Shown here in pieces: positions 1 through 38,402 of a stretch of DNA of 38,402 bases. Both the position numbers and the translations under genes were made by a program. The notes under the pieces were generated by a model. That model saw only the letters and a list, made by a program, of their open reading frames with translations, did no database searches and was not told the origin of the DNA. Source of the DNA: Clostridia bacterium (GTDB lineage Bacteria > Bacillota > Clostridia > Lutisporales > Lutisporaceae); contig DASPIR010000004.1 of the NCBI GenBank assembly GCA_035628995.1, forward strand, positions 1 through 38,402. Reading direction: 5' to 3'. Position 1 is the first letter of the stretch. The number at the start of each line of letters is the position of its first letter.

Positions 1-207
1 GTTCCACGGATTCCTACGGAATTGCACGGTTAATTTTATATAATATATAGCGACATTAGAGAGTTTTGATACTTACTCTTTATCGATTATTACTTATGTT
101 TCAGAATATTTTTTCCCACCGTGTGTTTAGTGGATTTCAGTGTTTTTCCGAAGGAAAACCGTGGTACCCGTTCCCCGTTGCTTAAGACGCATCATTTATA
201 TTATATG
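1..207. repeat. Dispersed MITE-like repeat, copy A (cut by window start)
   Basis: Bases 1-180 match 26120-26299 in the same orientation, about 85% by eye. Shared parts include GTTCCACGGATTCCTACGGA, an AT-rich core, TTTCAGTGTTTTTCCGAAGG and GGTACCCGTTCCCC. The right flank up to about 207 (CGTTGCTTAAGACGCATCAT) also matches the reverse complement of the left flank of copy B, so the element ends are inverted repeats. The left end lies outside the window. No coding capacity was seen. A MITE-like or REP-like element is inferred. Confidence 0.75.
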
Positions 208-250
208 TTTTAGCAAATCATATAACTTATGAATAATTTACCACAACCAT

Positions 251-283
251 AAAAAAGAATAAAGGCTCAATTAAGCCTTATTC
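251..283 (-). terminator. Intrinsic terminator of the DUF4097 gene
   Basis: On the minus strand, AATAAGGCT and AGCCTTTATT form a stem that overlaps the stop codon of the gene ending at 278. It is followed by CTTTTTTAT, a typical U-tract. Confidence 0.8.
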
Positions 284-1573
284 TATATCTATATTTCCAT
301 TGTTTGTTGTAAGTTCAATCCTGTTCTGTCCAGTGCCCAGCTTGCCCTGTGCAACTGTATCCTGGCCTTCCTTGTTAAGCTGCAGTGGTTTTTCGCAATC
401 AATGTTTCCGAATTTTGTCTTGGCATATATGTCTCCATCGTTAATACTCGCTGATTTGAAATATATATCTCCAAAGGAATTCTTCATCTGTACATTGCCC
501 GCTACATCTTCCGCTTCTATTCTTCCGTTCTTGCTCTCAACTGTGGCACCGCCTTTGACATTATCCAGGTTAATATCTCCAAAAGCATTGCTCAGATCAG
601 CTTTGCCGCTTATATCACTAGCAGTTATACGCCCGTTGTTGTTAGTTATTTTTATATCTCCGCCTATATCAACTGCTTCAATATCCCCAAAGTGGCTTTC
701 AATTACTGCAGAACCGGAAATCTTGCCTGCTGTTATTTCACCATTCTGATTGGTTATATCCGCCTTACCCTCTACATTGCTTACTTCGATATCTCCGAAG
801 GAATTGTCAATATCCACATCTCCTCCTATATCTGAAGCTTTTATTCCACCATTTTTGTTTTCCAGCACGCATTTCCCGTCTACGCCTTCTACTTTTATGT
901 CTCCAAAGCTGCTGTCTGCATTAACGCTTACCTGCTTTGGTACATATACAGTAAAATCAACCTGTGCTTTTGCAAAATCATCCTTATCCCAGTTGGCTGG
1001 GTTCTTTGGAGAAAGCTCTGTGACTTCTCCCTCTTTTATTTCAATTGCATTCCTGGCATATTCTCTTGCTTTGCCTTCATCATTGCACCTTACTGTAACC
1101 TTTGCTTCCACTCTTATGCTTTTTGCATCAGTCGGGAGTACCTTAATATCTCCGAAATCGTTTGCTAATTTAAGCTCTTTCAAGTTGAAGCTGCTCGAGA
1201 TATTATCCTTTGCATACGTCTCGCTAATTTCTGTCCTATACCTGACGCCGTCAATTATCGAATTCCCGCGATATCCGAAAAACATATGCCCCGGGTTATC
1301 GATGTTAATAAATTTTACTCCATTTGAAACAAGTCCGAGAACTATTATAAAGACTATGCACAAACCATCCACACTAAGCTTAACCTCAGTATTGCTCCTG
1401 CCGTAAAGCACCATATAAAGCACCATTTCCAAGCCAAGTCCTATGAGCAATACAGGCCAGTATCTATATATGTCCTTCACAGGAATATCAATAAAATTCT
1501 GTGCAAACAGCAGTACGCCCACAGTGATAAGCCCCACAGCAAGGGTTATGCTGCCCACTTTCTTCTTTATCAT
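278..1573 (-). CDS. Membrane-anchored DUF4097-type beta-solenoid protein
   Basis: 431 residues. The N-terminus has about three hydrophobic segments (near 8-27, 38-57 and 70-88) like the LiaI/LiaF-type membrane region. The rest is predicted to be extracytoplasmic and resembles the DUF4097 putative-adhesin fold. From residue 223 the sequence FGDI recurs at 223, 259, 295, 331 and 367, exactly every 36 residues, alternating with NG-x-I rungs. This gives 18-residue coils of a regular parallel beta-solenoid. SD GGAGGG lies 5 nt or so before the ATG. It is monocistronic with its own terminator. Proteins of this type often accompany cell-envelope stress systems, but no LiaRS or PspC gene is adjacent, so the role is unknown. 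Confidence 0.8.
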   Translation of the reverse strand: MIKKKVGSITLAVGLITVGVLLFAQNFIDIPVKDIYRYWPVLLIGLGLEMVLYMVLYGRSNTEVKLSVDGLCIVFIIVLGLVSNGVKFINIDNPGHMFFGYRGNSIIDGVRYRTEISETYAKDNISSSFNLKELKLANDFGDIKVLPTDAKSIRVEAKVTVRCNDEGKAREYARNAIEIKEGEVTELSPKNPANWDKDDFAKAQVDFTVYVPKQVSVNADSSFGDIKVEGVDGKCVLENKNGGIKASDIGGDVDIDNSFGDIEVSNVEGKADITNQNGEITAGKISGSAVIESHFGDIEAVDIGGDIKITNNNGRITASDISGKADLSNAFGDINLDNVKGGATVESKNGRIEAEDVAGNVQMKNSFGDIYFKSASINDGDIYAKTKFGNIDCEKPLQLNKEGQDTVAQGKLGTGQNRIELTTNNGNIDIE

Positions 1574-1620
1574 TTTGGTCCCTCCAATCCATTTTCTATA
1601 ATATACTACGGATACTGTAT

Positions 1621-1649
1621 AAAAAAGTCTTATGTTTGTTTAGACTTTT
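1621..1649 (-). terminator. Second hairpin with U-tract downstream of the CBS-ACT gene
   Basis: AAAAGTCT (1623-1630) and AGACTTTT (1642-1649) pair perfectly. On the minus strand the stem is followed by a T-run (TTTTTT). It follows the stronger terminator at 1677-1705, giving tandem terminators. It also sits in the upstream region of the DUF4097 gene, so an operator role is possible. Confidence 0.5.
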
Positions 1650-1676
1650 GAAATATAATTTTTACTTCAAAGAGAA

Positions 1677-1705
1677 AGGAGCAGATAGATTAGCTATCCG
1701 CTCCT
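1677..1705 (-). terminator. Intrinsic terminator of the CBS-ACT gene
   Basis: On the minus strand AGGAGCGGATAG pairs with CTATCTGCTCCT (one mismatch, 5-nt loop), followed by TTCTCTTT. It starts 26 bp beyond the stop codon. Confidence 0.75.
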
Positions 1706-1730
1706 AATTTTTAAGCTTTATCCGAATTAA

Positions 1731-2078
1731 TTAATAATTGCTTGCATCTCGTACATCTATGCCTGCGTGGGTCAAGTCTTCTATAAGGGTCTTGGCATCC
1801 TTTGCATTTACTTTCATTACCATTTGCTTTGCCTTTACAACCCTCGAGTCAAATAAGCTCATTGCATCTATTGATATACCATGATTTTTTACTATGTTGG
1901 CTATCTTAGCCATCTGTCCGATAAAATCAGGGAGTACAATGTATATTCTAGTACCTTCGTTATCAACAACCGGTATGTTGGAAAACCTTTTCTCCTGCAT
2001 GATGTCCAGTGCCTTCCTTGCAGATGTCATGGATGAAACAGTTACAGGGTTAGGTGTCATGCGGTTAGAAACATACAT
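1731..2078 (-). CDS. Shortened CBS-ACT domain protein (internal deletion likely)
   Basis: 115 residues from the ATG at 2078, chosen because GGAGGG lies 7-8 nt upstream. A longer reading from 2099 has no SD. Residues 1-45 (MYVSNRMTPNPVTVSS..., IPVVDNEG) are the first part of a CBS domain. From about residue 48 (RIYIVLPDFIGQMAKIANIV) the sequence is an ACT domain. Family members that I know carry two complete CBS motifs before the ACT domain, about 210 residues in all. Here the end of CBS1 and all of CBS2 are missing without a frameshift. The ligand-binding ACT part looks intact. It may still bind an amino acid, but adenosine-ligand binding by a CBS pair seems lost within one chain. Confidence 0.75.
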   Translation of the reverse strand: MYVSNRMTPNPVTVSSMTSARKALDIMQEKRFSNIPVVDNEGTRIYIVLPDFIGQMAKIANIVKNHGISIDAMSLFDSRVVKAKQMVMKVNAKDAKTLIEDLTHAGIDVRDASNY

Positions 2079-2148
2079 TAATATCCCTCCAATCAGCATA
2101 TAGTTAATATCACTTTACCATATACTAGCTGTTTTTTCATAAATATAT

Positions 2149-3672
2149 TTATTTGGCGCTGCTAAGGCGCTTATTGAAGAGATCATCAAACTCCTTGCCG
2201 CTTACTTGCTCGCAAACTCTCAGGAAATCCTCAGTAGTTGCATTTTTAAAGGCATACTCCTTATAGTAGGTTTGCATAATTCTGAAGAAGGTCTCGTCTC
2301 CTGCCTCTCTGCGGATTTCATTCAAAAGCGCAGCTCCCCCGGTATAGACTGCAGGACCGTAATCATCCCAATTGGCATATCTGTCTAAAGACTTAAGTAT
2401 AACGCCATCATATACCTTTGCATCGATATCTTCCTTTGCAGCTTCATCCAAATAAGCATAGAACATATCACCATTGCCTCTGCCATACTCCTTCTCAGTG
2501 AAGACACCCTCCGAGTATGTTGCAAAGCCTTCATCCAGCCAGGCTTCTTCTATCTGGTCATTTCCTACAACTCCATACCACCACTGATGGGCTGTCTCGT
2601 GAACTGTAGTACTCTGGAGGTTATCACCATCGTAATCATTCTCATAATATCTTTCGTTTATATATACGAGGCCTGGATATTCCATACCGCTGGGAAACTC
2701 AGTTTCCACCACCGAGTAAGTCGGATAGGGATATTTGCCGAAGTTGCTGTTGAAGACTTCAATAGATCTTGTTCCGTAGTCCAAGGCTTCCTTTCCCTTC
2801 TTCTCATGTCCTTTGTAATAATATGACTTCACCAAGGTGTCTCCTGCCTTGTCTTCAGCTATTTGAAACTTGTCACTGGCAATAAATGCAAAATCCCTCA
2901 TATTCTTGGCATCGAACTTCCAGCTCACATAGTCTCCCTCCTTCTTCTCCTCCATTATAGAGCCGGAGCTTGCTATTATGTACCCCTTTGGTGCTTTTAT
3001 TCTTACAGAATAATTTGCTGAATCACTATAAAATGGGTCCCCCACAGAATAGTACTTATCCAGGTTCCAGCCATCAGCATCATATACAGCCGCTACCGGA
3101 TACCAATTTCCCATATTTATATTGGTTTCCCCATAGCCGAACCTTTCTCCGGCAGGAGGAATTATGACCTTGTATTTTAGCCCCAGAGTTATAATTTTTT
3201 TAGCCTGCAAAGGCTCCGAAAGCTTGACCTTGAGTATTGTTTCCCCTTCACCCTGAAGGCTGAATTCCAACGCTTTTCTATTCTGCCCATTTGAAAGCTC
3301 AACAGAGGCAATCTCTGAGTACCCAGGCTTGAAACCTCTTGAGTAGGCTCTAGAAAAGTCATCAAATAGGAAGGGAGCTGTTTCTTTCTTTTTAAATGCA
3401 TTGGTATATATGTGGAAGTATAGTTCTGTAAGCTCCACGCTGTCGTTATTAACATACGTTACCTGCTGTTCTGCTGTCAAAGTCATATTGGTTGGATCAA
3501 GTACAGCATCAATATCATACTGGTTTATATCCGTTTCAGTCTGTACAGGTAAATTGGCAGGCATTGGCACTGTGGGAGCCGCCTGTTGCCTTAAGGAACA
3601 GCCTCCAACTGTTGATGCAAGCACCGCAATAATCAGAATATAAGCACTTATTAACCTCACTCTTCGAATCAA
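2149..3672 (-). CDS. M1-family zinc metallopeptidase, lipoprotein
   Basis: About 507 residues. I prefer the TTG start at 3672, because AAAGGTGA sits 5 nt before it, while the GTG at 3681 overlaps that SD. The N-terminus is a lipoprotein signal ending in STVGGC (Cys at about 25). The zinc site HETAH is near residues 358-362 with the downstream Glu in WLDEGFATYSEG (near 381). SGMEYPG replaces the usual GAMEN exopeptidase motif. It is shorter than classical aminopeptidase N because the C-terminal superhelical domain is absent. It is likely a surface-anchored peptidase that releases N-terminal residues from peptides, which would feed the peptide and amino-acid uptake systems in this region. No tight operon partner is seen. 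Confidence 0.88.
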   Translation of the reverse strand: MIRRVRLISAYILIIAVLASTVGGCSLRQQAAPTVPMPANLPVQTETDINQYDIDAVLDPTNMTLTAEQQVTYVNNDSVELTELYFHIYTNAFKKKETAPFLFDDFSRAYSRGFKPGYSEIASVELSNGQNRKALEFSLQGEGETILKVKLSEPLQAKKIITLGLKYKVIIPPAGERFGYGETNINMGNWYPVAAVYDADGWNLDKYYSVGDPFYSDSANYSVRIKAPKGYIIASSGSIMEEKKEGDYVSWKFDAKNMRDFAFIASDKFQIAEDKAGDTLVKSYYYKGHEKKGKEALDYGTRSIEVFNSNFGKYPYPTYSVVETEFPSGMEYPGLVYINERYYENDYDGDNLQSTTVHETAHQWWYGVVGNDQIEEAWLDEGFATYSEGVFTEKEYGRGNGDMFYAYLDEAAKEDIDAKVYDGVILKSLDRYANWDDYGPAVYTGGAALLNEIRREAGDETFFRIMQTYYKEYAFKNATTEDFLRVCEQVSGKEFDDLFNKRLSSAK

Positions 3673-3863
3673 TAAAATCACCTTTCTTTGTTAATATACT
3701 CAAATTGTTATTACTATAGCAGAGATGCCTTTAGTATTCCACAGAAATTGCCGTTAGTCCTCTTATTTATTTTATCCTGCTTTAATTATTTATTAAATCA
3801 CAGTTTGTACTTATGCCCTTCCTAGATTTTATTATAGTTTTTAGAATATTTTCAAAAAACCAG

Positions 3864-3892
3864 TTGTAAAATTCTTCAATCAAAACTATAAT
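3864..3892 (+). promoter_or_regulatory. SigA-type promoter of the response-regulator gene
   Basis: TTGTAA (3864-3869), a 17-bp spacer and a perfect TATAAT (3887-3892) lie 55 bp before the ATG at 3948. The promoter is flanked by the inverted heptamers ACCAGTT (3859-3865) and AACTGGT (3909-3915), a possible operator. Confidence 0.7.
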
Positions 3893-3947
3893 TTATAGGT
3901 GGTAGAATAACTGGTATTTTATGGGTATGAAATATTAGGAGGGTCTA

Positions 3948-4382
3948 ATGGCTCGAATTTTAATTGTTGATGATTCACTTATTATGAGAAGAAACCTGAA
4001 AACAATCCTTTCTGAAGCTGGGCATACAATTATTGCAGAAGCTTCAAACGGTGCTCAAGCATATTTGGAATATAAAAGGCACCTGCCCGATTTAGTGACT
4101 TTGGATATAACAATGCCTTTTATGAACGGGGTTGATGCCCTTAAGAAAATAATAGGTGAGTTTCCCAACGCCAAGATTGTTATAGTCAGCTGTACCAGCA
4201 ACAACAAGATAATATTGGAAGCAATGCAGTGCGGTGCTGAAAATTATGTTCTTAAACCATTTACTGTAGAAAAAGTAATCGGTGTGGCAAACCAGGTACT
4301 CAAAATAAATGAGCCGGTAAGCAGGGAGATAATAGACAAAATATATAAAGTCTTGAACTCACAACCTATATTCCACTCATGA
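3948..4382 (+). CDS. Single-domain (CheY-like) response regulator
   Basis: 144 residues, all receiver domain plus a short helical tail. Acidic pocket D8-D9, phospho-acceptor D53 in TLDITMP, S81/T83 in VIVSCTS, and K103 in LKPF are present. There is no output domain. SD AGGAGGG is 5-6 nt before the ATG. No histidine kinase or chemotaxis gene is adjacent, so it is an orphan. Related stand-alone regulators act in chemotaxis or as phosphorelay intermediates. The gene converges on the AEC transporter and the two 3' ends overlap by 17 bp, with no terminator visible between them. Confidence 0.85.
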   Translation: MARILIVDDSLIMRRNLKTILSEAGHTIIAEASNGAQAYLEYKRHLPDLVTLDITMPFMNGVDALKKIIGEFPNAKIVIVSCTSNNKIILEAMQCGAENYVLKPFTVEKVIGVANQVLKINEPVSREIIDKIYKVLNSQPIFHS

Positions 4383-5313
4383 GTATCATATACACAGGGA
4401 TGAACAATATGCTTAAAACCGTAGATATCGTAACCATGACTGTAGCATAACGATAATCAACATCATAAGCCCGGGCAGCAATTGCAGATTGCGCGATAAC
4501 CGGCATAGCCGATTGTATGATGAACACCTTGGTCATCAGGCTTGGAATCGGTATCACAAGTGCCAGAGCATACACCACCAAAGGTGACAATACAAACCTC
4601 CCCAAGAGCAAAGTCAGCATATCCTTATCAAGCTTTATATCTTTAATGTTTATAGTGCTAAAGGTAATCCCTATGAAAAGTAGTGATAACGGAGTCGTCA
4701 GGTTACCAATATATTTACAGCTATCCATTATGAAGCTTGGTAGCTGGACTCCCAATATTACCAGCGCCAATCCCACTAAAAATCCCAAGAGTGGTGGAGC
4801 GAAAATTCTCTTCACTGTATTCATGCTGAAAATCCTGTCCTCGCACCCTTTTTTATCCTTGCTGATGCCATATATCCCAATAGTCCAGAATAGAGTTGTA
4901 TTCGCTGCATAGTAAAACAGCACATAGGGCGTACTTTTCTCGCCAAAAAGCGCCAGGTTAACAGGCATTCCCATGAATATCGTATTGGAAGCGAAAAACA
5001 TTGCCTGAAAAATACCCTTTCTCTCAGGCTTTACATTTATTAGTCTGGCTACCGCCATTGCAGCCACATAGCAGATGAGCATCGAAGCAAAAGGTATTAT
5101 TATTCCTTTCCCGGCACTATAAAGCTTTTCACGGTCAAAAACCGTCAGCAGGTTAGAAACCATCAAGGCAGGCAGCGATACATTAACTACCAGCTTGGTG
5201 AAAAGCTTTGAAACGCCTTCATCGAACAAGCCCTTGCGGGTAAGGTAGTACCCCAGGACAATCATAACAACTATGCTCAATACACTTTGCAGTGCATTCA
5301 ATACAATATCCAT
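4366..5313 (-). CDS. AEC (auxin efflux carrier) family transporter
   Basis: 315 residues from the ATG at 5313, chosen because AAGGGGG sits 8 nt before it. A TTG further up has no SD. The protein is almost entirely hydrophobic, about 10 membrane segments, with an N-terminal helix motif (GYYLTRKGLFDE) and the inverted-repeat layout of the AEC family. Bacterial members export or exchange small organic acids such as malate or lactate; the substrate here cannot be read from sequence. It lies 31 bp downstream of nhaC and is probably cotranscribed with it. Confidence 0.85.
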   Translation of the reverse strand: MDIVLNALQSVLSIVVMIVLGYYLTRKGLFDEGVSKLFTKLVVNVSLPALMVSNLLTVFDREKLYSAGKGIIIPFASMLICYVAAMAVARLINVKPERKGIFQAMFFASNTIFMGMPVNLALFGEKSTPYVLFYYAANTTLFWTIGIYGISKDKKGCEDRIFSMNTVKRIFAPPLLGFLVGLALVILGVQLPSFIMDSCKYIGNLTTPLSLLFIGITFSTINIKDIKLDKDMLTLLLGRFVLSPLVVYALALVIPIPSLMTKVFIIQSAMPVIAQSAIAARAYDVDYRYATVMVTISTVLSILFIPVYMILMSGI

Positions 5314-5344
5314 CGCCTTTTCCCCCTTGAAGTTCGTAAGCAAC

Positions 5345-6673
5345 CTAAATAGTTCTAGTCCTTCCTGAAAATTTGATCCTTTTAATGATAAGTCCGGCTA
5401 ACGGCAGCAAGTACAAATAGTATGAGTATATAATATAACTGTTATCTGCAGTCAGTGCAGCTGCTGGCACCGCCCCTGCAATATTCCATGGAACCAGCGC
5501 CGATATCACTATTACCGTATCCTCAAGGTCCACCGCCAGTTCATATTTATCTATACCTGCAGAATCATACATATTCCTCACCAGCTGATATGTCAGCATG
5601 ATAGCAAGAGTTTGGCTGCAGCCGAAAGATCCTGCCATTATGCTGGTTACAATCATAGCCGCAAATATCCCAATCTTTCCTCCCAGGCTGAATATCCGTT
5701 TCTCAACATCCTTAAGCAGTGATGTCCCCTCAAATACTCCTGACAATGCAAAGGAAACAAGTATAATAAGCGTAACCTTCACCATTGAAACAATACCGCC
5801 GCCCTTTATTATATCTCCCAGAAGGCTTTGCCCCGGCATGCTGTAGCCCATTACCATATATCTTAATATATCAACGATTGACTCCTTCTGAATCAAAAAA
5901 GCTATTACAATTCCACTTGCAATGCTCACCAGCATGGAAAGCTTCACATCCACTCTGAAAGCCGCAAGTACCAATATTATCAATGCCGGTAATATTACAA
6001 TCCAACTAAGGCTAAAGCTCTTCATAATTTCAGCACTTATCTGGCTCTCTCCAAGGTGCAGGGGGTTCTTGAACGACAATACCCCATAGATAATGATGGA
6101 TGCTATATAAGGAATCACAGAGGTCTTGAACATGTTTTTAATATTTATGTATAAGTTGGTATCCGTGATGGTAGCCACCAGATTTGCGCTGGAGGACATG
6201 GGTGAGCATCTGTCACCGAAATAAGCGCCAGAGATAATTGCTCCGGCTACAATATTGATATTTATATCCCCGCCCTTAACCATTACCATGAGAATTATAC
6301 CTATTGTACCGACAGTCCCAAAGGAGGTTCCCAGGAGAAAGGATACTATGCTGCACAGTATGAAAGCATACAGTATGAATAAGTTCGGATTCATAAGCTT
6401 TATGCCATAGTGCACCACATATGCAACAGTTCCGGAAGCTCTCCATATACCGGTAATAGCACCTATAAGCAAAAGAATATTAATTATGATCAATGACTTT
6501 CTCGAGCCTTTTAAAACCATATGCATAAGCTCTTTCAGCTTAAAGCCTCTTTTATATGCAATTACAATAAATACTATCAGCCCAGCAAAAAGGGGATAAA
6601 AGATGTTTATCCCCTTGTAAACACTGAGCATGAGAAGTATAAAAGTACCAACAAGTGCAACTATTACATCCAA
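5345..6673 (-). CDS. NhaC-family Na+/H+ antiporter-like transporter
   Basis: 442 residues with about 11-12 membrane segments. GTSFGTVGTIG and the family hallmark GAYFGDRCSPMSSSANLVA are present, as is GSFGCSQTLAIML in the second half. NhaC proteins exchange Na+ for H+, or malate/lactate with Na+/H+. Pairing with an AEC carrier hints at organic-acid exchange, which is inference. The start ATG at 6673 follows a GGGGG SD 11 nt upstream. A long hairpin (6692-6741) stands just before that SD, suggesting control in the 5' leader. Confidence 0.88.
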   Translation of the reverse strand: MDVIVALVGTFILLMLSVYKGINIFYPLFAGLIVFIVIAYKRGFKLKELMHMVLKGSRKSLIIINILLLIGAITGIWRASGTVAYVVHYGIKLMNPNLFILYAFILCSIVSFLLGTSFGTVGTIGIILMVMVKGGDININIVAGAIISGAYFGDRCSPMSSSANLVATITDTNLYINIKNMFKTSVIPYIASIIIYGVLSFKNPLHLGESQISAEIMKSFSLSWIVILPALIILVLAAFRVDVKLSMLVSIASGIVIAFLIQKESIVDILRYMVMGYSMPGQSLLGDIIKGGGIVSMVKVTLIILVSFALSGVFEGTSLLKDVEKRIFSLGGKIGIFAAMIVTSIMAGSFGCSQTLAIMLTYQLVRNMYDSAGIDKYELAVDLEDTVIVISALVPWNIAGAVPAAALTADNSYIIYSYYLYLLPLAGLIIKRIKFSGRTRTI

Positions 6674-6691
6674 GCTATTACCCCCAAGCTC

Positions 6692-6741
6692 GTGCTTTTC
6701 AACACAACAAATTCAAATCTATTCAAGTGTTGAAAATGCAC
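6692..6741 (-). promoter_or_regulatory. Long hairpin in the nhaC 5' leader
   Basis: On the minus strand GTGCATTTTCAACAC (6741-6727) pairs with GTGTTGAAAAGCAC (6705-6692). This is 14 bp with one bulged A and a 21-nt loop containing two TTGAAT copies. The nhaC SD (GGGGG) begins only 6 nt after the stem. A second SD-like GGAGG abuts the 5' side. It fits no riboswitch class that I recognise. Confidence 0.6.
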
Positions 6742-6865
6742 CTCCAATACATTTCGCGTAAAACATTTTCATTCTTTATTTCAATGGAGCGTAAATGTTT
6801 CCTTAGTTGTTATTGAATCCGCACTATACCCAATAGGGATACTTCTGTGCGTTCAATATTGACGT

Positions 6866-6908
6866 TGTGTCTCTGCAGAATTAGAATTTCTTCCTGTAGA
6901 GAGACACA
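6866..6908. repeat. Inverted repeat upstream of nhaC
   Basis: TGTGTCTCT (6866-6874) and AGAGACACA (6900-6908) are perfect 9-bp inverted arms with a 25-bp spacer. There is no U-tract on either side, so an operator or leader structure is more likely than a terminator. Confidence 0.5.
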
Positions 6909-6918
6909 TTAAGCATAA

Positions 6919-7139
6919 CTATATATAATTATATTCCAATATCTTGCCCTTTTCCATAGACAATTTAACTATTTGACCTCCAACCATCTTAATTAAGCTA
7001 TTACTCTCTTATATTCTTTATTCGTAAGCTCTATTCCTTGTATATCCAAGTTTGAGGTAGGCTCATCTGCGAGCAGAATACTGCTGTTGACCGATAGACT
7101 GCTTGCAATGTAATAAAATAATTGCCAGAATCGTCCCAT
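6919..7139 (-). pseudogene. Decayed fragment of an ABC-F ATPase gene
   Basis: On the minus strand 7139-6993 reads a 48-codon frame containing SSLSVNSSILLADEPTSNLD and then IQGIEL. This is the Walker B/D-loop region of an ABC-F ribosome-protection type ATPase (Vga/Lsa/Msr-like, which use ADEPT-x-NLD-I-x-GIE). After a stop and a frame change, 6999-6919 reads GGQIVKLSMEKGKILEYNYI, resembling the family's C-terminal EIVKLENGKI-EYNGNY segment. Walker A, the signature motif and the H-loop are absent. The assignment rests on motif recall without an alignment. Confidence 0.6.
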
Positions 7140-7218
7140 TCCAAATATAAAACAGAACAATTCCGGCAAATTAGAATTACATAAATATAGGTGAAGCTTG
7201 TCTGAATAGATAAATAGA

Positions 7219-8286
7219 TCAGAATATTATCTTGCCTGCCAGATCCTTATCAAAGATCATGCATTCCTGCAGTGCTAACTCTTTCCCAAAACCTTGATCT
7301 ATGGCATGCTTATACATTGCATATGCAATGGAAACATCAACATACGCTAAACCGACAGCATCAAAATAGATGAATTCATCATCATTTTCCCTACCAGGCT
7401 TTGTTCCATCTAAAATATCAACTATGTTGCCATAGATATCTTCATCTTTAATAATACCATCCTTATAGCAGAGGCTTACGGTCTGTGTACGATGCTTTAC
7501 AGTATCCCAATCGTCACATACGATCTTGTCTGCCATTTGCACCACTTTGTATTCGTCTTCCCAACCTCCAATATGGCTGTAGAATGCACCCTTTTTGATC
7601 CAGTCTGCCTTGAGCAACGGTGCTTGTGCGCTGGTTGCTGTAACTATAATATCAGAATCACGAACAGCCTTTTCCATTACCGTATCACAGGCAACAAATT
7701 TCATATCGGGGAATATCTTCTGCAAGCTGGAAATAAAATCCTGCTCCTCTGCAGGATATTTAGAGGCAACCTTGCAAATCTTCAAACCTGGACGAATAGA
7801 TTTCATACCCAGCAGATGCATCTTTGCTTGCTCACCGGCACCAATGAATCCAATACTCTCCACATCTTTTCTGGCCAGCTTATCAGCTGCTGTTGCTCCC
7901 ATCGCTGCAACACGCATGTTAGAGCACAGCGTACCATCCATTACACAGACGGGATAGCCATTAATTATATTTGAAAGTACAAATATTGCAGACAGATTCT
8001 GTGTTCCAAACCTAATAGGGTTAGGAGGGAAGCAGGATACCCACTTAACACCGCAGATTTGCTCATCCAAGAGCGTAGCAGGAAGGCAATTGATTCGTTC
8101 CTGTGTTTCCTGGTTGAATATCTGGACTATTTTTTCCGGAAAAAGGATACGGTTGCCTTTAAATTTCAGTAATCCTTGCTGCAACGCTTCAATAGCCATT
8201 TTCATATTAAATGCACCGGCTTCAACCAGTTCCTCTTGTGACAGATAGGTAAATTTGATTGCTTTATTATTCATTTTATTCTTCAT
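7219..8286 (-). CDS. Ornithine cyclodeaminase / mu-crystallin family enzyme
   Basis: About 355 residues from the ATG at 8286 (AAAGGA just upstream); the ATG at 8274 is an alternative. The frame is open further up but there overlaps the ABC ATPase gene. The Rossmann nucleotide site is GFIGAGEQAKMHL (near 146-158). The family substrate residues are visible as GVKWVS (K81), SNMRVAA (R125) and DAVGLAYVDVS (near 308-318). Family members convert ornithine to proline, or act as NAD(P)-dependent ketimine reductases, alanine dehydrogenases or opine/diaminopropionate pathway enzymes. It lies 49 bp after the last transporter gene, so it probably acts on the imported compound. The exact substrate is not determinable. 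Confidence 0.85.
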   Translation of the reverse strand: MKNKMNNKAIKFTYLSQEELVEAGAFNMKMAIEALQQGLLKFKGNRILFPEKIVQIFNQETQERINCLPATLLDEQICGVKWVSCFPPNPIRFGTQNLSAIFVLSNIINGYPVCVMDGTLCSNMRVAAMGATAADKLARKDVESIGFIGAGEQAKMHLLGMKSIRPGLKICKVASKYPAEEQDFISSLQKIFPDMKFVACDTVMEKAVRDSDIIVTATSAQAPLLKADWIKKGAFYSHIGGWEDEYKVVQMADKIVCDDWDTVKHRTQTVSLCYKDGIIKDEDIYGNIVDILDGTKPGRENDDEFIYFDAVGLAYVDVSIAYAMYKHAIDQGFGKELALQECMIFDKDLAGKIIF

Positions 8287-8335
8287 TTCCTTTCGTATAC
8301 AATTTCTCCATTTATTAATATCAGCATAATCCTTC

Positions 8336-9292
8336 TTACACCCCCAGTGGAAACTCGCAAGCCACAAAGTGATTGGGATATACCTCTCGCAACTCCGGCG
8401 TATGATCCTTACAAGCGTCGCATGTGTATAGACAGCGTTTGGCAAATCTGCACTCTTCCGGCATGTTGATGGGAGAGGTTACCTCGCCCTTCAGAATGAT
8501 ACGCTTCTTCCTTTCGCTTAGATCTGGTACAGGGATAGCAGAAAGCAACGCCACCGTATACGGATGCAGCGGATGTGCAAATAATTCTTCCGCAGGTGCC
8601 TTCTCCACAAGTTTCCCCAAATACATGACCGCAATATGATCCGAGAAATGATTAACCACGGAAAGGTCATGTGTAATAAACATATATGTAAGGCTTAGCT
8701 TTTCCTGCAATTCTTTGAGCAAGTTGAGTATCTGTGCCTGTATGGAAACATCCAGTGCAGAAACTGGCTCATCACATACTATAAATTTTGGATTTACTGC
8801 AAGCGCACGTGCAATGCCTATACGTTGCCTGCGTCCGCCGTCCAACTCGTGGGGATATGTGTTAATGAGCCTCTCTGCAAGACCAACTGTCTCCATCAAC
8901 TCCAGAACGCGATTTTCTCTGTCTTTCTTATTGGGTATGAGATTATGAATTATAATAGGCTCACTGATAATTTGGTTTACCGTCTTTCGAGGATCCAGCG
9001 AAGAGAATGGATCTTGAAAAATAATCTGCATATCCTTTCTTGCCTTCCGAAGTTCAGACTCATTATATTTCAGCACATTACGCCCATTAAAATATACTTC
9101 ACCGGAGGATGGCTCAATAAGACGAAGTATAGTTCTGCCAGTTGTAGATTTTCCACATCCGGATTCACCAACTACGCCAAGTGTTTTGCCTTCTTCAATA
9201 GCAAAACTCACACCATCCACCGCATGGAGCATGCCACGGGATGTATTAAAATACTTTTTTAAATTTTTTACTTCAACCAAATTTTTTGCCAC
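8336..9292 (-). CDS. dppF: Dipeptide/oligopeptide ABC transporter ATPase (DppF/OppF type)
   Basis: 318 residues. Walker A GESGCGKST (42-50), Q-loop IIFQDPFSSLDP, signature LDGGRRQRIGIARAL (Ser of LSGG is Asp here), Walker B FIVCDEPVSALD and an H-loop FITHDLSVV. The C-terminus holds the oligopeptide-transporter extension with four clustered cysteines (C-x6-C-x3-C-x2-C). The GTG start at 9292 shares its first base with the TAG of the previous gene (TAGTG). Its SD AGGAGG lies inside the last codons of that gene, so the two ATPases should be translationally coupled. It forms the ATPase heterodimer with DppD at the cytoplasmic face. Confidence 0.9.
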   Translation of the reverse strand: MAKNLVEVKNLKKYFNTSRGMLHAVDGVSFAIEEGKTLGVVGESGCGKSTTGRTILRLIEPSSGEVYFNGRNVLKYNESELRKARKDMQIIFQDPFSSLDPRKTVNQIISEPIIIHNLIPNKKDRENRVLELMETVGLAERLINTYPHELDGGRRQRIGIARALAVNPKFIVCDEPVSALDVSIQAQILNLLKELQEKLSLTYMFITHDLSVVNHFSDHIAVMYLGKLVEKAPAEELFAHPLHPYTVALLSAIPVPDLSERKKRIILKGEVTSPINMPEECRFAKRCLYTCDACKDHTPELREVYPNHFVACEFPLGV

Positions 9293-10293
9293 TATCTTTC
9301 CCTCCTCACAATGTGGAATGCAGGATCGTCATAAGCAGAACATTCCACCATATGCGTATCGCTAATCCATATGGGATCAGGCTTCTGCTCATGACATTTA
9401 TCAGTAACATAGGGGCATCTGGGTGAAAATGAACATCCGATGGATAGATTAGTGGGATCAGGCATGGAGCCCGGTATAGGCAGCAGTTTTGCTTTGCGAT
9501 CGTTTACATTTGGCAAAGAATTAAATAAACCTTCAGTATAAGGATGCTTCGTCATATTAAATACATCCTTGAGCGTGCCCTTTTCAACAATCCTGCCGGC
9601 ATACATGACCGCAACCTCATCGCAAACTTCTGCTACAATACCCAAATCATGAGTTATCATTATAAGAGAAGTCTGATATTTTTCCTTAAGGTTATTCATA
9701 AGCTCCAGCACCTGCGCCTGTATCGTTACGTCTAACGCGCTAGTAGGTTCATCTGCAATCAGTAGCTTGGTATGGCATGCAAGAGCTATTGCAATAACTA
9801 CACGCTGTTTCATTCCACCTGAAAACTGATGCGGATAATCGTTTGCGCGATGGCCAGGGATACCAACCATCTCCAACATTTCCTTTGCGCTCTCATTTGC
9901 TTCTGAACTGGATACATTCTCATGAAGTATAATACTTTCTGCAATCTGCTCACCCACCGTGAAAACAGGATTCAGCGCCGTCATCGGATCCTGGAAGATC
10001 ATCGAGATATCTTTCCCTCGAATCTTTTCCAATTCTTTAATATTCTTCTCAAGAATATTTTCACCATCGAGCTCAATTATTCCACTCTTAATGACGCCTG
10101 GAGGGTCAGGAACAAGACGAAGTATTGCAAGTGCAGAAGTCGTTTTGCCTGCACCTGTTTCGCCAACCAAACCGATAGCACGCTTTTTCTCCAGTTTTAA
10201 ATCGATACCGTTTACCGCCTTTACTGTACCGTTTTCGGTTTCATAATGTACAACAAGATTTTCAATATTGAGAATCAAATTTTTATCTTTCAT
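9292..10293 (-). CDS. dppD: Dipeptide/oligopeptide ABC transporter ATPase (DppD/OppD type)
   Basis: 333 residues. Walker [10 protein letters not shown] (44-52), Q-loop [12 protein letters not shown], signature [15 protein letters not shown], Walker [19 protein letters not shown] and H-loop MITHDLGIV. The C-terminal Opp/Dpp region ([13 protein letters not shown]) has the typical cysteine cluster. SD AAAGGA stands before the ATG, 12 bp after dppC ends. It pairs with DppF to power import. Confidence 0.9.
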
Positions 10294-10305
10294 AATAAGT
10301 CCTTT

Positions 10306-11211
10306 CTATCTCTTTAGTTTTGGATCCATTGCATCACGCAGACCATCACCAATCAAATTAATCGATAGTACTGTGATTACGATAGCAATACCTGGAAACA
10401 TGGTCATATAGCTATAATCACGTATGAACGATCTGCCTTCTGCAAGCATGCTGCCCCATTCAGGCGCCGGAGCAGGAATGCCAAGACCAAGAAAGCTCAA
10501 TGATGAAGCAGTGATAATGGCAGAACCGACACGCATGGTAACCTGTACCATGATGGGTGCCAAAGAGTTAGGAAGGATATGAGTGAACATGATTCGCATT
10601 CTAGTTGCACCTGCTGCACGGGCAGCTTCGATATATTCGTTATCGCGCACAGTCATGACGGCGGCACGTGCCACACGTGCAAATGCCGGAACGCTAACTA
10701 TTCCGACCGCAATCATCAGCACAAATGTGCTAGCACCGAATGCCGTTGAAATACAGATAGCAAGCAATAACGCAGGAATTGAAGAAAACACATCACATAA
10801 TCTCATAATTATACTCTCGAGGAAACCGCCGAAATAGCCTGAAATAATACCCAATACACCACCAATCGCCAACGATACCATTACAGCTACAATACCGATA
10901 GACAATGAATATCTTGCGCCATAAAGAATACGCAAAAATATATCACGACCATACTGATCTGTTCCAAATGGATGATTCCACGAGGGATTCTGCAAACGTT
11001 CAGATACAACCTGACGAACAATCTGTGTATCATAATCGATTGCAAAATTAGCTACAATCGCTATGACAGTAATTACACCAAGTACAATCAAACCAAGAAC
11101 AGCACCCTTGTTTTTCTTAAAGTTGTGCCATATCTCTGCAATTTGACTGAGCTTTTTATACTTTTTAGTTGCAGTTACACCTAATACGGAAACTACCTTA
11201 GATTTTTCCAT
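10306..11211 (-). CDS. dppC: Dipeptide/oligopeptide ABC transporter permease (DppC/OppC type)
   Basis: 301 residues. The ATG at 11211 is chosen because GAGGTG lies 6 nt before it; upstream in-frame codons would run into dppB. There is one N-terminal membrane helix, then five more after the OppC N-terminal region. The ATPase-coupling EAA motif is EAARAAGATRMRIMFTHI. The C-terminal GDGLRDAMDPKLKR is typical of the family. The gap to dppB is 10 bp. Confidence 0.9.
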   Translation of the reverse strand: MEKSKVVSVLGVTATKKYKKLSQIAEIWHNFKKNKGAVLGLIVLGVITVIAIVANFAIDYDTQIVRQVVSERLQNPSWNHPFGTDQYGRDIFLRILYGARYSLSIGIVAVMVSLAIGGVLGIISGYFGGFLESIIMRLCDVFSSIPALLLAICISTAFGASTFVLMIAVGIVSVPAFARVARAAVMTVRDNEYIEAARAAGATRMRIMFTHILPNSLAPIMVQVTMRVGSAIITASSLSFLGLGIPAPAPEWGSMLAEGRSFIRDYSYMTMFPGIAIVITVLSINLIGDGLRDAMDPKLKR

Positions 11212-11221
11212 AATACACACC

Positions 11222-12151
11222 TCACTTCGTATATCTTGCTTTGATACGGGGATCAGCAAATGCGTAGGCGAGGTCAATCAGCAGAATCACAACACTAGAA
11301 AGCATTGTAGTTAAAATTATTGCACCTGTAACCATTTGGGTATCGCGGTTATTAATAGAATCAACGATAAGTCGTCCGATACCCGGCCATGCGAATACTG
11401 TCTCAGTCATAACAGCACCGCCAAGTGCAACGCCAAATTGAGTGCCAATTACAGTCAAAATCGGAATAAGGGCGTTTTTGAAAGCATGCTTACGGATTAC
11501 AATATTTTCACTTACACCCTTTGCCCGGGCCGTACGCAAATAGTCCTGACGGATTACCTCAAGCATTGAAGAACGCGTAGTACGCATTGTCAGCGCAGCT
11601 TGACCTGAACCAACCGTAATTGCAGGTAATATTATGCTTAAGGGCGTATCGTTTCCAATTGATGGAAACCAGCCTAATTTAAGCGAGAAAACAATAATCA
11701 ACAATAGACCAAGCCAAAAAGTTGGTACTGACAAACCAAGAAGACCAAGGACCATGCTGCCACTGTCTCGCCATGAATTTTGATGAACAGCGGCAGTGAT
11801 TCCCAGCGGAATAGCTATTAATAACGCAACCACAGTACCCGCCGTAGCAAGTTGCAGCGTTGCGGGCAAACGCATCATATACACATCGAAAACATCCCTA
11901 TTGGTGACATAAGATATTCCCAAATCCCCTTGAACTAATCCCGTCATATATTTAAAGTATCTAAGGATTAGCGGGCCGCTAAGCCCCATTTCCTCACGCA
12001 TTTCTTCTTTATCAGCATCAGCCATTTCTGTACCTGAAATGATATCTACAACATCTCCCGGAGCAAGATCAACGATAAAAAACACAATAAATGATACTGC
12101 GAGCATAATAGGAATCAATAATAACAATCGTTTTATAACATACTTTGACAT
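11222..12151 (-). CDS. dppB: Dipeptide/oligopeptide ABC transporter permease (DppB/OppB type)
   Basis: 309 residues with six membrane segments. The N-terminus YVIKRLLLLIPIMLAVSFI is the usual first helix. The coupling loop is RTARAKGVSENIVIRKHAF, and the C-terminus ends DLAYAFADPRIKARY as in DppB. SD GGAGGT is 5 nt before the ATG at 12151. An ATG 4 nt further up is in another frame. It is separated from dppA by 118 bp that contain a strong hairpin. Confidence 0.9.
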   Translation of the reverse strand: MSKYVIKRLLLLIPIMLAVSFIVFFIVDLAPGDVVDIISGTEMADADKEEMREEMGLSGPLILRYFKYMTGLVQGDLGISYVTNRDVFDVYMMRLPATLQLATAGTVVALLIAIPLGITAAVHQNSWRDSGSMVLGLLGLSVPTFWLGLLLIIVFSLKLGWFPSIGNDTPLSIILPAITVGSGQAALTMRTTRSSMLEVIRQDYLRTARAKGVSENIVIRKHAFKNALIPILTVIGTQFGVALGGAVMTETVFAWPGIGRLIVDSINNRDTQMVTGAIILTTMLSSVVILLIDLAYAFADPRIKARYTK

Positions 12152-12208
12152 TCATGACCTCCTTGGTTCTATGGATATTAGGGTAAAGTTTAATTATTAA
12201 CCAAAATA

Positions 12209-12251
12209 CAGTTTGCACCGCGATGTAAAACAGATTCAACGGTGCAAACTG
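12209..12251 (-). promoter_or_regulatory. Intercistronic hairpin between dppA and dppB
   Basis: CAGTTTGCACCG (12209-12220) and CGGTGCAAACTG (12240-12251) are perfect 12-bp arms with a 19-nt loop. A smaller one (CTTCAT/ATGAAG, 12252-12268) precedes it at the end of dppA. There is no long U-tract, so partial termination or mRNA protection is likely, giving more binding protein than permease. Confidence 0.65.
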
Positions 12252-12269
12252 CTTCATGTTGGATGAAGA

Positions 12270-13850
12270 TTACTTTTCTACTATATAGAGATTACGCCAA
12301 TGATGGAACAGTCCATGAGGTTGTTCAAACCCCTGCATAGTAGACTTCATGCCAACATTTATCTGCTCAACTGCAAGGGGGATCCAGTTGGCATTATTCA
12401 TAATGTATGTTTGCAGTTCTGCATACATTTTTGTGCGTTCTTCATAATTGCTAGTGGAAATTGCAGTCTCTAGCAGTTCATCAATTTTTTTATCCTTTAT
12501 GTTACTTCTGTTGATGCTGCCATCAGAATGGAAGGGATTACGCAGTGCATTATCCGGGCCGACTGTATGGCCTCCCCAACCATCAACTGCTATGGGATAG
12601 GTTCCTCCAGGAGCTACTCCTGCATTAAAGGTCGCTGTTTCAAGTGCTTGAATCTCAACTTCTATACCGATCTCACCAAGCTGTGCCTGAATTACACTAT
12701 CAACAGCCTTCTGGACAGTACCAGAAGAGGAATAAATGGTTGTTTTGAAACCATCAGGATAACCGGCCTCAGCCAGTAACGCCTTGGCTTTCTCAATATC
12801 ATACTCATAGTAATCCACATCTACAGTGAATTCACTTGAGGGATGCATGATATTGTAAGCGGGGGTTGCATTACCCTCATAAACCAATGCTACCAGGTCT
12901 TCTCTGTTGATCGCATGTGCAACAGCCTGGCGGACAAGTTTGTTGTTAAACGGCTCAACTTTGAGGTTCATGAATATATGACGAATATTGGTGCTGGGAA
13001 TCTGCCACAGGACAAGTTTCTTATCCTCCGCAACATAATGCAGGTCAACTGCAGGAGGATCAATACACAGGTCGATTTCTCCTGTCTGCAATGCAATCAG
13101 ACGTGAAGCTGCCTCAGGAATATATCTGACGAGAATCTCCTCAGTCTTTCTAGCACCTTCCCAGTAATCTTTGAATCTAACCAAGGAAAGGTAATCTCCC
13201 TGAACCCACTCATTATACATGTATGGACCGGTACCGACCTTGATTGCTTCATTTTCGTCAAGAGTCTCAAATGCATCCGCACAAAGCATAACCGTATTCG
13301 GTTCACAGAGTTTGTAAACCAAGTCATTATCTGCAGCGGAAAGCTTGAGCTGAACTTTGTGGTCATCAATAACAGCGACCTCTTTTATTGAGGAAAACTT
13401 TGACTTGGAAGCCGTCTGTTCCAATCCACGCTCAATAGTAAATTTTACATCCTCGGCAGTAAACTCGATGCCATTATGAAACTTGACTCCTTGACGAAGC
13501 TTAAATTCCCAAACAGTGTCGGAAATTTGTTCCCAAGATTCTGCAAGTCCCGGAATATATTTAGCGTTCATCGTATCATACTCGACAAGAGTATTGAACA
13601 CGAGCATATAAACGCTTTTGGCAGTGCCGCCGGACTCATTCTGAACATCCATGCTGGTGAAGTCAAGTGCAGGGGCAATAGTAATTGTCTTCTTATAAAC
13701 AGTATTTTCGTTCTCAACCACAGTTGCTGCCTCACCTGATACACCGGCGCCTGTCTTTTCTTCAGTAGTAGCCGAACCGGAACAACCTGTCATGCTGGTA
13801 ATAATCATGCAAACGCATAGGATGAGTGCTAGAATTCTCTTGTTCTTCAT
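12270..13850 (-). CDS. dppA: Extracellular solute-binding protein, family 5 (dipeptide/oligopeptide type)
   Basis: 526 residues from the ATG at 13850, set by SD GGGAGG 8 nt upstream. The frame stays open above but has no RBS. The lipoprotein signal is MKNKRILALILCVCM... with lipobox SMTGC. SBP family 5 motifs include AESWEQISDTVWEFKLRQGV and GVKFHNGIEFTAEDVKFTI. It is membrane-anchored outside the cell and delivers solute to DppBC. Family 5 proteins bind di- and oligopeptides but also nickel, opines and other solutes, so the ligand is open. It is the first gene after the sigma-54 promoter at 13887-13903. Confidence 0.9.
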   Translation of the reverse strand: MKNKRILALILCVCMIITSMTGCSGSATTEEKTGAGVSGEAATVVENENTVYKKTITIAPALDFTSMDVQNESGGTAKSVYMLVFNTLVEYDTMNAKYIPGLAESWEQISDTVWEFKLRQGVKFHNGIEFTAEDVKFTIERGLEQTASKSKFSSIKEVAVIDDHKVQLKLSAADNDLVYKLCEPNTVMLCADAFETLDENEAIKVGTGPYMYNEWVQGDYLSLVRFKDYWEGARKTEEILVRYIPEAASRLIALQTGEIDLCIDPPAVDLHYVAEDKKLVLWQIPSTNIRHIFMNLKVEPFNNKLVRQAVAHAINREDLVALVYEGNATPAYNIMHPSSEFTVDVDYYEYDIEKAKALLAEAGYPDGFKTTIYSSSGTVQKAVDSVIQAQLGEIGIEVEIQALETATFNAGVAPGGTYPIAVDGWGGHTVGPDNALRNPFHSDGSINRSNIKDKKIDELLETAISTSNYEERTKMYAELQTYIMNNANWIPLAVEQINVGMKSTMQGFEQPHGLFHHWRNLYIVEK

Positions 13851-13886
13851 TCTTATACCTCCCTGTAAATGTTTAATAGTATATAG

Positions 13887-13903
13887 AGCAATATTCATGC
13901 CAA
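13887..13903 (-). promoter_or_regulatory. Sigma-54 (-24/-12) promoter of the dpp operon
   Basis: The minus strand reads TTGGCATGAATATTGCT. The invariant GG and GC dinucleotides are separated by exactly 10 bp, and only one core base differs from TTGGCACG-N4-TTGCT. It lies 37 bp before the dppA ATG. The adjacent regulator gene has the GTFTGA motif that contacts sigma-54, so the match is expected in context. Confidence 0.88.
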
Positions 13904-13963
13904 TCCTATAATACGTTGATTTCTGGAGCTTTTTGCGGACATCAGATACAATCAGAATAAAAG

Positions 13964-14002
13964 AACGGCAATATTTGCATATGGTACGCAATAATTGCCG
14001 TT
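13964..14002 (-). promoter_or_regulatory. Inverted repeat: activator site and/or terminator
   Basis: AACGGCAATTATTGC (14002-13988) and GCAAATATTGCCGTT (13978-13964) pair at 13 of 15 positions with a 9-nt loop. The centre lies about 105-110 bp upstream of the expected sigma-54 start, the normal place for an enhancer-binding site. On the minus strand the stem is followed by CTTTTATT, so it could also end the regulator transcript. Both roles may hold. Confidence 0.65.
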
Positions 14003-14029
14003 TCTATAAAGAATTATATTTTTAATATC

Positions 14030-15400
14030 TTATATTCCATATTCGTTAATCTTGTTTTGCAAACCGCGCACACTTATGCCTAATTCTTTGGCTGTCAAAT
14101 CACGACGTCCTCTATTTTTGTCAAGTGCCGCTTCGATTGCTATGCGTTCTATTTCTTTGATCGACATACCTGTCAGCATATCTTTCAAACTTGCCCCTGT
14201 ATATTGTAGTGCTGTGGGAAGCCATCTGTTTTGCACTTCCAATGGAAGATTCTCTATACCTATCTCCTCAGCATTGGAAAGAATCATTGCGTATTCTAAT
14301 ATGTTAGCAAGTTGTCGAATGTTTCCTGGATAGTCGTATGCAAGCAATAGTTTCTCTGCCTCAGAAGAAATTCGCTGCACAGCCTTATTTTGCTCACGGT
14401 TGAACTGTTTGATAAAATGATTACACAGCAACGGTATGTCTTCCTTACGCTCGCGTAACTCGGGCATGTGAATATTCATTACACTCAAACGATAATATAA
14501 ATCCCCTCGAAATTTTCCTTCACGCATCATATCCACAAGATTTCGATTAGTAGCAGCAATTATTCGAACATCTACCTTTCGAACATCAGTGCTGCCCAAC
14601 GCAGTGAATTCCTTCTGCTGTATTACACGAAGCAATTTGCTTTGCAGTCCCAACGGCATATCGCCAATCTCATCAAGGAATACCGTGCCATGATCGGCAA
14701 TCTCAAATTTCCCTTTTTTATCTTGTGTAGCGCCTGTAAAAGTACCACGCTTATGGCCAAAGAGTTCTTCTTCCAGCAGATTCTCGGGTATGGCAGCGCA
14801 ATTGATAACCACAAATCGTTCTCCACTGCGCTTGCCAGAAAAATGTATAGCACGAGCTGCCAACTCTTTTCCGGTTCCGCTCTCGCCTGTAATGGTAACA
14901 TTGCTATCTACGTTCTTCAGCTTTTCTATCAGGCCATATACCTGCTGCATACGCTGGCTCTTACCTATCATCTCTTGATACTGAAAGCTCAGCTTAAGTT
15001 CGCTGGAGAGAAAACCCACATCATCATTCAGACGGCGCACAGCCAACGCTTGTTCAATAAACACGCGTATTTCTTCAACATCCAACGGTTTGGATAGGTA
15101 TGTGAAGGCGCCCTTTTTCATTGCATCAACTGAAGTTTTAATGCTACCAAATGCAGTCATTATGATGACCGCTATGCTTTCATCATATTCCTTGATTTGT
15201 CTTAGCACTTGCACACCATCATCATTTCCTATTATCAAATCAAGCAGTACCAAATCAAAGCTTTCACGTTCAATCATGGCAAGTCCGTCCGGTGCTGTCG
15301 TAGCGTATCTGACATCGTAATCCTGCCGTAATGTCAAAGAGAGTAATGTACACGTGCTCAACTCATCATCAATTATCAGTATCCTGCGTTTCATCCTCAT
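14030..15400 (-). CDS. NtrC-family sigma-54-dependent response regulator
   Basis: 456 residues. Receiver domain with D11-D12, phospho-acceptor D54 (LLDLII), T82 and K104. AAA+ domain with Walker A GESGTGKE (172-179), sigma-54 contact loop GTFTGA (219-224) and Walker B TVFLDEIGD (near 239-247). A C-terminal Fis-type helix-turn-helix spans about 415-456 (LTAKELGISVRGLQNKI). SD GGAGGT precedes the ATG. The gene overlaps the kinase 3' end by 32 bp, so the pair is coupled. When phosphorylated it should drive the sigma-54 promoter of the downstream dpp operon. Confidence 0.92.
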   Translation of the reverse strand: MRMKRRILIIDDELSTCTLLSLTLRQDYDVRYATTAPDGLAMIERESFDLVLLDLIIGNDDGVQVLRQIKEYDESIAVIIMTAFGSIKTSVDAMKKGAFTYLSKPLDVEEIRVFIEQALAVRRLNDDVGFLSSELKLSFQYQEMIGKSQRMQQVYGLIEKLKNVDSNVTITGESGTGKELAARAIHFSGKRSGERFVVINCAAIPENLLEEELFGHKRGTFTGATQDKKGKFEIADHGTVFLDEIGDMPLGLQSKLLRVIQQKEFTALGSTDVRKVDVRIIAATNRNLVDMMREGKFRGDLYYRLSVMNIHMPELRERKEDIPLLCNHFIKQFNREQNKAVQRISSEAEKLLLAYDYPGNIRQLANILEYAMILSNAEEIGIENLPLEVQNRWLPTALQYTGASLKDMLTGMSIKEIERIAIEAALDKNRGRRDLTAKELGISVRGLQNKINEYGI

Positions 15401-17414
15401 CGCACCTCCGGAATTTCAACATTATCTCGGTATGGCAACCAAATTTACTTTGTATGTCCAGTATTCCATCATTTTCTAACATAAACTGCTGTACCAGTGC
15501 AAGGCCCAGTCCAGTACCTGCAGTTTTTGTAGTAAAAAATGGCTCCGTACATCGTTTTATATCGGCTTCGCTCATCCCCACACCCTCATCATGTATACAT
15601 GCCCAAGCAAATTTTGTATCCTTATGCACACTAATGGTCATCAATAATGACATGTTTGGTTCACTTTTAATTTTTTTCTCCATTGATTCAATACTATTCA
15701 TAATGATATTTATCAAGGATTGCTTTATCCTGTCGCGGTTGACGTGGATCACTACCGAATCGTCCAAATCAACCGTAAAACATATGTTGTCATATTTTGC
15801 TGCAATATTGGTTAAATATTGGCATTCCCTTATGACAGCAGCAAGACTGACTATCTCCCTTTCGCCTTTTACAGGCCGCGCATAGTTAATCAACCCTTCT
15901 ACCAATTGATTAATGCGATCCACTTCGTTAGGTACGAATCTGACGAAGGCCTCCTGCACTTCGGGATCATTTCCCTGGGTTTTAAGCAAAGAAGCTGCTG
16001 TACGAATAGCCATAAGCGGATTTTTTATCTCATGCGCTATACCAGCTACCAAGCGATTGAGAGAACGGTTTTTTTGCAGATCAAACAACTCCTGTTTCTC
16101 ACGCTCTTCGCTAGTCACATCCTCAGCAGTCAATAATATGCTATTTATACCACTTTCATCTCGGGAACGATAAATGTTATAACGATAGCTTCGCTTGTTT
16201 TCTGCATCACCCAACTCCATGGTGACAGGATGACTGACTTTTTCACCATAGCTTTTGAGAGAAAAAATATCATATTTGATATTCTTTAGTATATCACCAA
16301 AAACGTTCAGTGCTCGCACATCGCTGCCCACACAACTATCCCTTACACCACCGATCTGTAGTGCAGCATGGTTTACCAATGTAATACGATAATCTGTATC
16401 AAAGGATACCATTCCACTTGGTGCATACTCAATCATTCCATAGCGGATGCGACTATCGCTTTGAATCTGTATCATACGCCTATCCAACTCTACATTCGCA
16501 TTATACAGTTCCTTGGTTTTTTCTGCTACTTTCCTTTTGAGCATACTGTTTATAATAAAGCTAAATAAGATTATTATTGCTATTCCACAAGCTATCCAAA
16601 TGGCAATAATAATGATCTTTCGCATGAACTTCGGATCTATAATGCTGTCATCTTCTACCAGCCACTGCTTGTATATACTCTCATAGCTGCCACTTGCACG
16701 CATTTCGGTCAGGCTGGAGTCCAACAGATTAAAAAGAGCCATGTCAGTCTGGCGAACCAGCATAGCATAGCTGACAGGGGAAATGTAACTGCGCAATATA
16801 GTATACTCATCCTTTAGTCCGGCTTCGTTAAGCATATATTTATAGCAATCGTATACCGCTAACGCCATATCAGCTTGTCCACCAATCAGTGTTTCAAACA
16901 CCGAAACCTGATTGCCTTGAGCTAGATATCGCTGAATACCCATTTTCGCCATATACGAATTTGCGGCAGAACCATATTCAATTACAGCACTGTATGTTCG
17001 ATAATTTGTTGTGTTTTTCAAAGTCCCGGCAAGCTCATTGGGCACAACCAAACATAATGAGGAAGAAGACAGCTCACCCGTGTATTGCATCCCTGTCGCT
17101 GCTCTGTCATTTGTCTTATGACCAAGAATTATGTCTACTGCACTGCTATTAAGCGCATTAAGGCACTCGTCGTTGGTCTCATATGGAACGTAAACAATCT
17201 GTAAATCCTTTTGGTCGGCGATCCAATTCATCATATCAATATGCATACCTCGATAACTGCCGTCTTCATCAACGAAATGATAGGGTATTACGTTAGAATT
17301 GAATGCAACACGAAGGGTCTCACGCTCCGCATGAGTTATTGATGCCATGAATAGGAATTGACATGTGCATAAAAATATTAACGCTAATATCAAATTTAAT
17401 CGTCTTCTCAACAT
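15369..17414 (-). CDS. Sensor histidine kinase with SBP family 3 sensor domain
   Basis: 681 residues. Signal peptide 1-29, extracytoplasmic periplasmic-binding-protein (family 3) domain about 32-255, membrane helix 267-290, coiled coil 293-320, PAS-like domain about 322-432, HisKA with H461 in GIAHEIKNPL, and HATPase with N-box near 569-573, DEGVGM (609-614), FFTTK and TGLGLAL (634-640). Family 3 domains bind amino acids and similar small solutes, so the kinase probably senses such a ligand directly outside the cell. The ATG at 17414 has a weak SD (GGGGA). It forms a two-component pair with the NtrC-type regulator that it overlaps. Confidence 0.9.
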   Translation of the reverse strand: MLRRRLNLILALIFLCTCQFLFMASITHAERETLRVAFNSNVIPYHFVDEDGSYRGMHIDMMNWIADQKDLQIVYVPYETNDECLNALNSSAVDIILGHKTNDRAATGMQYTGELSSSSLCLVVPNELAGTLKNTTNYRTYSAVIEYGSAANSYMAKMGIQRYLAQGNQVSVFETLIGGQADMALAVYDCYKYMLNEAGLKDEYTILRSYISPVSYAMLVRQTDMALFNLLDSSLTEMRASGSYESIYKQWLVEDDSIIDPKFMRKIIIIAIWIACGIAIIILFSFIINSMLKRKVAEKTKELYNANVELDRRMIQIQSDSRIRYGMIEYAPSGMVSFDTDYRITLVNHAALQIGGVRDSCVGSDVRALNVFGDILKNIKYDIFSLKSYGEKVSHPVTMELGDAENKRSYRYNIYRSRDESGINSILLTAEDVTSEEREKQELFDLQKNRSLNRLVAGIAHEIKNPLMAIRTAASLLKTQGNDPEVQEAFVRFVPNEVDRINQLVEGLINYARPVKGEREIVSLAAVIRECQYLTNIAAKYDNICFTVDLDDSVVIHVNRDRIKQSLINIIMNSIESMEKKIKSEPNMSLLMTISVHKDTKFAWACIHDEGVGMSEADIKRCTEPFFTTKTAGTGLGLALVQQFMLENDGILDIQSKFGCHTEIMLKFRRCDEDETQDTDN

Positions 17415-17990
17415 AATTCTTCCCCATCTGACTAGCTACCTAAGTTTTGTATAAACAAACCCGTAAAAACTGGGTAAACTAGGAAATACAATTGGACATA
17501 ATCAAGCTCTTCTAACGCCTCAAGCAGCTTTTTTGTTAGCTTTTATAAAAGCCATGACATTACTTTAGAGCTGATATCTTAACCTAGTTTATATTGGTAT
17601 AAAGCAATGTATATGTTAACTCACCCTTGCTTCCTAGCACATACACTAGTAAGGTTCTCAATCCGTTACTGGATTTGGGAGTTTATACGAAATTCAAGTA
17701 GTTAATAGTTATTAATACATGTTTGAGTATATCATATAATTCAACGATTTACGACGCTCGACTCATTATTCGCTATTCGTGAATTATTATTGTCCTAAAG
17801 CAGCTTGTTACCAACAAATTTTTCATTATCATCAGCTTTAAAATGAGTTTGGCACAGGTATATTCACTTTCAATGTCCTCAGTGTTACATGTAACCCTTC
17901 CATTTGCTAATGGAATTTATCAGAAGGATATTATCCCCTTGTGTCGAACTTAAATAATGTACCTAAAAAAACTCGGGGGGGAGCAATTGT
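17415..17990. other. Long divergent intergenic region, mostly unassigned
   Basis: It separates the kinase (minus) from the P-loop ATPase (plus). Visible items are palindromes near 17884-17915 and a G7 run at 17975-17981 that forms the SD of the ATPase gene. No tRNA, no recognisable protein remnant and no confident sigma-A promoter were found. Confidence 0.5.
17884..17915. promoter_or_regulatory. Two palindromes upstream of the P-loop ATPase gene
   Basis: GTTACATGTAAC (17884-17895) is a perfect 12-bp palindrome. It is followed 2 bp later by TTCCATT-TGCT-AATGGAA (17898-17915), a perfect 7-bp hairpin. They lie 76-107 bp before the ATG at 17991. An operator or a leader structure is possible. Confidence 0.45.
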
Positions 17991-19238
17991 ATGGATCTCA
18001 CTACACAAAAGGCAAGGCAAATAATCAATGCACTAAAAAATGGCGTTGTCCCCGATGAAGACCTTGAATTCCTATGTGTAGGCAGGGAAAGGGAAATCCT
18101 GGAGTTTGCAAGGTGCTTTGAAATTACTGCGGATGGCAGTGGTACTGTAAAATTCCTGAATGGAGAATATGGCTCAGGAAAGTCTTTTCTTATAAATGTG
18201 ATAAAGCAAAATGCAGTTAAGAATAACTTTATCGTATCAAAAATACAAGTGGATAGGGGTTTCAGGTTCAATAACCTTGAGCATCTGTATTACCATGTTA
18301 TGCATAACCTTACTCTTAATGTTACCGGAAAGTCCGTGACAAGCTTTGAAAGTATTTTTGACCTTTGGATTTCGAAGCTTCAGGACGAACCGGACAGAAG
18401 CAAGGCGGCACTTGAAATTAACACAGTTATATCCGCTCTGAACAAATACAACATGTCTTTTGCGAGAGCTTTTCTTGCATACATAAAAGCCCGGGTAGAT
18501 AAGGACAGGCCTCTTTCAGATGCAGTCGCTTCCTGGCTCATGGGTGAACGGAATATACCTGCGAACCTGAAAGCAAAATTTGATGTGATTGGCAGTGTTG
18601 ACAGGCTTAATTCCATAGATTTTCTAAAGACCTTCGTTGAACTCATTAAGCTATTAGGTTACAGCGGTCTTATAATACTTATAGATGAGCTTGAACTGAT
18701 AATGAGCGAGAGAGTGGATATCCGAAGGGTTTCCTATGAGAATCTGAGAAGCATGGTTGACATATGCTGCTCAGGAGAATTAGGCAGCTGCATGTTTGTT
18801 TTTGCTGCAACCAATGATTTCTTTGAAAACCCAGAAAAGGGCGTTAAGACTTATGAAGCTCTGTCTCAAAGGCTTGGAGATGCCATAGACAAGTCCAACT
18901 CTGCCTTGTATGATGTCAGGCAGCCCATAATAAGGCTTCAGAAGCTAAGTGTTGAAGAGTTTCAGGAGCTTACAGACAGAGTAATTGAAATATATAAGCA
19001 GTTGTACAATTTCGAGCCCAAGACCAGCAATGAATCAATTAGAAGCTGGACCTTCATATCCTGCAAGAAGTTCGGAGCAAAAATATCAGAGCTGAGTATC
19101 AGAGAATACCTGACCAAGCTCATTGAGGTGCTTGACATTATGGAGCAGCACCCTGAGAACAAGGTGTTCACCTCAGAGCTAAAAGCAGTGAGAAAAGGCG
19201 ACACTGAAGTGTATATAAATAATAGTCAAAAAGGATAA
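17991..19238 (+). CDS. BrxD/DUF2791-like P-loop ATPase, isolated
   Basis: 415 residues. Walker A is GEYGSGKS (58-65) and Walker B is LIILIDELE (227-235). The N-terminal GREREI segment and C-terminal helical region fit the DUF2791 P-loop ATPase family, which includes BrxD of type 2 BREX phage-defence systems. Related proteins also occur beside DEAD/DEAH helicases and TerB-like proteins. None of those partners (methylase, PglZ, helicase, BrxC) is present here. SD is GGGGGGGAG, 7 nt before the ATG. It is a single-gene unit ending in a bidirectional terminator. Function is unknown; a nucleic-acid-related ATPase role is inference. Confidence 0.7.
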   Translation: MDLTTQKARQIINALKNGVVPDEDLEFLCVGREREILEFARCFEITADGSGTVKFLNGEYGSGKSFLINVIKQNAVKNNFIVSKIQVDRGFRFNNLEHLYYHVMHNLTLNVTGKSVTSFESIFDLWISKLQDEPDRSKAALEINTVISALNKYNMSFARAFLAYIKARVDKDRPLSDAVASWLMGERNIPANLKAKFDVIGSVDRLNSIDFLKTFVELIKLLGYSGLIILIDELELIMSERVDIRRVSYENLRSMVDICCSGELGSCMFVFAATNDFFENPEKGVKTYEALSQRLGDAIDKSNSALYDVRQPIIRLQKLSVEEFQELTDRVIEIYKQLYNFEPKTSNESIRSWTFISCKKFGAKISELSIREYLTKLIEVLDIMEQHPENKVFTSELKAVRKGDTEVYINNSQKG

Positions 19239-19263
19239 AGGCTGGGTTATAAACCCAGCCTTT
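19237..19263. terminator. Bidirectional intrinsic terminator
   Basis: AAAGGCTGGGTT and AACCCAGCCTTT form a perfect 12-bp stem with a 3-nt loop. It overlaps the stop codon of the ATPase gene, with T-rich tracts on both sides (ATTGTGTTTTT forward, ATCCTTTTT reverse). It ends both the ATPase gene and the liv operon. Confidence 0.9.
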
Positions 19264-19272
19264 ATTGTGTTT

Positions 19273-19986
19273 TTAATGTGCTGCATCTCCAAGGTATGCT
19301 TTCTTGACTTCAGGATTTGCAAGCAGTTCTGCACCAGTTCCCTTAAGTATGATGCGTCCAGTCTCCATAACATAGCCTGTATCGGCAATATGGAGAGCAG
19401 CGTTCGCATTCTGCTCAATAAGGAGAATTGTAACCCCCTGTTTGTTTACTTGTTTTATGATGCTGAATATATCTTTTACTATGAGCGGTGCAAGTCCTAA
19501 GGACGGCTCATCCATCATCATAAGCTTAGGTCTTGACATCAGCGCCCTTCCAACCGCAAGCATCTGCTGCTCGCCGCCGGATAGGGTACCGGACAACTGC
19601 CAGGTACGTTCCTTCAGTCTTGGAAACAGAGTGTATACCCACTCCATATCTTCCTTAATTCCCTTTTCATCGTCTCTTGCGAAAGCTCCAATTTTAAGGT
19701 TTTCCAGTACTGATAGGTTGGCGAAAACTCTTCTTCCCTCAGGAACCAATGCAATTCCGCTTTTTACCATTTCCTGTGTTTTCATATTAAGCAGGTTCTT
19801 GTCAAAATAGCTTATTGTGCCTTGTTTAGGTTTGACTAGCCCCATTATGGCTCGAAGTGTTGTACTCTTACCTGCACCATTTGCGCCTATAAGTGATATT
19901 ATTTTGCCTTCCTGAACCTCAAGACTTATCCCCTTTAAAGCCTCAATACCTCCGTAAGCAACAACCAAATTGTCAATCTTAAGCAT
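19273..19986 (-). CDS. livF: Branched-chain amino-acid ABC transporter ATPase LivF
   Basis: 237 residues from the ATG at 19986, 9 nt after GGGGG; an ATG two codons earlier is an alternative. Walker A GANGAGKST (34-42), signature LSGGEQQMLAVGRAL, Walker B MMMDEPSLGLAP and H-loop IEQNANAAL typical of LivF. The start overlaps the livG stop by 8 bp. It pairs with LivG. Confidence 0.93.
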   Translation of the reverse strand: MLKIDNLVVAYGGIEALKGISLEVQEGKIISLIGANGAGKSTTLRAIMGLVKPKQGTISYFDKNLLNMKTQEMVKSGIALVPEGRRVFANLSVLENLKIGAFARDDEKGIKEDMEWVYTLFPRLKERTWQLSGTLSGGEQQMLAVGRALMSRPKLMMMDEPSLGLAPLIVKDIFSIIKQVNKQGVTILLIEQNANAALHIADTGYVMETGRIILKGTGAELLANPEVKKAYLGDAAH

Positions 19987-20785
19987 CTTCATCCACCCCC
20001 AGATAAGCTTCTATTACTCTTTGATTATTCTGGATCTCATAGGGGCTTCCTTTTGCAATTGTGATTCCGTAGTCCAGAACATAAATCCTCTTTGATATGC
20101 CCATTACAACCTGCATATGATGCTCAATCATGAATACTGTTAAATCGAATTCATCCCTTATCCGCTTTATAAACGCCGTCAAATCGTCAGTCTCTTTAGG
20201 ATTCATTCCTGCTGCCGGCTCATCAAGAAGAAGTATTTGTGGATTAGTGGCAAGAGCTCTTGCTATTTCCAACCTTCTCTGCTGTCCATATGGAAGTGAG
20301 CTGGACTTTTCATCCCTGTTATCTGCCAGGCCAACCTTCTCCAGGAGGTTCATAGATCTTTCAATCATCTGTTTTTCTTCCCTCTTATATCTTGGAAGCT
20401 TGAATATTGCCTCGAAAACATTGGAGTTGATACGAAGATGGTTAGCTATTAGTACATTATCAAGAACACTTAGATCTTTAAATAGTCTTATATTCTGGAA
20501 CGTTCTAGCAATACCCAATCCTGTTATCTGGTCAGGCCTGAGACCTGTAATATCCTTCTCCTTAAATGCTTCTTTTCCTTCAACAATACTTTTTTCGTTA
20601 AATAATACTTTCCCTTTAGTCGGATTATAAACGCCTGTAATCATGTTAAAGGCTGTCGTCTTGCCAGCGCCGTTTGGTCCGATTAGAGCCACTATCTCGC
20701 CTTTGTTAAGCTCAAGGCTGAATTCCTTTACAGCAGTCAAACCACCAAATTGCATCGTAATATTATCTGTTCTCAATAAATTCAT
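19979..20785 (-). CDS. livG: Branched-chain amino-acid ABC transporter ATPase LivG
   Basis: 268 residues. Walker [10 protein letters not shown] (36-44), the LivG-type [12 protein letters not shown] motif, signature [15 protein letters not shown], Walker [15 protein letters not shown] and H-loop [10 protein letters not shown]. The ATG shares one base with the livM stop (TAATG). The SD AGGAGG is inside the last codons of livM, so translation is coupled. Confidence 0.94.
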
Positions 20786-21825
20786 TATTTAGTACCTCCT
20801 TTTGCAAGAGGCTTCTTTGAAAAAACTCCTAAAAGCTTATCCCAGCTGAATTCTCGCGTGCCCATAAGCCCATGCCTGAAGAACAGTACGACTATCATCA
20901 GAAGCGCAGAGAATACAACCATTCTTAATCCAGGAAGAGCAGGTATTGATGGGAACATAGGCTCATCCAGGAATCTAAGAACTTCTTGTGCTATAGTGAT
21001 CACGAATGCTGATATGACTGTACCTGTGATGCTGCCCATTCCTCCAAGCACTATTATAAGAAGTATATTGAAGGTCAGGAAGAATCTAAACATCAAAGGG
21101 TCAACAGCACCTATAAGACTACCAAGCAAGCCGCCTCCTACACCTGCGAAGAAAGCTCCTATGGCAAAGGAAAGCACTTTATGCTTGTACAAGCTAATTC
21201 CCATGCTCTCTGCAGCGATTTCATCCTCTCTTATTGCTTTGAAAGCTCTTCCATAACTGCTGTTTATAAGTGAAACCATTATGAAAATGGTGAACAAGGC
21301 TGTTCCAAAGGTCCACCACAGATTTGTACTTGACGGAATTCCCTTGAGCCCCAATGCCCCATTGGTAATCCTCTGTGTGTTTGTAAATATTACTCTTATT
21401 ATTTCAGCAAAACCTAGAGTGGCTATGGCAAGGTAATCTCCCTTGAGTCTCAATACCGGTGCACCTATTATGTAGGCTACAATTGCAGAAAGTACCCCCG
21501 CTAGTATAAGTGACGGCAGAAAAGGCCATACAATCTTATCTAGTGGTGATATCATCGGTGCCAAGAAGAAGTTCATCTGCTTGGTTGGGATGGACATGGT
21601 GAGCAGTGCTGTTACATAAGCGCCCACAGCCATAAAGCCCGCGTGTCCCAAGGAGAACAATCCTGTGAAACCATTTATAAGGTTCATACTGAGACCAAGT
21701 ACTGTATAGATTGCGCAAAGGTTTAATATTCGCAATACATATGAGTCTAAAGCGTTATTAGCTATGTATAATGATATACCCAATACAATTATGGCGGCTA
21801 TTGTTAAAATAGTATTCCTCTTCAT
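20785..21825 (-). CDS. livM: Branched-chain amino-acid ABC transporter permease LivM
   Basis: 346 residues, about 9-10 membrane segments. Family motifs are [20 protein letters not shown] and [31 protein letters not shown] precedes the ATG at 21825, 2 bp after the livH stop. It forms the membrane channel with LivH. Confidence 0.94.
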
Positions 21826-21827
21826 AG

Positions 21828-22721
21828 TTACACCTTCTCCGATATTTTCTCTCCCATTATGCCAGTAGGCCTAAAGAGGAGTATTACAATAAGCAGTATA
21901 AAAGCGAAGGCATCTCTGTAACCAGAAAGCTCTGGAAGAAATGCTACCAGAAGGATTTCGCCTACCCCGAGTATAAACCCGCCAATTACAGCGCCTTGAA
22001 TGTTTCCAATACCGCCAATTACTGCTGCAATAAAGCATTTAATCCCTGGCATTACACCCATTAGGGGCAATATGCTCGGGAACTTAAGTCCCCACATTAT
22101 ACCTCCAACAGCTGCCAGTAAGGAGCCTATTCCGAAGGTAAATGAGATTGTTCTATTTACATCAATGCCCATTATCCTTGCAGTCTCAACGTCCTTTGAT
22201 ACAGCTCTCATTGCCATACCGCTTTTCGTCTTATTAATCAAATACATAAGTGCGAATAGAAGTACTAATGTAACAACCGGAATCATGAAAGTAAGCAACT
22301 GGATACGCACGTTTCCTATCTGCACCATGTCAGTGAACATAGCTATCTGTGGGAACGTCTTTGGCCTTCCTCCGAACATTACTATAGCCAGGTTCTCCAA
22401 GAGGTAAGAAGCACCTATAGCAGAAATAAGAATTGAGATTCGTGGAGCTTCCCTTATCGGCCTATAAGCCAAAGTTTCAACAGTAATACCCAGGACTCCT
22501 GTCAGAGCTATCGCCAATATGAATGATACGTACCACGGCAATCCAAAGGTCGCAACTCCGAAGAAAGCAAAATAAACTGCCATCATGAATATATCCCCAT
22601 GTGCGAAGTTTATCAGCCTCAAAATACCATAAACCATTGTATACCCTATGGCAATGAGGGCATAAAGGCTTCCTAGGGATATTCCGTTAGCTAAATGCTG
22701 TAAGAACATATCTAATGCCAT
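21828..22721 (-). CDS. livH: Branched-chain amino-acid ABC transporter permease LivH
   Basis: 297 residues, about 8 membrane segments. The motif GSLYALIAIGYTMVYGIL and INFAHGDIFM near the N-terminus, and GGIGNIQGAVIGGFILG near the C-terminus, are diagnostic of LivH. SD AGGTGG is 7 nt before the ATG. It is 200 bp downstream of livJ, across a strong hairpin. Confidence 0.94.
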   Translation of the reverse strand: MALDMFLQHLANGISLGSLYALIAIGYTMVYGILRLINFAHGDIFMMAVYFAFFGVATFGLPWYVSFILAIALTGVLGITVETLAYRPIREAPRISILISAIGASYLLENLAIVMFGGRPKTFPQIAMFTDMVQIGNVRIQLLTFMIPVVTLVLLFALMYLINKTKSGMAMRAVSKDVETARIMGIDVNRTISFTFGIGSLLAAVGGIMWGLKFPSILPLMGVMPGIKCFIAAVIGGIGNIQGAVIGGFILGVGEILLVAFLPELSGYRDAFAFILLIVILLFRPTGIMGEKISEKV

Positions 22722-22830
22722 ATATACACCACCTAAGTAAAAGTGTCGGCTCTCGCCGCCTGTTTCATTTTGAAACCACAGCTACAAAAGAAACTTCCTC
22801 AGTAGCCATAATTAGTTAAAAAATTGTCAT

Positions 22831-22868
22831 AAAATACACTTCCTCCCCTAAGGGAGGAAATGTATTTT
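22831..22868 (-). terminator. Attenuator-like hairpin between livJ and livH
   Basis: AAAATACA (22831-22838) pairs with TGTATTTT (22861-22868), enclosing TCCTCCC/GGGAGGA. This is a nearly continuous long stem with a 4-nt loop. On the minus strand T-rich sequence follows (TATGACAATTTTTT). No separate promoter for livH was evident, so partial termination giving excess binding protein is the likely role. Confidence 0.75.
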
Positions 22869-22921
22869 ATATACTCTTTATTTTTATATATATGGGGAAG
22901 GTTAATTCATTTATTTATAAT

Positions 22922-24103
22922 TTATTTGATTGGTTCTACTACATCCATGAATGTGAACTTTCCGTCTTTAACTACTTTAATAACAGCGCTCTTTATAGCA
23001 TTTCTGTTTTCATCAAAGTTTACAACACCTGCTGCACCCTGGAAGTCCTTTGTAGCAAGCAATGCTTGCTGAATCTTCACGGAATCAGCTGATCCTGCTG
23101 CTTCAATAGCCTTTACTAGTATAAGGTAAGCATCATATGCAAGAGCTGTAACTGCTGCCGGCTCTTTCCCTGGATATTCAGCCCTGTAAGCATCAAGGAA
23201 TTTTGTTGATTCTGTAGTTATCGGCTTTTCTGTTGCGAAGAATGTTGAGAGTACAGCACCTTCAACAGAATCTGCACCGATTTCTATGAATTCAGGAGTT
23301 TCCCAAGTATCTCCACCGATAAATGGAGTCTTTATTCCGAGCTGTCTGGCTTGTTTTATAACAAGCGCGGATTCTGTGAAGTTACCAGGAGCAAATATTA
23401 CATCAGGATTCTGTGCTTTTATGTTTGTAAGCTGTGCTGTGAAATCCTGGTCGCCTGTATTATAGTTAGCAACTGCAGCTATAGCATTTTCATCACCAGT
23501 AAGCTTCTTGAAATTATCTGTAAAGTACTTTGCAAGTCCTACAGCGTAGTCATTTGATACTTCCTGTATTATAGCTGCTTTCTTAGCACCAAGCTTATTG
23601 AAAGCATAGTTTGACATAACTACTCCCTGGAATGGGTCTATGAAGCAAACCCTGAAGTAGAATTCGTTACCCTGTGTAACGAGAGTATTTGTGCAAGATG
23701 TTCCCATTGCAGGAACCTTTGCATTTTTTACAATATCACCAGCTGCCATTGAAAGTGAGCTTCCCCAGCTTCCAATTATTGCAGAAACCTTTTCTTTTTC
23801 AACCAATCTTGCTGCAGCTGTAGCTGCCTCAACTTTGTCTGACTTGTTGTCAACTATAACTAGTTCAATCTTCTTGCCAAGTACTTCAGGATATAATTTG
23901 TTGGCAAGCTTAATACCTTCTAATTCAAGCTCTCCGCCTGCAGCATTCGCGCCTGTTAATGGCTCAAATACACCTAACTTTATAACGTCTGATGCTGGAG
24001 CAGCAGGTTCTCCACCTGGAGTTGGAGCTGGTTTAGCACATCCTGTAAGCACCAGGGACAATGCCATTACAACTATTAAAGTTAAGGATAACACCTTTTT
24101 CAT
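22922..24103 (-). CDS. livJ: Branched-chain amino-acid ABC transporter substrate-binding protein
   Basis: 393 residues from the ATG at 24103, set by SD AAGGAGG. Lipoprotein signal MKKVLSLTLIVVMALSL with lipobox LVLTGC, then a Pro/Gly/Ala-rich linker to about residue 35. The type I periplasmic-binding fold (Peripla_BP_6) shows IKLGVFEPLTGANAAGG, AIIGSWGSSLSMAAGDI and GGDTWETPEFIEIG. It is anchored outside the membrane and delivers Leu/Ile/Val or a related amino acid to LivHM. It is the first gene of the operon. Confidence 0.92.
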   Translation of the reverse strand: MKKVLSLTLIVVMALSLVLTGCAKPAPTPGGEPAAPASDVIKLGVFEPLTGANAAGGELELEGIKLANKLYPEVLGKKIELVIVDNKSDKVEAATAAARLVEKEKVSAIIGSWGSSLSMAAGDIVKNAKVPAMGTSCTNTLVTQGNEFYFRVCFIDPFQGVVMSNYAFNKLGAKKAAIIQEVSNDYAVGLAKYFTDNFKKLTGDENAIAAVANYNTGDQDFTAQLTNIKAQNPDVIFAPGNFTESALVIKQARQLGIKTPFIGGDTWETPEFIEIGADSVEGAVLSTFFATEKPITTESTKFLDAYRAEYPGKEPAAVTALAYDAYLILVKAIEAAGSADSVKIQQALLATKDFQGAAGVVNFDENRNAIKSAVIKVVKDGKFTFMDVVEPIK

Positions 24104-24133
24104 ACTATTCCTCCTTCTCATTTTAAAGACTAA

Positions 24134-24181
24134 TCATTTCATAGCCCTTCCCCATCGAGCTAACAAATTTATGTAAGACAT
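24134..24181 (-). CDS. Possible 15-codon leader peptide upstream of livJ
   Basis: The minus strand reads MSYINLLARWGRAMK then TGA. GGAGG lies 6-7 nt before the ATG, and a second near-perfect SD (AGGAGGTGAT) stands just above it. The stop is 30 bp before the livJ ATG. Consecutive Leu codons (TTG TTA) and an Ile occur, which would suit translation-coupled sensing of branched-chain amino acids. No paired terminator/antiterminator is evident after it, so chance is not excluded. Confidence 0.4.
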   Translation of the reverse strand: MSYINLLARWGRAMK

Positions 24182-24456
24182 TTTATTCCTCCAATCACCT
24201 CCTATAGTTTCTACACTTTAGCATATTTTATGATGCAGTGAAAGCTTTATTATAATTAATTGAATAAAAAAAACTAAGTAACAGTATACCCCTTGGGAGA
24301 TAACCTGCGGCTTAGAATCACTCATAATAGCACAAATCGAATTTTCACACTCATAAAATAAAATAAAATCAATACTGCGTATAGGCTGTAATTATTATCT
24401 ACATAATGCACTTTTTCTTATTTCTACAGTCCTTATACAAATAATATAATATAATC

Positions 24457-24497
24457 TTCTGATAGTCAAACTATTTTAAACATATACACTATCAGAA
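24457..24497. repeat. Inverted repeat in the liv upstream region
   Basis: TTCTGATAGT (24457-24466) and ACTATCAGAA (24488-24497) are perfect 10-bp arms with a 21-bp spacer. A third half-site TTATCAGA follows at 24498. It has no U-tract, so a regulator-binding region is more likely than a terminator. Confidence 0.5.
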
Positions 24498-24530
24498 TTA
24501 TCAGACGTGCTCACCTAATATCACCCTATA

Positions 24531-24562
24531 AAAAATAAAGCCGCAAATTGAATTGCGGCTTT
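24531..24562 (-). terminator. Intrinsic terminator of the permease gene
   Basis: AAAGCCGCAA (24537-24546) and TTGCGGCTTT (24553-24562) are perfect arms. On the minus strand the stem is followed by ATTTTTTATAG. It lies 13 bp past the stop codon. Confidence 0.88.
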
Positions 24563-24574
24563 ATAATGCTATTC

Positions 24575-25981
24575 TTACATTAAGAACATAGCGGCTATTG
24601 TGGTTACTATAAGCCCTATAATCACAGGCTTTAGATTACGTCGCGCCAGCTCGAAGGGGTCTACCCCGCATATTGCTGCTGCAGGTATGACAGCCCAAGG
24701 TATCAGAGTTCCTCCACCCACCCAGATAGCGGCAATCTGCCCCAATGCTGTAAGTGTAGCCACTCCAGAGCCTATAGCTATCGAGAACAGCTTAGCTATT
24801 GAGCCTACGAGGGATATACCCGAGAAGCCTGAACCGTCAAGGCCTGTTATAGCGCCTACTATAGTAGCTGTAGCTGCTCCGACTCCCTGGTTCAGTGGTA
24901 CAATTCCAGCCAGAGCCACGCCAAGATCATTTACAAGTCCATTTGACCCTTCCGGCAGTACTTTGCCAAAAATATCAATTATAGCTGAATCCCCCAGGTA
25001 GAAAAATGCTGCTATAGGTATAACCGGGCCAAATACCTTGAAGCCGAACTGCAGCCCTTCTATAAGGTGTTGTGTGATTCTTCCAAGAGGATCCTCCTTG
25101 TACGCAAAGAAGGATATTATTATCAATATCAGAATTGAGGTTCCGCCAATCAGAGCTGTAGCATCCCCTCCCTGAAGCTTTGCAATGAACATTATCACTA
25201 TATCCAATGCAAAAAGTAACGGTACCAAAGTTGCAAGAGCTTTCCTGATTGATGGTGCCATATTTTTCATCGCTTTTATATCATCATCAATTTCCACCAA
25301 TGTTTTTGTACTATCAATTTCTTCAACCTTTAATACTCCAGATTTCATATCCCTTTTCAGCATCCAGAAGGCAACTATAGTAGTAACTGCACCCATTATA
25401 AATACCAACGGTATACTTGCGGCAACTACGTCTCCTACTGGTATTCCTGCTCCATCGGCAGTGATTTTGGGTGCTCCCTGGATTATGAAATCACCTGATA
25501 ATGCAATTCCATGTCCAAAAAGGTTCATTGCCACTGCGACACCAAGTGCAGGAAGCTTTGCTTTAAGTGCAACAGGCAGAAGCACCGCTCCCATTAATGC
25601 AACAGCCGGGGATGGCCAGAAGAACCAGGATATTACCATCATAAGTATGCCTATCACCCAATAAGCCAGTGTGGGAGTGCGTATCAGCTTGGTAAAAGGA
25701 TATACCATTGCCTCATTGATACCTGTTTTCATCAATACTTTGCTCATACCGAAAATGATTGATATTACAAGTATCGTACCTAAAAGTTCTTTAATTGCGT
25801 ATGCAAAGCTGTTAAAGATACCGGTGACTGAATGGGTAATCGACGAGGTTCCTATGAATCCCAGCACAAGAATTCCTGCAATGCAGATAAAGCTGGTATC
25901 CTTTTTCATTACAATGAAAGCTATTACCAGCAGTATGAAAATCAAGTACGCCCAGTGTAAAGCGGTAAGTGTAACTCCCAT
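24575..25981 (-). CDS. Predicted secondary transporter, multi-spanning membrane protein
   Basis: 468 residues from the ATG at 25981, 5 nt after GGAGGAG; an upstream TTG has no SD. About 12 membrane segments with a central hydrophilic loop near 215-250 (KRDMKSGVLKVEEIDSTK). Two related halves are suggested by GINEAMVYPFTKLIRTPTLA and GHGIALSGDFIIQGAP in the first and GVGAATATIVGAITGLDGSG in the second. This layout resembles ion-transporter superfamily carriers such as the GntP/DcuC/citrate groups, but I cannot assign a family with certainty. It is monocistronic with its own terminator. The substrate is unknown. Confidence 0.7.
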   Translation of the reverse strand: MGVTLTALHWAYLIFILLVIAFIVMKKDTSFICIAGILVLGFIGTSSITHSVTGIFNSFAYAIKELLGTILVISIIFGMSKVLMKTGINEAMVYPFTKLIRTPTLAYWVIGILMMVISWFFWPSPAVALMGAVLLPVALKAKLPALGVAVAMNLFGHGIALSGDFIIQGAPKITADGAGIPVGDVVAASIPLVFIMGAVTTIVAFWMLKRDMKSGVLKVEEIDSTKTLVEIDDDIKAMKNMAPSIRKALATLVPLLFALDIVIMFIAKLQGGDATALIGGTSILILIIISFFAYKEDPLGRITQHLIEGLQFGFKVFGPVIPIAAFFYLGDSAIIDIFGKVLPEGSNGLVNDLGVALAGIVPLNQGVGAATATIVGAITGLDGSGFSGISLVGSIAKLFSIAIGSGVATLTALGQIAAIWVGGGTLIPWAVIPAAAICGVDPFELARRNLKPVIIGLIVTTIAAMFLM

Positions 25982-26060
25982 TGAGTCTCCTCCTTCCAAA
26001 AAATTTAAACTAATTAATACAGAATATGCGGGAGCAACAAATAGGGTACTACATATTTCG

Positions 26061-26294
26061 CATGATATAAATGATGTGTCTTAAGCAACGGGGGAACGGA
26101 TACCACTGAACACACGGATGTTCCACGGATTCCTACGGAATAGCACGGTTAATTTTATTAATATATTGCAGCGTCAGAGAATTTTGATACTTACTTCATT
26201 ACCGAGTATTACTAATGTTTCAGAATATTATACACGCCGTGTATTCAGTGGGTTTCAGTGTTTTTCCGAAGGAAATCCGTGGTACCCGTTCCCC
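26061..26294. repeat. Dispersed MITE-like repeat, copy B (complete or nearly so)
   Basis: It matches copy A at 1-207 in direct orientation. The left end (GTCTTAAGCAACGGGG, then AACGGATACCAC) is the inverse of the right end (GTGGTACCCGTTCCCC), giving imperfect terminal inverted repeats. Sub-motifs CACTGAACACACGG and CACGGATTCCTACGGAA on the left recur inverted on the right as CACTGAATACACGG and CACGGATTTCCTTCGGAA. The core is AT-rich. There is no ORF. No target-site duplication was identified. It lies in the 396-bp gap between the permease gene and the small Pro/Gly-rich gene; the rest of the gap holds only a terminator. Confidence 0.75.
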
Positions 26295-26330
26295 ATTTAC
26301 TACTTCGTATTATTCTACTAACACGTCAGA

Positions 26331-26368
26331 AAAAAAAGATATGCCCGGAAGAATCACCTGGCATATCT
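26331..26368 (-). terminator. Intrinsic terminator of the Pro/Gly-rich gene
   Basis: AGATATGCC (26337-26345) and GGCATATCT (26360-26368) pair perfectly with a 14-nt loop. On the minus strand the stem leads into TTTTTTTTC. Confidence 0.88.
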
Positions 26369-26377
26369 GTTTAGTTA

Positions 26378-26791
26378 TTAGTAACAGTAGAAGCTTTCTA
26401 TCTGTCTCAGACTTATTCCGAAGTACACCCACCTATATCCGGTCCATCTCCAGCCTGACACTGAACGGCGTCCTACAAAGGTGAGCCATACCCAGAATTC
26501 CCTGCCATTACGGAGCTGGAGATATACAAATCTGTTTCTGCATCTTCTTATGGATCCCGGGTCGACAGCCTGAACTCCGAATCCCTGCTGTGCTGCTAAC
26601 TGTGGAGCTACTGAGGGAGGCGGCCCTGATGGAGGTCCACCCGATGGGCCAAAACCAGGTCCCTGCCCCCCGGTTGGTGGAGGGCCCTGCGGTCCAAAGC
26701 CTCCAGGAACAGGTGGGCGCTGCCTGTAAAAAGGACAATCTTCACAGAGCTCATCATCTAATTCAATATCGTCATTTTCATCATCATACAT
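26378..26791 (-). CDS. Small acidic-Pro/Gly-aromatic protein, possibly surface or spore related
   Basis: 137 residues from the ATG at 26791 (GGGAGTG upstream). Residues 1-25 are acidic with a CEDC motif. Residues 28-65 are a Pro/Gly-rich low-complexity linker. The C-terminal 55 residues are dense in Arg, Trp and Tyr (FVYLQLRNGREFWVWL, SGWRWTGYRWVYFG) and end FYCY. I recall similar Trp/Tyr-rich C-termini in short proteins of spore-forming Firmicutes but cannot name the family. There is no signal peptide or membrane helix. It is monocistronic, between two transporter genes. Function unknown. Confidence 0.75.
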   Translation of the reverse strand: MYDDENDDIELDDELCEDCPFYRQRPPVPGGFGPQGPPPTGGQGPGFGPSGGPPSGPPPSVAPQLAAQQGFGVQAVDPGSIRRCRNRFVYLQLRNGREFWVWLTFVGRRSVSGWRWTGYRWVYFGISLRQIESFYCY

Positions 26792-26852
26792 AGCATTCAC
26801 TCCCATACACATTTGTTATCAGTATATGTATGAGGCAAGTCCAAGGTTCTAC

Positions 26853-26886
26853 AAAAAATATAAGTCGAGCTGTCTGCCCGACTTAT
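26853..26886 (-). terminator. Intrinsic terminator of the YfcC-family gene
   Basis: ATAAGTCG (26860-26867) and CGACTTAT (26879-26886) are perfect arms, extended by an inner GC pair. On the minus strand a TATTTTTTG tract follows. Confidence 0.85.
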
Positions 26887-26929
26887 TTAATCTAAAGTTT
26901 GAAGCCTTCAATTTTTCAATGAATTGAAC

Positions 26930-28348
26930 TTATCCGGCAAGCGCACCCAATATTAGGGCGGCAATTATTATTACCATAAGTATCCCAAGAAGCTTCCATA
27001 CAAATTTCAGCCATCTGTCATAGGATACCCTAGCTACTGCAAGGCCTCCCATAACTACAGCACTTGTAGGCGTCACAAGGTTCACTATTCCAGATGCAGA
27101 CTGATAGGCAGTAATAACTACATGCCTTGCAACTCCTGCAAAATCTCCCAAGGGTGCCATAATGGGCATTGATAATGTCGCAAGCCCTGACGTGGACGGT
27201 ATCAGGAAGGACATTGGCAAATAGAACAGGTATGAGGCTATTGCAAAGGCTATTGAGCCCGTTCCCGCTAGAGACCTCTCTCCTAAATTCAGCACTGTAT
27301 CTGTAATATTTCCTGCATTCATTACTATTGTTATTCCTCTAGATACACCTACTATCAGTGCAACTCCCAGAAGGTCTCTGGCACCATCCACAAAAGAGTC
27401 TACCAGTCCATTTTCTCCAAGTCCCGCTACTAATCCAATAACTACTGCAGAGACAAAAAATAGCGTTGTCAGCTCACCGAACCACCAGCCCAGGGTGGGA
27501 ATGAAACTGATGTTGATATCCGAAAAGGGGATTACTCCTATAATCATTATAAGAAAGGTCAAAGCAAAAAGAAAAAGTACCAGCTTCCTTTTGCTTGTAA
27601 GCTCAGGAAATTGCTTGCTTCCATCGTGGGCGAGAAAATGTTTTTCGTTATCCTCCTTCATATCATATACCACTGAAGCTTTAGGATTCTTTTTTACCTT
27701 TTCAGCATACCTCATTACATATAATATTGCGGCCAGCTCACCCACTACCAGAATCAGCAGCCTTAAAAACATTCCCTCTCCCATTGATATGCCTGCAAAG
27801 CCTGAAGCAATCCCTGTTGCAAAGGGATTTACCGTTGAACCCAGCACTCCTACACCTGCACCTAGCATAATCACCCCCACAGCAGTCACAGCATCATAGC
27901 CTGCGGCTATGAATACCGGAAGCAGCAAAGGATAAAAAGCTATAGTCTCCTCCGCCATGCCAAAGCTGGTGCCGCCAAGAGCAAAAAGTATCATAAGAAT
28001 AGGTATCATCCACTTTTCCTTGCCCTTTAGGCTCTTAGTGACTCCTGCAATCCCTGCGTCAATAGCACCGGTCTTCATAACAACTCCCAGGAAGCCTCCT
28101 ATGATAAGTATGAACAAAGACACATCCACTGCATCATAGAAGCCTTCAATAGGCGCCATTATTATATCAGCTATGCCCTGGGGATTTGGTTCCACCATAT
28201 GATATGTGCCTGGAATCGGCTCCTTTTTTGATGCTGTAGGATCAACGTAGTTATACTGCCCTGAAGGAACTATCCAAGTTAGTATAGCAACTACAATTAT
28301 AATTGCTAATAGAATAGTAAAAGCTGATGGCATTTTAAACTTTCGCAT
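26930..28348 (-). CDS. YfcC-family membrane transporter
   Basis: 472 residues with about 12 membrane segments. The N-terminus (PSAFTILLAIIIVVAILTWIV, then PSGQY) is typical of the YfcC/C4-dicarboxylate anaerobic carrier-like family. GGTSFGMAEETIAFYPLLLP and GAGVGVLGSTVNPFATGIAS are the family's conserved loops, and PTSAVVMGGLA lies near the C-terminus. Members are linked to amino-acid or arginine/ornithine-type exchange or C4-dicarboxylates; the substrate here is unknown. SD AAGGAGTGA precedes the ATG. It has its own promoter at 28406-28433 and its own terminator. Confidence 0.85.
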   Translation of the reverse strand: MRKFKMPSAFTILLAIIIVVAILTWIVPSGQYNYVDPTASKKEPIPGTYHMVEPNPQGIADIIMAPIEGFYDAVDVSLFILIIGGFLGVVMKTGAIDAGIAGVTKSLKGKEKWMIPILMILFALGGTSFGMAEETIAFYPLLLPVFIAAGYDAVTAVGVIMLGAGVGVLGSTVNPFATGIASGFAGISMGEGMFLRLLILVVGELAAILYVMRYAEKVKKNPKASVVYDMKEDNEKHFLAHDGSKQFPELTSKRKLVLFLFALTFLIMIIGVIPFSDINISFIPTLGWWFGELTTLFFVSAVVIGLVAGLGENGLVDSFVDGARDLLGVALIVGVSRGITIVMNAGNITDTVLNLGERSLAGTGSIAFAIASYLFYLPMSFLIPSTSGLATLSMPIMAPLGDFAGVARHVVITAYQSASGIVNLVTPTSAVVMGGLAVARVSYDRWLKFVWKLLGILMVIIIAALILGALAG

Positions 28349-28405
28349 AAAATCACTCCTTATGAAGAATATTTTGAGTAATGATGTGAAAAATATACAA
28401 AAGTT

Positions 28406-28433
28406 ATTTTATATTGCTGCTCTAAATAGTCAA
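28406..28433 (-). promoter_or_regulatory. SigA-type promoter of the YfcC-family gene
   Basis: On the minus strand TTGACT (28433-28428), a 16-bp spacer and TAAAAT (28411-28406). It starts directly after the terminator of the upstream MFS gene. Confidence 0.65.
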
Positions 28434-28434
28434 T

Positions 28435-28470
28435 CAAAAGGACTTGCCTGATTTTAACCAGACAAGTCCT
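28435..28470 (-). terminator. Intrinsic terminator of the MFS gene
   Basis: AGGACTTGCCTG (28439-28450) and CAGACAAGTCCT (28459-28470) pair with one mismatch. On the minus strand TTTTGATT follows. Confidence 0.8.
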
Positions 28471-28485
28471 CCAATACGAACATAA

Positions 28486-29664
28486 TTAAGCTTCAATATT
28501 TCTTTTCTCAGTGTCAATATACCTGGTCAGCAGCAAGTTTCCCACTGCAATAAGTGCTCCCAGGACAAATACGTATTGATAGCCGAAAGCATTCCACACC
28601 AAGCTTCCAAGCCAAGGCACAACCATTGATACTGCATGGTCTATGCTCAACCCCATGGATAACGTAGGTGAAACATCCTCCGGACTAAGGGCTATTTTTT
28701 TAAGATAGGTCGCTCTGGCAATGCTTGTTGCACTCATCAGCTGGTCTGCAACAAAGCAGGCGCAGATTATTAAAAGCGCTGCCCCGCCAATGCCGAATAA
28801 CCCTGACACACCCTCAGCAAATGCATAGCCCGCACAGATGACTATCAGCGCTATAGCCTCCGATGCAAGCACAAACTTTTCTCCTTTTTTATCTATCAGA
28901 TTCCCTATATATGGCTTAAATATAATTCCTATTCCCGCAGTGAAAAACCCAAGTACGGCAAAGGTGCTGACCCCCTGGCTGAAAATTTTTATTAGCACCC
29001 AGGGTCCAAAGGTTATGAATATCTGCTTCCTTGCGCCGTACAAGACATTAAGCCAGTAAAAAAGCTTATATTCCTTCCGGAAAAATAGTTTCTTTACTTT
29101 AACCTTTGGCTTGTGAGGTGTCATAAAAAGTATTAGCAGGCAGGCGCATATAAAAGCAAGGGCTCCCACCGTAAAGGCAACACTGTAATTGACCTTCACA
29201 AATCTAAATATAAAAGCAGTGATCAGACTGGTGCCCAAGAAAGCAGCTGTATTCAAGCCATTAATTCTTCCCAGTACCCTTCCTAGATTACCCTCTTCAG
29301 CCAAATTCATTCCTATACTATTGGACATGGGCATAAATAGGTGCTGCCCCATGCTGTACACCGTCATCCATATCATCATCGAATAATAATCTGATGCAAA
29401 ATGACCAAGTCCCAGTAGTCCAAATGCAGCCAACATATTTGCCAATGAGGCTATCCTCACATCCCCTAGGAACAGTAACGCTCCTGACACAAATACGACC
29501 AGGAACCCCGGAAGCTCTCTGGGGAATTCAAGTATGGTCCTTTGAGATACTGTAAGATGAAAGGTATCACTCAAATAATTATTGAAAACCGATGCGTCAA
29601 TACTCTGGCTAATTCCAATAAAAGCACTTGCCAGCATAAATAATATTAAATCCCTGTTTTTCAA
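28486..29664 (-). CDS. Major facilitator superfamily transporter
   Basis: 392 residues with 12 predicted membrane segments in two halves separated by a basic loop near 185-200 (PHKPKVKVKKLFF). LGRVLGRINGLNTAAFLGTS resembles the MFS family loop after helix 4, and NLIDKKGEKFVL the loop between helices 8 and 9. It starts with TTG at 29664, 7 nt after GGGGG; the nearby ATG is out of frame and stops at once. Direction (export or import) and substrate are unknown. It has its own terminator. Confidence 0.85.
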   Translation of the reverse strand: MKNRDLILFMLASAFIGISQSIDASVFNNYLSDTFHLTVSQRTILEFPRELPGFLVVFVSGALLFLGDVRIASLANMLAAFGLLGLGHFASDYYSMMIWMTVYSMGQHLFMPMSNSIGMNLAEEGNLGRVLGRINGLNTAAFLGTSLITAFIFRFVKVNYSVAFTVGALAFICACLLILFMTPHKPKVKVKKLFFRKEYKLFYWLNVLYGARKQIFITFGPWVLIKIFSQGVSTFAVLGFFTAGIGIIFKPYIGNLIDKKGEKFVLASEAIALIVICAGYAFAEGVSGLFGIGGAALLIICACFVADQLMSATSIARATYLKKIALSPEDVSPTLSMGLSIDHAVSMVVPWLGSLVWNAFGYQYVFVLGALIAVGNLLLTRYIDTEKRNIEA

Positions 29665-29723
29665 CTCATAACCCCCAAAATATCCATAGACATATACTTC
29701 TAATATCTCTTGCTTTGTATTGC

Positions 29724-30728
29724 CTATGTTCTAGTAGTTAGTATCTTATCTTCCATTCCGTTCAGCTCTGTGGTTTCGTTCTCGCTTAACTTTGAAAGTA
29801 TCTCTCCTCTATACTTGATACCTATTAAGTGCCTCAGCTTTATACCCTCATCAGCTGCATCAGACCAATTTATCTTCTTTCTGTTGTAATACAGGTCGTA
29901 GTCCACTATTCTTGTGCCATCATCCAACAGCTCCAAGCCCAGCAAAATCTTTTTAATATATATGGGAGTGTGGAAGGTAAAGAATCTTACCCTATATATC
30001 TCCACCGACATCATAGGCCTAGGGTTGTCCTTACCCCAGGATTCTCCCAGTATAATCCCAAGCTCCATCCATTCCATGATATTGAGAAGTCTCTCATAGT
30101 GAAGCTTATACTCGCTGTATCTGTCAAATATCCTTATTTCAAGCTCATACCAATCCCTATTCGCCAGTCCGCTGTTCAGATATTTCAGTGCGTGGGATCT
30201 GAGGTCCCTCAAAAGAGGCCTGTATCTTTCCTCAACGAACAGAACCGTTTTATACATGTCATTTACACTCATGGTCCTATGTATGGGCTTGTCAGTTATT
30301 GCCACTATAGTACCTTTTTCGTTGTATGAGTTAAGAATATCTACTAAATTACCCTCTATGCATTTATAATCCTCACTAATTTCTCTGACTACCCTTTCCA
30401 GATCCCCCATCGCCCTTAATATTATTATTCTCGTTGCAATGCGGGATCTGACTATCAGATGGCTCATTCTGTCATTCAAAAGGTTGCAAAGTACTACATC
30501 CGGCTCCTCCATTATAATGAGCGCATCTTTTATTTGCTGCAAATCAACTACATCTGTTATTTTATCGATTATAAATATGATGGTATAATCTTCTCCTGCT
30601 TTTTCAAAGGCAGCGTCAAAATCATAGCAGTCTGCTTTCTTTTCTTGTATAAGATACTCCCTCAGTTCCTGTATGCTGCTGCTCTCAAAAAGCAATATTT
30701 TCGGTCCGCTTCTAACCAGAGAAAACAT
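29724..30728 (-). CDS. Hypothetical cytoplasmic protein
   Basis: 334 residues, not recognised. There is no signal peptide or membrane helix. Residues 1-160 alternate hydrophobic strands and helices (KILLFESSSIQELREYLIQ, YTIIFIIDKITDVVDL, ATRIIILRAMGDLERVV, GTIVAITDKP), suggesting an alpha/beta domain. The second half is helical with many aromatics (NRDWYELEIRIFDRYSEYKL, YRVRFFTFHTPIYIKKIL). SD GGGGGG is 6 nt before the ATG. It lies 16 bp after the metallophosphoesterase-like gene and is probably cotranscribed with it. No function is proposed. Confidence 0.75.
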   Translation of the reverse strand: MFSLVRSGPKILLFESSSIQELREYLIQEKKADCYDFDAAFEKAGEDYTIIFIIDKITDVVDLQQIKDALIIMEEPDVVLCNLLNDRMSHLIVRSRIATRIIILRAMGDLERVVREISEDYKCIEGNLVDILNSYNEKGTIVAITDKPIHRTMSVNDMYKTVLFVEERYRPLLRDLRSHALKYLNSGLANRDWYELEIRIFDRYSEYKLHYERLLNIMEWMELGIILGESWGKDNPRPMMSVEIYRVRFFTFHTPIYIKKILLGLELLDDGTRIVDYDLYYNRKKINWSDAADEGIKLRHLIGIKYRGEILSKLSENETTELNGMEDKILTTRT

Positions 30729-30744
30729 CTTTTACCCCCCTCTG

Positions 30745-31359
30745 TCATAATCCTATTTTGTGCCTCCCCAGCCTTGCATCATCAATGCCGGAAGGATAGC
30801 ATAAGGTCGTGCACTCTCCCGACTCTAACCCTATAATATTTATGTATGAAATCCCATTAAAATACAGTTTATTATCGATACAACCGCTTTTTAATGTCAG
30901 GTCATGCCCAAACAAGTTATATTGTGCAGGTTCGTCAAGCACCCCTTTAGGCATATGGCTTATCCTGAAGCTTAGGTTCTCTATCTCTACTGTTTCGGCT
31001 TTCTTGATAATACGGCTCCTTCTGAAATGCTTGCTTTCAATTTCGACATTATCGTGATTGCCCAATGCCAGAATAATTTCAGCATCAGAGTTCTCAAGAA
31101 TAGCCGTCAAGCGCTTTATCCATTTCTCATGCTCATAGATTGAAGTGGGGTAAAGTGCCAGCTTTATATTGTCCACCAAATCACCCGTATGTACAATATA
31201 GTCAGGCTTCAGCCTTTCAATAAGCATCCTAAGCTCAGGGTAAAAGCAGGCTGGAGTGTCAGACACATGAAGCAGTCTCTTTTCTGTGGACTCTGACAGC
31301 TCTATAGGTATATAAAGCTTTCCTATGACGTTGTATATAAACTCTTTGAAATTTATCAT
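30745..31359 (-). CDS. Calcineurin-like metallophosphoesterase, degenerate
   Basis: 204 residues from the ATG at 31359 (GGAG 6 nt upstream); an ATG further up is less well placed. Motif GD-x2-D is seen as HTGDLVDN (near 57-64), GNHD at 100-103, and the later His as ISHMPKG. Motif I reads VSDTP instead of SD-x-H, and the last motif reads FGHDL instead of GH-x-H. Two metal-ligand histidines therefore appear to be lost. It may have weak activity, a single-metal mechanism or a binding role. It probably forms an operon with the following hypothetical gene. Confidence 0.75.
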   Translation of the reverse strand: MINFKEFIYNVIGKLYIPIELSESTEKRLLHVSDTPACFYPELRMLIERLKPDYIVHTGDLVDNIKLALYPTSIYEHEKWIKRLTAILENSDAEIILALGNHDNVEIESKHFRRSRIIKKAETVEIENLSFRISHMPKGVLDEPAQYNLFGHDLTLKSGCIDNKLYFNGISYINIIGLESGECTTLCYPSGIDDARLGRHKIGL

Positions 31360-31391
31360 AGTGTACTCCATCCTTAACAATGTATATGTAA

Positions 31392-31420
31392 ATTATTTCA
31401 TCAATCTCTCAATTAGTCAA
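31392..31420 (-). promoter_or_regulatory. SigA-type promoter of the phosphoesterase-hypothetical pair
   Basis: On the minus strand TTGACT (31420-31415), a 17-bp spacer and AATAAT (31397-31392), 33 bp before the ATG at 31359. It lies directly after the speD terminator. Confidence 0.6.
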
Positions 31421-31422
31421 AC

Positions 31423-31449
31423 AAAAAAAGAACAGCATTACTGCTATTC
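31423..31449 (-). terminator. Intrinsic terminator of speD
   Basis: On the minus strand GAATAGCA and TGCTGTTC pair (one G-U) around GTAA, followed by TTTTTTT. It lies 20 bp beyond the speD stop. Confidence 0.82.
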
Positions 31450-31468
31450 TTCATATATTCCCATTCAA

Positions 31469-32284
31469 TTAAACCTTAGGCAGATTTATCCCATAGAAAA
31501 TCTCTGTTATTTCCCTGTCCAGCTTCTTTTCTATCTCTTTCTTTTCTATATCACTCAGGTCTTCTTCCTTTATTTCGAATAGATAGTTGCTGAGGCTCAG
31601 GTCGGTTATCCTCATCTTCGTGTGGAATATGTTGGATTGATATATGTTCATATCAATGAGACTGTATCTGTCTATAGTCTCTTTTGCTATGAAGTTTTGT
31701 ATTGAGTTTATCTTATGGTCTATGAAATGCTTCCGTCCATTTATATCCCTGGTATATCCTCTAACCCTGTAATCTATTGTTATAATATCCGAATCAAAAC
31801 TCTGGATAAGATAATTCAATGCCTTTAGCGGGGAAATTGTTCCACAGGTAGTTACGTCTATATCCACCCTGAAGGTGCTGATTTCATTCTGAGGATGGCT
31901 CTCAGGGTATGTATGCACTGTTACGTGACTTTTATCAAGGTGTCCCACTATATTCTCCCTTATAGGGGTAATAACGCCCCTGTTGCAGGATGGGTCAAGT
32001 ACGTAAAGTGGAACCTCCTCCTCTGAAATCAGAAGTGTAACACTGGCCCCCTGAGGATCGTAATCCTGCTTCGCCACGTTCAATACGCTGGCGCCTATCA
32101 TTTCTGTTACATCACTTAGTATCTTTGTAAGCCTTGTAGAATTATACTGCTCATCTATATACTCAATATACTTCTTTCGATCTTCGGCAGACTTTGTATA
32201 GCATATATCATAAATATTAAAGCTCAAAGATTTTGTCAGATTATTAAAGCCATAGAGCTTGAGCTTGCCTTTGTCGGCTTTCAT
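31469..32284 (-). CDS. speD: S-adenosylmethionine decarboxylase proenzyme (E. coli type)
   Basis: 271 residues from the ATG at 32284 (GGGGTG 8 nt upstream). The self-cleavage site is [17 protein letters not shown]; cleavage before S119 yields the pyruvoyl cofactor. [14 protein letters not shown] and [19 protein letters not shown] match the class 1A (gamma-proteobacterial, about 264-residue) enzyme closely. It makes decarboxylated SAM, the aminopropyl donor for spermidine. The partner speE is not in this window. It has its own promoter (32380-32408) and terminator, so it is probably a single-gene unit. Confidence 0.95.
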
Positions 32285-32379
32285 AAGCAGCACACCCCAT
32301 TTCCATTAGTCTTTTTTTACAATCAAGCACGTAAAATCTTCCAAAATATTACAGCAATTTAAAATTATAAACCATATTA

Positions 32380-32408
32380 ATATTAAGCCCTAATTGCTTA
32401 ATTGTCAA
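32380..32408 (-). promoter_or_regulatory. SigA-type promoter of speD
   Basis: On the minus strand a perfect TTGACA (32408-32403) overlaps the stop codon of the preceding nitrilase gene, followed by a 17-bp spacer and TAATAT (32385-32380). The 5' leader would be about 90 nt. Confidence 0.65.
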
Positions 32409-33460
32409 CATTTCGAGCACGATAAGTAGGTATTAAAATAATATGTCTTTTCAAACTCAGGATTGCTGTCACCGTAATACTCATCCTCTTCTCTTTCCTT
32501 GCAAAGGGCTTCCAGGTCTATTTCACCTACTATGAGAAAATCCCCCTCAGGGTGCTCTGATACTGCTACTACACCATCCTCCCTAGGTGTCATGCCAATT
32601 GGTGCAAATATCCCTGCTTTTCCTGTGAAATGCAGACCACAGAACCAGCCGTTCAGTGCAGCCTTGATTCCATACACATGTGCCTCCTGCACTCTTGGCC
32701 ATATGCCCCTGAGTGCCCTGGGTCGCCTATACTCCTCATTATTAGCTATTGGAAGGACAACGACATCACATCCCCTGCTTCTAGCCAGATTGAACACTTC
32801 ATAATATGTTGCATCCATACAGACAGGAAATGCAATATTCCCAATGTCCAGGGAAAATACCTTGAATTCATTGCCTCTCTTAATCCCAAGCTTCTCCTCA
32901 AAATCTGTAAGATGCAGCTTCATCTGCCTTCCAAGAATGTCACCCTCACGGGAAATAATGGCGCCCCCATTATACAAATGGTCATTCTCTCTAATAAAAT
33001 AACTCCCGGTATAAATATATATGGAGTATTTTGAAGCCAGACCGCACATTATACTTTCGATTGCAGCTTGAATCGGTGTTGAAATACTGCAAAGCAGAGG
33101 ATATAGCTTGCTCAAGCCACTGTCCGAGCCGCTCTCGGCATGGATTACCTGTCTTTTGTTCAAGCAGCGGTTTAAGAGGTTGAACCCGGGTATTATCCCA
33201 AGAAGCTCGAAAAAATTATATTCAGGAAAGGCTATTATATCGCAGCCCTTCTCTGCTGCTGATTTTACAAAGCTCTCCATTCTATATGCATAAGCTTCAA
33301 CGTTTTTTGCTGCAGTTATTTTTCTTTGCACAGCAGCAGCCCTGATACTTCCCCTCCCGTCCTTGTGGTTGTTTTCCAGGGCTTTTATGCTGCTAAGGCT
33401 TGTTCTTATCCTGTCTTCTCCAAGCTTCCACCGGAACCACTTTTCCAATAGGCTGTTCAT
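32405..33460 (-). CDS. Carbon-nitrogen hydrolase (nitrilase superfamily), catalytic residues intact
   Basis: 351 residues from the ATG at 33460, 4 nt after GGAGGT. The Glu-Lys-Cys triad is present: E80 in AFPEYN, K181 in RQMKLHL and C214 in FPVCMDATYYE. Members hydrolyse nitriles, amides or N-carbamoyl compounds. Residues 85-140 form an insertion compared with the usual 260-290-residue enzymes, so it is not a standard N-carbamoylputrescine amidase. It is the last gene of the araC - glycosidase - pseudo-nitrilase operon and overlaps the pseudo-nitrilase gene by 68 bp. The substrate is unknown. Confidence 0.85.
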   Translation of the reverse strand: MNSLLEKWFRWKLGEDRIRTSLSSIKALENNHKDGRGSIRAAAVQRKITAAKNVEAYAYRMESFVKSAAEKGCDIIAFPEYNFFELLGIIPGFNLLNRCLNKRQVIHAESGSDSGLSKLYPLLCSISTPIQAAIESIMCGLASKYSIYIYTGSYFIRENDHLYNGGAIISREGDILGRQMKLHLTDFEEKLGIKRGNEFKVFSLDIGNIAFPVCMDATYYEVFNLARSRGCDVVVLPIANNEEYRRPRALRGIWPRVQEAHVYGIKAALNGWFCGLHFTGKAGIFAPIGMTPREDGVVAVSEHPEGDFLIVGEIDLEALCKEREEDEYYGDSNPEFEKTYYFNTYLSCSKC

Positions 33461-34277
33461 GATAACCTCCATTCCGAGATGGCATAAATATATCCTTATA
33501 TGCTTCTATATTGAGCTGTCCAAGAGTATTGAACTTTCTAACCGCTTCCTTCCGCTTTTCATTGTCAAGCTCTGCTGTAATGATTGCACATTTCTGGCTT
33601 TTGCCCTCAAGAGCCAGGAAGCCGTCCTCCCCTGCAGTCATATCCAGGGGTGCATGTATTATGGAAGACCCGTGGAAGTCGTGTCCCTTGAAGCTTCCAT
33701 TGAAGCTGCTTTCCATACCGAAAAATAGGTTAGCCTGCACATTCTGCCAAAGTCCTGCAAGCTGTCTGGACATATTTCTACTGCCTATTATAGCCGTAGG
33801 AGCCAGTACCAGCTTCACCCCTGACATGGCAAGCGCCCTTGAAACCTGCGGATAGAACACATCTGTGGATATGATTATTCCTAGCTTCAATCCCCGAAGA
33901 GAAATACTGTTCAGCTCTGTCCCGCGAGAAAGCCCAAGTCCTTTCTCCCATTTAGCCAGATATATCTGCCTTTGCTCCATTATTTTTTCCCCCTCCATGA
34001 TAATACAGGAGGAATGATAGGTATCCGCATAGTCTGCTTCAAAGTAACTTCCTGGGCATATAGCCATGCCTTTATAAGCATTTGACAGTTCAATTATGTC
34101 ATTTATATATCTCTCACCATTATCGAAGAGACAGCCTAAGAGTGCCGGTAAAACTACCATATCTATTTTGTGCTCACAGCAAAGTTGGAGCCAGCCCGCC
34201 ACCTTCCCTGCAAGTTGTTCATAGCTGGTAAGCTCCAGATAATCATCATTATTGAACACTATTGATGCCGCATTCAT
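33393..34277 (-). CDS. Nitrilase-fold protein lacking the catalytic triad
   Basis: 294 residues. It aligns through its length with the downstream nitrilase: VVLPALLG matches AFPEYNF (Glu to Ala, A45), RQIYLAKWE matches RQMKLHLTDFE (Lys replaced by Ile), and IIISTDVFYPQV matches FPVCMDATYYEV (Cys to Ser, S137). LAGLWQNVQANLFFGMES and APLDMTAGEDGFLAL keep the fold motifs. It is therefore probably a pseudoenzyme, perhaps a partner subunit of the active paralogue. The frame is intact. SD GGGGGGG precedes the ATG, which lies 1 bp after the glycosidase stop. The 3' end overlaps the next gene by 68 bp. Confidence 0.82.
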   Translation of the reverse strand: MNAASIVFNNDDYLELTSYEQLAGKVAGWLQLCCEHKIDMVVLPALLGCLFDNGERYINDIIELSNAYKGMAICPGSYFEADYADTYHSSCIIMEGEKIMEQRQIYLAKWEKGLGLSRGTELNSISLRGLKLGIIISTDVFYPQVSRALAMSGVKLVLAPTAIIGSRNMSRQLAGLWQNVQANLFFGMESSFNGSFKGHDFHGSSIIHAPLDMTAGEDGFLALEGKSQKCAIITAELDNEKRKEAVRKFNTLGQLNIEAYKDIFMPSRNGGYHEQPIGKVVPVEAWRRQDKNKP

Positions 34278-34278
34278 T

Positions 34279-36069
34279 TCATTCCCCCCCTGGGTGATTC
34301 TGAATTAGAACATAATAAAGTGCAAAAGCGAGATATCCGCTGCCTGTGGCAAACCCTACCCCTGTTTTTGCCTTCCCTGTATTCCTATCGAAGCTTTCAC
34401 ACAAGAGTCCGAAATCCATATCGGCAGCTTTCAGCCATTCGATCGCCTGCTCCTGCAGCAATGGATTCAGTATGCTTCCGCACAGTCCCAGCCCCGAGGG
34501 TGTGTTGGGATGGTGATCGCAGGCCAGCTCTTTGATTCTTGATGTTTCGCAGTAATATCTGTAATTGTTGGAGTAGTAGTAATTTATCGTGTTCCTGAAA
34601 AGCTCCTCACTGCTGTCAATAAAACCGTAGTAGTCAAGCAGCCCAAGGTTTCCCGGAGGATCATTGTAAAGACTGAAGCTTCCTTTGCCATCTGCTGACC
34701 ATACAAATATTTTTCTGCCATCTATTTCTTTCACAAGATGTGAATATATTCCTTTATATATACCTTGTATCCTATCGCCAAGGATCCCGGCCTTCTCCAT
34801 AAGACCCCTTTGCTCGTATACACTCAACAGGTTCTTTAATCCTCTCCATAGTATTACATTGTCTACGGTAAGCAAGGGGTATTCACTGGGGTCATCTGAG
34901 GGCATCAGAAAAGTCTTATAAAGTCCGGTCTCGCGGTCATATTCCCTCTCAATTCTCATAAATACAGAATCAAGAATCCTGAGCACATCATCATCGATAT
35001 TCTCCATGCTGCCTATCAGTATGAAATAGCTGGCGGCTTCATCAAGCTCAAATCCAGGGTAAAGTACAGTTCCATCTATATAATGGGCATGGTCTCCTGC
35101 ATTCTTTCCATGCATAAGAATCGTATCCCTGCACAGGCTTAAATGAAAACCCCTTTCCACCAGCTTTATCGCAGGGAATGACCACAAGAAGCTGTCCCGT
35201 TCCCAGAAAGCTCCTGAGACATAATATCTTGGACTTCTCGAAGTCAATGCAGCATATCTGTCACTCTCCATATCTTTTCCTACTGCAAAGAAGTAATTGA
35301 AAAACATGTTTTCATTCAAAAGCCTTTGAAGCAATGTATCCTTAGCATATGCCACAGCTTTGCTCTTTAACCAGTTTGACAGTTCCTCGTATATGCTCCT
35401 GCAGCCCTTCCTCCTGAAATGTATAAGAGTTGTGGAAGCACCATCCATGTCTGAATTTATAGTAATATAAAATGCATTGCTGCCGCTGCATTTAAGCTTT
35501 AGTACAAAACTGCCTTCATCAATGCATTGATGTTCAAAGCTGCTATCTCCACCAAAGGCTATACTTAAGCTTGTGCTGCCCGAGGTAATATTTACCGCAG
35601 GGCTGCCCAGCCATTTATCCAATTTCATTTCCTTTTTAAATTCGGAATCATGGGAGTTGAACCTCAGCAGACTGAGCTTATCAATTGTGCAAACAAGCCT
35701 TGCTTCTATATCTTCAGAGCTTTCCAGCTCATATACAAATCCCTTTTCATAGAGATCCGCATAGAGCTTTACATTAACCCGCACTCCACCCTCCAGCTCA
35801 AAAGAGAATACCGGAATATAGTAATTCTCGAGAACTACACTTGAGCGCTGTATTGATAACCTCCTGTCATCCTTATAAAACTCCGGTTTAAACAGGGTTT
35901 CCTCACCCTTAACCTCCATAAGGCCTTTATTTGATAAGGTTAAAATATTCATACTCCTGACAGAAGCATCATAAGTGCTGATTTCAGGCAGGCTTATGTA
36001 ATGATTGCCTGCATAAAGCACCCTTTCATTTATTTCAATTTCTTTTGGAGTCGTCATTATCTTATTCAT
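34279..36069 (-). CDS. Predicted six-hairpin (alpha/alpha)6 glycosidase
   Basis: 596 residues. The N-terminal 240 residues look like a beta-sandwich. From about 241 to the end is a helical toroid with SGAFWERDSFLWSFPAIK (285-302), DGTVLYPGFELDEAASYF (332-349) and a final TGVGFATGSGYLAFALYY. This plan resembles GH15/GH63/GH125 or amylo-1,6-glucosidase relatives. The acidic residues in WERDSF and ELDEAA are candidate catalytic or substrate residues. There is no signal peptide, so it acts in the cytoplasm. Its ATG overlaps the araC stop by 4 bp (ATGA). The family and sugar cannot be assigned firmly. Confidence 0.75.
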   Translation of the reverse strand: MNKIMTTPKEIEINERVLYAGNHYISLPEISTYDASVRSMNILTLSNKGLMEVKGEETLFKPEFYKDDRRLSIQRSSVVLENYYIPVFSFELEGGVRVNVKLYADLYEKGFVYELESSEDIEARLVCTIDKLSLLRFNSHDSEFKKEMKLDKWLGSPAVNITSGSTSLSIAFGGDSSFEHQCIDEGSFVLKLKCSGSNAFYITINSDMDGASTTLIHFRRKGCRSIYEELSNWLKSKAVAYAKDTLLQRLLNENMFFNYFFAVGKDMESDRYAALTSRSPRYYVSGAFWERDSFLWSFPAIKLVERGFHLSLCRDTILMHGKNAGDHAHYIDGTVLYPGFELDEAASYFILIGSMENIDDDVLRILDSVFMRIEREYDRETGLYKTFLMPSDDPSEYPLLTVDNVILWRGLKNLLSVYEQRGLMEKAGILGDRIQGIYKGIYSHLVKEIDGRKIFVWSADGKGSFSLYNDPPGNLGLLDYYGFIDSSEELFRNTINYYYSNNYRYYCETSRIKELACDHHPNTPSGLGLCGSILNPLLQEQAIEWLKAADMDFGLLCESFDRNTGKAKTGVGFATGSGYLAFALYYVLIQNHPGGE

Positions 36070-36956
36070 ACAAAGCCTCCTGATTTTTCAAGCTCCTCCA
36101 GCAGCTTATGGTGCTGTTTCGGAGAAAGACCATACATTTTTTTAAATGCCCGGACGAAGCTTGAATAATCCCCGAACCCGCACTCAGAACAGGCCTCTGT
36201 CATCGACTTCCCTGATTTTATGAGGGTATTGGCCATCATCAATCGTTTTTGAAGAATATAGCTGTGAATGGTATAACCTGTCTGGCTCTTAAACTTATGC
36301 ATTAGGTGATATCTGCTCATATAAAATCTGGATGCCAGGTTTTCTACCGACATATCTTCACAGAGGTTTTCATTTATATGCTTTATTACTTCTCCAATAC
36401 TTTCATTATAATCCCCTTCTGCATGGTGTTTTACAGCCTCAGGTGTAAGATACAGCCTATTGAGATATATGATGAATTGCAGGAACAATGAATTCTTAAG
36501 CACTTGACTACCAAAGCCGTCTCTCATATACTCTTCTTTAAGCTGCGCAATAATATATTTTCCTTGACGCAGCAGCTCAGTATCCAATCTCAGTAAATTG
36601 CGCTTTTCTTTGGAGGCAATATCGAAGCAGTTCAATAGATTAATTTCCGGACTGCTATGCTTGGATAAAAAATTCGAATTGACCCATATGATCATCCTCT
36701 CATAGGTCATGGAAGCATCAACTATGGTCTTATGTATCTCACTGCTGCTCACGAGAAGTATATCCCAAGGCTTAAGCTTGTATGCCTTTCCTTCTATCAA
36801 ATATGTAACGTTGCCTGATATGAAAATGATTATTTTATTAAAATCATGAAAGTGCAATTCAAACTCCATGCTTTTTTTATCCTTTAAGTGGAATAGCTCA
36901 AAGTCCTTGTTCAGATATCCCCTCCTGCTGCCAGTTACTAAAACATCCTCTTTCAT
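36066..36956 (-). CDS. AraC-family transcriptional regulator with cupin sensor
   Basis: 296 residues. The N-terminal cupin domain (HFHDFNKIIIFISG, then LKPWDILLVSS) should bind a small ligand, often a sugar. The C-terminal double helix-turn-helix is near 190-290 (MSVENLASRFYMSRYHLMHK, then CGFGDYSSFVRAFKKMYGLS). SD AGGAGG lies 6 nt before the ATG. It is the first gene of an operon with the glycosidase and the two nitrilase homologues, whose expression it probably controls. Confidence 0.92.
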   Translation of the reverse strand: MKEDVLVTGSRRGYLNKDFELFHLKDKKSMEFELHFHDFNKIIIFISGNVTYLIEGKAYKLKPWDILLVSSSEIHKTIVDASMTYERMIIWVNSNFLSKHSSPEINLLNCFDIASKEKRNLLRLDTELLRQGKYIIAQLKEEYMRDGFGSQVLKNSLFLQFIIYLNRLYLTPEAVKHHAEGDYNESIGEVIKHINENLCEDMSVENLASRFYMSRYHLMHKFKSQTGYTIHSYILQKRLMMANTLIKSGKSMTEACSECGFGDYSSFVRAFKKMYGLSPKQHHKLLEELEKSGGFV

Positions 36957-37007
36957 TATTTACCTCCTATGTTAGTCTTCAAAGCTCCAGAGCATTACTC
37001 ACAGTTC

Positions 37008-37038
37008 CCTCGAACCTCGAACCCCGCACCTCGCACCT
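37008..37038. repeat. Short heptamer tandem repeat
   Basis: CCTCGAA, CCTCGAA, CCCCGCA, CCTCGCA, CCT run without interruption, about 4.4 copies of a 7-bp unit. It lies between the divergent araC and asd genes and is far richer in GC than its AT-rich surroundings. Confidence 0.85.
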
Positions 37039-37158
37039 ATTGTTTTTATACTATAGCACTTATTGCAATATTTCAAGCATCTTAGGCAATAAATATAGCA
37101 AATACTTTGAATATAATATATGTAAAGAGCACCCATAAATATACTTGGAGGTATGAGA

Positions 37159-38244
37159 ATGAATAAGAAACTCAACGTAGGAATTCTTGGAGGAACGGGC
37201 TTTGTGGGGCAGCGTCTTGTTACACTCCTCCATGACCACCCGTATTTTGATATCAAGGTAATAGCTGCAAGCGAAAGATCTGCAGGTAAAAGCTATATTG
37301 ATGCTGTTAGCGGAAAGTGGAAGCTCTCCCAACCTATTCCTGACAGCGTAAAGTCTATGATAGTTAAGAACTTGCATGATGTTGATTCCATTGGCAGTGA
37401 AGTAGATTTCGTATTCTGTGCTGTAGATATGCCTGCAAGTGAGATAAAGGAAATTGAGGAAAGGTATGCAAAAACAGAAACTCCTGTGGTATCAAACAAT
37501 TCAGCCCACAGGCTCACTCCCGACGTCCCAATGGTCATACCCGAGGTAAATCCGGAGCATCTTTCCATTATCGAAAAACAAAAACAGCGCCTTGGAACAA
37601 GCAGAGGTTTTATAGTAGTCAAGCCCAACTGTTCAATACAAAGCTATGTTCCAGCCATAAATGCACTTATGGACTTCAAACCTTCGGCAATATCAGTGTG
37701 CACCTACCAGGCTATTTCCGGCAGTGGAAAAACCTTTGCCGATTGGCCGGAGATGGTAGACAACATAATTCCTTTTATATCCGGTGAGGAAGAGAAAAGT
37801 GAGCAAGAACCTCTCAAGGTATGGGGACACATAGAGGGCAATGAGATAATTAAGGCTGCTGCTCCGATAATAACAGCCCAATGCATTAGAGTGCCTGCAG
37901 CAGAAGGACATCTGGCAGCAGTATCTGTCTCCTTTACGCATAAACCGACCAAGGAGACAATAATTGAGCGCTGGAAAAACTACAAAGGCAAGCCTCAATT
38001 ATTGAAGCTTCCCAATGCTCCAAAGCAGTTTCTCACATACTTCAACGAGGACAACAGACCCCAGACAAAGCTTGACAGGGATGTTGAGCATGGGATGGGC
38101 ATAACAATTGGAAGACTTAGAGAGGACAGCATATTTGACTACAAGTTCGTGTGTTTGTCACACAACACCCTAAGAGGAGCAGCCGGAGGCTCTGTATTGA
38201 CTGCAGAACTGCTCGCCGCTGAGGGTTATATAGTAGCGAAATAA
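37159..38244 (+). CDS. asd: Aspartate-semialdehyde dehydrogenase, archaeal/fungal type
   Basis: 361 residues. The ATG at 37159 is chosen because GGAGG is 7 nt before it; the ATG at 37153 is too close. NADP-binding motif GILGGTGFVGQRLV (near 7-20), SNNSAHR, the active-site Cys in KPNCSIQSY, the general-base His region RVPAAEGHLAAVS and GAAGGSVL at the C-terminus. It reduces aspartyl phosphate to aspartate semialdehyde for Lys, Met, Thr and Ile synthesis. The 360-residue archaeal/fungal form is a minority type in bacteria. It is a lone gene here; TATAAT (37112-37117) lies upstream but lacks a clear -35. Confidence 0.93.
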   Translation: MNKKLNVGILGGTGFVGQRLVTLLHDHPYFDIKVIAASERSAGKSYIDAVSGKWKLSQPIPDSVKSMIVKNLHDVDSIGSEVDFVFCAVDMPASEIKEIEERYAKTETPVVSNNSAHRLTPDVPMVIPEVNPEHLSIIEKQKQRLGTSRGFIVVKPNCSIQSYVPAINALMDFKPSAISVCTYQAISGSGKTFADWPEMVDNIIPFISGEEEKSEQEPLKVWGHIEGNEIIKAAAPIITAQCIRVPAAEGHLAAVSVSFTHKPTKETIIERWKNYKGKPQLLKLPNAPKQFLTYFNEDNRPQTKLDRDVEHGMGITIGRLREDSIFDYKFVCLSHNTLRGAAGGSVLTAELLAAEGYIVAK

Positions 38245-38345
38245 GAATGTACTATATAGCAACATAGAAGCATTAACTTTGTATATCGACTCACACAATA
38301 TAAGCTTTGGACAGAATTAGAGCTTGATACTTGTAAAATCCTAAC

Positions 38346-38399
38346 GCACATAAACCCAACGTCCTGTTGGTATGTGCTAGGTTTACATCACGTAAACCT
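38346..38399. repeat. Two adjacent hairpins downstream of asd
   Basis: The first (38346-38377) pairs GCACAT with ATGTGC outside and CCAAC with GTTGG inside. The second pairs AGGTTTAC (38379-38386) with GTAAACCT (38392-38399) perfectly around 5 nt. No U-tract is visible before the window ends. They could be a mobile-element end, a small RNA or regulatory hairpins of the next gene. Confidence 0.55.
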
Positions 38400-38402
38400 T
38401 AC

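Follow-up and report, generated by a model that had tools for sequence, protein, structure and literature searches.

A catalytically dead nitrilase paralogue encoded beside an intact one in Bacillota: a probable pseudoenzyme subunit of a heteromeric amidase

Heteromers of an enzyme with a pseudoenzyme have their best-known examples in eukaryotes. The locus described here raises the question of why a clostridial genome should carry, side by side in one operon, two nitrilase-superfamily genes of which only one appears to encode the catalytic residues, and whether the product of the other is a relic, a regulator, an enzyme of a different kind or a partner of its intact neighbour. The window analysed is a stretch of 38,402 nucleotides that makes up the whole of one contig of a 3.65-Mb genome.

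The locus and its two nitrilase-superfamily proteins

On the minus strand the genes for an AraC-family regulator, a GH125-like glycosidase, the dead protein and its active paralogue follow one another head to tail with nearly no spacing (Table 1), a single base pair separating the glycosidase stop codon from the ATG of the pseudoenzyme gene. The open reading frame picked out by a sequence-only reading of this DNA is real, and so is the 68-bp overlap that it reported with the start of the next gene, provided that the active paralogue begins at ATG 33460. This start is taken to be correct because a GGAGG motif sits five bases upstream of it, inside the preceding gene, whilst the longest reading of the paralogue (ATG 33472) would give an overlap of 80 bp. 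The length of the overlap is variable among relatives, many of which have a 4-bp ATGA overlap, other short overlaps or short gaps. The dead protein of the window has a C-terminal extension, and its paralogue a helical N-terminal extension and an insertion. The AdoMet-decarboxylase-like gene is followed in the window by genes for a metallophosphoesterase-like protein and an unknown protein, and it is not recurrent beside the pair in relatives.

Table 1. Features of the putative operon and its flank in the window
Feature	Position	Strand	Remarks
AraC-family regulator	36066-36956	minus	likely first gene of the operon; overlaps the glycosidase gene by 4 bp
GH125-like glycosidase, 596 aa	34279-36069	minus	alignment shows the GH125 catalytic Asp/Glu to be retained
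Pseudoenzyme, nitrilase superfamily, 294 aa	33393-34277	minus	Glu, Lys and Cys replaced by Ala45, Gln104 and Ser137; second Glu (Glu111) and Asp139 retained
Overlap of pseudoenzyme and active genes, 68 bp	33393-33460	minus	the pseudoenzyme gene contains the Shine-Dalgarno of the active gene
Active paralogue, 351 aa from ATG 33460	32405-33460	minus	Glu80, Lys181, Glu188 and Cys214 kept
AdoMet-decarboxylase-like protein, 274 aa	31469-32293	minus	directly downstream of the nitrilase pair

Both proteins belong to the nitrilase superfamily by a curated sequence threshold, scoring above the gathering score of 23.2 against Pfam CN_hydrolase (PF00795) with 26.5 bits for the dead protein, in line with the fold first assigned to it, and 78.8 bits for the active paralogue. 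This generic domain is all that Pfam sees in proteins of the pair, and those that were tested fall short of the cut-off of every NCBIfam model. Structure predictions, built from six-row alignments, support a nitrilase fold for both: the model of the active protein has a pLDDT of 78.5 and its best PDB matches are all of the nitrilase superfamily, and that of the dead protein, which is confident in its N-terminal half only and poor in its C-terminal half, matches the same entries.

The catalytic positions were located by aligning a profile of six orthologues to the Pyrococcus abyssi nitrilase 3ivz and by a joint alignment with the paralogues, and the two alignments agree on the residues that stand opposite Glu, Lys and Cys in the dead protein of the window. 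Of the three substitutions in the sequence-only reading, Ala for Glu and Ser for Cys hold; Ile for Lys is rejected, Ile105 lying one residue past the Lys column, which is occupied by Gln104. The paralogue next door is intact, as had been claimed.

Residue loss, distribution and selection

A census of 46 aligned dead and 46 aligned active members, drawn from 47 loci, revealed that the losses are recurrent and so not a matter of chance. The Glu position of the dead family is held by Ala (22), Gly (11), Pro (7), Ser (3) or Gln (2) and by Glu in none of the 45 readable sequences, one being truncated there; the Lys position is held by Gln in 45 members and Ala in one, and by Lys in 0/46; the Cys has gone from 37/46, its place being taken by Gly (20), Ser (9), Ala (5), Pro (2) or Asp (1), and is kept in nine. 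Glu, Lys and Cys are intact in all 46 active partners. Judged by these alignments, the dead protein lacks the Glu-Lys-Cys triad of a catalytic nitrilase or amidase, and the active partner has it and is a predicted amidase/nitrilase. A displaced active site was sought among the columns of the dead family, but no Cys or Lys column is widely conserved, the highest values being 58% for a Cys column (Leu in the window) and 40% for a Lys column; migration of the Cys and Lys is thus unlikely and was rejected, and the other Glu, Lys and Cys in the active site that would have overturned the idea of a pseudoenzyme did not appear. What the dead family does have is a set of near-invariant polar residues (Gln104, Asp139, Arg147, Gln172, Gln181, Asn183 and Glu189).

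The nine members that keep the Cys (L099, L104, L106 and relatives) do so mostly in a CEDAW context and without Glu and Lys, and are possibly an intermediate state of inactivation. The CEDAW motif prompted a comparison with NAD synthetases, and this kinship was not supported, the best PDB matches being N-carbamoylputrescine amidase and PaNit relatives. In a divergent dead partner at L041 (G009, 1203-1913, plus strand), Gln stands in the Glu column, Ala in that of Lys and an Asp close to that of Cys; a similar form occurs at L165 (G664).

When whole genomes were searched, the two neighbouring genes turned up in further genera of the family and of the class, as well as in numerous families across the phylum; the pair occurs in 39 family labels of the phylum, on the same strand and with the dead gene first throughout, at spacings from overlaps to short gaps. 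With matches accepted up to an E-value of 1e-40, the active gene is present in 72 of the 398 species sampled in the phylum (about 18%). The sequence-only reading had asked whether the two genes are always adjacent, and in 68 of the 72 genomes they are, 53 by coordinates and 15 by a sensitive six-frame search; three of the other four are cut by contig ends and the fourth (G548) has a truncated and divergent remnant, so that no assessable genome has the active gene quite alone. At five loci (L099, L101, L104, L112 and L153) the two are fused in one open frame of 732-833 aa with the dead half first; the fusions fall under family labels f134 and f143, and four of the five are of one label. A scan of contigs with the dead protein of the window gave one distant match, an ordinary nitrilase, and tblastn against plasmids gave weak nitrilase matches only.

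Three loci depart from the usual form. At L160 (G548) the dead-partner remnant (3800-4435, minus strand), which is without its N-terminal half, lies upstream of a divergent active partner. At L157 (G519; 2986-4161 with 4165-5229, both minus) the normally active partner keeps Glu and Lys and has Gly at the Cys position, and both members of this pair may be inactive. At L171 (G585; 2416-3360 with 3335-4348, both minus) the downstream partner scores weakly, its Glu being replaced by Pro and the region of its Cys changed (CFCGEEQY).

An important consideration is whether the dead gene is still under selection. Between close relatives the dead gene has a dN/dS of 0.11-0.23 and the active gene one of 0.09-0.17, and a short pair of 126 codons within the family of the window gives 0.27. 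Both genes are under purifying selection, and the dead one is kept together with the active one in the manner of a prozyme pair; the relaxed selection that would have spoken against the sequence-only reading did not appear, and its view that the gene is not simply decaying is supported. In a quick maximum-likelihood tree, in which the attachment of the outgroup is unsettled, the dead and active families are each monophyletic with an SH-aLRT of 99, and by profile scores they are closer to each other than to the other nitrilases of these genomes; the tree indicates that the dead family has a single ancient origin. Within-family distances of the two are correlated (r=0.88, above all 2000 permutations, of which the maximum was 0.20), and in matched sets the dead-active correlation is 0.86 and 0.93, compared with 0.65-0.72 when either family is set against the GH125-like or the GPH gene, though congruence of the trees is due in part to co-inheritance in one operon.

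Interpretation of the pair

It is probable, at about 0.7 by our estimate, that the products of the pair are the two subunits of a nitrilase-superfamily amidase that is obligately heteromeric. Its complete Glu-Lys-Glu-Cys machinery would come from the downstream gene, and a dedicated pseudoenzyme subunit, like the "prozymes" of trypanosomes, from the upstream gene, with coupled translation keeping the two subunits in equal dose. Near-universal pairing, natural fusions and matching trees are all as would be expected of a heteromer; that the proteins associate physically, that the pair is activated thereby and what its substrate is we infer. Dimers are the building basis of all known functional members of the superfamily (PMC4700190), and the dimer ("A") surface, formed by alpha5 and alpha6, is required for activity in CynD (PMC4981594). 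In the dead family these two helices hold 14 of the 34 most conserved columns in 37 of 260 columns, a concentration that is high in the active family too and so is not specific to a hetero-interface. The subunits may well pair through this surface, where both families are most conserved, and the dead subunit would then position the active Cys or shape its pocket. Counting against the heteromer are the concentration of four of the five fused copies in one family label and two odd loci, G519, where the "active" partner is without its Cys, and G585, where its Glu has become Pro and the Cys region has changed.

These loci, together with G548, do look degenerate, and it could be argued that the dead gene is in general a decaying duplicate heading for loss, since all three catalytic residues have gone from the protein of the window and change in the dead family is faster than in the active one (mean tree distances of 3.8 and 2.8). 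However, the low dN/dS, the open frames in dozens of families and the single origin indicated for the family make decay extremely improbable, and it is rejected on the data for selection and distribution. A different proposal is that the dead protein has become a second enzyme, with a new catalytic activity in the same pathway as the amidase. Its own near-invariant polar set would fit such a role, but there is no conserved nucleophile, only 9/46 retain the original Cys, and neither strict pairing nor fusion would be needed, so that this is quite unlikely. The retention of Gln in place of the Lys in 45/46, and the strong conservation of Asp139, Arg147, Glu189, Gln181 and Asn183, suggest selection on the pocket and not only on an interface. 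They could be read as the signs of a ligand sensor or inhibitor: substrate or product would bind in the vestigial pocket, and the dead protein, rather than forming a permanent part of the enzyme, would control the active subunit or some other process. A constant subunit accounts better for the close pairing and for fusions that always have the same order, and regulation of this kind is an unlikely sole role, but the sensing of a ligand can hold together with the heteromeric-subunit explanation.

As to the reaction, genes for a GH125-like glycosidase, a GPH sugar transporter or both are present in about half of the loci: the former is found in 25/47 related loci, usually directly upstream of the pair, and the latter, a symporter, in 23/47, usually directly downstream, and the acid and base positions of GH125 are kept in 24/24 readable glycosidase copies. 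Since these are recurrent operon partners, it might be guessed, with low confidence, that the heteromeric amidase has an amide-type substrate brought in as a glycoside, and works intracellularly on an amide-type bond in that glycoside or in its product. Fusion loci and others without either partner weaken this guess. A broader proposal, which is tentative and on balance doubtful, is that the pairs represent a widespread and hitherto undescribed group of heteromeric amidases in bacteria, whose obligatory and ancient subunit with Gln for Lys would sense or bind substrate in its vestigial pocket, and that the complex would work with the glycosidase and the symporter on an amide-bearing glycoside.

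Significance and relation to known systems

If the heteromeric explanation is right, an ancient bacterial pair found in some 18% of the species sampled, and fused in places, would allow the steps by which a dead subunit becomes obligatory to be followed in a series supplied by nature. A further consequence would be that many proteins matched solely to the generic carbon-nitrogen hydrolase domain are catalytically unequipped, and that the active enzymes encoded next to them may show no activity when expressed and assayed on their own.

Among characterised proteins, PaNit (3ivz), N-carbamoylputrescine amidase (5h8i) and the Helicobacter pylori CN-hydrolase (6mg6) are homologous to both members of the pair in fold and sequence, and share Glu-Lys-Cys with the active partner, but they are single-gene enzymes with the triad, whereas the proteins of the pair fall below every NCBIfam cut-off. 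The GH125 exo-alpha-1,6-mannosidases (2nvp, 3qt3) match the glycosidase over its catalytic half, with acid and base residues kept, but the glycosidase has about 600 aa and an N-terminal region that GH125 does not match.

The sequence-only reading considered a heteromeric active/inactive nitrilase pair to be unusual. For bacteria this stands, as no nitrilase pseudoenzyme subunit was found described in the open-access literature, only heteromeric plant nitrilases; for heteromeric nitrilases as such it does not, there being a precedent in the NIT4A/NIT4B complexes of grasses (Jenrich et al. 2007, as cited in PMC3537687 and PMC7589853). There, in the accounts given by the citing papers, superfamily paralogues depend for activity on a heteromeric complex, but these are plant paralogues of the nitrilase branch, with no bacterial operon and no fusion, and close kinship with them is not indicated, the plant NIT4 entry 6i00 being a distant match behind archaeal entries of the PaNit/PH0642 type. 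The trypanosomatid pairs of AdoMet decarboxylase with its prozyme and of deoxyhypusine synthase, in which a dead paralogue activates the catalytic subunit through a heteromer (PMC5201418, PMC3663545), differ in being eukaryotic and of other folds and reactions, but they share with the bacterial pair, for which the heteromer is deduced from sequence, a catalytically dead paralogue beside a catalytic one.
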